From positions 1 to 47,474 of the forward strand of contig JARKPR010000072.1 in the NCBI GenBank assembly GCA_029975165.1: a stretch of DNA of 47,474 bases, read 5' to 3'. The position numbers and the translations under genes were made by a program. Under the pieces are notes generated by a model. The model had not been told where the DNA came from. It made no database searches and worked only from the letters and a program-made list of their open reading frames with translations. This stretch comes from Selenomonadales bacterium (GTDB lineage: Bacteria > Bacillota > Negativicutes > Sporomusales > UBA7701). This document shows, in pieces, positions 1 through 47,474 of this stretch (position 1 is its first letter; each line of letters begins with the position of its first letter).

Positions 1-309
1 CCGCGGCAGGGGCAGCTGGACGAGGATGCCGTTTATGGCCGGGTCGGCGTTGAGCCGGTCGATGTGGGCGATAAGTTCGGCTTCGCCGCAGTCTGCCGGC
101 AGACGGATGACCTGCGAGGCGATGCCGAGCGCCTCGCAGGCTTTGTGCTTGTTATTGACGTATACTTGCGAGGCCGGGTCTTCGCCCACGATGATCACCG
201 TCAGGCCGGGCGTCACGTTGCGCTCCGTTTTTAAAGCCTGTACATCCTTGGCGATGCTTTCTCTCAGTCTGGCAGCGATGCTGATGCCGTCCAATATCTT
301 TGCCGTCAC
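1..309 (-). CDS. folD: Methylenetetrahydrofolate dehydrogenase/cyclohydrolase FolD, N-terminal part (cut by window edge)
   Basis: Bifunctional cytosolic enzyme of C1 metabolism that interconverts methylene-, methenyl- and formyl-tetrahydrofolate. Read on the minus strand, the first 103 codons give a protein starting MTAKILDGISIAARLRES, followed by PGLTVIIVGEDPASQVYVNN and then GILVQLPLP. These are the FolD N-terminal signatures, including the YVxxK-type motif (YVNNK) that carries the catalytic lysine and the conserved QLPLP. The start is GTG at 307-309, with an SD (GGAGGT) just upstream. The C-terminal Rossmann half lies outside the window. In acetogenic Firmicutes folD serves the methyl branch of the Wood-Ljungdahl pathway, but nothing here shows that use. 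Confidence 0.93.
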   Translation of the reverse strand, partial: MTAKILDGISIAARLRESIAKDVQALKTERNVTPGLTVIIVGEDPASQVYVNNKHKACEALGIASQVIRLPADCGEAELIAHIDRLNADPAINGILVQLPLPR

Positions 310-698
310 GATCTACCTCCACAGTTGTCGATAATTTATCCCGGATCCGGCAGTTTCGTCAGTTCAGTTATTTTGGCAAAACTTCATTCCGTATGTGTAT
401 TCGCCGCAAGTCACCTCCCTGGATTTGTTCCAAATAATGATACATAGTATTATATTATGATACAGAAATTTTAGCACTATTTTACAATAAATTCAATAGC
501 TGTGGTTGAAAATTTATTGGCGACGGTGAATAGACCGCCATGATTTTTGAGGGAAATATACGGATAAAGGAAGTTTTTAGTTATGCATTGATTTTTTCTA
601 TAGTCGATGTTTGACTTGGCGGCGAAAGTTATTTACAATGATAATGCCACCTCGCACGGGAGGAGCGGCGGGAAACAAACGCAGGAAGGAGAAACAGC
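310..698. other. Intergenic region between divergent folD and the thioredoxin-like gene
   Basis: AT-rich 389-base gap holding divergent promoters. Two copies of ATGATACA (437-444 and 457-464) lie exactly 20 bp apart, on the same face of the helix. The stretch 433-451 matches a Fur consensus only loosely (about 13 of 19). A clear promoter for the downstream gene lies at 611-639. No open frame with a credible start and SD was found. Confidence 0.5.
611..639 (+). promoter_or_regulatory. Sigma-A type promoter of the thioredoxin-like gene
   Basis: TTGACT at 611-616 and TACAAT at 634-639 are separated by 17 bases. This places the transcription start near 646, about 50 bases before the start codon at 699. 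Confidence 0.65.
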
Positions 699-1028
699 AT
701 GCCATTATTGGAAATTAAAACCGAAGAGGATTTCACCGATAAAGTGTTGAATTCCCCGGAACCCATTCTGGTGGATTTTTGGGCGGCCTTCCCCACTTAC
801 ACGATGGTTGCGCCCGATATCGAGAAGGTTGCCGCCTTATACGAAGGCAAGGCCGTCGTCGCCAAGCTGAATGTCGACGAGCTTCCTGACATCGCCGCCT
901 GCTATGATCTCATGACCATCCCCACCGTGATCGCGTTCAGGGACGGCAAGGAAGTATGCCGCGTTATGGGCTTCCGGACAGTTAAAGACATGGAAAAAGC
1001 CCTCGACAAATGCATTGCCGGGGCATAA
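699..1028 (+). CDS. Thioredoxin-fold protein lacking the CxxC active site
   Basis: A 109-residue single-domain thioredoxin-like protein with the usual landmarks: VDFWA at 25-29, MVAP at 36-39, KLNVDELPDIAACYDL at 56-71 and the cis-proline loop IPT at 74-76. The WCGPC redox centre is replaced by AFPTY (residues 30-34), and the loop is one residue shorter than in classical thioredoxin. Dithiol chemistry at the normal site is therefore impossible. Remaining cysteines are C68, C87 and C104. SD AGGAAGGAG precedes the ATG. The gene is monocistronic, with its own promoter at 611-639 and a terminator at 1036-1062. A non-redox role such as a binding or chaperone subunit is inferred; no partner is evident. 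Confidence 0.85.
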   Translation: MPLLEIKTEEDFTDKVLNSPEPILVDFWAAFPTYTMVAPDIEKVAALYEGKAVVAKLNVDELPDIAACYDLMTIPTVIAFRDGKEVCRVMGFRTVKDMEKALDKCIAGA

Positions 1029-1035
1029 AGCAGTA

Positions 1036-1062
1036 AAAAAAGCGGGGCTTCCCCGCTTTTTT
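1036..1062. terminator. Bidirectional intrinsic terminator
   Basis: A perfect 12-bp stem, AAAAAAGCGGGG against CCCCGCTTTTTT, with a 3-base loop. It lies between the thioredoxin-like gene and the convergent flavoprotein gene and has a T-tract on either strand. Confidence 0.9.
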
Positions 1063-1074
1063 GTTTTACCGGCA

Positions 1075-1917
1075 TTATGGCTTAAGCCAATAATTAATGT
1101 CCTTGTATATTTCCTGGTGCGCCGCGACTTCCTTTCTTCGCCGGAGGTATTCTTCCTTGATTTCCGTCAGGACGTGTCCGTGTTCGTCCATTCCTTTGCG
1201 GGAGAATCGCCTGATTTCTGCAGGCGCAATGTCGATTGACAGCTCTCCGCCTTTTACGGCCCAACCGCCGGCCGACCCGCACATGACACAGCGCCACCGG
1301 CCGTTGCGGTGCATTTGCAGCAGGCTGCTGCCGCAATCGGGACAATAGGCCAATGTCGGATCACGGAAGTCCACAGGCGAGTTATCAACCAGAGAGGTCG
1401 CCAACCTCCTGATCTTGGTTAACGAATCTTCGTCAAGAACGTCGCCGGGAAGGGTTTTGTTTACGAGCAAGGTTCCGGTAACGTTCAGGCCCAGGAAGCG
1501 CGCGAAATGCATGGCCGCTTCGCGGGCATAGCCTTCCCAGTCCTTGACGGTATGAGGAACGACAATTACGCACTGTTTATTTTTGAAGTATTCGTCGCTG
1601 TCGTTCTGGATGGAAATCATGCGGTCATTGATCAGTTTCAGCGTGGTATGCTGGCCAAGATAGTAGACGGGGGCGGCAATGATGACTTTGTCGGCCTCCC
1701 TGACGCGCGCCAGAAAGAAATTCAGGTCATCGGGCAGTATGCAGCTTTTCCCTTGCGGCAAGCAGGCGTAGCAGGCTTTGCAAAGGTCAAGCCGCAGATC
1801 GTTGAGGCGCAGCATTTCTTTATCCCAGTCGTCGGGAAGCGACCGCAACATTTCTTTGACAATTATTTCGGAGTTGCCCAATTTGCGAGGCGATGCGACT
1901 AACCCCAATACTTTCAT
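1075..1917 (-). CDS. Iron-sulfur flavoprotein (Isf/NADPH-dependent FMN reductase family) with C-terminal zinc-ribbon-like tail
   Basis: A 280-residue flavodoxin-like protein. The N-terminus GLVASPRKLGNSE (5-17) is the FMN phosphate loop. C46, C49, C52 and C59 form the compact Cx2Cx2Cx6C motif that binds a [4Fe-4S] cluster in archaeal and clostridial Isf proteins. APVYYLGQ (82-89) is the typical flavin-side loop. Unlike minimal Isf it has an extra tail with C192PDC195 and C210VMC213, probably a rubredoxin- or zinc-ribbon-like metal site. Electron transfer between ferredoxin and an unknown acceptor is the family-level role. SD AGGGGA precedes the ATG. It lies 102 bases downstream of the CoA-transferase gene on the same strand, so it may be co-transcribed with it. 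Confidence 0.85.
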   Translation of the reverse strand: MKVLGLVASPRKLGNSEIIVKEMLRSLPDDWDKEMLRLNDLRLDLCKACYACLPQGKSCILPDDLNFFLARVREADKVIIAAPVYYLGQHTTLKLINDRMISIQNDSDEYFKNKQCVIVVPHTVKDWEGYAREAAMHFARFLGLNVTGTLLVNKTLPGDVLDEDSLTKIRRLATSLVDNSPVDFRDPTLAYCPDCGSSLLQMHRNGRWRCVMCGSAGGWAVKGGELSIDIAPAEIRRFSRKGMDEHGHVLTEIKEEYLRRRKEVAAHQEIYKDINYWLKP

Positions 1918-1954
1918 GTAGTCCCCTCCATGCTGCCCGCTCCATTTTGGCTTA

Positions 1955-1982
1955 CGGGTCCCAAGTCAAGACTTGGGACCCG
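1955..1982. repeat. Perfect intergenic palindrome
   Basis: CGGGTCCCAAGTC is followed almost directly by its exact reverse complement, giving a 28-base palindrome between two minus-strand genes. It has no T-tract on either side, so it is not a standard terminator. It could stabilise or process the mRNA, or act as a protein site. Confidence 0.6.
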
Positions 1983-2019
1983 CAGGCGTTTGTGAAATAA
2001 CAGGTTCGGGCGGTTGCCG

Positions 2020-3582
2020 CTAGTTCTTCTGGACTATTTCCTTGAGTTTTCCCCAGGTCGGTTGGAAAATTTCCCGCGGCATTTCTTTCAGGTTGGGAGA
2101 AATTATCGGCCTGAATTCCATTTGGGCGATGACGTCTTTTTCCACATCCATGCCCGGCGCGACTTCGATCAGGGTCAAACCGTCCTTCTCCAGCAAGAAG
2201 ACCGCCCGTTCGGTTACGTACAGGACCGGTTTGCCGAGCTTGCTGGCATAAGTGCCGCTGAAGGTTATCTGGTCGAGCTTGTTGACGAACTTTTTGATTT
2301 TGCCTTCTTTGACGATTTTGATCGTGCCGTCCTTGACTTCGTATTCGTCTTCGGAGGCGGTCAGCGTGCCGCAGAACACGACCTTTTTCGCGCTCGACGA
2401 GATGTTGATGAACCCGCCGGGGCCAACGACGCGCGGCCCGAATTTGCTGACGTTCAGGTTGCCGTCTTTGTCTGTCTGGGCCAGGCCGAGAACGCACATG
2501 TCCAGACCGCCGCCATCGTAAAAATCGAACATATACGGGTGGTCGACCGTGCAATCGGGGTTCCAGCTGGCCGGGAAGTCGGGGCCGCTGCCCGGGACGC
2601 CGCCGAAGTTACCAAGCTCCGTGGAGAGGGTCAGCATTTCGATGACGCCTTCCTCCGACGCTACTCTGGCAACGCCGTCCGGCATGCCGATGCCCAGATT
2701 GAGGATATTGTTGGGACGAAGCTCCATGCACACCCGGCGGGCGATGACCTTGCGCTCGTCAAGAGGCAGGGGGGCCATGGTGGCCATGGGCTTCCGGGAC
2801 GCGCCGCACAGGGCGGGATCGTAGCCGGTGATTTTGGTTTGCAGATGATTCTCGGGCTTGGCGATGACGACATGGTCGACCATCACGCCGGGCACCTTGA
2901 CCCGTTTGGGATCAAGCGTACCGGTCTTGGAAACGTACTTGACCTGGGCGATTACCATGCCGCCGTTATTTTTGACGGCGGTGGCCAGCGAAAGGGCTTC
3001 CAGGAACAACGGCTCGTCGTCCATCGTCATATTGCCGCTCTCGTCGGCGGTGGTGCCGCGGATGACGGCGACGTCGATGGGGAAGGTCTTGTAGTAGAGA
3101 TACTCTTCGCCTTCGAATTCGACGAGTTTAACGAATTCGTCCTTGGTTTTTTCCGAAATTTTGCCGCCGCCCTGCCGGGGGTCGACAAAGGTGCCCAAGC
3201 CTATTTTAGAAATAACGCCGATTTTTTTCCCGGCCATTTGCCGCCAGAGGTGGGTCATGACCCCCTGGGGCAGCAGGTGGCATTCGATTTTGTTGTCGGT
3301 TACCAGCTTGCCCAGCTTGGGCGCTTCGCCGATGTGCCCGGCAACATGCTTGCGGACCAAGCCTTCGTAGCCGAAGTGGTTCATGCCGCGCGTTTTATGG
3401 TCGCCGCAGCCGCAGCTATGGGTGAGGAAAAGATCCCGGGGATGACCGGTCTCCAAAAAACTCTTTTCGATCGCGCCGGCCACCTCTTCGGCAAAGCCGC
3501 ACAACCCCGCTGTGGTCCAGGCTACGCACGACCCGTCCTTGATGAGCTGGGCCACCTTCTCGGCAGAAATTACTTTAGACAC
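2020..3582 (-). CDS. Class I (Pct-like) acyl-CoA:carboxylate CoA-transferase, copy 1
   Basis: A 520-residue fused alpha-beta CoA-transferase of the acetate/propionate CoA-transferase group. It moves CoA between an acyl-CoA and a free acid through a glutamyl-CoA intermediate. The predicted catalytic glutamate is E322 in the STELGNFGG motif. GIGMPDG and the tail motif NISSSAKKVVFCGTLTA are family landmarks. An upstream TTG at 3603 is open in frame, but GTG at 3582 is preferred because AAGGGAG lies 8 bases before it and the resulting MSKVISAEK aligns with the paralogue at 9351. It follows the CoxD/CoxE-like pair on the same strand after a gap of about 240 bases. The acid substrate is unknown. 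Confidence 0.9.
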   Translation of the reverse strand: MSKVISAEKVAQLIKDGSCVAWTTAGLCGFAEEVAGAIEKSFLETGHPRDLFLTHSCGCGDHKTRGMNHFGYEGLVRKHVAGHIGEAPKLGKLVTDNKIECHLLPQGVMTHLWRQMAGKKIGVISKIGLGTFVDPRQGGGKISEKTKDEFVKLVEFEGEEYLYYKTFPIDVAVIRGTTADESGNMTMDDEPLFLEALSLATAVKNNGGMVIAQVKYVSKTGTLDPKRVKVPGVMVDHVVIAKPENHLQTKITGYDPALCGASRKPMATMAPLPLDERKVIARRVCMELRPNNILNLGIGMPDGVARVASEEGVIEMLTLSTELGNFGGVPGSGPDFPASWNPDCTVDHPYMFDFYDGGGLDMCVLGLAQTDKDGNLNVSKFGPRVVGPGGFINISSSAKKVVFCGTLTASEDEYEVKDGTIKIVKEGKIKKFVNKLDQITFSGTYASKLGKPVLYVTERAVFLLEKDGLTLIEVAPGMDVEKDVIAQMEFRPIISPNLKEMPREIFQPTWGKLKEIVQKN

Positions 3583-3820
3583 ATTTTTCGCTCCCTTCGC
3601 CAATTAAAAATCAAAATAACGAAAAACCGAACCAAACCGCGATTTTCCTGACGCTCACCCCGCTTTTCCCCAAAGATTCTATTTTTTTGCAGGCGGCGGA
3701 AAAGGCCGCTACGGCAATAAGTGTGAAAATTTTCCCGTTCTTGGCGCTACGATCCATGCCTTTCGCCGGGCGATACAAAGGCCCCGTGCTGTCGCAGGCT
3801 GCCAGGGCAAGCGCCGGCAA

Positions 3821-5008
3821 CTATCTCGTCTTTAATTTCTGTATGGCTTTTTCCAACCCCGCTGGGGTCAGCTCGAACATGGGAAAGACTTCGCGAATGG
3901 GGGGGATTGTCTCGTAGTGGGTCCAGTTGGCGGCCGGGACGGGATTAAGCCAGGCTGCGTGAGGATACATTTTTGCCAGCCGCTTCAGCCAGTCCAGTCC
4001 CGACAGTTCGTTGTTCTCGTTCCAGCTTATCGTGCCGCCCGGCCGGAGCAGTTCGTGCTCGTTCATCGTGGCATCGCCGGTGATGATCAGCCGGTATTCG
4101 GGGTTCAAGGTCTTGAACAGGTGTTCCGTATTCACCGGCTGCGTATGGTTGGCGTTGGCGTACACGCGATCGTAGACGCAATTGTAGAAGTAATAGAACC
4201 GCAAGTCTTTGAAATGGGTGGTGCGGTTGACGGCGGTGAATAGGCGCCTGCTGATCTGGGCGAATTTGAGCATCGAGCCGCTGGTATCCATTAGCAGTAT
4301 GACTTTCATCCGGTTGCGGCGGGGGCGCTTCCAGACGATGTTCAGCATGCCCGCCTTCCGGCTGGTAGCGTCGATCGTGCCGTCCAGGTCCAGTTCGTCC
4401 ATCGGCGCCTCGTTCTTGGTGCTGAGTTGCCGCAACGCTCTCAGCGCCATCTCGAACTGGCGGACGCCGGTGATGCTGTCGTCCCGTAAGTCCAGGTAGC
4501 GCCTTTCGGCCGCCACCTTGACGGCCGACATGCTGTTGGATTCGCCGCCGAGGCGGACGCCGCCCCCGCTGCCTGACTCGCCGAAGGGCGATGTTCCGCC
4601 GGTGCCGATCCAAAAGGGGCCGCCGCGTTTTTCTTTCACTGCTTCCTTCTTCTGTTCTTCGATCCTCTCCGCCAGCAGTTTGCGCAGTTCCTCCACGTTG
4701 TACTGGGCAAGTAGCGCTGCCGGCGTGGGCGGCGCCGCGGGCAGGGGTTTTTCGCTCTTCAGCCAGGCCAGCGCCGCTGCCAGGATATCCTCGGGGGTTT
4801 CTATGCCTTTGAAATACCTGGAGAAGACCAGATCGTAGCGGTCGAAATTGGTTTCGCTTTTGACGAGGATGGCCCGCGCCAGGAAATAAAAGGCCGACAG
4901 GCTGGAGAAGGCGAAGCCTCTGGCCAGCGCGTCCATCAGGGTCATCCATTCTGTCAGGGAAACAGGGACGCCCTCTTGTTTGAGGCGATAATAAAAGTCG
5001 ATAAACAA
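3821..5008 (-). CDS. VWA-domain protein, CoxE-like
   Basis: A 395-residue cytosolic protein. The N-terminal helical part (1-120) and a Gly-rich linker (129-160) precede a von Willebrand A domain with the metal-ion-dependent adhesion motif D241-T-S243-G-S245. A later ITGDATMNEHELL segment supplies another acidic site. CoxE-type VWA proteins work with MoxR ATPases of the CoxD type; in aerobic CO dehydrogenase clusters the pair helps mature the molybdenum centre. The start is TTG at 5008, with GAGGG nine bases upstream. It lies 15 bases behind the MoxR gene, so the two are one transcription unit. Insertion or repair of the molybdenum cofactor in the hydroxylase at 11067-14796 is the natural inference. 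Confidence 0.88.
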   Translation of the reverse strand: MFIDFYYRLKQEGVPVSLTEWMTLMDALARGFAFSSLSAFYFLARAILVKSETNFDRYDLVFSRYFKGIETPEDILAAALAWLKSEKPLPAAPPTPAALLAQYNVEELRKLLAERIEEQKKEAVKEKRGGPFWIGTGGTSPFGESGSGGGVRLGGESNSMSAVKVAAERRYLDLRDDSITGVRQFEMALRALRQLSTKNEAPMDELDLDGTIDATSRKAGMLNIVWKRPRRNRMKVILLMDTSGSMLKFAQISRRLFTAVNRTTHFKDLRFYYFYNCVYDRVYANANHTQPVNTEHLFKTLNPEYRLIITGDATMNEHELLRPGGTISWNENNELSGLDWLKRLAKMYPHAAWLNPVPAANWTHYETIPPIREVFPMFELTPAGLEKAIQKLKTR

Positions 5009-5023
5009 GCTGCAATACCCTCT

Positions 5024-5896
5024 TTACCGGTTGTGGACGCCATAAGGGGTGGGAGCTTTGTCGCCGCTCCCCTTCTGGTGTAGCTGGTCCAGGACGGTTG
5101 CGAAATCCTGGTCTTTTTTTATCAGCACCCCCAGCAGGGGGATGGCGGTGGCGATTTTATCGGGCTTGACGCCGCCGAGAGCGAGGGCCTGGACCCAATC
5201 CAGCAGTTCGCTCGTGCTCGGCCTCTTCTGCAGATCGTTCAGCGCGCGCAGGGTATAGAACATTTCCAGCGCCTGCCCCAGGAGGATCTGGTCGAGGTCG
5301 GGGTGGTGGACGGCGATTATCTGCCGCATCATCGCCTTGTCGGGGAATTCGATGTAATGGAAAATGCAGCGGCGCAGGAACGCGTCAGGCAGCTCTTTTT
5401 CCGCGTTGCTGGTGATGATTACGATGGGGCGGTTTTGGGCGGCGATCGTTTCTTTCGTTTCCGGAATATAGAAATTCATTATGTCAAGTTCCCACAGAAG
5501 GTCGTTGGGAAACTCGAGGTCGGCTTTGTCGATTTCGTCGATAAGCAGTACGACCGGTTTGTCGGCGGCGAACGCTTCGCCCAGCTTGCCGAGTTTGATG
5601 TATTGTTTGATGTCGGCCACGTCGCAGCCGCCGAACTGGCTGTCGTAAAGCCGCTGGACGGTGTCGTAGACGTACAGCCCTTCCTGGGCTTTGGTCGTCG
5701 ATTTGATATTCCAGATGATCAATTGCAGGCCAAGGCTGTCGGCGATGCTTTTCGCCAATAGTGTTTTGCCTGTGCCGGGCTCGCCTTTGATAAGCAAGGG
5801 CCGCCCCAAGGCGACCGCGACATTGACGATGTTCTGCAGATCGGCCGATGCGATATAGTCGCCGGTGCCCTTATATTCTCCGGGCTTTGTGGTCAT
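5024..5896 (-). CDS. MoxR-family AAA+ ATPase, CoxD-like
   Basis: A 290-residue single AAA+ module. Walker A GEPGTGKT is at 38-45, Walker B VVLLIDEID at 115-123, and the sensor-1/arginine-finger segment IVIITSNAEKELPDAFLRRC follows. MoxR ATPases act as hexameric chaperone-like machines together with VWA partners, and the partner gene here starts 15 bases downstream. CoxD-like members are linked to molybdenum hydroxylase maturation. SD AGGAGA precedes the ATG. It is the first gene of the minus-strand group that continues to the CoA-transferase and flavoprotein. Confidence 0.9.
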   Translation of the reverse strand: MTTKPGEYKGTGDYIASADLQNIVNVAVALGRPLLIKGEPGTGKTLLAKSIADSLGLQLIIWNIKSTTKAQEGLYVYDTVQRLYDSQFGGCDVADIKQYIKLGKLGEAFAADKPVVLLIDEIDKADLEFPNDLLWELDIMNFYIPETKETIAAQNRPIVIITSNAEKELPDAFLRRCIFHYIEFPDKAMMRQIIAVHHPDLDQILLGQALEMFYTLRALNDLQKRPSTSELLDWVQALALGGVKPDKIATAIPLLGVLIKKDQDFATVLDQLHQKGSGDKAPTPYGVHNR

Positions 5897-6438
5897 GGTC
5901 TTCTCCTCTGCTTTCCGCGCTTGCCGTCGGTTCTTGGTGCGCTTAGGGAACTTGAGTTAACATCTTTCGCTGCCGGTACTCCCGGTTCCTTTTTGGGAAA
6001 ATTATATTTTTCACAAGCGGTTACCGGAATCAATGTGTCGGCAAGGCGTCGCCGATAAATCATTTGCCGGGTGCGGACAGCGCCCGTACCGGGGGCTCCG
6101 GCCGAAGAATACCGAAATCCGGCAGGTGAGTTTCCTTCCAAAATATAAAAAAAGGCTAGGTATCGGTAAAACTTATTAATCCGATCATTAAAATCTATTT
6201 CAAGTAACACATTAATGGGTGTTACTATACATCTAACAGGCGGAGAAACTTGGTGTTGCCTACAAAGTTATTTTTTTCACAATAATTAGGACGTTTATCC
6301 ATCAGCCCAGATACAACGGTTTGCCTAATATCGTACATGCAACGGACAGAAAGCTGCGGAGGAGAGGTGGTCGCCGGGAAATTTCGTGAAAGTTCTGTTA
6401 TCCCGCTAACTAAACTAAGCTGAGAGAGGAAGTGTTGC
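5897..6438. other. Long intergenic region upstream of divergent moxR-like and transporter genes
   Basis: A 542-base gap between divergent transcription units. It contains a perfect inverted repeat at 6203-6226, described separately. Short open frames on the minus strand (5893-6210 and 6225-6440) lack SD sites and protein-like composition. No consensus promoter could be fixed with confidence. Confidence 0.5.
6203..6226. promoter_or_regulatory. Candidate operator (8-bp inverted repeat)
   Basis: AGTAACAC and GTGTTACT are exact reverse complements separated by 8 bases. The site lies about 215 bases before the transporter start and about 310 bases before the divergent moxR-like start. The symmetry suits a dimeric regulator. 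Which regulator is unknown. Confidence 0.4.
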
Positions 6439-7884
6439 ATGAAAACGGAAGTGAAAGCGGCTCAACCCAGCCTGTTTAAAGTAAGCACCGTCGGATTTTT
6501 AGTAATGTTTATCCTGGGCCTGTATGTCGGGCTCGCAACTCCCTTTGCGCCCGGACTGTCCGCGTTGGGCCACAAGGTGCTCATGGCGCTGATATTCACG
6601 ATCGGGATGTGGGTTTTCAAGCCGTGGGGGATTCCCTTTTCCGTCGGCGGCAGTTTGTTTCTATTACTGACAATGGCTTTTGGCGTTCCTATGCCGATGG
6701 TGTTTTCCGGATTCACCAGCGGTGCCCTGTGGACTCTTATCCCGGCATTGTTCTTCGGCTATGTTCTGGTAAAAACCGGCCTGGGAAAACGGCTGGCCTT
6801 TATGGCGCTGCAGGCCTTTAAGCCTTCGTATCCGATGCTTATCCTGGCCTTCGTTATCATCGGCCTGGCGCTGTCGGCGCTTACGCCGTCGATCACGGTG
6901 CGTTGCGTCATCATCGTCCCCATCGCCGTCAGCGTTATCGAAGCCTGCAAGCTGGAGATGAAATCCTCGGGAAGCGCGCTGCTCCTGCTGTCGGCCTGGG
7001 TTATGGCGGTCATACCGGGGACAGGCTGGCTTACCGGTTCCCTGCACGGCCCGATCATCATGGGCATGTTCGGCTCGGTGCCTGACCTCAAGAGTGTCAT
7101 TACCTTCGGCTCGTGGAGCCAGACCATGTTCCTGCCCGCCGAATTGCTGTCGGCCCTCCTCATCGTAATGGGCTATTTCGTCCTAAAGCCGGATCAGCCG
7201 ATCACCCTGGCGAAGGAATATTTCACTGAAGAGTACAAGAAACTGGGTTCGTTCAGCAAGGATGAAATTTACAGCATCGTAATCCTTACCGGTTGCTTCA
7301 TCATGTTCGTTACCGGCCGGATTCACAAGATCCCCGACCCGGCAACCTGCCTCGCCGGCTTGTTCCTGCTGACGCTCGCCGGCGTCCTCAAAGCCTCGGA
7401 TATCAGCCCCGGCATCAGCTGGGACCTGGTTATGTTCATCGGTATCGCCTCGGGTTTCGGCGCCGTTTTTGCCCAGACGGGCGTATCCAAATGGCTGGTC
7501 GGCGTTCTCGTGCCGATGATCCAGCCGTTGACCGCCAGCCCCTGGCTCTTCTGCTACTCCCTGTTGGCGGCCTTCTTCGCCTTGAGGTTCTTTGACGTCG
7601 CGGTGTTCATCCCGACGATGGCGGTCCTTGTGCCGATCATCCCCGAGATCGCGAAGAATTTCGGCATCGACCCGATGGTCTGGGTGGCCCTGTTCGTCAT
7701 GGCGGCGAACTGCTTCCTCATGAGCTATACGAATATGTTCGCCCTGGTGGCGGAGTCGATCGCCAAGGAGCGGGCCTGGACCCAGGCGCAGTTTACCCGC
7801 TACGGCATCGTGTATTGTGTCGCCTGCTTCATCACGCTGGCGGTCGCGATACCGTACTGGACGTCGCTTGGCATGTTCAAATAA
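6439..7884 (+). CDS. DASS/SLC13-type anion (di- or tricarboxylate) transporter
   Basis: A 481-residue, very hydrophobic inner-membrane protein with about 12 membrane spans. The layout is that of divalent anion:sodium symporters. A first hairpin/helix motif lies around LSALTPSITVRCVIIVPIA, and a second repeat lies around ANCFLMSYTNMFALVAES. An amphipathic cytoplasmic stretch at about 255-275 (KEYFTEEYKKLGSFSKDE) separates the repeats. SD AGAGAGGA precedes the ATG. It stands alone, with a terminator at 7905-7937. Its position between the two CoA-transferase genes suggests it imports the organic acid that they activate. The ion coupled and the substrate cannot be read from sequence. Confidence 0.88.
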   Translation: MKTEVKAAQPSLFKVSTVGFLVMFILGLYVGLATPFAPGLSALGHKVLMALIFTIGMWVFKPWGIPFSVGGSLFLLLTMAFGVPMPMVFSGFTSGALWTLIPALFFGYVLVKTGLGKRLAFMALQAFKPSYPMLILAFVIIGLALSALTPSITVRCVIIVPIAVSVIEACKLEMKSSGSALLLLSAWVMAVIPGTGWLTGSLHGPIIMGMFGSVPDLKSVITFGSWSQTMFLPAELLSALLIVMGYFVLKPDQPITLAKEYFTEEYKKLGSFSKDEIYSIVILTGCFIMFVTGRIHKIPDPATCLAGLFLLTLAGVLKASDISPGISWDLVMFIGIASGFGAVFAQTGVSKWLVGVLVPMIQPLTASPWLFCYSLLAAFFALRFFDVAVFIPTMAVLVPIIPEIAKNFGIDPMVWVALFVMAANCFLMSYTNMFALVAESIAKERAWTQAQFTRYGIVYCVACFITLAVAIPYWTSLGMFK

Positions 7885-7904
7885 ACACGAAATAGGATAT
7901 GCGA

Positions 7905-7937
7905 AAACAGAGGGTGACGTATCGTCACCCTCTGTTT
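7905..7937. terminator. Bidirectional intrinsic terminator
   Basis: A 15-bp perfect stem (7905-7919 against 7923-7937) with a TAT loop and AAA/TTT ends. It separates the transporter gene from the convergent LysR gene. Confidence 0.85.
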
Positions 7938-7977
7938 ATTATGTCCGAATATCCAAGGAAGAACAGGCGCAGGCCGC

Positions 7978-8955
7978 TTAGATCACTCTGTCGTTTGCTC
8001 TGAATACCAGTTGCCCTTTGAGTTTTGCCAATCTTGAGCCGATGGCCGTGACTTTGGCATTTTCTTTGGCCGTCTTGGCGTTGACCCATTGCGAGGCGAG
8101 TTTTATGAAGCCTCTGAGGGGCGGGGGCAATTCGGCGGTATTCTGGACGGCTAGAAAGACTCTTCTCTCGATCGTGGGGGTCAGCTTTATTATCTTTACG
8201 CCCTGGTCCTGCTCGGATGCGGCGACACGCGACGAAAGCACGGTAATCCCTACGTCCTCGCGGACAAACCCGACCATGGTTTTGACGACGGAGCAATGGA
8301 GGACCACTTTGGGATCGAAGCCGGCCGCCGTACAAGCTTTATGAAAGTCCTGATAGTGTCCGGAGGTGATGCGGGGGACGATGAAGCTTTCACCGGCCAA
8401 TTCCCGCAGGTCCACCGATTTCCTGTAGGCCAGAGGATGGCGGGGGCTGACGACCGCCACCATCTTGTCGAGCAATAGGGGATAATAGCGCAAATCGAGG
8501 TCCGGGTGGGTACGCTGGACGAAAGCGGCGTCGATTTTGGAGAAATGCACCATTTGCAGCAGTTCTTCGTCCATTTCCTCCAGGATGTCCAGCGAGATGT
8601 CGGGGAAATTCTTCTGAAAGGTCGCTATCAGGCTGGGGAGGTCGTAATGGCCGAGAATAGGTATCGTGCCCAAGGAAAGATTGCCTTTTTTGAGCGAGAC
8701 ATAATCGAGGATATTCTGGCGGGCTTCGGCAACCTTGGAAACGATGTTATGGGCATGTTTGATGAATTCCGCCCCGACGGCGGTGATTTCCACGGACCGC
8801 GTCGATCTGTCGAATAGCGAGAGGCTCAGCTCATTTTCGAGCTTGCCGATCTGCTGGGAAAGCGAAGACTGGGAAATCTTTATTTCTTCCGCGGCACGAG
8901 TGAAGCTTTTGCACTTCGCTACAGCCAATACGTATTCCAATTGATGCAGTTCCAC
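7978..8955 (-). CDS. LysR-family transcriptional regulator
   Basis: A 325-residue LysR protein. The N-terminal winged helix covers KSFTRAAEEIKISQSSLSQQ with the follow-on LFDRSTRSVEIT, then a two-lobed effector-binding domain. The frame is open further up to 9009, but GTG at 8955 is preferred: AAAGGGGG lies eight bases before it, and the product starts MELHQLEYVLAVAK like other LysR proteins. It is divergent to the second CoA-transferase, the classical arrangement for a LysR activator of that operon, and convergent with the transporter. The effector is presumably the organic acid or its CoA ester (inference). Confidence 0.92.
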   Translation of the reverse strand: MELHQLEYVLAVAKCKSFTRAAEEIKISQSSLSQQIGKLENELSLSLFDRSTRSVEITAVGAEFIKHAHNIVSKVAEARQNILDYVSLKKGNLSLGTIPILGHYDLPSLIATFQKNFPDISLDILEEMDEELLQMVHFSKIDAAFVQRTHPDLDLRYYPLLLDKMVAVVSPRHPLAYRKSVDLRELAGESFIVPRITSGHYQDFHKACTAAGFDPKVVLHCSVVKTMVGFVREDVGITVLSSRVAASEQDQGVKIIKLTPTIERRVFLAVQNTAELPPPLRGFIKLASQWVNAKTAKENAKVTAIGSRLAKLKGQLVFRANDRVI

Positions 8956-9350
8956 ACAAAGGCCCCCTTTATCCATGTAATTTTTTCCCATGGTATATGC
9001 CAAAGTCATTCTTTGATATTACAGCTTTATTTTATAAGGCCCCGAAATAGTCGACAGGAAAACGTTCTTAAAAATATTTATAATAAAAATTTTATAAGTC
9101 CATAATTACTATTTATTATAAATTCAATAGGGAAGATATATTTCCTTTTGCCGCTTCCGGAATGCTAGAATGTTTTTGATTAGATGTTGCTAATCTGCTT
9201 TGTGATTATTTTAACATTCTTGGGACGGTTTCGAAAGGGGGCCGGCATAAAAATTCAACAGGCAATATTGTTGGAAGCGAGGTGGGTGGGGCCCTTTGGG
9301 GATTAGAACAATGTTGTACAGTGGGGATTTGAAATTTTGAGAGGAGAGAG
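8956..9350. other. Divergent regulatory region between the LysR gene and the CoA-transferase/molybdenum hydroxylase genes
   Basis: A 395-base AT-rich gap. It contains two copies of TTTTATAAG (9030-9038 and 9090-9098), 60 bp apart, both preceded by A and followed by G or T then CC. It also contains the inverted repeat GATTAG-N6-CTAATC at 9178-9195. No open frame with an SD was seen. No -35/-10 pair could be fixed. Confidence 0.5.
9178..9195. promoter_or_regulatory. Candidate LysR-type binding site
   Basis: A perfect inverted repeat, GATTAG and CTAATC around six bases, includes a T-N11-A core (T9180 to A9192) as expected of LysR boxes. It lies 155 bases before the CoA-transferase start, in the gap shared with the LysR gene. 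Confidence 0.4.
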
Positions 9351-10919
9351 ATGATGGCCAAGGTAATTACCGCAGAGCAGGCCGCCGAACTATTTAAAGA
9401 CGGGATGAATGTGGCTTGGACCACTACGGGCTTATGCGGCTTCTGCGAAGAAGTGGCGATTGCCGTCGAAAAGCGTTTTTTGGAGACGGGTCACCCTCGT
9501 AATCTTTTTAACACCCACAGTTCCGGCTGCGGCGACCACAAAGAGCGGGGCATGAATCATATGGGGCATGAGGGGATGGTCCGGAAGCACATCGCCGGGC
9601 ACATCGGCGAAGCTCCCAAGCTTGGTCAGCTGGTCACCGAGAACAAGATCGAGTGCCATTTGTTCCCCCAAGGGGTTATGGTTCATTTATACCGGCAGAT
9701 GGCCGGCAAAAAAGTGGGCGTCATAACCGAGGTGGGTCTGGGCACGTACGCCGACCCCCGCCAGCAGGGCGGCAAGCAAAACGAGGTCACCAAGGACGAC
9801 ATGGTTGAGTTGATCACGATCGACGGCAAAGAGTATCTTCATTATAAAACCTGGCCGCTCGATATGTGCATCATCCGCGGCAGTTTCGCCGATGAGCGCG
9901 GCAACATTACCATGGATACCGAGTGCATGATCCTCGAAGCTTTCCACATGGCGACCGCGGTAAAAAACAACGGCGGCATCGTCATCGCCCAGGTGGAACA
10001 TCTGGCCAAATCATTCACGCTGCACCCGAAGCGGGTAAAGGTGCCCGGTCCCCTGGTCGACTACATCGTTCTTGCCAAGCCGCAAAACCATCTGCAGACC
10101 AGGGTCACCTATTACGATCCGGCCCTGTGCGGCGACAGCCGTAAACCGCTGGACAGCCTCCAGCCGATGCCCCTGGACGAGCGCAAGATCGTCGCCCGCC
10201 GGGCCGCGATGGAACTGCGGCCCAACGCCGTTGTCAACATGGGTATCGGCATGGCCGACGGCGTCGCCGCCGTAGCTGCCGAGGAAGGCGTTACCGATTA
10301 TATGTTCCTGACCACCGAGTTAGGGAACTTTGGCGGCATGCCGGCCAAAGCCGGCGATTTCCCGGCCTCCTGGAACTCGGAAGCCTGTGTCGACCATGGC
10401 TACATGTTCGACTTCTACGACGGCGGCGGCCTGGACCTGTGTTTCCTTGGCCTGGCCCAAGCAGACAAAAAAGGCAATCTCAATGTCCACAAGTTCGGCC
10501 CGAAGGTCGTCGGACCGGGCGGCTTCGTCAATATTTCGTCGACCGCCAAGAAGGTTATCTTCTGCGGCACGCTGACAGCCTCCGGCGACGAATACGAGTT
10601 CCCGGGCGACACGGTCAAGGTCGTCAAGAACGGCAAGATCAATAAGTTCGTCGATCATGTCACGCAGATCACGTTCTCCGGCGAATACGCCACAAAGAGG
10701 GGCCAGAAGGTGCTGTACGTGACGGAGCGCGCCGTCTTCACCCTCGAAAATGGCGAAATGACGCTGATCGAGATCGCGCCGGGCATGGATGTGGAGAAGG
10801 ACGTTATCGCCTACATGGATTTCCGGCCGCGCGTTTCCCCCAACCTCAAGGAAATGCCGAAGGAAATCTTTGCGCCGTCCTGGGGAAAACTCAAGGATAT
10901 GGTGTTGGCAAAAGCCTAG
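9351..10919 (+). CDS. Class I (Pct-like) acyl-CoA:carboxylate CoA-transferase, copy 2
   Basis: A 522-residue paralogue of the minus-strand gene at 2020-3582, collinear along its whole length and with most residues shared by eye. The predicted catalytic glutamate is E323 in TTELGNFGG. The start is ATGATG, with GAGAGGAG upstream. It heads the plus-strand series of CoA-transferase, FAD subunit, 2Fe-2S subunit and molybdenum subunit, although 147 bases with a strong hairpin separate it from the FAD subunit. This position suggests that the substrate or product of the molybdenum enzyme is a CoA thioester (inference). Donor and acceptor acids are unknown. Confidence 0.9.
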   Translation: MMAKVITAEQAAELFKDGMNVAWTTTGLCGFCEEVAIAVEKRFLETGHPRNLFNTHSSGCGDHKERGMNHMGHEGMVRKHIAGHIGEAPKLGQLVTENKIECHLFPQGVMVHLYRQMAGKKVGVITEVGLGTYADPRQQGGKQNEVTKDDMVELITIDGKEYLHYKTWPLDMCIIRGSFADERGNITMDTECMILEAFHMATAVKNNGGIVIAQVEHLAKSFTLHPKRVKVPGPLVDYIVLAKPQNHLQTRVTYYDPALCGDSRKPLDSLQPMPLDERKIVARRAAMELRPNAVVNMGIGMADGVAAVAAEEGVTDYMFLTTELGNFGGMPAKAGDFPASWNSEACVDHGYMFDFYDGGGLDLCFLGLAQADKKGNLNVHKFGPKVVGPGGFVNISSTAKKVIFCGTLTASGDEYEFPGDTVKVVKNGKINKFVDHVTQITFSGEYATKRGQKVLYVTERAVFTLENGEMTLIEIAPGMDVEKDVIAYMDFRPRVSPNLKEMPKEIFAPSWGKLKDMVLAKA

Positions 10920-10947
10920 TATCCGCTTAGCCGCGGCCTGCCCTTCC

Positions 10948-10972
10948 GGCCGTGCGGCCTTTCCGCACGGCC
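10948..10972 (+). repeat. Intercistronic GC-rich hairpin
   Basis: GGCCGTGCGG pairs perfectly with CCGCACGGCC across a five-base loop. There is no T-tract after it, so a processing or stability hairpin within the operon is more likely than a terminator. Confidence 0.55.
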
Positions 10973-11066
10973 CGGGGGTAAGCGACTGCTGCGGCTGGTA
11001 ACGATGTTTCCATTATGTTTAAGGATATTTTGCAGAAGCGAATATCCTGCAGAGGAGGAAAGAATA

Positions 11067-11936
11067 GTGTATTTACCTGATTTTGAGTATTACGCTCCGG
11101 ACAGTGTTCAAGAGGCTTGCAAACTGAAGGCCGAGTTCGGTCCGCGCGCCATGTTTTTCTCCGGTGGCACGGACATCATGCACAAGATGAAAATCGGCAC
11201 CTTGGCGCCTGAGATCCTCATTTCGCTGAAAAACCTGGAAGCATTGAAAAAAATCGAGTACGTGCCCGGCAAAGGCGTGGTGATCGGGGCGCGGGCGACC
11301 CATAATGATCTGGTAAATTCCGAGATTCTGCACAAGAAGTATATGTCCGTTTCAGAGGCGGCCCACCAGATGGCGGCCAATCAGGTGCGCAATATCGGCA
11401 CGGTCGGCGGCAATCTCATCAACGCCGTTCCTTCGGCCGACCTGCCGCCGATCCTTATGGCCCTCGACGCCAGCGTGAAGCTGGTCGGCACGAAGGGCGA
11501 ACGGGTCATTCCGCTGGAAGAGCTGTTCACCGGCGTCTGCAAGACCTGCTGCTGCGATGACGAGATCCTTACCGAAATAATCATTCCCGACCAGAAGATG
11601 ACGGGAAGCACGTACATTAAATTCGGCCTGCGCCGTTCGGGCGCTCTGGCGGTCGCCGGGGTGGCCGTGGCGGTCGAGGTGGATAAGGACGTCATCAAGG
11701 ATGCGCGCATAGTGCTCGGCGCCGTGTATATCACGCCGAAGCGGGCCATCGAATCCGAGAAATTCCTGATCGGGGAGAAGATCAGCGACGAACTGCTGGC
11801 CGAAGCAGGCAAGATTTCCTGCACGGAGTGCAAGCCCATCTCCGATATGCGCGGCTCTGCGGAATACCGGCAGAATCTTGTGGAAGTCCTGACCAAGAGG
11901 GCTTTGCGCAAGGCTATCGATAAAGGACACGTATAA
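11067..11936 (+). CDS. Molybdenum hydroxylase FAD subunit (CoxM/XdhB family)
   Basis: A 289-residue flavin subunit that passes electrons between FAD and the 2Fe-2S subunit. FAD-binding landmarks are SGGTDIMHKMKIG near residue 32 and NIGTVGGNLINA near 109, and a C-terminal CO-dehydrogenase flavoprotein domain follows. The length is that of plain XdhB-type subunits, without the long extra-cluster loop of 4-hydroxybenzoyl-CoA reductase. Cysteines at 158, 161, 162 and 163 (CKTCCC) sit where many relatives have a PGKT sequence. The start is GTG at 11067, with GAGGAGG eight bases upstream; an upstream ATG at 11004 lacks an SD. The 2Fe-2S gene follows after 17 bases. Confidence 0.92.
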   Translation: MYLPDFEYYAPDSVQEACKLKAEFGPRAMFFSGGTDIMHKMKIGTLAPEILISLKNLEALKKIEYVPGKGVVIGARATHNDLVNSEILHKKYMSVSEAAHQMAANQVRNIGTVGGNLINAVPSADLPPILMALDASVKLVGTKGERVIPLEELFTGVCKTCCCDDEILTEIIIPDQKMTGSTYIKFGLRRSGALAVAGVAVAVEVDKDVIKDARIVLGAVYITPKRAIESEKFLIGEKISDELLAEAGKISCTECKPISDMRGSAEYRQNLVEVLTKRALRKAIDKGHV

Positions 11937-11953
11937 GGAACGGGGGGAAAGAC

Positions 11954-12466
11954 ATGTCAAATGCATCTATCATCGGCAAGGATGGAGTAAAACGTTATCT
12001 TATCACGATCACCGTCAACGGCGATCCTCATTCCAAGGTCGTCAAAGCCAACAACACCCTGACCGATTTCCTGCGCGATGAGCTGGATCTCACCGGCACG
12101 AAAAAGGGCTGCGAGCTGGGCGACTGCGGCTCCTGCACCGTACTGATGGACGGCAAAGCCGTCAATTCCTGCCTAATCCTGGCCATCGAGGCGGACGGCC
12201 GGGAAGTTACCACTATCGAGGGCATAGCATCCACCGCCGAGATTGACATACTTCAGCAGAAGTTCATCGAATTCGGCGCGCTGCAATGCGGCTACTGCAC
12301 GCCCGGCATGGTCATGTCGGCCAAGGCGCTGCTGGCGAAGAACCCCAGGCCGACCGAACTGGAAGTGCGTCAGGCGCTCGCCGGCAACTTGTGCCGCTGC
12401 ACGGGTTACGTCAACATCGTAAAAGCCGTTCTGTCGGCTTCCGGCCAAGAAGTAGCACATGATTAA
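11954..12466 (+). CDS. Molybdenum hydroxylase 2Fe-2S subunit (CoxS/XdhC-type small subunit)
   Basis: A 170-residue small subunit with two [2Fe-2S] domains. The N-terminal plant-ferredoxin domain carries CELGDCGSC and the distal cysteine in NSCL. The C-terminal four-helix domain carries CGYCTPGM and LCRCTGY. It wires the molybdenum centre to FAD. An N-terminal extension of about 14 residues precedes the ferredoxin fold. It lies between the FAD gene (17-base gap) and the molybdenum subunit (14-base gap), with GGGG-rich SD sequence before the ATG. Confidence 0.95.
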   Translation: MSNASIIGKDGVKRYLITITVNGDPHSKVVKANNTLTDFLRDELDLTGTKKGCELGDCGSCTVLMDGKAVNSCLILAIEADGREVTTIEGIASTAEIDILQQKFIEFGALQCGYCTPGMVMSAKALLAKNPRPTELEVRQALAGNLCRCTGYVNIVKAVLSASGQEVAHD

Positions 12467-12480
12467 AGGGGTGACGAATA

Positions 12481-14796
12481 ATGAGTAAGGAATATCCGGT
12501 TATTGGTCTGAGCAAACCGAGAATTGACGGCCGGGAAAAAGTGACCGGCGCCGCTAAATATTGCGGAGACCTCAAACTCCCCAACATGCTGTACGGGAAA
12601 CTTCTCGGCAGCCCTCACGCCCATGCGAGGATTCTCAGCATCGATACCTCCGAAGCGTTGAAGATCCCCGGCGTCAAAGCCGTCATCACCGCCAAGGACG
12701 TACCGAGCCTCAAGTACGGCATCAGCCCGGCCCGCTGGGACGAAAACGTGCTGTGCATCGAGAAAGCGCTGTTCGTCGGCGACAAAGTGGCCGCCGTGGC
12801 CTGCGTCGACCAGGAAACCTGCTACAAAGCCCTCAAGGCCATCAAGGTCGAATACGAAGTTCTGAAACCGGTGCTCGACTACCGGACGGCCTGGGACGAT
12901 GATATGCCGCAGTTGCATGCGGAATACGCCAAAAATATCAACACCGAGATCCATCAGGAGTTCGGCGACGTCGAACAAGCCTTCAAAGAGGCCTACTATG
13001 TGCAGACCGACGTCTTCGTCGGCGCGCGTACCTACCAGTGCCCGATCGAGCCCCATTCCGCGCTCTGCATCTGGAAAGACGACAAGCTGACCGTATATTC
13101 GAGTACCCAGTCGGTCCACTACTTCCAGCACTATATCGCCCGCGAATTCGGCCTGAGAATGGGCGACGTGCGCGTTATCGCCCCGTATGTCGGCGGCGGT
13201 TTCGGCGGCAAACTCGAGCCCACCGGCCTGGAGTTCTGCGGATCGGTGCTGTCCAAGATCACCGGCCGCCCGGTCAGAATGTTCTACGACCGCCAGGAGA
13301 TGTTCCAGCATAACCGCGGCCGCCACCAGGGCACCTACAAGATCACCAACGGCGTCGACAAAGACGGCAAGATTCTCGGCGTTCACGTCGAGTTCCAGAC
13401 GGACGGCGGCGCTTACACCAGCCTTGGCATCGCCAGTGCGTACTATGCCGGCGCGCTTCTGCCGCTGACCTACGAATTCGACAACTACAAATTCGACATG
13501 TACCGGATGTACACCAACCTGCCGGCCTGCGGCGCCCATCGCGGCCACGGCGCTCCCCAGCCCAAGTACGCTTTCGAGAGCTCCCTGGATAACCTCGCGA
13601 AGGCTATCGGCATGGACCCGCTGGAGCTCCGCCTGCGGAACGCCCGCCGGCCGAATACCGTCACCCCCAACGCCTTCGCCGTCAATTCCTGCGAGATGAA
13701 GGCCTGCCTGGAGAGGGTGGGCGAGGCATCAGACTGGAAAAACAAGAAGAAACCGGGCGGCATGCCCAAGGGCAGAGGCATCGGCCTCAGTACCGGTTCC
13801 TTCGTAACCGGCGCCGGCTATCCCATCTACCGCACCGACCTGCCGCACGCCTCCTGCATGATCAGGGTCATGGAAGACGGCACCTCCGCCACGCTGTATT
13901 CCGGCTCGGTCGATATCGGCCAGGGCTCGAGCACCATCCTCTGCCAGATGGCGGCCGAGGGCATGGGCTACCGGTATGAAAACATGAAGATCGTCTGCTC
14001 GGATACCGAGACCTGCCCGCTCGACTTCGGCGCCTACGCCAGCCGGCAGACCCTGATGTCCGGATGGGCCGCCAAAGAAGCGGGCGAAGGCATCAAGAAG
14101 CAGATCATCGACATGGCGTCGGTGATGATGAATCTTCCGCCCGACGACCTCGACTGCGTGAAAGGGATCATCTTCTCCAAGTCGCGGCCCAAAGTTCAGA
14201 GCCTCACTTTCGAAGAAGTGGCCCGCAAGCTCTTCGTCCTCCGCGGTCCCCTCATCTCCAAAGGCGTCTACACCCCGCCCCGTCTCGGCGGCACCTTCAA
14301 AGGAGCTCCGGTGGGCACCTCCCCGGCCTACAGCTTCTGCGTCCAGGCGGCCGAAGTGCAGGTCGACGAGGAAACCGGCGTGATCGACATCATCCAGTGC
14401 TGGGACTGCCATGACGTCGGCCAGGTCATCAACCCGACGCTGCTGCACGGCCAGGTCCACGGCGCCCTGTTCATGGGTCTGGGCGAAACGATCTGGGAGC
14501 AGGTCCAATTCGACCAAAACGGCAAGATCATCAACGGCAACCTGGGCGGCTACATGCTGCCGACCACCCTGGATATGCCGCCGATCAACAGCATGCTGGT
14601 CGACAGCTACGAGCCGGCCGGCCCGTGGGGGGTCAAAGAGGTCGGCGAAGGCGCCACCAACCCAACGATCGGCGCCTTCCGGAACGCTATCGTCGACGCC
14701 CTGGGCGTAAGCGTCAACCAATTGCCCATAACGTACGAAAGAGTGTGGCGGGCCCTGAAAGAAAAACGCGAAGCCGAACAAACACAAGGTAAGTAA
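12481..14796 (+). CDS. Molybdenum hydroxylase large subunit, molybdopterin-cytosine-dinucleotide type (xanthine dehydrogenase family)
   Basis: A 771-residue catalytic subunit. An N-terminal a/b-hammerhead domain (about 20-130, from RIDGREKVTGAAKY) precedes the molybdopterin-binding domains with PYVGGGFGGK and GQGSSTI. The C-terminal KEVGEGA motif holds the predicted catalytic glutamate, E723. The active-site loop is C350-G-A-H-R-G-H-G-A-P-Q, close to the xanthine dehydrogenase RGxG-PQ form and lacking the VAYRCSF loop of copper-containing CO dehydrogenase. The family hydroxylates or reductively dehydroxylates heteroaromatic, aldehyde or aromatic-acyl-CoA substrates. CoA-transferase and CoA-ligase neighbours point to a CoA-ester substrate, but sequence does not fix it. 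Confidence 0.93.
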   Translation: MSKEYPVIGLSKPRIDGREKVTGAAKYCGDLKLPNMLYGKLLGSPHAHARILSIDTSEALKIPGVKAVITAKDVPSLKYGISPARWDENVLCIEKALFVGDKVAAVACVDQETCYKALKAIKVEYEVLKPVLDYRTAWDDDMPQLHAEYAKNINTEIHQEFGDVEQAFKEAYYVQTDVFVGARTYQCPIEPHSALCIWKDDKLTVYSSTQSVHYFQHYIAREFGLRMGDVRVIAPYVGGGFGGKLEPTGLEFCGSVLSKITGRPVRMFYDRQEMFQHNRGRHQGTYKITNGVDKDGKILGVHVEFQTDGGAYTSLGIASAYYAGALLPLTYEFDNYKFDMYRMYTNLPACGAHRGHGAPQPKYAFESSLDNLAKAIGMDPLELRLRNARRPNTVTPNAFAVNSCEMKACLERVGEASDWKNKKKPGGMPKGRGIGLSTGSFVTGAGYPIYRTDLPHASCMIRVMEDGTSATLYSGSVDIGQGSSTILCQMAAEGMGYRYENMKIVCSDTETCPLDFGAYASRQTLMSGWAAKEAGEGIKKQIIDMASVMMNLPPDDLDCVKGIIFSKSRPKVQSLTFEEVARKLFVLRGPLISKGVYTPPRLGGTFKGAPVGTSPAYSFCVQAAEVQVDEETGVIDIIQCWDCHDVGQVINPTLLHGQVHGALFMGLGETIWEQVQFDQNGKIINGNLGGYMLPTTLDMPPINSMLVDSYEPAGPWGVKEVGEGATNPTIGAFRNAIVDALGVSVNQLPITYERVWRALKEKREAEQTQGK

Positions 14797-14819
14797 GAGA
14801 GCCGACTGGTAAAAAGATT

Positions 14820-14857
14820 CCGGACAAGGGAGGCAGAGGCCTGTCTCTCTTGTCCGG
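14820..14857 (+). repeat. Intercistronic hairpin after the large subunit
   Basis: A 13-bp stem with one G-T pair (14820-14832 against 14845-14857) and a 12-base loop. It is not followed by a T-tract. It may protect the 3' end of the subunit mRNA or weakly attenuate the accessory genes. Confidence 0.55.
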
Positions 14858-14954
14858 GATAATTCCCAAGATTCGCAATATTTGTTAAATGGCTGGAATG
14901 AGCAAGGCTATAGTTGAGCCGCTATTTGGTTGCCATTTGCCGGGGAGAGTAGTT

Positions 14955-15998
14955 ATGAAGCTGCAGACAATCAAAGCTGAGGCTGCGATCGGTAAAATTC
15001 TCAGCCACGACATTACCAGGATTGTGAAAGGCGAGTCCAAGGAGGCGGCTTTTCGCAAGGGACATATCATCAGGGAAGCTGATGTGCCTGTTTTGCTTAA
15101 GCTGGGCAAAGAGCATATCTATATTCTGGAAATCGAGCAGGGCGACGTCCATGAGGACGATGCCGGAATCCGCCTTGGCAAGGCTGTAGCCGGCGACGGC
15201 GTTGTCTGCTCCGCGCCGAAGGAGAGCCGTGTCAATCTGTTTGCGGCCGGGGCCGGGCTGCTTAAGGTGGACATTCCGGCGCTTGAGGCGATTAATGATT
15301 TGCCTGATGTCATCTTGTCGACGCTGCCGACCAATATGGTTGTGCGCGAGGGCGAGATGCTTGCCGGGACGAAGGTGATTCCCCTGGTCGTGGCCGAAGA
15401 AACCGTCGCAGCTGCCGAGGATATCTGCCGCCAGGCAGGCGGGGTGGTCAAGGTTATTCCGTTTAAGAAGGCTCTCGTCGGCGTGGTTATTACCGGCAAC
15501 GAGGTTTACAAGCAGCGGATCCGGGACGGCTTCGGCCCTGTTATCAGAGAAAAGGTGGCGGCCTTCGGTTCAACGGTGCTGAGGGTTGAATTCGCACCGG
15601 ACGACCGGGAAGTTATTGCCGCCAAAATCAAACAGATGGCTGCCGATGGCGCCAACCTGATATTTGTTACCGGCGGCATGTCGGTCGATCCTGACGACGC
15701 AACGCCCAGCGCTATCCGCCAGACAGGCGCCGAAGTGGTGAAATACGGCGCTCCCGCCCTTCCGGGCGCGATGTTTATGCTGGCCTATCTTGGTTCTGTT
15801 CCCGTCCTGGGGGTACCGGCCTGCGGAATGTTTTTCAAAACGACGATTGTCGATCTGCTGCTGCCGCGGCTATTGGCGGGGGAAAGAATCACCCGCAGGG
15901 ATATTGTCGCTTTGGCCCATGGCGGGCTTTGCCGGTCGTGTTCGCCGTGCACTTATCCCAATTGCACTTTCGGCAAAGGCTCCAGCCGCCCGGGCTAA
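14955..15998 (+). CDS. MoeA-like molybdopterin-binding protein with C-terminal cysteine cluster
   Basis: A 347-residue protein. The N-terminal segment (1-160) resembles those of stand-alone molybdopterin-binding proteins found next to molybdenum hydroxylases. A MoCF-biosynthesis domain follows, with VVITGNEVYKQRI and the signature FVTGGMSVDPDDATPSAI. The C-terminal tail CRSCSPCTYPNC has four cysteines that could bind a metal or cluster. A role in cofactor insertion or cytidylylation is inferred from context. The start is ATG at 14955, preceded by GGGGAGAG; an upstream ATG at 14889 has no SD. The XdhC-type gene follows after 53 bases. Confidence 0.82.
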   Translation: MKLQTIKAEAAIGKILSHDITRIVKGESKEAAFRKGHIIREADVPVLLKLGKEHIYILEIEQGDVHEDDAGIRLGKAVAGDGVVCSAPKESRVNLFAAGAGLLKVDIPALEAINDLPDVILSTLPTNMVVREGEMLAGTKVIPLVVAEETVAAAEDICRQAGGVVKVIPFKKALVGVVITGNEVYKQRIRDGFGPVIREKVAAFGSTVLRVEFAPDDREVIAAKIKQMAADGANLIFVTGGMSVDPDDATPSAIRQTGAEVVKYGAPALPGAMFMLAYLGSVPVLGVPACGMFFKTTIVDLLLPRLLAGERITRRDIVALAHGGLCRSCSPCTYPNCTFGKGSSRPG

Positions 15999-16051
15999 AT
16001 CAAGACGTTCGCCGCCGCCGTCTTCGGAAATTGCGCAAGGAGAGATAGATC

Positions 16052-17218
16052 ATGAACTTCGACCTGCAACAGGAAATGGCCATAGTAACGGTTGTCGGCG
16101 TAACGGATTTTCCGGACGAAATGGTGGGGCGGAAGAAGGTTTACCTGCTTTCCGGCGGGGAAAAGAAGGGCAGCCTGGGGTTGCCAGCGGAGCCGGATTT
16201 GCCATGGCTGGACGAACAGTTGGCCGAGCTTGTCAGGGATACTCTGGCGAGCGGAATATTCCGGTTGGCAAGTCTTGCCGATCCGCAGCGGCCGGAAAGG
16301 CGGATCACGGTTACGATCGATCCCTGCCTGCTGCCCCAGGAGCTCATTGTTTTGGGCGGTGGGCATATCGCCAGACAGCTAGTCAATGTCGGACGTTTAT
16401 TGGATTACCGGATTACAGTCGTTGATGACCGCCCGGATTTTGTTTTGCAGGAAAGCCTGGCGGCGAAAGACCGGAGCATTTGTTGCAGCTTTAATGAAAT
16501 TGAAAACGTTCTGACGTTTGGGCCGAATACCAGCGTAGTCATTGTCACCAGGGGGCATATGCACGATCTGGATTGCCTGCGGACAGTAATCAAATACCCG
16601 GTCGGCTACCTGGGCATGATCGGCAGCCGCCGGAAGATCATGGGAATAAAGGATATTCTCCGCCAGGACGGTGTTCCGGCCGAGAAGATCGAACAGGTCC
16701 ACATGCCGATAGGTCTGGCTATCGGCGCGCAGACGCCGGCGGAGATTGCCGTGAGTATCGCCGCCGAGCTTATTCAGACGCGCCGGAAAGGCGGCGGGAG
16801 TTCGCCGAAGACTCCAGGCTTAAGGCCGGTTAGCTACCACAGCGAAATAGTGTCGGCTTCGGACCGGGAAACCCTGCATGAAGCGATAACAGCCGCCGGC
16901 ACTGGCGTGGCGGCGGCACTGGCGACGATCATCGAGTCGCACGGGTCTACCCCCCGCAAAGCAGGCGCCAAGATGCTCATCTACCGGGACGGGCGTACCC
17001 ACGGAACGATCGGCGGGGGCTGCACCGAAGCGCAAGTGCGCCTTACGGCTTTTGATGTCATCGATAGCGATAAGGCGTGTATCGAGAAGGTTTCCATGAC
17101 GGCGGACGTCGCAGCGCGCGAGGGTATGGTTTGCGGCGGGTCATTGGCGGTATTTATCGAACCGGCGACGATCTTCAAACAAGTTTTTGGCAGCGAGGAA
17201 AGTAATGCCGCGGGATAA
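16052..17218 (+). CDS. XdhC/CoxI-family molybdenum hydroxylase maturation protein with rearranged domain order
   Basis: A 388-residue protein. XdhC binds molybdenum cofactor, protects it during sulfuration and hands it to the hydroxylase. The Rossmann half, with VLGGGHIARQL (100-110) and IGSRRK (190-195), comes first. The XdhC/CoxI signature domain, with GSTPRKAGAKM (298-308) and GTIGGGCTE (318-326), lies at the C-terminus. Canonical XdhC has the reverse order. Residues 1-95 look like a degenerate remnant of the signature domain, lacking the GGGC motif. SD AAGGAGAG precedes the ATG. It lies between the MoeA-like gene and the CoA ligase. Confidence 0.87.
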   Translation: MNFDLQQEMAIVTVVGVTDFPDEMVGRKKVYLLSGGEKKGSLGLPAEPDLPWLDEQLAELVRDTLASGIFRLASLADPQRPERRITVTIDPCLLPQELIVLGGGHIARQLVNVGRLLDYRITVVDDRPDFVLQESLAAKDRSICCSFNEIENVLTFGPNTSVVIVTRGHMHDLDCLRTVIKYPVGYLGMIGSRRKIMGIKDILRQDGVPAEKIEQVHMPIGLAIGAQTPAEIAVSIAAELIQTRRKGGGSSPKTPGLRPVSYHSEIVSASDRETLHEAITAAGTGVAAALATIIESHGSTPRKAGAKMLIYRDGRTHGTIGGGCTEAQVRLTAFDVIDSDKACIEKVSMTADVAAREGMVCGGSLAVFIEPATIFKQVFGSEESNAAG

Positions 17219-17378
17219 GCCTGACCGAGCCGGCCAAGCCGATAAGCCGCTGGCATTAGCGGCGGCGCGTTGGCGGCGGCATTTCACTTCCTGTCCTGTT
17301 AAGCGGCAATAGTTGCGCCAACCATTCCGGCAGGAGAAAAAACGGGGTAAAGTTTTCGGATATCGGGAGGGAGCCAAC

Positions 17379-18893
17379 ATGGCGACTATCGGAGAGTGGA
17401 TGAAGCGGAGAGTACAAGCCAGCGGCAAGAAGACGGCCGTCGACTACAATGGCCGGCAATTTACCTACGAGGAGGTCAATAGCCGTGTAAACCGCCTGGC
17501 CAACGGACTGATCGGGTTGGGCGTCGACAAAGGCGACCGGGTTGCGTTCATGCTGACCAATAGCATCGAAATGGTTGAAGGGCTTTTGGCCTGCGCGAAG
17601 GTGGGCGCGATCTATCTGCCGATCAACTGCCGCCTCAGCGCCTCCGAAGTCGAATATATCCTATCCGACGGCGCGCCCCCGAAGGCACTGATTTATTGCG
17701 ATCACTTCGCGCCCTTGATCGATACGGTTCTGAGCCATGTTCCGGTCAAAAACTTGATTCAGGCGAGCAGGAGCACGAAAGGCGGCAGCTATGAAGGTTT
17801 TTTGGCGGCCAGCCATGATGCCGAGCCCGATCGTGCGGTCGAGGAAGACGATATCCAGCTGATCATGTACACATCCGGGACCACCGGTTTTCCCAAGGGG
17901 GCAATGCTCAGCCACGGCAATGTCTATTGGAGCATGGTCGAGTATCTAAAAACCGAGCCGCTGCACGAAACGGACATCGCCTTGACGGTGGCGCCGCTCT
18001 TCCATATTGCGGCCATAATCATTCTGACGCTGCCGCTTTTTTACACCGGCGGAAAGATCATTATCGCCAACAAGTTCGATCCGGTAGCCATCGCGAATAC
18101 GCTGGAAAAGGAAAAGGTCACTTGTACGTTCATGGTTCCATGTATGTGGTTCGATGTAATGCAATTGTTCAACGAGAAGAAGTATGATTTCAGCGCCATG
18201 CGTTTCGGGATCTCGGCAGGAGCGCCATGTCCCCCCGAGGTTATCGACTTCTATAACGCCAAGGGAATCCCCCTGACGCAAGTTTTGGGCATGACGGAAT
18301 CGCCGCTGATTTCAATGCTGAAGATTGAGGATGCGGCGCGCAAAAACGGCTCGGTGGGAAAGCCGGCGGTTGAATACAGGGTTTTAGACCTTGACAATCG
18401 CGACGTGCCGCAGGGGGAGGTCGGCGAGCTGGTTATTCGCGGCCCGATGGTTATAAAGGGATATTGGCGGCGTCCCGAGGTCAACGAGCAGGCTATGTTT
18501 GAAGACTGGTTCCGCACCGGGGATCTGGTAACGGTCGATCCGGAAGGCTATCTGTATGTTGTGGGCCGGAAAAAGGAAATGATTATCACCGGCGGGGAAA
18601 ACGTTTATCCCACGGAAGTAGAACAGGTTATCGGCAAGCACCCCAATATCAAAGAGGTGGCTATTATCGGCGTACCTGATGCCAGGTGGGGAGAATCGGT
18701 CAAGGCCGTGGCTGTCTTGAAGGATGCGGCCAAATCTTTAACCCTTGAAGATCTCCGGGCGTTTTGCGAAGGGAAGCTTGCCCACTACAAGATACCAAAG
18801 ATCCTGGAATTTATGACGGCGTTGCCGCGCAATCCCATGGGCAAAGCCTTGAAGGGCGCGCTAAGGGAGCGTAGCTCGAGCCGTAGCGTATAA
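17379..18893 (+). CDS. AMP-forming acyl-CoA synthetase (acid:CoA ligase)
   Basis: A 504-residue member of the ANL superfamily that activates a carboxylic acid with ATP and CoA. The P-loop-like motif MYTSGTTGFPKG, the ATP-binding YLYVVGRKKEMIITGGENVYP and the C-terminal catalytic lysine in NPMGKALKG are intact. The start is ATG at 17379, with GGGAGGG upstream; an in-frame ATG at 17313 lacks a good SD. It lies 160 bases after the XdhC-type gene and probably belongs to the same unit. Having both a ligase and two CoA-transferases in one neighbourhood suggests alternative activation routes for the same or successive acids (inference). Confidence 0.92.
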   Translation: MATIGEWMKRRVQASGKKTAVDYNGRQFTYEEVNSRVNRLANGLIGLGVDKGDRVAFMLTNSIEMVEGLLACAKVGAIYLPINCRLSASEVEYILSDGAPPKALIYCDHFAPLIDTVLSHVPVKNLIQASRSTKGGSYEGFLAASHDAEPDRAVEEDDIQLIMYTSGTTGFPKGAMLSHGNVYWSMVEYLKTEPLHETDIALTVAPLFHIAAIIILTLPLFYTGGKIIIANKFDPVAIANTLEKEKVTCTFMVPCMWFDVMQLFNEKKYDFSAMRFGISAGAPCPPEVIDFYNAKGIPLTQVLGMTESPLISMLKIEDAARKNGSVGKPAVEYRVLDLDNRDVPQGEVGELVIRGPMVIKGYWRRPEVNEQAMFEDWFRTGDLVTVDPEGYLYVVGRKKEMIITGGENVYPTEVEQVIGKHPNIKEVAIIGVPDARWGESVKAVAVLKDAAKSLTLEDLRAFCEGKLAHYKIPKILEFMTALPRNPMGKALKGALRERSSSRSV

Positions 18894-18905
18894 TCCTTTC
18901 CTATT

Positions 18906-18937
18906 TAAATAAGTAATGCCATTAAATAGGTAATGCC
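18906..18937. repeat. Short tandem repeat
   Basis: TAAATAAGTAATGCC and TAAATAGGTAATGCC lie 17 bp apart, just after the ligase stop codon. The second copy overlaps a GGTAAT...ATTACC inverted repeat. Confidence 0.6.
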
Positions 18938-19067
18938 GGTATAATTACCGCTGCTTTTGCTGCCCCGTCGGCCTTGGGCGGGCGAGAAGCTCCTATGAGC
19001 CGGCGGGGCATCGCAATTGGGGCTTTTATTGGCGAACCGGAGAAAATATCAATGATGATTACATAGT

Positions 19068-19103
19068 TTGACGGTGTGCTTTACCTACACCGTTTCAATT
19101 TTT
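19068..19103 (+). terminator. Weak terminator-like hairpin in the leader of the MBL-fold gene
   Basis: ACGGTGT pairs with ACACCGT across nine bases (19071-19093), extended on both sides by G-T pairs and followed by TTCAATTTTT. It could end the ligase transcript or attenuate the next gene. A larger imperfect dyad, TGCCCCGTCGGC against GCCGGCGGGGCA, lies before it at about 18960-19011. Confidence 0.45.
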
Positions 19104-19177
19104 GCCGGCGCCCGATACCATGTTTGTTCTGGTAGCCGGCCGAAATAGTTGTTGTCGCCGTTGAATAAGGAGGAACA

Positions 19178-20167
19178 ATGTACGAAGAATTACTTCCCAA
19201 CATTTATCGGGTAAAACTGCCGCTGCCGAACAACCCGCTTAAAGAAATCAATAGCTACGTGATCTTAGCGAAGACGAGAAATCTTGTTATCGATACCGGG
19301 TTAAATCGCCAGGAGTGTGCGGATGCTTTATTGGCGGGTTTTGCCGGGATCGGCGTCGATATAGGGAAAACCGATCTGTTTTTGACGCATATGCACGGCG
19401 ACCATACAGGCCTCGCCGGCTTGTTCCAGACCGCGGGGGCCGCCATTTTCAGCAGCGCGGTCGACGGCGACGTGATAAAGCGGTTTTCCGGCAGCAAAAC
19501 GCATTCCGATTGGGAGGAAATAAAAAATCTGTCGCAGCCGCACGGGTTTACAGCTAATGAGAACGATGCCGCCATCGAGGCGCATCCGGCCCATAAGTAC
19601 GCGCCTGAGAAAATAGAGGCGATTACGGCGGTGAAAGACGGCGACTGTATCGAGGTAGGCGATTATTCGCTGCGGTGCATATTCACTCCCGGCCATACTT
19701 CCGGCCATGTCTGCCTGTATGATTCGGCCAGCAAGATATTGTTTGCCGGCGACCATATTCTCGGGGACATCACGCCGAACCTTTCCCAATGGAAAGTAGA
19801 GGAGACGCGCCTGGCCGACTATCTTGGCAGCCTGGACAAGATTGCCGCGTATGACGTGCGGCTGGTTTTGCCTGGCCACAGGAGCATGGTTGCGGATTGC
19901 CGCGCCCGGATCCGGCAGTTGAAAGAGCATCACGAGCGCCGCAACGGCGAGATATTGGACGCCTTAAGCGGCTGTCCGCCTCTTTCCGCCTATCAGGTGG
20001 CGTCGCGCATAAGCTGGAGCATCGACAAGCCGTGCTGGGAGCTGTTCCCGGTAGCGCAGAAATGGTTTGCGACCGGCGAGACGGTAGCTCATTTATGTTA
20101 TCTGCGCGACAAGGGCGCAGTGAAGATGATGGTCAGGCAAGATAAGGTGGAATGGATAAGGGCTTGA
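19178..20167 (+). CDS. Metallo-beta-lactamase-fold hydrolase
   Basis: A 329-residue cytosolic hydrolase with a complete binuclear metal site: H71-x-H73-x-D75-H76, H173 in PGHTSGH, D192 in FAGDH and H234 in LPGH. The C-terminal 90 residues form a helical or winged domain as in LACTB2-type enzymes (KEHHERRNGEILDAL... onwards). SD AAGGAGG precedes the ATG. Members cleave thioesters, lactones, phosphodiesters or nucleic acids. Placement after the CoA ligase makes a thioesterase or lactonase role plausible but unproven. A 75-base gap separates it from the chemoreceptor gene. Confidence 0.88.
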   Translation: MYEELLPNIYRVKLPLPNNPLKEINSYVILAKTRNLVIDTGLNRQECADALLAGFAGIGVDIGKTDLFLTHMHGDHTGLAGLFQTAGAAIFSSAVDGDVIKRFSGSKTHSDWEEIKNLSQPHGFTANENDAAIEAHPAHKYAPEKIEAITAVKDGDCIEVGDYSLRCIFTPGHTSGHVCLYDSASKILFAGDHILGDITPNLSQWKVEETRLADYLGSLDKIAAYDVRLVLPGHRSMVADCRARIRQLKEHHERRNGEILDALSGCPPLSAYQVASRISWSIDKPCWELFPVAQKWFATGETVAHLCYLRDKGAVKMMVRQDKVEWIRA

Positions 20168-20242
20168 CGGTGGCGAGCTTAGCGAAGCAGAGAATTTGAC
20201 CTTTGAGATGGGGGACAAAAACTTCTCGATGGAGGATTGGTC

Positions 20243-22216
20243 ATGAAGAGCATCCAGACAAAGCTCATGGTCACTATTCTTATCGTCTTCCTGGCGGCGC
20301 TCGGCACGTTAGGCGGGCTTAACTATTGGAAGGCGCGGAGTATCATCGTCGAAAATATCAACAAAGAGCTTGTCAAGGAGGCGCAAGCTTCTGCCACCGA
20401 CATCGGCGACTGGCTGGATTCGCGGAAGGCGGAGTTGACCATGGTTGCCGGTAATCCTGTTGTTGTCGGCGGCGATATGGAGGCCATGGTACCGATACTT
20501 GCTGCGGCTAAAGCCTCCGGCAAGATATTCGAGACCGTGGCCTATGCCAATCTGAATGGCGACTCGATAAACGGCGAAGGGTTCAAGGTTGGCGTCGCCG
20601 ACAGGCCCTTCTTCAAGGGGGCAATAACCGGACAACCTTTCGTATCGGATCCGCTGATATCGAGGGCGAGCGGGAACCTCACCGTTACAATCTCGGTTCC
20701 TGTAAAGGCGGGCGACAAAGTCGTCGGCATACTGTTCGCGCCGACGCCTGTGGAGGCGATCAACAAAAAGGTTTTGGCGGTGAAGATAGGCCGGACGGGT
20801 TACGCCTTGATAGCCCAGAAGGATGGGCTGACGATCATCCACCCCGACAAAGAAGTGGCGATGAAGGTCAACGCGTTAAAGGACCCGAATGCCGACCCGG
20901 GACGCAAGGCGCTCACCCAGAGTCTCGCCAATGGCGAACAGGGAATCGTAACCTTAACCGCCATGGGCGTTGAAAGGTTTTATGCGTATGCGCCTGTTGC
21001 CGGCGTACAGTGGGGATTGGCGGTGACGGTACCGGTAACCGAAGTTACCGGGGCCATTTCCTCCCTGACGATGATATCGGCGGTAACGATCATGACCGTA
21101 TTGGTAATTGCCGGGGCGATTATCGCCTTGTTCGCCCGGCGTATCGCCCGGCCTATCCAGCTGCTTGAGGCGGCTGCCAGGCGAATCGCCGGCGGCGACA
21201 TCACCCAGGCCAAGCTCGGCATCGTATCGAACGACGAAATCGGGCGACTGGGCCATAGTTTTGAGCAGATGACCGAAAACCTGCGCGGACTCATTCGGAA
21301 GATAACCCAGGCGACCGAGCAGGTGGCCGCTTCCTCCGAAGAGCTAACCGCCAGCGCCGAGCAGTCGGCTCAGGCTGCCAACCAGGTGGCGCAAATCATC
21401 ACCGGCGTTGCGGGCGGCGCGGAAAAGCAAATGAAAGCCGTGGACGATACGGCGGCGGTTGTTGACCAGATGTCTGCCGGCGTTCAGCAGGTCGCGGTCA
21501 ACGCCAACGCCGTCGCCGGTACTGCGGCCAGGTCGGCCGGCGTGGCTCAAGACGGCAGCCAGGCAGTGGACAAAGCGGTTACGCAAATGGGTAATATCGA
21601 AAAAACGGTCACACGGTCGGCCGGGGTTGTCGCTAAGCTAGGCGAACGGTCGAAGGAAATAGGCCAGATAGTCGATACCATTGCCGGTATCGCCGGCCAG
21701 ACCAACCTGCTGGCCCTAAATGCCGCGATCGAGGCGGCCCGCGCCGGCGAACAGGGACGGGGCTTCGCCGTGGTGGCCGAAGAGGTGCGCAAATTGGCCG
21801 AACAGTCGCAGGAAGCGGCCAAACAGATCGCCGGGCTGATTACCGAGATTCAAAGCGACACCGATAAAGCCGTTGTGGCGATGGAGGAGGGAACGAAGGA
21901 AGTGCGCATTGGCGCCGAGGTTGTAAATGACGCCGGGCGGGCTTTTCAGGAAATCTACAACGCCATCAACGAGGTTTCGACCCAGATGCGGGAGATTTCG
22001 GCCGCCATTGGGCAAATGGCCAGCGGCAGCCGGCAGGTCGTGTCTTCGGTGCGGGAAATCGACGGCATAAGCAAGGAAACGGCGAGCCAGGCGCAAAATG
22101 TATCCGCGGCCACCGAGGAGCAGTCGGCGACGATGGAGGAAATTGCCGCATCGAGTCAGGCCTTGGCGAAGATGGCTACAGAATTGACGCATGCCGTGGG
22201 CATATTCAAGATATAA
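20243..22216 (+). CDS. Methyl-accepting chemotaxis protein with periplasmic Cache-type sensor
   Basis: A 657-residue transmembrane chemoreceptor. The first membrane span is at about 7-27, and an extracellular Cache-like domain (about 35-275) contains [18 protein letters not shown] and [16 protein letters not shown] second span at about 280-303 is followed by HAMP and a signalling domain whose hairpin tip [30 protein letters not shown] is diagnostic (written here only as a family signature; tip near 493-520). The start is ATG at 20243, seven bases after GGAGG. Cache domains commonly sense organic acids, which fits the surrounding catabolic genes. The ligand is not deducible. Confidence 0.93.
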
Positions 22217-22252
22217 CGGCCCCGGAGGCCGGACCGGCCCCCGTGCTCATCG

Positions 22253-22275
22253 ACCCCCGCGCAGCGCGCGGGGGT
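22253..22275 (+). terminator. Intrinsic terminator after the chemoreceptor
   Basis: ACCCCCGCGC pairs perfectly with GCGCGGGGGT across a three-base loop, followed by TTGCCGTTTT. Confidence 0.75.
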
Positions 22276-22455
22276 TTGCCGTTTTGGCAGGGATAAACGC
22301 GGGGCTGTGCGGGGGATATTTTCCCGGGGCGGCGGCAGGGATTTTACGGAGGAAGGGTAATGTTATTATAGTGAAAATAGTTGCGGCAAGGCCGAGAAGG
22401 GCGGCTTGGGGAGGCCGGGAGGGCCGGGAGCGATTTTATAACAGGAGGGATTGGC

Positions 22456-23244
22456 GTGAACAGGGAAGAGTATCTGCAGGACGCCGCGACGCGGCTGTGG
22501 ACGGCGTATACGGGCAATGAGGCGATCAATCCGCTTACGGCGGAGCTGCCGGACTTTACCCTGGACGAGGCGTACGCCGTCCAACTGATGACGGTGCGGA
22601 TGGCGACGGCGGCGGGCCTGAGGGTGGTTGGCAAGAAGATCGGCCTGACGAGCAAGGCGATGCAGGATTATTTCGGTATTGCCACCCCCGATTACGGCCA
22701 TTTGTACGACCGGATGATCTGGGGCCAGGACGAGGCCATTTCCCTGCGGCGGTTGTATAAGCCGCGGATCGAAACCGAGCTGGCGTTTATCCTGCGCGAC
22801 GACCTTCAGGGACCGGGAGTGACGCTGCCCGATGTCATCAGGGCCACGGACGGGGTGATGGCGTCGTTCGAGATTATCGACAGCCGGATCAGGGACTGGC
22901 AGATCAAGGTCATGGATTCGATCGCCGATAACGCGTCGGCGGCCGGGCTGGTCCTCGGACCGCAGCTGGTGCCGCTGCGGGGGTTGGACCTGCGGCATAC
23001 GGGGATGGTGCTGGAGAAGAACGGCGTGGTCGTCGAGACGGCGGCCGGGGCGGCGGTTATGGGCGACCCCGCGCTGGCGGTGGCCTGGCTGGCGAATAAG
23101 CTGGGCCAGTACGGCATCGCCCTGAAGAAAGGGGAGATCATTCTTTCCGGCTCGCTGACCAAGGCGCTGGACGTGAGCGCCGGCGACGTGTTCCGCGCCC
23201 ATTTCGGGGGTGTGGGGGCGGTTAAGGCGGTCCTCGCGGAATAA
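22456..23244 (+). CDS. 2-oxoalkenoate hydratase (MhpD/HpaH, 2-keto-4-pentenoate hydratase family)
   Basis: A 262-residue enzyme that adds water to 2-oxo-4-enoates, giving 4-hydroxy-2-oxo acids. E106 and E108 in PRIETELAF and E139 in ASFEIIDSRI fall at the residue numbers of the three metal ligands of E. coli MhpD, and K60/K61 match its active-site lysine region. Decarboxylases of the same fold are a possible alternative. The start is GTG at 22456, with AGGAGGG seven bases upstream. It is separated from the ABC transporter genes by a hairpin at 23309-23337. Together with the HpaI-type aldolase at 26298 it completes hydration plus aldol cleavage. Confidence 0.9.
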   Translation: MNREEYLQDAATRLWTAYTGNEAINPLTAELPDFTLDEAYAVQLMTVRMATAAGLRVVGKKIGLTSKAMQDYFGIATPDYGHLYDRMIWGQDEAISLRRLYKPRIETELAFILRDDLQGPGVTLPDVIRATDGVMASFEIIDSRIRDWQIKVMDSIADNASAAGLVLGPQLVPLRGLDLRHTGMVLEKNGVVVETAAGAAVMGDPALAVAWLANKLGQYGIALKKGEIILSGSLTKALDVSAGDVFRAHFGGVGAVKAVLAE

Positions 23245-23308
23245 GAGGGCCGGGGAACGCGGCATATGGCCGCAGCAGGGAAAATAGGCTGCCGTCCGGT
23301 GGTCCGGT

Positions 23309-23337
23309 AATGAAGCTTTGCACAGCAAGGCTTCATT
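23309..23337 (+). terminator. Hairpin between hydratase and transporter genes
   Basis: A 13-bp stem with one G-T pair, AATGAAGCTTTGC against GCAAGGCTTCATT, and an ACA loop, followed by TTGCGTTTT. A terminator or attenuator that lowers read-through from the hydratase gene is likely. Confidence 0.6.
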
Positions 23338-23436
23338 TGCGTTTTAATGGAGAATTGTCAAGCAAGGGCTGTAACCAAAAAAAGCCGCCGGGAATATCGT
23401 GTAGTGATTTACAGCAAAAAGTTTGGAGGGGTTGCT

Positions 23437-24516
23437 ATGCGGAGAAAAGCTTTTGTGTGGCTGGTGGCGGCGATTGTGGGCCTGTCCTTGCTCGCTGCCG
23501 GCTGCGGTCAGCCCAAGCCCGCCCCGGCGCCTGCCCAGGCAGGACCGTCCTGGGCGCCGGCGCTGCTGCCGCTGGCCCAGGAAACGGTGGTCAAGGTGGG
23601 GATGAAGGAGGTCGTGTCGGACGGCGGCGTGTTGATCGGCATGGCCAAGGGTTATTACAAGGAGCTGGGGATCAAAATCGAGCCGGTCCAGTTCAACACC
23701 GGCCAGGAGATGATCAACGCCCTGGCGGCCGGCCAGCTGGACGTAGGGGCGACGGTGACCGCCTCCGGCCTGTTCAACGCCATGTCCCGCGATATCCCGG
23801 TGAAGATCGTCGCCGACAAGGGGGTCAATGTGCCCGGCAAGGGCTACTACCGCCTGGTGGTGCGCAAGGACCTCGCCGGCCAGATCAAGGATTTCGCCGA
23901 CCTGCGCGGCCGCAAGATCGCCATCGTCGGCACCGCTTCGCTGGATGAGATCGCCCTCGACCGCGTCCTGAACAAGGGCGGCATGACGACCCAGGACGTC
24001 GATCTCCAGGTCATCCGGTCCTTCCCCGATATGCTGGTGTCGCTGGGCAACAAGAGCATCGACGCTGCCATGGTCATTGAGCCGTTCGTGGCGGTGGGCA
24101 TGGCCAAGGACATCCTCGATCCGTGGAAGGACCCGGCCGAATACGACCCCGACGCCCAGACCGCGCTGCTGGTCTTCGGCACCAGCATGACCACCCGTCC
24201 CGAAGTGGCCAACCGGTTTATGACCGCTTACGTCAAAGCGCTGCGCGACTACAACGACGCCTTTTTCAAGAACAAGGGCAAGGCCGAGATGATCGCCCTG
24301 CTCTGCAAGTATTCGGTGGTCAAGGACCCGGTCATGTACGAGAAGATGTTCCCGGTGGGCCTCAACCCCGACGGATACCTGCGCCTCAAGGGCGTCGAGA
24401 TGGACCTGGCCTGGTACAAACAGCGCAATCTGCTGAAAGCGGACATTAAGCTGCAGGATGCCGTCGACCATAAGTATGTCGATTTCGCCGTCAAGGTACT
24501 GGGCAAGTACCAGTAA
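23437..24516 (+). CDS. ABC transporter substrate-binding lipoprotein (NrtA/SsuA/ThiY-like family)
   Basis: A 359-residue lipoprotein whose signal sequence ends in the lipobox LLAAGC, followed by a Pro/Ala linker. The mature part has the NMT1/SsuA-like fold: GMAKGYYKELGIKIEPV and ALAAGQLDVGATVT in lobe 1, then DLRGRKIAIVGTASLDE leading into lobe 2. The family carries sulfonates, nitrate, thiamine precursors and aromatic acids. The start is ATG at 23437, preceded by GGAGGGG; an upstream in-frame ATG lacks an SD. It is the first gene of a three-gene importer operon flanked by the hydratase and the aldolase, so an oxo- or aromatic acid substrate is plausible (inference). Confidence 0.9.
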   Translation: MRRKAFVWLVAAIVGLSLLAAGCGQPKPAPAPAQAGPSWAPALLPLAQETVVKVGMKEVVSDGGVLIGMAKGYYKELGIKIEPVQFNTGQEMINALAAGQLDVGATVTASGLFNAMSRDIPVKIVADKGVNVPGKGYYRLVVRKDLAGQIKDFADLRGRKIAIVGTASLDEIALDRVLNKGGMTTQDVDLQVIRSFPDMLVSLGNKSIDAAMVIEPFVAVGMAKDILDPWKDPAEYDPDAQTALLVFGTSMTTRPEVANRFMTAYVKALRDYNDAFFKNKGKAEMIALLCKYSVVKDPVMYEKMFPVGLNPDGYLRLKGVEMDLAWYKQRNLLKADIKLQDAVDHKYVDFAVKVLGKYQ

Positions 24517-24537
24517 CCCGCCCCGGGAGGTGAAGGC

Positions 24538-25308
24538 ATGATGCGATTCGCGGGCGCCAGCCCGCTCGTCCGCGCCGTGTCGGTGCTGTCGCCGCTGACC
24601 TTGCTGGTGGTGTGGGAGCTGCTGGCCAGGGCCGGCGCCATCGATACGCGGCTTTTCTCCAGTCCCAGCCACATCATCCAGGCCTTCGTTCCCCTCCTCC
24701 TCTCCGGCGACCTCCTCTACAACACGGCGGTCAGCGTCCAGCGGGTGGTGCTGGGGTTCGTCGCCGGGGCGGTGCCGGGGATATTGCTGGGGATCGGTAT
24801 GGGGTTGTCGCCCCTCGTCCGCTCGGCCGTGGAGCCGATGATCGCCGCTACATACCCTATCCCCAAGCTGGCGATTATGCCCCTCATCCTCCTCGTCTTC
24901 GGCCTGGGAGAGATGTCCAAGGTCTTCACCATCGCCATCGGCGTTTTTTATCTGGTGGTGATCAATACGATGGCCGGCGTGCTCGACATCGACAGGATCT
25001 ACCTCGACGTGGCCCGCAACTTCGGCGCCAGCCGCCGGGATTTCTACCTCACCGTCGCTTTCCCCGGCGCGCTGCCGATGATCTTCGCCGGCCTCAAGCT
25101 GGGCATGGGCATGGCCCTCATCCTCATCGTCGCCGCCGAGCTGTCGGCCGCCAAGGCCGGGGTGGGCTGGATGATCTGGCGGGCCTACGATATGTTCGAT
25201 ATCGAGCAGATGTTTGTCGCCCTGATAACGCTGTCGGTCCTCGGCTACTTATTTTCGCTGCTCCTCGACGCCGTAGAACGCTGGGTGGTGCCGTGGAAGC
25301 AATCTTGA
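24538..25308 (+). CDS. ABC transporter permease (SsuC/TauC-like)
   Basis: A 256-residue inner-membrane subunit with six predicted spans. The permease-ATPase coupling motif lies near ARNFGASRRDFYLTVAFPGALPMIFAGLKLG, the EAA loop of this family. SD GGGAGG precedes ATGATG. It lies 21 bases after the binding protein and 15 bases before the ATPase start. It forms a homodimeric channel with the neighbouring subunits. Confidence 0.93.
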   Translation: MMRFAGASPLVRAVSVLSPLTLLVVWELLARAGAIDTRLFSSPSHIIQAFVPLLLSGDLLYNTAVSVQRVVLGFVAGAVPGILLGIGMGLSPLVRSAVEPMIAATYPIPKLAIMPLILLVFGLGEMSKVFTIAIGVFYLVVINTMAGVLDIDRIYLDVARNFGASRRDFYLTVAFPGALPMIFAGLKLGMGMALILIVAAELSAAKAGVGWMIWRAYDMFDIEQMFVALITLSVLGYLFSLLLDAVERWVVPWKQS

Positions 25309-25323
25309 TCGGAGGTGGCGCGG

Positions 25324-26118
25324 TTGGCGCTTAATACGGCCATCGTCCTGCGCGGCGTCCGTAAAACCTTCGCCGCCCGGGGCGGCGCGGTGCATGCCCT
25401 GCAGGACATCAGCCTCGACATCGGCGAAGGCGAATTCTTCTGCATCGTCGGCCCCTCGGGCTGCGGCAAGACAACGCTCCTGCGCATCCTCGCGGGGCTG
25501 GAGGCAAGCACCGAGGGACGGGTGGCCATTAAGGCGGCTGCCAACGGCCGGCCGCTCAATTCGATGGTCTTTCAGGAGCAGAGCGCTTTCCCGTGGATGA
25601 CGGTAAGGAATAACGTGGAGTACGGCCTGAGGCTGCGGGGCGTCGCCAAAACGGAGCGCATGGCCGTCGCCGACCGCTACATCCGTATGATCGGCCTGAC
25701 GCGGTTCGCCGACGCCTACCCCCACCAGCTTTCCGGCGGTATGAAGCAGCGGGTCAGCGTCGCCCGCGCCTTCGCCAACGACCCCGAGATACTGCTCATG
25801 GATGAGCCCTTCGGCTCTCTCGACGAACAGAACCGGATTCTCCTCCAGCAGGAGCTGCTGCGCATCTGGGAGGAGAGCCGCAAAACCACCGTCTTCATCA
25901 CCCACAGCATCGACGAGGCGCTCTGCCTGGGCGACCGGGTGATGGTGATGACCGCCCATCCCGGGCGCATCAAGAGCATCGTCACCGTCGACCTGCCCCG
26001 GCCCCGCGACATCGCCGCCATCCGCACGACGCTGCACTACAACGAGCTCTTCCAGACCATCTGGCTGTCGCTGCGGGACGAGGTGCTGAAAAGCAAGGAC
26101 AAGGAACTGGCCCGCTAA
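25324..26118 (+). CDS. ABC transporter ATPase (SsuB/TauB-like)
   Basis: A 264-residue nucleotide-binding subunit. Walker A is GPSGCGKTT, the Q-loop FQEQSAFPW, the signature LSGGMKQR, Walker B ILLMDEPF and the switch histidine ITHSI. A GTG at 25315 is open in frame but directly abuts the SD. TTG at 25324, nine bases after GGAGG, is preferred. It energises the importer of the two preceding genes. An imperfect hairpin with a T-tract follows at 26129-26164. Confidence 0.93.
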   Translation: MALNTAIVLRGVRKTFAARGGAVHALQDISLDIGEGEFFCIVGPSGCGKTTLLRILAGLEASTEGRVAIKAAANGRPLNSMVFQEQSAFPWMTVRNNVEYGLRLRGVAKTERMAVADRYIRMIGLTRFADAYPHQLSGGMKQRVSVARAFANDPEILLMDEPFGSLDEQNRILLQQELLRIWEESRKTTVFITHSIDEALCLGDRVMVMTAHPGRIKSIVTVDLPRPRDIAAIRTTLHYNELFQTIWLSLRDEVLKSKDKELAR

Positions 26119-26128
26119 GGTGAAGAGA

Positions 26129-26164
26129 TCGGCCCGGTACCTGATAGGGTGCCAGGCCGATTTT
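26129..26164 (+). terminator. Intrinsic terminator, copy 1 of a duplicated element
   Basis: TCGGCCCGGTACC pairs with GGTGCCAGGCCGA apart from one C-A mismatch and one T-G pair, around TGATAG, and is followed by TTTT. An almost identical element follows the next gene at 27107-27141. Confidence 0.75.
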
Positions 26165-26187
26165 GCCGATAATCGTTGCGGAAATTC

Positions 26188-26219
26188 AGCAATATATAGC
26201 AAGAAAACTAGCAATATAT
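26188..26219. promoter_or_regulatory. Direct repeats upstream of the aldolase gene
   Basis: AGCAATATAT occurs at 26188-26197 and 26210-26219, 22 bp apart, so about two helical turns. An extended -10-like TGGTAGAAT follows at 26230-26238 without a good -35. These could be activator sites, but the evidence is weak. Confidence 0.3.
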
Positions 26220-26297
26220 GATAAATAGCTGGTAGAATGTAGATGACGGAAATTTATCTTAAAGATGTTGCGCGAAAAGTAGAAAGGGGTGTTTGCT

Positions 26298-27065
26298 TTG
26301 TACAAAAACAGCTTAAAGGAAAAAATGGTCAGCGGGAAAAAGGCGGTCGGCAGTTTCGTCAATTTTTACGCGCCCCCCCTGGTGGAGATCATCGGTTATT
26401 CGGGATTGGACTTTATTATTATTGATGACGAGCATGGGGCGTTTACCTACCCGCAAATCGAAGAGCTGATCCGCAGCTGCGAGTTGACGGGGATAACGCC
26501 GGTGGTGCGGGTCAATTATGACGATTCGGCTATCCAGAAAGTTCTCGACCGCGGCGCCATGGGTATTCAAGTGCCGATGGTCAACAATAAGGCGGCGGCG
26601 GAAAAGGTGGTAAGCAGAGCCAAGTTTCAGCCGGCGGGCACCAGGGGAACGGCTTACTCCGTGCGGGCGGCCCGTTTCGGCGAATACAAGGGCAAGGCGT
26701 ACCTCGACGCGGCCGATGCCAATACTCTGGTGGCGGTTCATATCGAAACGCCGGAAGCCGTGAAGAACTTCGACGAAATTGTCCGGGTGCCGGGGATCGA
26801 CGTGGCGTTCGTCGGGCCTACGGATCTTTCGGTCTCAATGGGCTATAAGGCCGAAGGGCCCGGCCATCCCGAGGTAAGAGGCGTGATCGAGGAGCTGTTC
26901 CGCAAGGGGCGCGATCAGGGTATTATAATGGGCAGCCTGGCGACCGATGCGGAGGATATGAAAAAGTGGGCCGAGCTTGGTGCGCGCTACATAGCGACCA
27001 TGGCTTCGGGGCTGATTTCCGCCAAGTTCAAGGAGATCGCGAAAGCTGCCGGCAATCTGCCGTAA
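26298..27065 (+). CDS. HpcH/HpaI-type class II pyruvate aldolase
   Basis: A 255-residue aldolase that splits 4-hydroxy-2-oxo acids (for example 4-hydroxy-2-oxoheptanedioate) into pyruvate and an aldehyde, using a divalent metal. D43, H46, R71, E150 and D176 correspond, with a constant offset of one, to D42, H45, R70, E149 and D175 of E. coli HpaI. Motifs include IDDEHGAF, GTRGTAYSVRAARFG, HIETPEAV and FVGPTDLSVSMGY. The start is TTG at 26298, eight bases after AAAGGGG; a GTG at 26289 lies inside the SD. It is flanked by two near-identical terminators and is the natural follow-up enzyme to the hydratase at 22456. Confidence 0.9.
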   Translation: MYKNSLKEKMVSGKKAVGSFVNFYAPPLVEIIGYSGLDFIIIDDEHGAFTYPQIEELIRSCELTGITPVVRVNYDDSAIQKVLDRGAMGIQVPMVNNKAAAEKVVSRAKFQPAGTRGTAYSVRAARFGEYKGKAYLDAADANTLVAVHIETPEAVKNFDEIVRVPGIDVAFVGPTDLSVSMGYKAEGPGHPEVRGVIEELFRKGRDQGIIMGSLATDAEDMKKWAELGARYIATMASGLISAKFKEIAKAAGNLP

Positions 27066-27106
27066 ACGGTCGGCCGCGGCGAACCAAATGTTGCCGTTCG
27101 GCAAAG

Positions 27107-27147
27107 TTCGGCCCGGTACCTGATAAGGTGCCGGGCTCGAATATTTT
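27107..27147 (+). terminator. Intrinsic terminator, copy 2 of a duplicated element
   Basis: GCCCGGTACC and GGTGCCGGGC pair around TGATAA with one T-G pair, extended by TTCG/CGAA across a bulged T, then a T-rich tail. It shares the core GGCCCGGTACCTGATA with the element at 26131-26146. Confidence 0.8.
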
Positions 27148-27149
27148 TA

Positions 27150-27187
27150 TAGGAAATATTCCTACATAAAATCAGAATTATTCTGAT
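27150..27187. promoter_or_regulatory. Two adjacent Fur-family-like boxes
   Basis: TCAGAATTATTCTGA (27172-27186) is a perfect 7-1-7 palindrome with the AATnATT core typical of Fur-family sites. TAGGAAATATTCCTA (27150-27164) is a near-palindrome of similar form, centred 22 bp upstream. The second box abuts the -35 of the promoter at 27187-27215. Whether Fur, PerR or Zur would bind is not known. Confidence 0.45.
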
Positions 27188-27215
27188 TGTTCTTATTTCG
27201 CTTTGATAATAAAAT
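27187..27215 (+). promoter_or_regulatory. Probable promoter of the exported HD-like protein gene
   Basis: TTGTTC at 27187-27192, a 17-base spacer and TAAAAT at 27210-27215. It adjoins the palindrome at 27171-27187. Confidence 0.45.
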
Positions 27216-27251
27216 TAGGACGGTATAAAACGGAACGAGGAGGTTTTTGGC

Positions 27252-28247
27252 GTGAAACGTCTGATCATTTGTTTTGTTGTCCTATGTGTGACTCTTTTTG
27301 TTTCCGTACCTGTTTTGGCCGCATCGCAGGATAAGTACGATTTACCGGAACCTTATATAACCTGGGAGAAGGCCTATCTGAAAAAATTCCCCACGCTGCA
27401 GCCCATCATGGACGCCATGCTGGAAACGACTGCCCAACAGCTCAAGAATCCCGAGCAGGATATCCTGCATAACCGCATCTGTTCGGCCCTGGTATACAAG
27501 ATGGCCGTCGATAACAATTTGCCGTCCCAGCAGCAAAGGCTGGCGATTGCCGGCGACCTGCTCCACAACATCAGCAAGGAACAAAAAGATGCCGTACTGA
27601 CCGATATCGCTCAGTTCAAAAAAGCCGATCTCATGATCGCCATCCTGCGGGACGCCGGGTATCTGACGAAGTCCCCCGCCTTCTGGCGCGACAGGGCCGT
27701 GTTCGTCAATCCGCAAATAGGGAATAACCGCGCTTTGATCCACCATATAACCGGCGCTGTCATGACCGAGCAAATCTTAAAGAAGATAGGCGGATTCTCG
27801 GCAACGGATATCCAACTGATCGAGGTCGGAATTCTCGAACACTCCACCGGCTACTGGTATTTCCGCTCGTCCGTCAATGAAGTGGCCGGCAAGAGCGACG
27901 CGTGGGCCAATGTTTATCCCGTTCCCGACAACATGCTCGCCAAAATCATCCACGACGCCGACCTGATTTCGCAATTCGCGCCTGAGTCCGTAGTGCCCGA
28001 GGGCAGCAAATGGCGCGTGCTGGCTCAGAAACGGTGGGGAGCGAAAACCGTCCGCGATGAGGGACATATCGTCTATTACGTTTTCAAGCGGCTCTATGAC
28101 GAAGCCCAGACCGAAGCCGGCCGGAGTTTGGCCAAGGAAAAGTGGGAGCAGATAGCGCCGGCGTTAATTCAACTGATGGGACTGGAACCTGGCCAGGACC
28201 CGATTAAGGTCCTGGGCGTACCCAAGATTTTTGCGAAAGAATTGTAG
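27252..28247 (+). CDS. Exported HD-domain-like protein of unknown function
   Basis: A 331-residue protein with a cleavable signal peptide (about 1-24, ending VLAAS), so it acts outside the cytoplasmic membrane. The body resembles an HD phosphohydrolase fold by motif spacing: H73, GDLLH105-N106-ISK where HD proteins have LLHDIGK, H164-H165, H197 in LEHSTGYW and D235 in IIHDADLI. The key HD aspartate is asparagine. The start is GTG at 27252 behind a GAGGAGG SD. The gene is monocistronic, with Fur-family-like boxes upstream and a terminator at 28266-28298. Function is not recognised; the HD assignment is inference from motifs. Confidence 0.75.
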   Translation: MKRLIICFVVLCVTLFVSVPVLAASQDKYDLPEPYITWEKAYLKKFPTLQPIMDAMLETTAQQLKNPEQDILHNRICSALVYKMAVDNNLPSQQQRLAIAGDLLHNISKEQKDAVLTDIAQFKKADLMIAILRDAGYLTKSPAFWRDRAVFVNPQIGNNRALIHHITGAVMTEQILKKIGGFSATDIQLIEVGILEHSTGYWYFRSSVNEVAGKSDAWANVYPVPDNMLAKIIHDADLISQFAPESVVPEGSKWRVLAQKRWGAKTVRDEGHIVYYVFKRLYDEAQTEAGRSLAKEKWEQIAPALIQLMGLEPGQDPIKVLGVPKIFAKEL

Positions 28248-28265
28248 GCCCGGAAGGCCGGTTAT

Positions 28266-28298
28266 CGCCCTGCCGTCTCACTGACTGCAGGGCGTTTT
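28266..28298 (+). terminator. Intrinsic terminator
   Basis: CGCCCTGC pairs with GCAGGGCG across 13 bases, followed by TTTT. Confidence 0.8.
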
Positions 28299-28387
28299 CG
28301 TCACGAATTAGAGGAGTTCGCCGAGTTGTAAAGAAGTGATAGTCTACGTGGCTGCGCCATAGTAGCTTGATTGTTGGGGCGGGGAAT

Positions 28388-29326
28388 ATGCGCCGTTTAA
28401 GCCTGTTCGCCCGGTGGGCCATGATCGGGGCCGTCGTGCTGGCCTTGGCCGGGTGCGCCCCCGGAACGTCGCCGGAGAAAAAGTACATCGACTTCCGCAA
28501 GGTAGAGACGTCGCCGGCAGCCTCGGCGGCCGCCACCGACGCCCAGGTGCTGCGGGTGGCGATCTCGTCCGTTCTTCTGCCCCAGGAATCGGTGGTGCAT
28601 TACCGGACGATCGCCAACCATCTGGGCGAAAGGCTGGGGCGTCCGATAATCCTCATCCAGCGGCAGAGCTATGCGGAGATCGCCCTGCTCCTGCTGAACG
28701 GCGGCGCCGACATCGCCTTCTTCTCCTCCGGGGAATACGGCAACTACAGCGGGTTCGACGGGATCGAGATGCTGGCCTCGCAGCAACGGCTGGGGGTGCC
28801 TTATTACCAGGGCTACCTGCTGGTCGCGAAGGACAGCGGTATCAACGCGCTGGCCGACCTCCGCGGGAAGTCGGTGGCGTTCACCGACCCGCTGAGTTAT
28901 TCGGGCTATACCTTCCTTGTGCATATGCTTTTGCAGCAGAACGAAACGCCGGAAAAATTCTTCGGGCGGTACATCTATACATACAACCACGAGAAGTCGT
29001 TCCGGGCGGTCGCCAACAGGGTGGTGGACGCCGCCCCGGTCACGAGCATCATCTACGACCGGGCCAAGATAAAAACGCCCGACCTGGCCGAGGCGGTGAA
29101 GGTCATCGCCGTATCGCCCCAGGCCGGCATAGGCCCGGTGGTCGCCGGCAAGAGCGTCGGCGCCGAGCAGCGGGCGGTGCTCCGCAAGACGCTGCTGGTC
29201 ATGCACGAGAATCCGGCGACGCGCGTGGCGATGCAGGGCCTGATGATCGACAAATGGGTGGCGCCGCAGCCGGAAATGTTTGAGCCGATTCGCCGCATGG
29301 TGAACGAGAAAAGGCAAAATCGATGA
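28388..29326 (+). CDS. PhnD-like phosphate/phosphite/phosphonate-binding lipoprotein
   Basis: A 312-residue lipoprotein with lipobox LALAGC and a type-2 periplasmic-binding fold of the PhnD family: VLRVAISSVLLPQESV, IANHLGERLGRPIILIQRQSY, LLNGGADIAFFSSGEY and DLRGKSVAFTDPLSYSGYTF. There is no permease next to it. Its stop codon overlaps the histidine-kinase start (ATGA), so it probably serves as an extracytoplasmic sensing partner of the kinase rather than as a transport subunit (inference). The start is ATG at 28388, with a GGGGCGGGG-rich SD. Confidence 0.87.
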   Translation: MRRLSLFARWAMIGAVVLALAGCAPGTSPEKKYIDFRKVETSPAASAAATDAQVLRVAISSVLLPQESVVHYRTIANHLGERLGRPIILIQRQSYAEIALLLLNGGADIAFFSSGEYGNYSGFDGIEMLASQQRLGVPYYQGYLLVAKDSGINALADLRGKSVAFTDPLSYSGYTFLVHMLLQQNETPEKFFGRYIYTYNHEKSFRAVANRVVDAAPVTSIIYDRAKIKTPDLAEAVKVIAVSPQAGIGPVVAGKSVGAEQRAVLRKTLLVMHENPATRVAMQGLMIDKWVAPQPEMFEPIRRMVNEKRQNR

Positions 29327-30765
29327 GCCTGTTCAGCAAACTGACAATCTATCACCGCATATTGTCCATGGCGCTGTTGATTATTCTGCTGCTGAGCGGC
29401 GCGCTGGGGATCGCGGTCTGGAACCTGCTGGACGACATCGTCGCGCGGCTGCTGGAAAAACGGGGCGTGGAAATCGCCACCCACGTGGCCCAGGGCGGCA
29501 GCAACTACGTGCTGACGGACGATTCCTACAATCTTTACGAGCTGGCTTCCCAGACCATGGCCGGCAGCGAGGACATCCGCTATATATTGGTGTTCGACAT
29601 CAATAACCGCCTGCTGGCCCATACCTTCCACGGCGGCGTCCCCAAAGACCTCCTCGCTTTCGACGCCGCGGCGACGGTGCCGCCGTACCGGGTTGCCGCT
29701 TTCGCCTCGAACGAGGGGCCGATCCATGACGTCGTGGTGCCGATCGACAACGGCGCCGTCGGGTTCGTGCGCCTGGGCATGACGGAAGAGTACACCCGCA
29801 ATCTGATCATGCTGCATATCCGCGACATCATCGCCGCTATTTTCGTCGTCTGCGGGGTGGGGGCGGCGATCGCCAGCGTCATCGCCCGGCGGATAACCCG
29901 CCCGATCACGGCCCTGGCCCAGGTTGCGGCGGCGATCACACAGGGGGACCCGACCGTCCGCGCCGCCATCGCCGACCGGGGCGAGGTCGGCAAGCTGGCG
30001 GCGGCGTTTAACGACATGGCTTCCAGCCTGATCAACGCCAGCAAGGACAAGGAAGTTCTCCTGGAGGAACTCCGCGCCAAGGAACAACTGCGCGATACCC
30101 TCATCGGCAAACTCATCACCGCCCAGGAGGACGAGCGCAAGCGGATCTCGCGGGAACTGCACGACGAGACCAGCCAGGCGCTGACGTCCCTGATGCTGAC
30201 AATGCGGGTGCTGGCGGAGGACGCGACGTCCGACGCCCAGCGGGAGGCGCTCCTCACCGGCCGGGACGTGGCCGCCGATATCCTGCGCGACGTCCGCCAG
30301 CTGGCCATCGAGCTGCGGCCGCCGGTGCTAGACGAACTGGGACTGGTGCCGGCGATCAAAAAATACATCGAGAAGTTCGACGACCGCCAGGGACTGAGCA
30401 TCGAGCTCAGCACGGCCGGCGCGGGCCGGCAGATCGACGACCGGATCGCGGTCGCCCTGTACCGCATCATCCAGGAAGGGCTGAACAACGTCGTCAAGCA
30501 TTCGGGGGCGAAGAACGTCCGCATCGATATCGTTGACGACCGGGAGAATATTTCCCTGACAATCGCCGACGACGGCCGGGGCATATCGGCGGACGACCTG
30601 CGCAAGGCTCAGCGGGAAAGCCGGCTGGGCCTTTACGGGATGCGGGAAAGGGTGGAGCTTCTGCAGGGCCGGCTGGATATCGAAACCTCGCCCAAGGGCG
30701 GGGCCGCGTTGATCATCACCATTCCCCACTACGACCGTGCGAGGGGGGCTGTAATTGAGACCTAA
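29323..30765 (+). CDS. Membrane sensor histidine kinase, NarL/DegS class (HisKA_3)
   Basis: A 480-residue kinase. Membrane spans lie at about 13-34 and 167-189 and enclose a 130-residue extracytoplasmic sensor domain. HAMP follows at about 189-242. The dimerisation/phosphoacceptor helix ERKRISRELHDETSQAL has H280, and the ATPase domain has QEGLNNVVKHSG and DDGRGI. The start overlaps the PhnD-like stop by four bases, and its end overlaps the response regulator by 11 bases. All three are therefore translationally coupled. The likely signal is the ligand of the PhnD-like protein (inference). Confidence 0.93.
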   Translation: MSLFSKLTIYHRILSMALLIILLLSGALGIAVWNLLDDIVARLLEKRGVEIATHVAQGGSNYVLTDDSYNLYELASQTMAGSEDIRYILVFDINNRLLAHTFHGGVPKDLLAFDAAATVPPYRVAAFASNEGPIHDVVVPIDNGAVGFVRLGMTEEYTRNLIMLHIRDIIAAIFVVCGVGAAIASVIARRITRPITALAQVAAAITQGDPTVRAAIADRGEVGKLAAAFNDMASSLINASKDKEVLLEELRAKEQLRDTLIGKLITAQEDERKRISRELHDETSQALTSLMLTMRVLAEDATSDAQREALLTGRDVAADILRDVRQLAIELRPPVLDELGLVPAIKKYIEKFDDRQGLSIELSTAGAGRQIDDRIAVALYRIIQEGLNNVVKHSGAKNVRIDIVDDRENISLTIADDGRGISADDLRKAQRESRLGLYGMRERVELLQGRLDIETSPKGGAALIITIPHYDRARGAVIET

Positions 30766-31429
30766 GACGACAATTCTCCTGGCCGATGACCACAAATTGC
30801 TGCGGGCCGGCCTGAAACTGCTTCTGCAGCGGCACCCGGAGCTGGAGATCGTCGGCGAGGCGGCGGACGGCGAGCAGACGCTGCGGCTTTACGAGCAGCT
30901 CCAGCCCGAACTGCTGCTCCTGGATATTTCCATGCCGGCCATGGACGGCATGGACTGCCTGCGGGAAATCAAGAGCCGCCACCCGAAGGCCAAGGTCATC
31001 GTCCTGACGATGCACGAGGACGAGAACTATATCAAGGAAGCGATGCAGGCCGGGGCGTCGGCGTACGTGCACAAGAGCGCGGCCGACACCGACCTGTTCA
31101 AGGCCATCGCCGCCGTGCAGGAAGGCGGTTTTTACCTCAGCCAGCAGAACGCCGAGCTGCTTCTGCAGCTCCTGCTGAAGCCGGAAAAGGAACCTGTCGA
31201 CGAGAATTCCCCCTTCGTGCTCCTCAGCCCGCGGGAGCGGGAGGTGCTGAGGCTGCTGGTCCACGGCTATTCGCTGACCGAGGTGGGGGAGGCCCTGTCG
31301 CTGAGCGTGAAAACCGTCGACACTTATAAGGTCAGGATGATGGAGAAGCTGAAAGCGACAAAAAAGAGCGAGCTGGTCGATTATGCGCTGAAATACGGTT
31401 TGCTCGCCGGTTCGGAGGCGGGCGTGTAG
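30755..31429 (+). CDS. NarL/FixJ-family response regulator
   Basis: A 224-residue cytosolic regulator. The receiver domain has acidic pair D11/D12, phosphoacceptor D57 in LLLLDISMP and the conserved lysine in AYVHKSA. The LuxR-type HTH LSPREREVLRLLVHGYSLTE leads into SVKTVDTYKVRMMEKL. The start is TTG at 30755, with GAGGGGGG upstream inside the kinase gene. It is the output of the adjacent kinase. The closest target is the ABC importer starting at 31529 (inference). Confidence 0.93.
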   Translation: MRPKTTILLADDHKLLRAGLKLLLQRHPELEIVGEAADGEQTLRLYEQLQPELLLLDISMPAMDGMDCLREIKSRHPKAKVIVLTMHEDENYIKEAMQAGASAYVHKSAADTDLFKAIAAVQEGGFYLSQQNAELLLQLLLKPEKEPVDENSPFVLLSPREREVLRLLVHGYSLTEVGEALSLSVKTVDTYKVRMMEKLKATKKSELVDYALKYGLLAGSEAGV

Positions 31430-31472
31430 GGTTTTTTCCGACAGCAACTTGCGGGATATTTCCGCTACGATT

Positions 31473-31522
31473 ACCCCCTTTTATTGTGCGATAATTAAAA
31501 AAACGCACTAAGGGGGTTTTTT
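31473..31522 (+). terminator. Terminator-like hairpin that also contains the SD of the next gene
   Basis: CCCCCTT (31474-31480) pairs with AAGGGGG (31510-31516), and GTGCG (31486-31490) with CGCAC (31504-31508). TTTTTT follows. AAGGGGG is also the only SD for the ATG at 31529. An extended -10-like element, TGCGATAAT, ends at 31495 within the structure. Confidence 0.7.
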
Positions 31523-31528
31523 ATTATC

Positions 31529-32566
31529 ATGGGCAAAGGCGGCAAACTGTTGGCACTTCTGCTGGTTTTGGCGGTCAGCCTGGGGTTGGCGGCCGGCTGC
31601 GGCGGCGATAAGAAAGCGGCGACGCCCGCACCGGCTGCAGGGGGCAAGAAGCTCATCATTTACACTTCGATGAAGGAATCCCTCATCGGCGGGATCGTCG
31701 AGGGCTTCAAGAAGAAAAACCCCGGTATCGAGGTGGATTATCAGTCCGCCGGCGCCGGCAAGCTGATGGCCAAGATCGCGGCCGAGCGGCAAAGCGGCAA
31801 AATACTGGCGGATATCATCTGGACGAGCGAAGTCCCCGACTTCTACAATATGAAGAAAGAGGGCATCCTGGAGCAATACAAGACACCGGTCCTCAAGGAG
31901 CTCCTGAATCCGTTCGCGGACTATGACGGCTATTTCACCGCCGCCCGGCTCGGGACGCTCGGGATCGCCGTCAACACCGACAAGATCAAGACGCCGCCCG
32001 CCCAGTGGGCCGACCTTTTCAAGCCGGAGTATAAAGGGGCCTTCGGCGTGGCGGACCCCGCGCTTTCCGGGACGGCCTACATGAGCGTCGCCCTGCTGGA
32101 AAAGCAGTTCGGCTGGGAGTTCTTCGACAAGCTGCGCGCCAACGGCGCCAGGATCGGCAAAGGCTCCGGCCAGGTCGTCGACGACACCGCCTCGGGCGAG
32201 CTTGCCGCCAGCCTGGCTGTCGATTACATCACGAACGACAAAATTTCCAAGGGCGCCCATATCGCCCTTTACTATCCGCCGGAGCTTCTGCTTGCCCCAA
32301 GCCCGGTGGCGATATTCAAGGGGGGCCAGAACCTCGACGCGGCGAAGAAATTCGTGGACTATCTTCTCGGCCCGGAAGCCCAGGCGCTGATCGCCAACGA
32401 GGGCACGCTGTCCGTGCGCGCCGACGTGAAGAGCCCGGCGAAATTCAAGCTGCCCGACCCTGCCGACGCTCTTAAGCGTTCCATCAAGATCGATTACGTC
32501 CAGATGATGGCTACCAAGGAGACGACGATCAAGAAGTTTACCGATACGCTGCAGGGCAAGAAGTAA
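31529..32566 (+). CDS. ABC transporter substrate-binding lipoprotein, iron/2-aminoethylphosphonate (AfuA/FbpA/PhnS-like) family
   Basis: A 345-residue family-1/6 binding protein with lipobox LAAGC (C24). Typical segments are KLIIYTSMKESLIGGIVEGFKKKNPGIEV, SAGAGKLMAKIAAERQSGKILADIIW and FVDYLLGPEAQALIANEGT. The family binds ferric iron, 2-aminoethylphosphonate or phosphoglycerate-like anions. It lacks the obvious paired tyrosines of classical FbpA in the segments inspected, so an anion ligand is at least as likely. It is the first gene of the importer operon. A terminator at 32592-32627 separates it from the ATPase, consistent with higher binding-protein output. Confidence 0.88.
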   Translation: MGKGGKLLALLLVLAVSLGLAAGCGGDKKAATPAPAAGGKKLIIYTSMKESLIGGIVEGFKKKNPGIEVDYQSAGAGKLMAKIAAERQSGKILADIIWTSEVPDFYNMKKEGILEQYKTPVLKELLNPFADYDGYFTAARLGTLGIAVNTDKIKTPPAQWADLFKPEYKGAFGVADPALSGTAYMSVALLEKQFGWEFFDKLRANGARIGKGSGQVVDDTASGELAASLAVDYITNDKISKGAHIALYYPPELLLAPSPVAIFKGGQNLDAAKKFVDYLLGPEAQALIANEGTLSVRADVKSPAKFKLPDPADALKRSIKIDYVQMMATKETTIKKFTDTLQGKK

Positions 32567-32591
32567 TTTCCGCAAAGCAGCCTGCTTGCTT

Positions 32592-32627
32592 CGGCGGGGC
32601 GGATCGTTGTTCCGTCCCGCCGTTTTT
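32592..32627 (+). terminator. Intrinsic terminator/attenuator inside the importer operon
   Basis: CGGCGGGGCGGA pairs with TCCGTCCCGCCG (one G-T pair) across a short loop, followed by TTTTT. Partial read-through would give more binding protein than membrane complex. Confidence 0.8.
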
Positions 32628-32662
32628 CGTATGACGGGAAGTTCGTTAAGGGAAGGTAGAGT

Positions 32663-33754
32663 ATGGAAATAATCCGCGTGGAAGGCATAGCGAAGAGTTA
32701 CGGCCAGCACCAGGTACACAAAGAGCTCACGCTCTCCATCGAGCGGGGCGAGTGTTTTACCCTGCTGGGGCCGTCGGGCTGCGGCAAGACGGTGCTGCTG
32801 CGGCTTATCGCCGGTTTCGAGGTTCCCGACGCCGGGAGAATAGCCATCGATAATACGGTGGTTACGGACCCGGCGGCAGGCATAAATATCCCCCCCGACC
32901 AGCGGGGGCTGGGCGTCGTCTTTCAGGATTACGCGGTCTGGCCGCATATGACGGTGTTCGACAATGTGGGCTATCCGCTGAAAATCGCCAAACGGCCCAA
33001 GGGCGAGCTGCGGGACCGGGTCATGGAGACGCTGGCGATGGTGGGGATGAGCGGCCTGGAGCGCCGCCTGCCGTCGGAGCTTTCCGGCGGCCAGCAGCAG
33101 CGCGTGGCTCTGGCCCGCGCCCTTGTCGCCAATCCGTCCTTGCTGCTTTTGGACGAGCCGCTGACCAACCTCGACGCCAACCTGCGCGAAGAGATGCGCT
33201 TTGAGATAAAAGAGCTGCAACGCAAGCTGGGGGCAACCGTCCTCTATGTCACGCACGACCAGGAGATAGCCCTCGCCATCTCGGACCGCCTGGCCATCAT
33301 GGACGAGGCGGGCCGGATACGCCAGACAAGCAACCCGTGGGAGATCTTCGAGCGGCCGACCGATCCTTTCGTTTTCAACTTCATGGGCATCGCGAACTTC
33401 GTTCCCGTGCGGCGGGCCGGGGAATCCTTCCTGGTGGGCGGCGGCGAACAGCTCATCCCGTGGGAGCCGCCCCAGGGCGACGCTCCCAAATGGGTCGCGG
33501 GCTTCCGCCCCTCCGACGTACAGGTCGCCCCGGAGGGAACCGGCATTAGGGGCACGGTAAAGCGCGCCAGCTTCCTGGGGGCGATGATGCATTATCTCAT
33601 CGAAGTGGACGGCGCCCATCTGCGCACCAGCATCGAGACCCACGAGGCCGTGGCGAAAGGGCTGATGTTCAAAGAAGGGGAGACTTGCGTGATAAGTTTC
33701 CGGGACCTCCTGTGGTTCAACGCCGACAGCCTGGCGGAGGTGGTGAAACAATGA
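32663..33754 (+). CDS. ABC transporter ATPase 1 (FbpC/PotA-like)
   Basis: A 363-residue ATPase. Walker A is GPSGCGKTV, the Q-loop [11 protein letters not shown], the signature LSGGQQQR, Walker B LLLLDEPL and the switch VTHDQE. The C-terminal regulatory OB (TOBE) domain starts near residue 245. A GGGAAGG SD precedes the ATG. Its stop overlaps the permease start (ATGA). It couples ATP hydrolysis to import through the fused permease at 33751, together with or instead of the second ATPase at 35446. Confidence 0.93.
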
Positions 33755-35442
33755 GCCCGATCACGCGGAAGAGCGGGTTCGGCGTGGCCCAGCTATTGCT
33801 CTTTTTCTCCATCTCCATCCTGGTCATCGTGGTGGCTGTTCCCGTGCTTCTGATCCTGTTCAATGCGTTCTGGGTGGACGGCGAATTCAACATCGGCGAT
33901 GTCGCCAAGATCATCATGGAGCCGGACACCTACCAGGCGCTGGTGAACTCGCTGATCATCGCCTGCGGGACCACGATCGGGAGCACCATCGTCGGCACCT
34001 TCTTCGCCTGGCTGGTGACCCGCACCGACCTCCCCTACAAGGGCTTCATGAAGGCCATGTTCCTGGTGCCGTTCATGCTCCCCTCGTTTATCGGCGCGCT
34101 TGCCTGGAAGATGCTGCTGTCCCCGAACGCCGGGTTCATCAACAAATTCTTTATAAACAGCCTGGGTTTCGCGGGCCCGATATTCAACATCTACAGCTAT
34201 CTCGGCATCGTTCTCGTCGAGGTAATGTATCTGTTCCCCTTCGTCTTCATCCAGGTGTGCGGCGCGCTCGAACGCATGGACCCGACGCTGGAGGAGTCGG
34301 CCCGCATATCGGGGGCGGGGCTTTTCACCATCACGAGGAAAATCACCATCCCCCTGGTGCTGCCCAGTATCCTTTCCGGCGCGCTGCTGATAATGCTCTA
34401 CTCGATGGCCCACTTCGGCACCGTCGCCGTGCTTGGCATCGAAAACGGCATCTTCAATATCCCTACGCTCATCTACCATAAAATCCATCAGAGCGGGGGA
34501 AGCTTCGACTCGATCCGGACGGGGACGGTGCTGGCCACCGTGCTGGTGGTGACGGCGGCCCTGATCATCTGGCTGCAGGGCAAGATACTGCGGAAGGGCC
34601 ATTATCAGATCATCGGCGGCAAAAGCTTCCGGCCGATGGAACTGAAACTGCGCGCCCTGCGCGTGCCGCTCCTGGCCCTCTGCCTCGCTTACATCGGCTT
34701 TACCATCGTCCTGCCTACGGCGGTCATCTTCCTCGTCGGGGGCCTGAAGACTTACGGCCTGGCCTTCACTTGGGAGAACCTCTCGCTCAACAACTATAAA
34801 TTCATCCTCTTCGACTACAAGGTGACCAGGGACGCGATCTGGAACAGCGTAACGCTGGGCCTGAGCGCGGCGGTCATCACCATGTTCGCCGGGGTCATGA
34901 TTTCCTACGTCATCGTCAAGATGAAGGTGCGGGGCAAAGGCATCCTGGAGTTCCTGGGGATGCTGCCCTTTTCGGTTCCCGGTTCGGTAATCGCCCTGGG
35001 GGTGATACTCGCCTGGAGCGGCAAGTACGGAATAAACCTCTACAACACGGTCTGGATAATCCTGGTGGCCTATATCGCGCGCTATATGGCCTTTTCCCTC
35101 AAAGCGAACTCGGCGGCCCTGGAGCAGGTGCACGATTCCCTGGTAGAGGCGGCCCGCTCGTGCGGCGCCACCATGTGGCAATCGCTCCGGGATATAGTGC
35201 TGCCCCTCGTACGCCCCGGGATGCTGGCGGCCTTCTTCCTGATCTTTCTCCCCTCGCTGCGGGAACTGACCGTTTCCATCATGCTTTACGCGCCGACCAC
35301 CCGCACCATCGGCGTGGCCATATACACGCTGAACGAGGACGGGGAAACGGTGGTTTCGGCGGCCTTGGCCGGCATCGCCCTGATAATCATCATCGTCGGC
35401 CAGTCGCTGATCAACCGTTTCACGAGAAAGGCAGGTACGTAG
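33751..35442 (+). CDS. Fused double-domain ABC permease (FbpB/PhnU-V-like)
   Basis: A 563-residue inner-membrane protein with about 12 spans made of two homologous permease halves. EAA-type coupling loops occur in each half: EESARISGAGLFTITRKITIPLV near residue 190 and VEAARSCGATMWQSLRDIVLPLV near 468. A single polypeptide therefore forms the whole channel. An upstream frame from 33685 is open, but ATG at 33751 overlaps the ATPase stop by four bases and gives a normal membrane-inserted N-terminus. Three bases separate it from the second ATPase gene. Confidence 0.92.
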   Translation: MSPITRKSGFGVAQLLLFFSISILVIVVAVPVLLILFNAFWVDGEFNIGDVAKIIMEPDTYQALVNSLIIACGTTIGSTIVGTFFAWLVTRTDLPYKGFMKAMFLVPFMLPSFIGALAWKMLLSPNAGFINKFFINSLGFAGPIFNIYSYLGIVLVEVMYLFPFVFIQVCGALERMDPTLEESARISGAGLFTITRKITIPLVLPSILSGALLIMLYSMAHFGTVAVLGIENGIFNIPTLIYHKIHQSGGSFDSIRTGTVLATVLVVTAALIIWLQGKILRKGHYQIIGGKSFRPMELKLRALRVPLLALCLAYIGFTIVLPTAVIFLVGGLKTYGLAFTWENLSLNNYKFILFDYKVTRDAIWNSVTLGLSAAVITMFAGVMISYVIVKMKVRGKGILEFLGMLPFSVPGSVIALGVILAWSGKYGINLYNTVWIILVAYIARYMAFSLKANSAALEQVHDSLVEAARSCGATMWQSLRDIVLPLVRPGMLAAFFLIFLPSLRELTVSIMLYAPTTRTIGVAIYTLNEDGETVVSAALAGIALIIIIVGQSLINRFTRKAGT

Positions 35443-35445
35443 AAC

Positions 35446-36516
35446 ATGTCCCATGTGCGTCTGGTGAATGTCACGAAAAAATTCGGCGATGTTACCGCCG
35501 TCAATGCGCTGAACCTGGAAATCGGCAAGGGGGAGTGCTTCTCGATGCTGGGGCCGTCCGGCTGCGGCAAGACGACGACGCTCCGGATGGTCGCCGGTTT
35601 CGAGGACCTGAGCGAAGGGGAGATCTACGTCGGCGAGCGGCTTATCTCCTCCCCCAAGCGCAACTATTACCTGCCGCCGGAAGACCGTAACTTCGGCATG
35701 GTTTTCCAGGCGTTCGCGGTCTGGCCGCATCTGTCGGTGTACGAGAATGTCGCCTGGCCGCTGCGCATCCGCAAACTGCCGGCCGCCGAGATCGAGAAAC
35801 GCGCCAAGGACGCCCTGCGGTCCACGAATCTGCTGAAGGTCGCCGACGACAGCCCGGCAAACCTCTCGGGAGGCGGCAAGCAGCGGGTGGCGCTGGCGCG
35901 GGCGCTGGCCATCAACCCCGACGTCATGCTCCTCGATGAGCCGCTCTCGAGCCTCGACCCGCATCTGCGCGAGGAGATGCGGTTCGAAATCAAGGACTTG
36001 CAGCGAAAATACGGCTTCTGCATCATCTATGTGACGCACGACCAGGCCGAGGCCATGGCCCTTTCCGACCGCATCCTGGTGATGAAGCTGGGCGTCGTGC
36101 AGCAGATAGACACGCCTTTCGACGTCTACAACAAGCCGGCCAACAAGTTCGTCTTCAGTTTTATCGGCCTCTCCAACTTTCTGAACGTCGCCTGGCAGGA
36201 CGGCCGGACGTTCGCGCACGGCGGGGCGGCGGCGCTGCCGGCGAGCCTGACCCCGCCGGAGGACATGCGCGGCCGGGACGCGCTCGCTTTAGCGAGCCGG
36301 CCGTCGGAGATAGCTTTCGTGAGCGAAGACGACGAGGGCGGCTTGCGCGGCGTCGTCAGCCGCAAGGCGTTTCTGGGCGAGATCATCGACTATCAGGTGA
36401 AAATCGGCGAACAGGAGGTGCGCGTCCAGAAGGGACGCCGCGACCCCGGCCCGGAACTGGGCGAGGCCTGCCGCCTGCGTTTCCTGCGCCCCTTCTGGTA
36501 TGCCGGGAAAGAGTAG
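35446..36516 (+). CDS. ABC transporter ATPase 2 (FbpC/PotA-like)
   Basis: A 356-residue ATPase of the same subfamily as the gene at 32663. It has Walker [13 protein letters not shown], the Q-loop VFQAFAVWPHL, Walker B VMLLDEPL and the switch VTHDQAE. The signature reads LSGGGKQR instead of [10 protein letters not shown]-terminal TOBE domain is present. It starts three bases after the permease stop. With two ATPases for one asymmetric permease, a heterodimeric engine is possible (inference). No T-tract terminator follows, only the hairpin at 36530-36557. Confidence 0.92.
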   Translation: MSHVRLVNVTKKFGDVTAVNALNLEIGKGECFSMLGPSGCGKTTTLRMVAGFEDLSEGEIYVGERLISSPKRNYYLPPEDRNFGMVFQAFAVWPHLSVYENVAWPLRIRKLPAAEIEKRAKDALRSTNLLKVADDSPANLSGGGKQRVALARALAINPDVMLLDEPLSSLDPHLREEMRFEIKDLQRKYGFCIIYVTHDQAEAMALSDRILVMKLGVVQQIDTPFDVYNKPANKFVFSFIGLSNFLNVAWQDGRTFAHGGAAALPASLTPPEDMRGRDALALASRPSEIAFVSEDDEGGLRGVVSRKAFLGEIIDYQVKIGEQEVRVQKGRRDPGPELGEACRLRFLRPFWYAGKE

Positions 36517-36529
36517 GGCGGACCCGGCA

Positions 36530-36557
36530 CCGGCCGCGCCAAGGATGGCGCGGCCGG
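36530..36557 (+). repeat. GC-rich hairpin after the importer operon
   Basis: CCGGCCGCGCC pairs exactly with GGCGCGGCCGG across AAGGAT. There is no T-tract, so it is a 3'-end stabiliser or a weak terminator. Confidence 0.5.
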
Positions 36558-36616
36558 GACGCGGGAAGGCCCGGTCGCGGCCGGAGAAGTTCGCGAAAGA
36601 ATTTCGCTAGTAATTA

Positions 36617-36646
36617 TTGACACCGGCGGCAGGATGTGTTTATAAT
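36617..36646 (+). promoter_or_regulatory. Strong promoter of feoAB
   Basis: Consensus TTGACA at 36617-36622 and TATAAT at 36641-36646 with an 18-base spacer. The expected transcription start is near 36653. Confidence 0.85.
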
Positions 36647-36652
36647 ATCAAT

Positions 36653-36671
36653 GATAATGATACTCAATATC
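36653..36671. promoter_or_regulatory. Fur box at the feoAB transcription start
   Basis: GATAATGATACTCAATATC matches the classical 19-bp Fur consensus at 17 positions and overlaps the predicted start site. A second, weaker Fur-like 7-1-7 site, TGAGAATCATTCCCA, lies at 36750-36764. Iron-dependent repression of feoAB is expected. Confidence 0.82.
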
Positions 36672-36740
36672 GCCGTTGAGTGTCTTTCGTGACTAAAAAA
36701 GAAAGACGGCGAGTATCCTTGCGAAAGGATTTTTATTTTA
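36659..36740 (+). promoter_or_regulatory. Structured feoAB leader with competing stem and terminator
   Basis: GATACTC (36659-36665) can pair with GAGTATC (36711-36717), enclosing inner stems GTCTTTC/GAAAGAC (36682-36688, 36701-36707). The 3' strand of the outer stem overlaps ATCCTT (36715-36720), which alternatively pairs with AAGGAT (36725-36730) to form a terminator followed by TTTTATTTT. The two pairings exclude each other. Confidence 0.5.
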
Positions 36741-36798
36741 ACGTTTAAATGAGAATCATTCCCAAAATCTGATTATATACCATGAGGAGGCCAATATT

Positions 36799-37026
36799 AT
36801 GAGAACGCTCGACCAGTTGAACCCCGGCGAAGCAGGCGTGGTAACGAAAGTGACGGGGAGCGGGGCGATTAAGCGCCGGATCGTGGATATGGGGCTTGTC
36901 GCCGGAACGGCGATCAAGGTGCAGAAGTTCGCGCCGCTGGGCGATCCGATGGAGGTCAAGGTGAAAAACTTCAATCTCTCCCTGCGGAAAACGGAGGCCG
37001 CCTTGATCGAGATCCAGACGCCGTGA
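36799..37026 (+). CDS. feoA: Ferrous iron transport protein A
   Basis: A 75-residue SH3-like FeoA that assists FeoB in ferrous iron uptake. GEAGVVTKVTGSGAIKRRIVDMGLVAGTAIKV is the family core (about 11-42). SD GAGGAGG precedes the ATG. It is the first gene after the Fur-controlled promoter and structured leader. feoB begins 46 bases downstream. Confidence 0.93.
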   Translation: MRTLDQLNPGEAGVVTKVTGSGAIKRRIVDMGLVAGTAIKVQKFAPLGDPMEVKVKNFNLSLRKTEAALIEIQTP

Positions 37027-37072
37027 CGGCGGGCAAGCGGCGGGCAAGGTTATACTCTAAGGAGGCTTTATA

Positions 37073-39403
37073 ATGGCAACGGATACTTTGACGGTGGCCC
37101 TGGCGGGTAACCCGAATTCCGGCAAGACGACGATTTTCAATAATATCACCGGCGCCCGCCAGCACGTGGGCAATTACCCCGGCGTGACGGTGGAGAGGCG
37201 GGAAGGTTTCCGCCGTTTCCACGGCAAGGATTTGCTGCTGGTCGACCTGCCGGGGACCTACAGCCTGACGGCCCATTCGCTGGATGAGCTGGTGGCGCGC
37301 AACGTGATCATCAACGATAGACCGGAAATCATTATAAATATTCTCGACGCTTCCAACCTGGAGCGCAATCTTTATCTGGCGGTGCAGCTCCTGGAACTCG
37401 AGCGGCCGATGGTGCTGGCCCTGAACATGACGGACGTGGCCGAGAAGATGGGCTCGAGGGTGGACGATGCGCTGCTGAGCCGCAAGCTCGGCATCGCGGT
37501 GGTCCATACGGTGGGCAACCGCAACCAGGGCACGGACGATCTCCTCCAGACGGTGGTCGACGCCGCGGCGCAAAACAAGCGGCAGCCGTTCGTGCTGGAT
37601 TACGGCCCGGAGCTCGAAGCGAAGATCAAGGAGATGGCCGACGCTCTCGCCGCGCTGACCGCGGTGAAGTATCCCCTGCGCTGGCTGGCGGTCAAACTGC
37701 TGGAAAACGACCAGGAGGTGCATAAGACGATCGGCCGTGTTCCGGACGGGGAAAAAATACTGGCCATGGTCGATAAAGCGCGGCTGGAGCTGAAGGCGAC
37801 GTTTGCCGACGATCCCGAGCTTGTCATCGCCGAGCGCCGCTATCAGTTCGTCGGCGAAATCTACCGGGAAGTGGCCGTTTCCCGCCAGGATCTGTCCCGG
37901 ACGGTATCGGACAGAATCGACGATGTCCTGACCCACCGCGTTTTCGGTTTGCCGATCTTTTTCGGCGTCATGTGGCTGCTGTTCAATATCGTTTTCACGG
38001 TCGGCGCCTATCCGCAGGGCTGGATCGAGGACGGGACGAAATGGCTGGGCGGGATGGCGGGCCAGTACATGGCCGACGGCGATCTGAAATCGCTGGTGGT
38101 GGACGGCATCATCGGCGGCGTCGGCGGCGTTGTCGTCTTTCTCCCCAATATTATCCTCCTCTTTTTGGGTATCGCCCTGCTGGAGGACACCGGCTACATG
38201 GCCCGGGCGGCCTTCGTCATGGACAGGGTGATGCGGGCGGTCGGCCTGCACGGCAAGTCGTTCATCCCGCTGCTGGTGGGCTTCGGCTGCAGCGTACCCG
38301 CCATAATGGGCACCCGTACCCTGGAAAACCCCCGCGACCGGATGGTCACCATCCTGGTCGCCCCCCTGATGAGCTGTAGCGCCCGGCTGCCGGTGTATAC
38401 CCTGCTGACGGCCGCCTTTTTCACCGAAGGGATCGCCGGCACCGTCCTGTTTTCGGTTTATTTCGCCGGCATCGCCCTGGCCGTCGTGATGGCGTTCGTT
38501 TTCCGCAAGCTGCTGTTTCCCGGCGCGGCCGAGGCTTTCGTCATGGAGATGCCGCCTTATCATCTGCCGACGCTGCGCAGCATCCTCACCCATATGTGGG
38601 AACGGAGCGTGCTGTATCTGAAAAAGGCCGGGACGTTGATCCTGGCCGCCTCGATCCTGGTGTGGTTCGCCACCAATTACCCCGCCGACATCGAGTACAG
38701 CAAGGATTACGACCAGGCGAAAGCGCAGGTCGAGGAACAGTTCTCCGCCCAGGCCGCCGCGGAAGTGCTCGGGCCGCTGAAAATCGAGAAACCGGAAGAC
38801 AACGCGGCCTTTACGGCGCTGGTCGGCGGAATCGCGGCCGCCCACGCCGACCAGGCCGCCGCCGAAGACGCAGTCGCCGCCAAGCTGGCCGAGCTCGAGC
38901 AGGCCCGGCCGGAGATTTACCCCCATGCCGTGCGGTACTACGAGCTGGAGCAGGAGAAAAAAGCGGCCGCCGACAAGCTCGACAAGGAGCAGGCCGGCGA
39001 GAAACTGGCCAACAGCTACGCCGGGCGCCTCGGGCAAACGATCGAACCGGTCATCCGGCCGCTGGGCTTCGATTGGAAAATCGGCGTCGGCCTGGTGTCG
39101 GCGATGGCCGCCAAGGAGGTGCTGGTCAGCACCCTCGGCACCATCTACAGCGTGGGCGAGGTAGAGGACGACGCGACGTCGCTGCAGGAGGCCCTGGCCG
39201 CCGACGCGGCCTTCAGCCCGCTGGTCGCCTATACGCTGATGATTTTCACGCTGGTCTATTCGCCCTGCCTGGCGGCGCTGGCCGTCCTGCGCCGGGAAAC
39301 CAACTCGTGGAAATGGACGGCCTTCAGTTTCACTTATTCCACCGTCCTGGCCTGGGTAATCGCCTTCGGCATTTACCAGGTCGGCACGATGCTGGGGTAT
39401 TAG
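37073..39403 (+). CDS. feoB: Ferrous iron transporter B
   Basis: A 776-residue membrane protein. The N-terminal G domain has G1 GNPNSGKTT (12-20), the switch GNYPGVTVE, G3 DLPGTYSL and G4 NMTD. A helical spacer and two gate domains follow, with about eight spans, including VGFGCSVPAIMGTRTL and the second gate SAMAAKEVLVSTLGT. A charged, Ala/Glu-rich, probably coiled-coil insert of about 100 residues (roughly 541-645) lies between gate spans. It drives ferrous iron uptake and is Fur-controlled through the promoter at 36617. Confidence 0.95.
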   Translation: MATDTLTVALAGNPNSGKTTIFNNITGARQHVGNYPGVTVERREGFRRFHGKDLLLVDLPGTYSLTAHSLDELVARNVIINDRPEIIINILDASNLERNLYLAVQLLELERPMVLALNMTDVAEKMGSRVDDALLSRKLGIAVVHTVGNRNQGTDDLLQTVVDAAAQNKRQPFVLDYGPELEAKIKEMADALAALTAVKYPLRWLAVKLLENDQEVHKTIGRVPDGEKILAMVDKARLELKATFADDPELVIAERRYQFVGEIYREVAVSRQDLSRTVSDRIDDVLTHRVFGLPIFFGVMWLLFNIVFTVGAYPQGWIEDGTKWLGGMAGQYMADGDLKSLVVDGIIGGVGGVVVFLPNIILLFLGIALLEDTGYMARAAFVMDRVMRAVGLHGKSFIPLLVGFGCSVPAIMGTRTLENPRDRMVTILVAPLMSCSARLPVYTLLTAAFFTEGIAGTVLFSVYFAGIALAVVMAFVFRKLLFPGAAEAFVMEMPPYHLPTLRSILTHMWERSVLYLKKAGTLILAASILVWFATNYPADIEYSKDYDQAKAQVEEQFSAQAAAEVLGPLKIEKPEDNAAFTALVGGIAAAHADQAAAEDAVAAKLAELEQARPEIYPHAVRYYELEQEKKAAADKLDKEQAGEKLANSYAGRLGQTIEPVIRPLGFDWKIGVGLVSAMAAKEVLVSTLGTIYSVGEVEDDATSLQEALAADAAFSPLVAYTLMIFTLVYSPCLAALAVLRRETNSWKWTAFSFTYSTVLAWVIAFGIYQVGTMLGY

Positions 39404-39448
39404 CGGCCCGCGGGTCCTTCAGGCGGCCGCGCAAGAGAGGGGAGGCAT

Positions 39449-40507
39449 ATGGTAACCAAGCTGCGGCTGACCCTGTTGGCCTTGGCGCTTATCCCTCAGG
39501 CCGTTATTTACGGCATGGCTTCCGGCTCCCCGTTGGCCGCCGACCGGTTATTCGGCCAGATTCAGGCGGCTTCCCTGGCGAGCGCGCTGCTCACGGCCCT
39601 CGCGTCCCCCGGCCTGGTGCTGGAATGGCTCGTCGGCAAGCCGCTCCGCGAGTTGTCGGACTTTTGCGCCCGGCTCAAGCGGGGGAATTACCGGGAACGG
39701 CTGCCTTTGCCCAATGAGGCCCGCGACGGGGACGGCGAGGACGGTATGACCATCCTTATGCGCGACATGAACTGGATGGCCCGCCAGATCGAGATCAGGG
39801 AAAGAGATCTGCGCCAGGCGGTCGATGCCGTGGCGGCATCCCACCGGCTGGTCGACGAGAAAAACGACTATCTTACGCGGATGAACCGGGAATTGGCGGC
39901 AACCCGTGACAGCCTGCAGGAAAGAACCCGCGAGCTGGAGCAGTTGTGCCGCCAGATGCAGGTGATGGCGATGACCGATTCGCTCACCGCCATCGCCAAC
40001 CGGCGCTGCTTTTTCGAGGCCCTCCAGCAGCAGTCCGCCATCCTCGCCTGCAACGGCCCCTGCCTGCCCCTGTCGCTGCTCGTGTTCGATATCGACCGGT
40101 TTAAAACCGTCAACGACATTTACGGGCACGAGGCCGGCGACAAAGTTATCCGGGATATCGCCGCGATTATCCGGGACAATACCAGGGAGGGCGACCTGGC
40201 GGCCAGGATCGGCGGGGAGGAGTATGCGCTCCTTCTGCCGGGGGCCTCCGCCCGGCAGGCCGAGGAGGTAGCGTGCCGCATCCGGGAGGCGGTAGCGGCC
40301 TGCGCGTTTGTCCTGGCCGATGAGCGGCAAGTATCGGTAACGGTTTCTATCGGCGTTTGCACCCTTGCGCAGTTTGCCTGCCTGGAGCGGGGCAACCTAT
40401 ACAGCTTTGCCGATCGAGCGCTTTATCATGCCAAGCGCAGCGGGCGAAACAGCATCTCCGTTTATGATTCCGACGCCTGCTCGGTAAGAAGGGTCGACTG
40501 CGCATAG
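39449..40507 (+). CDS. Membrane-anchored diguanylate cyclase
   Basis: A 352-residue protein with hydrophobic segments at about 5-22 and 42-60, a HAMP-like linker and a coiled coil (110-170). The C-terminal GGDEF domain starts at MTDSLTAIANRRCF. The active loop is GGEEY (255-259), and the product-inhibition motif R246-E-G-D249 lies five residues before it. It should therefore be an active, feedback-controlled c-di-GMP synthase. An AGGGGAGG SD precedes the ATG. It lies 45 bases after feoB and 21 bases before an HD-GYP gene. Confidence 0.93.
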   Translation: MVTKLRLTLLALALIPQAVIYGMASGSPLAADRLFGQIQAASLASALLTALASPGLVLEWLVGKPLRELSDFCARLKRGNYRERLPLPNEARDGDGEDGMTILMRDMNWMARQIEIRERDLRQAVDAVAASHRLVDEKNDYLTRMNRELAATRDSLQERTRELEQLCRQMQVMAMTDSLTAIANRRCFFEALQQQSAILACNGPCLPLSLLVFDIDRFKTVNDIYGHEAGDKVIRDIAAIIRDNTREGDLAARIGGEEYALLLPGASARQAEEVACRIREAVAACAFVLADERQVSVTVSIGVCTLAQFACLERGNLYSFADRALYHAKRSGRNSISVYDSDACSVRRVDCA

Positions 40508-40528
40508 GCTTGGGAAAGGGTGTTGATT

Positions 40529-41173
40529 TTGCAGCTTTTGTCTCAATGGGAAGATTTGCACGAGCTTGTCGAAGCGCTGGCTACCGCGTTGGACGCGAAA
40601 AACCCCTTTATGTGCGGCCATTCCGAGCGGGTGGCCGAGATGGCCCTGCTACTGGCCCAAGAAATGGGGCTGTGCCCGGCGATGCAGGCGGTAATCCATA
40701 TCGGCGCCCATCTGCACGATATAGGCAAGATCGGCGTTCCCGACTTTGTTCTCAATAAACCCGGCAAGCTGACGGCAACGGAATTGATCATGATCCGCCA
40801 GCACCCGGAAATCGGCAGTAATATTTTAAGCAAAATCAAGGTTCTGCGCCCGGTCCTCGATATTGTGCGCCACCATCACGAGCGCTACGACGGCCAGGGT
40901 TACCCCGACGGTCTGAGTGGCGGGGAGTTTTCCCTGGGGGCCAGAATCGTGGCTGCCGCCGACGCTTTCGACGCGATGACGAGCGAGCGGCCATACCGCC
41001 CGGCGTTGTCCGTCCGCGCGGCGATGCGCGAAATGCAGCGCTGCCGGGGCGGCCAGTTCGATCCGGCCGTCGTCGACGCCCTGATCGCGCTCGACGATAA
41101 GGACAGGATATGCATCCCCGGCGGCCGGGGTAATGCCCGCCGGCCGGCGGATACTGTCAGTTGCTATCAGTAA
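40529..41173 (+). CDS. HD-GYP domain phosphodiesterase
   Basis: A 214-residue single-domain HD-GYP protein expected to hydrolyse c-di-GMP. H31 in CGHSERVAEMA, H63-D64 in HLHDIGKIGVPD and the HHHERYDGQGYPDGLSG stretch are intact. GTG at 40520 overlaps the SD; TTG at 40529, eight bases after AAAGGG, gives MQLLSQWEDL and is preferred. Adjacent to the diguanylate cyclase, it makes an opposing make/break pair. No sensor domain of its own is present. Confidence 0.9.
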   Translation: MQLLSQWEDLHELVEALATALDAKNPFMCGHSERVAEMALLLAQEMGLCPAMQAVIHIGAHLHDIGKIGVPDFVLNKPGKLTATELIMIRQHPEIGSNILSKIKVLRPVLDIVRHHHERYDGQGYPDGLSGGEFSLGARIVAAADAFDAMTSERPYRPALSVRAAMREMQRCRGGQFDPAVVDALIALDDKDRICIPGGRGNARRPADTVSCYQ

Positions 41174-41195
41174 AATTGCCTGCGCCAGACTGCAA

Positions 41196-41224
41196 CAAAG
41201 CTTCCGTAATTTACGGAAGCTTTG
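41196..41224. terminator. Bidirectional intrinsic terminator
   Basis: A 14-bp inverted repeat, CAAAGCTTCCGTAA against TTACGGAAGCTTTG, with a minimal loop, between the convergent HD-GYP and SDR genes. Confidence 0.7.
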
Positions 41225-41236
41225 TCGTTCTTGCTT

Positions 41237-41998
41237 TCAACTGGCCGTCCAGCCGCCGTCGATCGGCACGTCGGCGCCGGTAATATAGCTGGCCCGGTCT
41301 GAGGCGAGAAACACGATAAGATCGGCGATCTCCTCCGGCGCGGCGACGCGCCCCATGGGGGTACGGGACTGGATGAGCTGCAGCCACGCAGGGTCGTTCA
41401 GGACTTGCATCACCATCGGCGTACCGACGAAGCCCGGTGAAATGGAATTGACCCGGACCCCTTTTTGGGCCCATTCGTTGGCAAGCCCTTTGGTAAATTG
41501 CATGACCCCGGCCTTGCCGGCGGCGTAAATCGTCCGCTCGGGCAGGACGATATGGCCCTGGATCGACGATAAGTTGACGATAGCCCCGGCGCCTCTGGCG
41601 ACCATGTGCCTGCCGGCTTCCAGCGAGCAGAAATATGTTCCCTTGAGGTTGATGTCCATCATGTAATCCCAGTCGGCTTCGGTGTAATCGAGAGCGACCT
41701 TGCGGATGTTGACGCCGGCGCAGTTCACCAGCACGTCGATCCGGCCGCAAGCCGCGATGACGGCGGCCACCATCCGCTTGATGTCGTCTACCTTGCCGAC
41801 GTCGGCCGAGACCGCGTCGGCGCTGTAGCCGTCCTCTTTCAGCTCGGCGGCGTAAGCCCGGCATTTCTCCTCATTTCTGCTGACGATTACGGCGTGGGCG
41901 CCTTCTTCACAAAAACGCCTGACGGTCGCCCGTCCGATTCCTTCGCTGCCGCCGGTCACGACAACGACTTTTCCCGCGAATTCCCGCCGTTGATTCAC
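41237..41998 (-). CDS. Short-chain dehydrogenase/reductase
   Basis: A 253-residue classical SDR. The nucleotide loop is TGGSEGIG (15-22), NCAG is at 92-95, and the catalytic triad elements are the serine in NLSSIQG (144/145), Y158 and K162. R41 after the second strand favours NADP(H). The substrate is a sugar, sugar acid or hydroxyacyl compound, unresolved. SD GGGGAGC precedes the ATG. It is a single gene on the minus strand. Confidence 0.93.
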   Translation of the reverse strand: MNQRREFAGKVVVVTGGSEGIGRATVRRFCEEGAHAVIVSRNEEKCRAYAAELKEDGYSADAVSADVGKVDDIKRMVAAVIAACGRIDVLVNCAGVNIRKVALDYTEADWDYMMDINLKGTYFCSLEAGRHMVARGAGAIVNLSSIQGHIVLPERTIYAAGKAGVMQFTKGLANEWAQKGVRVNSISPGFVGTPMVMQVLNDPAWLQLIQSRTPMGRVAAPEEIADLIVFLASDRASYITGADVPIDGGWTAS

Positions 41999-42149
41999 TG
42001 TCTTCAGCTCCCCGTCGTGTTTATTTCTCTAGCTTTTACATTCTTCCAGATTGGCCGATTACCTGCATTGGTGATGGCGGTTTGCTGCCGCCCGCAATGC
42101 CTCCCGACCAGCGGCAGATTTTCAGCTGAATAAGGGCGCGACAATAAAA

Positions 42150-42172
42150 CCCGCGGCTGATGAAGCCGCGGG
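42150..42172 (-). terminator. Intrinsic terminator of the CapA-like gene
   Basis: CCCGCGGCT pairs with AGCCGCGGG across five bases, followed on the minus strand by TTTTATT. Confidence 0.85.
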
Positions 42173-42198
42173 TTCATTGCGCCGCTATGGCGCGCGAG

Positions 42199-43185
42199 TC
42201 AGTCGGCGGTGACGCTTACCCAGTCGTCGCCCTGAAATTGTACGGCCGATATAGTGTTGTACCAGCGAAAAAACCTTGTTTTTTCGTCGCCGGCAAGCAG
42301 CCTCGGCTGGTAGTCGTTGATATGATCGACCGACGAAATACAGGCGGGGATGACGCGAACGGCGACAGCGCCTTGCCTTAGCCTTATCTGCAGCAGCATG
42401 GTGCGCTTATCGTTCGGATTCATATTGCCGCCGAATACGAAGTTGCCGAGACTGTACGCGATCGGCCGGTGTTTATAGAATTCGATCCCCTGCAACACAT
42501 GGGGATGATGGCCGACCACCAGGTCCGCCCCGCGGTCGATCGCGTGATGCGCCAGCTCGACCTGGTCGCCGTCGGGCAGATAACTGCCCTCGATACCCCA
42601 ATGGAAGCAGACGGCGACGAAGCGCCCTTCGGCCTTCAGGGACGCGATAGCGGCCGCCAACTGCTCTTTGAGGCCGTCGGTCGCATAGAAGCCGGCGTAG
42701 CCGACAATCCCGACCGGTATGCCGCCGGCCGCCGTCCTGAGGACGCGGCCCTCGTCAAACCAGGCAATGCCGTTGCGATTCAGGGCGTTGATAGTGTCGG
42801 AGTAACCCTCGTCGCCATAGTCATAGGTGTGGTTGTTGGCCAGGCTGGCTGCCTCGACGCCGCCTAAAGCGAGCATGCGGGCGTATGAGGGCGGTCCCCG
42901 GAAGGCGAATTCCTTGGTCTGGCGTGTCCCCCGGTCGGTCAGCGTCCCCTCCAGGTTGACGACGGTAAGGTCATCGGCCGCGAAAATCGCCGCCACGTTG
43001 CGGAAAACGTAGCTAAGGTCCCCGTGGTGGGCGTCGATGACCGCCGGCAGGGTTCCCTCGTAGCCGAAGTTTATGTCGCTGCCCAGCGTGCAGTCGCCGA
43101 CGAACGTCAGGACTATCCCGTCCGGCGCGGCGTGCGCCGCCGGCGTCAAGGCGAAGAGCAGGGCGATAAAAAAGAGGAGGCGCAT
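42199..43185 (-). CDS. CapA-family exported protein (poly-gamma-glutamate-type metallophosphatase fold)
   Basis: A 328-residue protein with a signal peptide (1-19, ending AHAA). CapA signatures include FVGDCTLGSD, VVNLEGTLTD, ASLANNHTYDYGDEG, VCFHWGIEG and VGHHPHVLQGIE, together forming a calcineurin-like metal site (D, N, H, H). CapA proteins take part in polyglutamate capsule export, but stand-alone exported homologues are common and of unknown role. No capB/C genes are nearby. The frame starts at ATG 43185, behind a GGAATGGTAGC stretch with only a weak SD. Confidence 0.9.
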   Translation of the reverse strand: MRLLFFIALLFALTPAAHAAPDGIVLTFVGDCTLGSDINFGYEGTLPAVIDAHHGDLSYVFRNVAAIFAADDLTVVNLEGTLTDRGTRQTKEFAFRGPPSYARMLALGGVEAASLANNHTYDYGDEGYSDTINALNRNGIAWFDEGRVLRTAAGGIPVGIVGYAGFYATDGLKEQLAAAIASLKAEGRFVAVCFHWGIEGSYLPDGDQVELAHHAIDRGADLVVGHHPHVLQGIEFYKHRPIAYSLGNFVFGGNMNPNDKRTMLLQIRLRQGAVAVRVIPACISSVDHINDYQPRLLAGDEKTRFFRWYNTISAVQFQGDDWVSVTAD

Positions 43186-43293
43186 GCTACCATTCCTGTG
43201 CAGTGGAGTGAAGGTACGGTATTAGCATGCGCAGACTGGCAATATCTAACCGGAATTCTTGCAGAATCTGGCATCCGGCATGTCAGAACGAGA

Positions 43294-43328
43294 AAAACGG
43301 CACTACCCGGGACGGATAGTGCCGTTTT
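43294..43328 (-). terminator. Intrinsic terminator of the GntR gene
   Basis: AAAACGGCACTA and TAGTGCCGTTTT form a 12-bp stem around 11 bases, giving a TTTT tail on the minus strand. Confidence 0.8.
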
Positions 43329-43348
43329 GGGGCCGCAAAGCCCGGCGC

Positions 43349-44077
43349 TCACTTGAAAATGAGGTCCTGCCATACGTCGAGCGAGTACTCGATGGCTTTT
43401 TCGGCCGCGACGATATCGCGTTTTTCGACGGCCGCCAAAATCTGGCGGTGGGTTTCGTGCGATTCCAGACTGAAGTTGGTGTGTTTCCGCAGGCTTTGGG
43501 CGATAGAAGGCTTGAAATATTCCATGATGAACAGGTATATTTTTTCGAGCAGCCTGTTTTTGCAGATTTGCCCGAGCACGGCGTGAAATTTCAGGTCGGC
43601 TTCCAGCAGCTTCTCGTAGCTCTTGGCCTTATGGTCTTTCAAAGCGACCATCTCTTGGTGAGCTTGTCTGAGAAGCTGGATATCCTCATCGCCGGCGTTT
43701 TTGATGACGAGGCCGACCACGTCTTTTTCGATGAGGAAGCGGAATTCTTTCAATTCGTCAAAATTGGGTTTCGAAAGGATGAGGCTGAACAGCAGGGGGT
43801 CGAACGGAACCTTGCCGTCCATGGACGACACATAGGTGCCGTCGCCGCGCCTGATCTCGATGATGCCGAAAGCGGCGAGTATTTTCATGGCTTCGCGGAC
43901 GGAACCCCGGCTTACGGATAAAAGCCTGGACAGTTCCAGTTCCGTGGGCAGGCGGTCGCCTGGCCTGACTTTTTGGGTGAGCAGCAGCTCTTTGATATTA
44001 TTGACGACGTAATCGACGGACGATTCGCTGGGTCGCGCCGTTAGCTTTGTCGCGATATCAAAACCGTTTGTTGGCAT
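43349..44077 (-). CDS. FadR-subfamily GntR transcriptional regulator
   Basis: A 242-residue regulator. The N-terminal winged helix reads RPGDRLPTELELSRLLSVSRGSVREA with the wing IIEIRRGDGTYV. The all-helical FCD ligand domain has metal-binding-type histidines in ADLKFHAVLG and HETHRQIL. Upstream codons are open to 44233, but ATG at 44077, behind AAGGA, gives a normal N-terminus (MPTNGFDIATK). It is divergent from the transketolase operon, with an inverted repeat in the shared gap. FCD regulators typically sense sugar acids or other carboxylates. Confidence 0.92.
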   Translation of the reverse strand: MPTNGFDIATKLTARPSESSVDYVVNNIKELLLTQKVRPGDRLPTELELSRLLSVSRGSVREAMKILAAFGIIEIRRGDGTYVSSMDGKVPFDPLLFSLILSKPNFDELKEFRFLIEKDVVGLVIKNAGDEDIQLLRQAHQEMVALKDHKAKSYEKLLEADLKFHAVLGQICKNRLLEKIYLFIMEYFKPSIAQSLRKHTNFSLESHETHRQILAAVEKRDIVAAEKAIEYSLDVWQDLIFK

Positions 44078-44196
44078 CGGGCCCATCCTTTTTTCGCGGT
44101 GTTCCTGCAGCGGCAACCAAGGGCGGCGAAGCTCCTTATGCAACGATAATACCATAAAGTTCTGAAAAAATACATCGTTTGTCGAGGTGAAGCGGC

Positions 44197-44225
44197 TTGA
44201 CAATCCAGGGGTTGCCAAATACAAT
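44197..44225 (+). promoter_or_regulatory. Consensus promoter of the transketolase operon
   Basis: TTGACA at 44197-44202 and TACAAT at 44220-44225 with a 17-base spacer. The expected start is near 44232. Confidence 0.8.
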
Positions 44226-44234
44226 TTAAGCATA

Positions 44235-44259
44235 ACATCAAATGTATGATGTTTGATGT
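44235..44259. promoter_or_regulatory. Probable GntR operator
   Basis: ACATCAAA and TTTGATGT are exact reverse complements around nine bases, immediately downstream of the expected transcription start. This position suits repression by the divergently encoded GntR protein. Confidence 0.65.
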
Positions 44260-44343
44260 ATATTTTGCGAAAAAAGGCGAAGAATGAGTTTGCTTTCGGC
44301 GTACCGGAATAAGGGAAAAATCCATTGAGAGAGGTTGCGCGAA

Positions 44344-45177
44344 ATGGCGGAAGTAGCTAACCCGGCGGAGCTGCAGAAGATAGCCGACCAATTGCGGCTG
44401 GATGTCGTCAAGATGGTCCATGACGCCAAGGACGGCCATCCCGGACCGGCGCTGTCCATCGCGGACATCGTGGCGACGCTGTATTTCAAGGAGTTGAACA
44501 TCGATCCGCAAAATCCGTACTGGGAGGACAGGGACAGGTTTATTCTCTCGAAGGGCCATGCCTGCACGGTGCTGTACGCGGCGCTCGCCAGGCGCGGCTA
44601 TTTTCCGGCGGCGGAGTTCGCCGGGCTGAGGAGCCTGGGGAGCATCCTGCAGGGTCATCCCTGCATGAAGAAAACTCCCGGCGTCGACGCCACGTCCGGC
44701 TCCCTGGGGAACGGCCTGTCGATCGGCGTCGGCATGGCCATCGCCGCCAAATACCGGCAAAAACCCTATTATACGTATGTGATGCTGGGCGACGGCGAAA
44801 TACAGGAGGGCATCGTCTGGGAAGCGGCGATGTGCGCCAAGAAGTATCGGCTCGATAACTTGATCGCGTTTGTCGACAACAACGGCTGGCAGAGCGGCGA
44901 CAGTGTCGAGAACGTCAGCGGCCTGCTGCCCATCCTGCCGAAATGGGAAGCCTTCGGCTGGCATTGCCAGTCCATCGACGGCCACGATTTCGCCCAGATC
45001 ATCGAAGCCGTCGCCAACGCCAAACAGGCGGCCGCGCCGGCGGTGATCGTCGCGAAAACAGTCAAGGGCAAGGGCCTCGCGTTCATGGAGAACGATAATT
45101 CCTGGCACAAGCGGGTTCCCGACGACAGCCAGCTGGCCGTTGCGCGGAAGGTTCTGGGAGGTGGGGCCGATGAGTAG
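44344..45177 (+). CDS. Transketolase, N-terminal subunit
   Basis: A 277-residue TPP-binding half of a split transketolase. DAKDGHPGPALSIADIVATLYF and GDGEIQEGIVWEAA with NNGWQ form the GDG-N thiamine diphosphate motif. SD GAGAGAGG lies nine bases before ATG 44344; a TTG at 44335 is less likely. It shares eight bases with the C-terminal subunit gene, so the two are co-translated. Split transketolases act in pentose phosphate metabolism and also in dedicated catabolic routes such as apulose-4-phosphate transketolase. The location next to a sugar-acid-type dehydrogenase favours the latter kind (inference). Confidence 0.93.
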   Translation: MAEVANPAELQKIADQLRLDVVKMVHDAKDGHPGPALSIADIVATLYFKELNIDPQNPYWEDRDRFILSKGHACTVLYAALARRGYFPAAEFAGLRSLGSILQGHPCMKKTPGVDATSGSLGNGLSIGVGMAIAAKYRQKPYYTYVMLGDGEIQEGIVWEAAMCAKKYRLDNLIAFVDNNGWQSGDSVENVSGLLPILPKWEAFGWHCQSIDGHDFAQIIEAVANAKQAAAPAVIVAKTVKGKGLAFMENDNSWHKRVPDDSQLAVARKVLGGGADE

Positions 45178-46117
45178 CTATAAGGGAACGCGGGAGGCTT
45201 TCACCCAGGCCTTGCTTGCGCTGGCCGCAAGCGACGACAGGTTCCTGCTGGTTTCCCCGGACTCGCTGAAGGCGATGCGGGCGACGAGCTTCGCCGAGCG
45301 CTTCCCGGACAGGTATATCGAGGTCGGCATAGCGGAGCAGAATGCGGTGGCGGTGGCGGCCGGGCTGGCGGCCAGCGGGCTTATCCCGTTCGTGGCGACG
45401 TATGCCGGGTTCATCACCATGCGGGCCTGCGAACAGCTGAGGACGTTCGTCGCCTACCCGCAGCTGAATGTCAAGTTTATCGGCATCAACGGCGGCATCT
45501 TCGGCGGGGAGCGCGAGGGCGTCACCCATCAGTTTTTCGAAGACCTCGGCATCGTGCGGAGCATTCCGGGCATCACCGTGGTGGCTCCCGCCGACGAGCA
45601 TCAGGTTTATCAGGCCGTCAAGGCGATCGCCGCCATCGACGGGCCGGTGTACCTGCGGGCCGGCAACGGGCGCGAGCATGTCGTCTATGACGAGAATGCG
45701 CCCTTCGAGCTCGGCAAGATCCGCGTCCTGCGGGAGTACGGCAGCGACGTCGCCCTGTTCGCCAGCGGGTTTGTCCTGAACAGAGCGCTCGAGGCCGCGG
45801 AAACGCTTAACAGGCAGGGCATCAAGGCCACCCTGGCGGATGTACATACCCTAAAACCGATCGACAGCGAGGCCATCGCCGCCATCCTGCAGCGGTGCGG
45901 CGCCGCGGTCGCGGTCGAGGACCATAACGTCATCGGCGGCCTGGCCGACGCCGTCGCGATGGTGAGCACGGAATACTGCCCGGTGCCCATTGGTCGCGTG
46001 GGCCTTCAGGATGTTTTCCCAGGCTCGGGGGCGGCCGAGGACGTGCTTGATCATTACGGGCTGTCGGTAGGCGACATTGTGAATGCGGCTTTAAGGGTAA
46101 TGAAGAAGAAGAAATGA
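45170..46117 (+). CDS. Transketolase, C-terminal subunit
   Basis: A 315-residue pyrimidine-binding and C-terminal half of the split transketolase. The catalytic glutamate lies in EVGIAEQNAVAVAAGLA. GGIFGGEREGVTHQFFEDLGIVRSIPG and the C-terminal domain from about 190 are typical. ATG 45170 lies inside the end of the upstream gene and follows GGGAGGTGGGG. The two subunits form the complete active site at their interface. Confidence 0.93.
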   Translation: MSSYKGTREAFTQALLALAASDDRFLLVSPDSLKAMRATSFAERFPDRYIEVGIAEQNAVAVAAGLAASGLIPFVATYAGFITMRACEQLRTFVAYPQLNVKFIGINGGIFGGEREGVTHQFFEDLGIVRSIPGITVVAPADEHQVYQAVKAIAAIDGPVYLRAGNGREHVVYDENAPFELGKIRVLREYGSDVALFASGFVLNRALEAAETLNRQGIKATLADVHTLKPIDSEAIAAILQRCGAAVAVEDHNVIGGLADAVAMVSTEYCPVPIGRVGLQDVFPGSGAAEDVLDHYGLSVGDIVNAALRVMKKKK

Positions 46118-46126
46118 GGGCTTGCC

Positions 46127-46990
46127 ATGAGCAAAAAGCTAGTCGTCAGCGTTATCGGCGCCGGCGGCAAGATGGGCGTGCGGACGACCAACAACTTAGC
46201 CAAGCATCTTGACGCCATCGACCTGTATTTCTGCGAAAATGCCGAAACCGGCGTCAGGAACATCCAGGAACGCGGCTTCGCGGTGACGCCGGCCGAGGCA
46301 GCCGTGCCCGGCAGCAACATCGTCGTGCTGGCTGTTCCCGACAAGATCATGAAGGAGGTGTCCGTGGGCATCGTGAAGCTGATGGCCCCGGGCGCGACCT
46401 GCATCATCCTCGACCCGGCCGCCGCGGTGGCGAAAGAGCTGGCGCTGCGGGACGACTGCACGTTCGTCGTCACCCACCCGTGCCACCCGTCGTACTTTCT
46501 CGACCAGGACACTTACGAGGCCCGGCACGATTATTTCGGCGGCGTGGCCGCGAAACAGGATATCGTCGTCGCCAAGATCCAGGGCAGCGACGAGAATTTT
46601 GCTCAGGCCAGGACGGTGTGCGAGTATATGTTCGCGCCGGTCGAAAACAGCTATGTAATGGGCATCAGGGACATCGCCTTCCTGGAGCCGACGCTGGTCG
46701 AACTACTGGGGGCGACGACGCTGTACGCCATGGCGGAAACGGTGAAGGAAGCCGAAAGGCGCGGTATTCCCCGGGCGGCCGCCGAGTCGTTCCTGACCGG
46801 CCATATCTATAACCTGACGGCGAATTTTTTGGGCAAACTGGGCAACACCAGGGTTTCCGACGCCTGCCTGGTGGCGATCGACCTGGGCAACAGGCTGGTG
46901 CTGCGGGACGATTGGAAACGGATCTGGGACGACGATGTCCTGGACAAGGTCATCGCGACCATGCTTCATCCCGAAAAGCCCCAGATATGA
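46127..46990 (+). CDS. NAD(P)-dependent dehydrogenase of the PGDH_C (ApnO-like) family
   Basis: A 287-residue protein. The Rossmann fold has GAGGKMG (11-17), VLAVPD and DPAAA. The segment VTHPCHPSYF followed by DYFGGVAAKQDIVVA and the helical C-terminal domain are characteristic of the phosphogluconate-dehydrogenase C-terminal family that includes D-apionate oxidoisomerase. It probably oxidises a branched or linear sugar acid. The specific apionate assignment is from recalled family resemblance and is unproven. It lies nine bases after the transketolase subunit, in the GntR-controlled operon, and 49 to 52 bases before a hydroxyacid dehydrogenase gene. Confidence 0.82.
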   Translation: MSKKLVVSVIGAGGKMGVRTTNNLAKHLDAIDLYFCENAETGVRNIQERGFAVTPAEAAVPGSNIVVLAVPDKIMKEVSVGIVKLMAPGATCIILDPAAAVAKELALRDDCTFVVTHPCHPSYFLDQDTYEARHDYFGGVAAKQDIVVAKIQGSDENFAQARTVCEYMFAPVENSYVMGIRDIAFLEPTLVELLGATTLYAMAETVKEAERRGIPRAAAESFLTGHIYNLTANFLGKLGNTRVSDACLVAIDLGNRLVLRDDWKRIWDDDVLDKVIATMLHPEKPQI

Positions 46991-47042
46991 CTTGGCCGGG
47001 CATAATAACGCCGACAAGGATCGCAGATAGGAGAATGGAATG

Positions 47043-47474
47043 ATGAAAGCAGTTGTTCTCGACGGCTACACCTTAAACCCCGGCGACCTGAGCTGGCAGG
47101 CTATCGAAGCGCTGTGCGACCTCACGGTCTACGACCGGACGGCATACGACCCGGCCGGCACGGCCAAGGTGATCGACAGAATCCGCGACGCCGATATCGT
47201 GTTTACCAATAAGACGCCCCTGCCGGCGGCGGCCATCGAAGCCGCGCCGCAGCTTAAGTATATCGGCGTGCTGGCCACCGGCTACAATGTGGTGGATGTG
47301 GAAACCGCCAAGGCGCGGGGCATTGTCGTCACTAATATCCCCACCTACGGCACGGACGCGGTGTCGCAGATGGCCATCGCCCTGCTGCTGGAAATGTGCC
47401 ACCATGTCGGCGCCCACGATGCGGCGGTGAAAGACGGCGAATGGGTCCGCAACCCCGACTGGTGCTTCTGGAAA
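47043..47474 (+). CDS. D-isomer-specific 2-hydroxyacid dehydrogenase (glycerate dehydrogenase-like), cut by window edge
   Basis: The first 144 residues (MKAVVLDGYTLNPGDLSW onward) match the catalytic-domain half of glycerate/hydroxypyruvate-type dehydrogenases. FTNKTPLP, LKYIGVLATGYNVVDVETAK and NIPTYGTDAVSQMAIALLLE lead into the hinge. The NAD-binding GxGxxG core lies beyond the edge. Tandem ATGs at 47040 and 47043 follow the SD AGGAG; 47043 is chosen for spacing. It is likely the fourth gene of the transketolase operon, reducing or oxidising a two- or three-carbon hydroxyacid product. Confidence 0.9.
   Translation, partial: MKAVVLDGYTLNPGDLSWQAIEALCDLTVYDRTAYDPAGTAKVIDRIRDADIVFTNKTPLPAAAIEAAPQLKYIGVLATGYNVVDVETAKARGIVVTNIPTYGTDAVSQMAIALLLEMCHHVGAHDAAVKDGEWVRNPDWCFWK

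Follow-up and report, generated by a model that had tools for sequence, protein, structure and literature searches.

The window analysed here, a 47,474-nucleotide stretch of DNA from a Selenomonadales bacterium, carries on its plus strand the genes feoA (36799-37026; Pfam FeoA, 8.6e-21) and feoB (37073-39403; Pfam FeoB_N, 8.9e-63, and FeoB_C). By eye, feoB is followed at 39449-41173 by diguanylate-cyclase-like and HD-GYP-like genes, which in some relatives lie upstream of feoA. The leader of the two genes, on the same strand, opens with a sigma-70 type promoter (P1; TTGACA-18-TATAAT, 36617-36646) that matches the consensus at 12/12 positions, as an earlier preliminary description of this DNA had stated. 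Just 3' of the -10 element lies a distal operator, Fur box 1 (36652-36671). Fur boxes were scored against GATAATGATAATCATTATC and TGATAATGATTATCA, which we take to be the Fur box consensus, and the 19-mer GATAATGATACTCAATATC at 36653-36671 matched the former at 17/19 positions, in agreement with the earlier claim, and the latter at 13/15. Further downstream are a weak terminator-like hairpin (ATCCTT-GCGA-AAGGAT, 36715-36730), a T-tract (TTTTTATTTT, 36730-36739) whose position is conserved in relatives, and a 10-nt spacer (36740-36749) that is conserved in length and not in sequence. The spacer leads to a proximal operator, Fur box 2 (TGAGAATCATTCCCA, 36750-36764), and then to the feoA Shine-Dalgarno sequence GAGGAGG (36784-36790). 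The hairpin and T-tract thus stand ahead of the Shine-Dalgarno sequence where they had been described, but Fur box 2 had been overlooked. It is the weaker box of the window (11/15 positions versus 13/15 for box 1, with an overlapping 19-mer at 36745 scoring 13/19), begins exactly 10 nt beyond the end of the T-tract, and is kept both within the genus and in other families. Both boxes match the Fur operator consensus and are putative Fur binding sites; the host genome has six Fur-family matches.

A search for the leader DNA in 100 relatives returned 18 matches, mostly over the promoter and Fur box 1 only. Three same-genus genomes (G001, G002, and G004) retain P1 and Fur box 1 together with the hairpin, the T-tract, and Fur box 2, and no close feoA was found in the fourth same-genus genome (G003). 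In these three, about 200-270 nt that are absent from the window lie between Fur box 1 and the hairpin. In G004, the stretch from P1 to the hairpin contains a reading frame with a Fur-family-like end (best PDB match PerR, 9.3e-5), and DNA of G001 aligns to it. A frame just upstream of feoA in G012 likewise has a Fur-family-like C-terminus (best PDB match PerR, 0.0015). Pfam gave no hit for the Fur-like remnants of either genome. Perhaps, then, the window leader arose by shortening from an ancestral leader that contained a gene. At the G004 locus (L003), feoA (around 1583-1810) matches in two frames and the remainder gave no match to feoB, which may reflect genuine gene decay or faulty assembly.

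Genomes of the host class contained 95 FeoA places at E <= 1e-20, of which 81 leaders were read; the 14 unread places all belong to family f30. A feoA-proximal Fur box was found in 55 of the 81 leaders, and 26 had no proximal box of at least 13/19 (G020 has just 29 nt upstream). The proximal boxes comprised 28 that directly follow a promoter, termed promoter-type here, and 27 that do not. With a T-tract window and a promoter cut-off that were chosen after the sequences had been seen, a T-tract at the position occupied in the window was present at none of the 28 promoter-type boxes versus 17 of the 27 other boxes; it was absent from the expected place in 10 of the 27. Shuffling the upstream 60 nt produced a mean of 2.3 and a maximum of 7 T-tracts in 2000 trials (17 observed), and an A-tract control put through the identical test gave 1/27. 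This strand bias (17 T versus 1 A) fits a terminator. The 17 T-tract leaders are spread over six families, two of which contribute 11, and the leaders are related by descent, while our binomial tests ignore kinship and local composition.

The 3' edge of the T-tract is sharp. Counting from the start of TGAKAAT in the 27 leaders, the fraction of T is 0.78 at position -11 and 0.11 at -10. In an alignment of 42 leaders (27 feoA and 15 feoA2, the paralogue described below), a T-run could be counted in 34, and the gap from T-run to box was 10 nt in 24 leaders, 9 nt in four, 11 nt in four, and another length in two. Seven of the 42 have no T-run ending 7-16 nt ahead of the box and G046 has too few T residues; the feoA2 of G012 was omitted from the alignment for want of an anchor. 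In several cases another promoter, accompanied by a Fur box, is found at a distal position, either within the same leader or before upstream genes, and by eye the genes upstream of some feoA leaders encode GGDEF-, DUF2325-, and small STAS-like proteins. Promoter matches were scored in the 15 feoA2 leaders and in 13 feoA leaders, the latter selected as double-box or gene-X cases. The best match at box 2 reached 6-9/12 positions, whereas the distal site reached 10-12/12 in 15/15 feoA2 and 11/13 feoA leaders. Given these weak matches (at most 9/12), a promoter at box 2 was rejected as a general explanation.

The same arrangement occurs at a second locus. The host genome has a paralogous feoA2-feoB2 (contig C3, L132, 1401-3011), its FeoA identified by Pfam. 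A search of this genome for Fur-like sites of the form TGANAATNATT gave 39 hits, and by eye the 30 loci that were read looked mostly like chance matches; one of the sites is the feoA2 leader. This leader has the same order of promoter, Fur box, hairpin, and Fur box; its hairpin is unrelated and stronger, and its gap measures 11 nt. Across the host order, feoA2 is present in 16 of 28 genomes, and 15 of the 16 leaders show a promoter (10-12/12), box 1, T-tract, 9-11 nt, and box 2. The exception is G012, which has one box, and in G005 the tract is TTTT only. In each of the 15 double-box leaders, box 2 lies 43-65 nt past the -10 and coincides with a promoter match of at most 9/12; hairpin sequences differ among them. 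In these 15 leaders, as in the window, a predicted operator without a strong promoter of its own lies 3' of a strong promoter, in what should be transcribed DNA. As box 2 lacks a good promoter, transcription should arrive at feoA2 by reading through the T-tract.

This design is absent from a further set of feoA paralogues, all 17 of which were retrieved. Visual inspection showed one Fur-like box downstream of a -10-like sequence in five of the 17 and repeated GTTAGC-N4-GCTAAC palindromes ahead of the other 12 (L207, L208, L211, L214-L217, and L219-L223); several of these repeats are followed by a T-tract of their own, and they are possibly operators of a different metal regulator. Two further places (L040 and L041, in G019 and G021) have their FeoA match within open frames of 288 and 285 aa, the upstream part of which looks HD-type-like by eye, so that these may be FeoA fusions.

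The T-tract and its spacing are better conserved than the hairpin, since several T-tract leaders (G027b, G024, G026, G013a, and others, and the feoA2 of G005) have no hairpin at that place. The bare hairpin of the window is weak (-5.2 kcal/mol) and was not listed by a simple terminator scan. Its significance against shuffled sequence depends on the piece that is folded: 4/200 shuffles fold as well as the terminator piece 36711-36740, and a 34-nt piece made of the hairpin and its upstream flank gives p = 0.185. Over the set of leaders, hairpins 5' of the T-tract reached p < 0.05 against their own shuffles in 13/35 cases (combined 5e-10; one of the 13, in G046, is without such a T-tract), compared with 1/28 promoter-type controls, whose combined value of 0.012 marks a mild excess of structure. 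Covariation among six close feoA2 hairpins was not above that of shuffles, as 339/500 shuffles reach the count.

We also took a gene-blind approach and scanned genomes in full for TTTTT followed, after 4-30 nt, by a strong Fur box. In 300 genomes of the host class, gaps of 9-11 nt were found at 16 of 24 sites (binomial 1.6e-10, under assumptions of a uniform gap and independent sites that are only roughly true). These 16 sites are mostly feo leaders, with 11 feoA2 and two feoA1. Among the 13 sites outside the leaders already read, five had gaps of 9-11 nt, all of exactly 10 (p 0.01 for gaps of 9-11, 7e-5 for a gap of 10). The five new sites stand beside a feoA2, a feoA, a DUF2325 operon, an FTR1 gene (Pfam 5.2e-34), and a TonB-receptor-like gene, the fragment of which scores 23.7 against a Pfam cut-off of 23.9. 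A scan of the host order gave 13 boxes, 11 with gaps of 9-11 nt, nearly all within the class scan; a first version with the pattern TTTTN{3,30}TGAKAATSA was dropped as too loose. The scan of 391 genomes of another class returned 27 rows, or 24 distinct boxes, and gaps of 9-11 nt at 11 of the 24 (2e-5). Two of the 11 (L298 and L299) seem to lie in coding sequence, as copies of a single gene, and without both the count is 9/22 (3e-4). The genes by the sites in this class include DUF2325, feoB, and fur, and in one genome (G440) the module occurs twice, ahead of DUF2325 and ahead of a FeoA-like gene.

A different reading had been offered in the preliminary description, which suggested that the leader may be a new iron-responsive or protein-bound RNA element with an outer stem, GATACTC (36659-36665) with GAGTATC (36711-36717), whose 3' strand overlaps the terminator hairpin. 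The stem does form in the best fold of a transcript ending before the terminator (36653-36717, -16.2 kcal/mol; 4/200 shuffles fold as well), but it goes unused in the best fold of 36653-36740, which includes the terminator. The overlap is likewise real but amounts to 3 nt only (36715-36717). A Watson-Crick helix of at least 7 bp appears in 62/1000 shuffles of 36653-36717, and the 5' strand of the stem falls inside Fur box 1. In the alignment of G000, G001, and G004 (G002 lies outside it), just 5/7 outer-stem pairs are possible in G001 and 5/7 in G004, on which count conservation of the stem was rejected; the hairpin keeps 6/6 pairs in both, one as G-U in G004. No conserved aptamer or antiterminator structure was seen in the G001/G004 alignment or in the feoA2 leaders, which, being short and varied in hairpin sequence, reveal no shared aptamer. 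Rfam found no family at gathering score over the whole window, and a permissive search of 36560-36830 gave four chance-level hits, all far below their own gathering scores. NiCo (czcD) riboswitches reportedly respond to iron, and the iron control of transport genes through a leader RNA that is said to be proposed for them is a point of likeness; the window leader differs in that neither an Rfam match nor a conserved RNA structure was found for it. The surroundings of the hairpin also differ within the genus, and the leaders of relatives are too short and too varied, so that a new riboswitch or protein-binding RNA attenuator appears very improbable despite the shared nucleotides and the good fold of the pre-terminator transcript. 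The outer stem is probably accidental, and we think it unlikely that the window leader is a novel RNA sensor. Nor is such a sensor needed, because a terminator backed by iron-loaded Fur as a wall at box 2 would account for the leader. The earlier idea that attenuation is layered on Fur control does fit. What is conserved, judging from sequence comparison, is a DNA geometry relative to the Fur operator.

Box 2 could alternatively be an ordinary operator over an unrecognised promoter, P2, with the hairpin and T-tract insulating it from upstream transcription. The presence of other genes upstream of some feoA leaders makes a terminator followed by a promoter a natural order, the GATAAT within Fur boxes is similar to a -10, and so, by eye, are short stretches in a few spacers (CATAAT in G022, TATAGT in G061). 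However, visual comparison of the spacers showed no -10-like sequence at a consistent position, the promoter matches at box 2 fall short of those at the distal site (6-9/12 versus 10-12/12), and in feoA2 the 43-65 nt that separate box 2 from the strong promoter upstream contain nothing to be insulated. We therefore regard P2 as unlikely, though it deserves some weight. The Fur-family-like frame ends in G004 and G012, with their PerR matches, and the G001 DNA alignable to the G004 stretch would suit another history, in which the hairpin is the leftover terminator of a lost Fur-family gene between P1 and feoA, and box 2 is an independent simple operator. This is improbable, as the same order and spacing are found where the -10 and box 2 are only 43-65 nt apart, in feoA2 leaders, or about 110 nt apart, in G023, and the spacing to box 2 is kept across families and loci. 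P1 might also drive a short small RNA under Fur control, with its 3' end at the hairpin, leaving feoAB to read-through. A promoter, a Fur box, and a terminator-like end are present, and the RNA would be about 87 nt long in the window from its inferred start, but its length and sequence are both unconserved even within the genus, and we give this reading hardly any credence.

We consider it probable that the leader works as a Fur switch with two layers, the second being Fur on box 2, which would hold polymerase at the U-tract of a weak terminator and thereby favour release. From the anatomy, the conserved spacing, and the absence of a strong promoter match at box 2, all of which are observed, we infer Fur binding at box 2, polymerase stalling, and RNA release. 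Fur on box 1 would repress P1, and polymerase that escapes P1 would meet a weak putative intrinsic terminator, the T-tract of which stops 10 nt short of box 2. When iron is present, Fur at this second box would form a roadblock, and the active site of polymerase would stop in the T-tract at about 36735-36736, where the stall may give the hairpin and the weak rU-dA hybrid time for release of the RNA. Without iron, both boxes would be empty, the weak terminator would mostly be passed, and feoAB would be transcribed from P1. The predicted stop was counted from published stall distances: polymerase stops 14 nt before the site of an EcoRI Gln111 roadblock (PMC5499547) and 15 bp before the binding site of a Reb1/Nsi1 roadblock (PMC12366685). 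Positions 14-15 nt before box 2 are 36736-36735, within the T-tract.

The closest precedents are the RNA polymerase I terminator of eukaryotes and, in Chlamydia, the regulator YtgR. YtgR is a DtxR-type repressor and not a Fur protein. At the trpR-trpB intergenic operator of Chlamydia trachomatis, YtgR is described as causing iron-dependent termination of upstream transcripts; as proposed here, an iron-dependent repressor bound 3' of a promoter promotes upstream termination, and iron starvation relieves it (PMC6504234). YtgR differs in also repressing an internal promoter at its operator, and a hairpin and T-tract at a fixed distance seem undescribed for it, as the word "terminator" is absent from the main text of that report (PMC6504234). 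The RNA polymerase I terminator (Reb1/Nsi1) shares the order of hairpin, T-rich stretch, and roadblock, with the stop lying in the T-rich stretch and release caused by the hairpin (PMC12366685). It differs in its polymerase, in being a constitutive rRNA gene end that is not metal-regulated, and in that its roadblock also inactivates Pol I (PMC12366685). Judged by anatomy, the window leader would work like a Pol I-type roadblock terminator without being a member of that class.

Repressors that bind in the transcribed region and block elongation, as do CodY, CcpA, PurR, GalR, and ArsR, are generally well known and are a further likeness, although the excerpted text mentions no coupling to a terminator at fixed distance and does not list Fur (PMC10310618). 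In Bacillus subtilis, intragenic Zur boxes are Fur-family sites in transcribed DNA for which an elongation block was tested, and mutating them raised expression 4- to 9-fold (PMC4324032). As expression was similar in a zur mutant, that effect was not shown to be due to Zur, and the word "terminator" is absent from that text (PMC4324032). A terminator is also not mentioned in the available part of a C. difficile Fur study (PMC6311696). A Fur site at a fixed distance past a terminator was not found described in the literature searched, which covered few subscription papers, and the leader is an instance of a conserved arrangement, a variant of repressor roadblock or attenuation that we did not find described.

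More tentatively, and as a possibility to be taken seriously, this Fur-clamped terminator may be a widespread bacterial module, convergent with the Pol I terminator, in which a metal-sensing repressor bound at a fixed 10 nt past a hairpin and T-tract tightens a leaky terminator at feo, FTR1, and other iron genes of this and at least one further class. The case cautions against taking every hairpin-bearing leader behind a Fur box for a riboswitch, and it makes roadblock-assisted intrinsic termination in bacteria directly testable. If our reading is true, a repressor roadblock and intrinsic termination would be coupled in a hard-wired manner, through a spacing rule that could be searched for in any genome and transferred to other repressors, and the presence in these iron operons of a second Fur box without a strong promoter would be explained.
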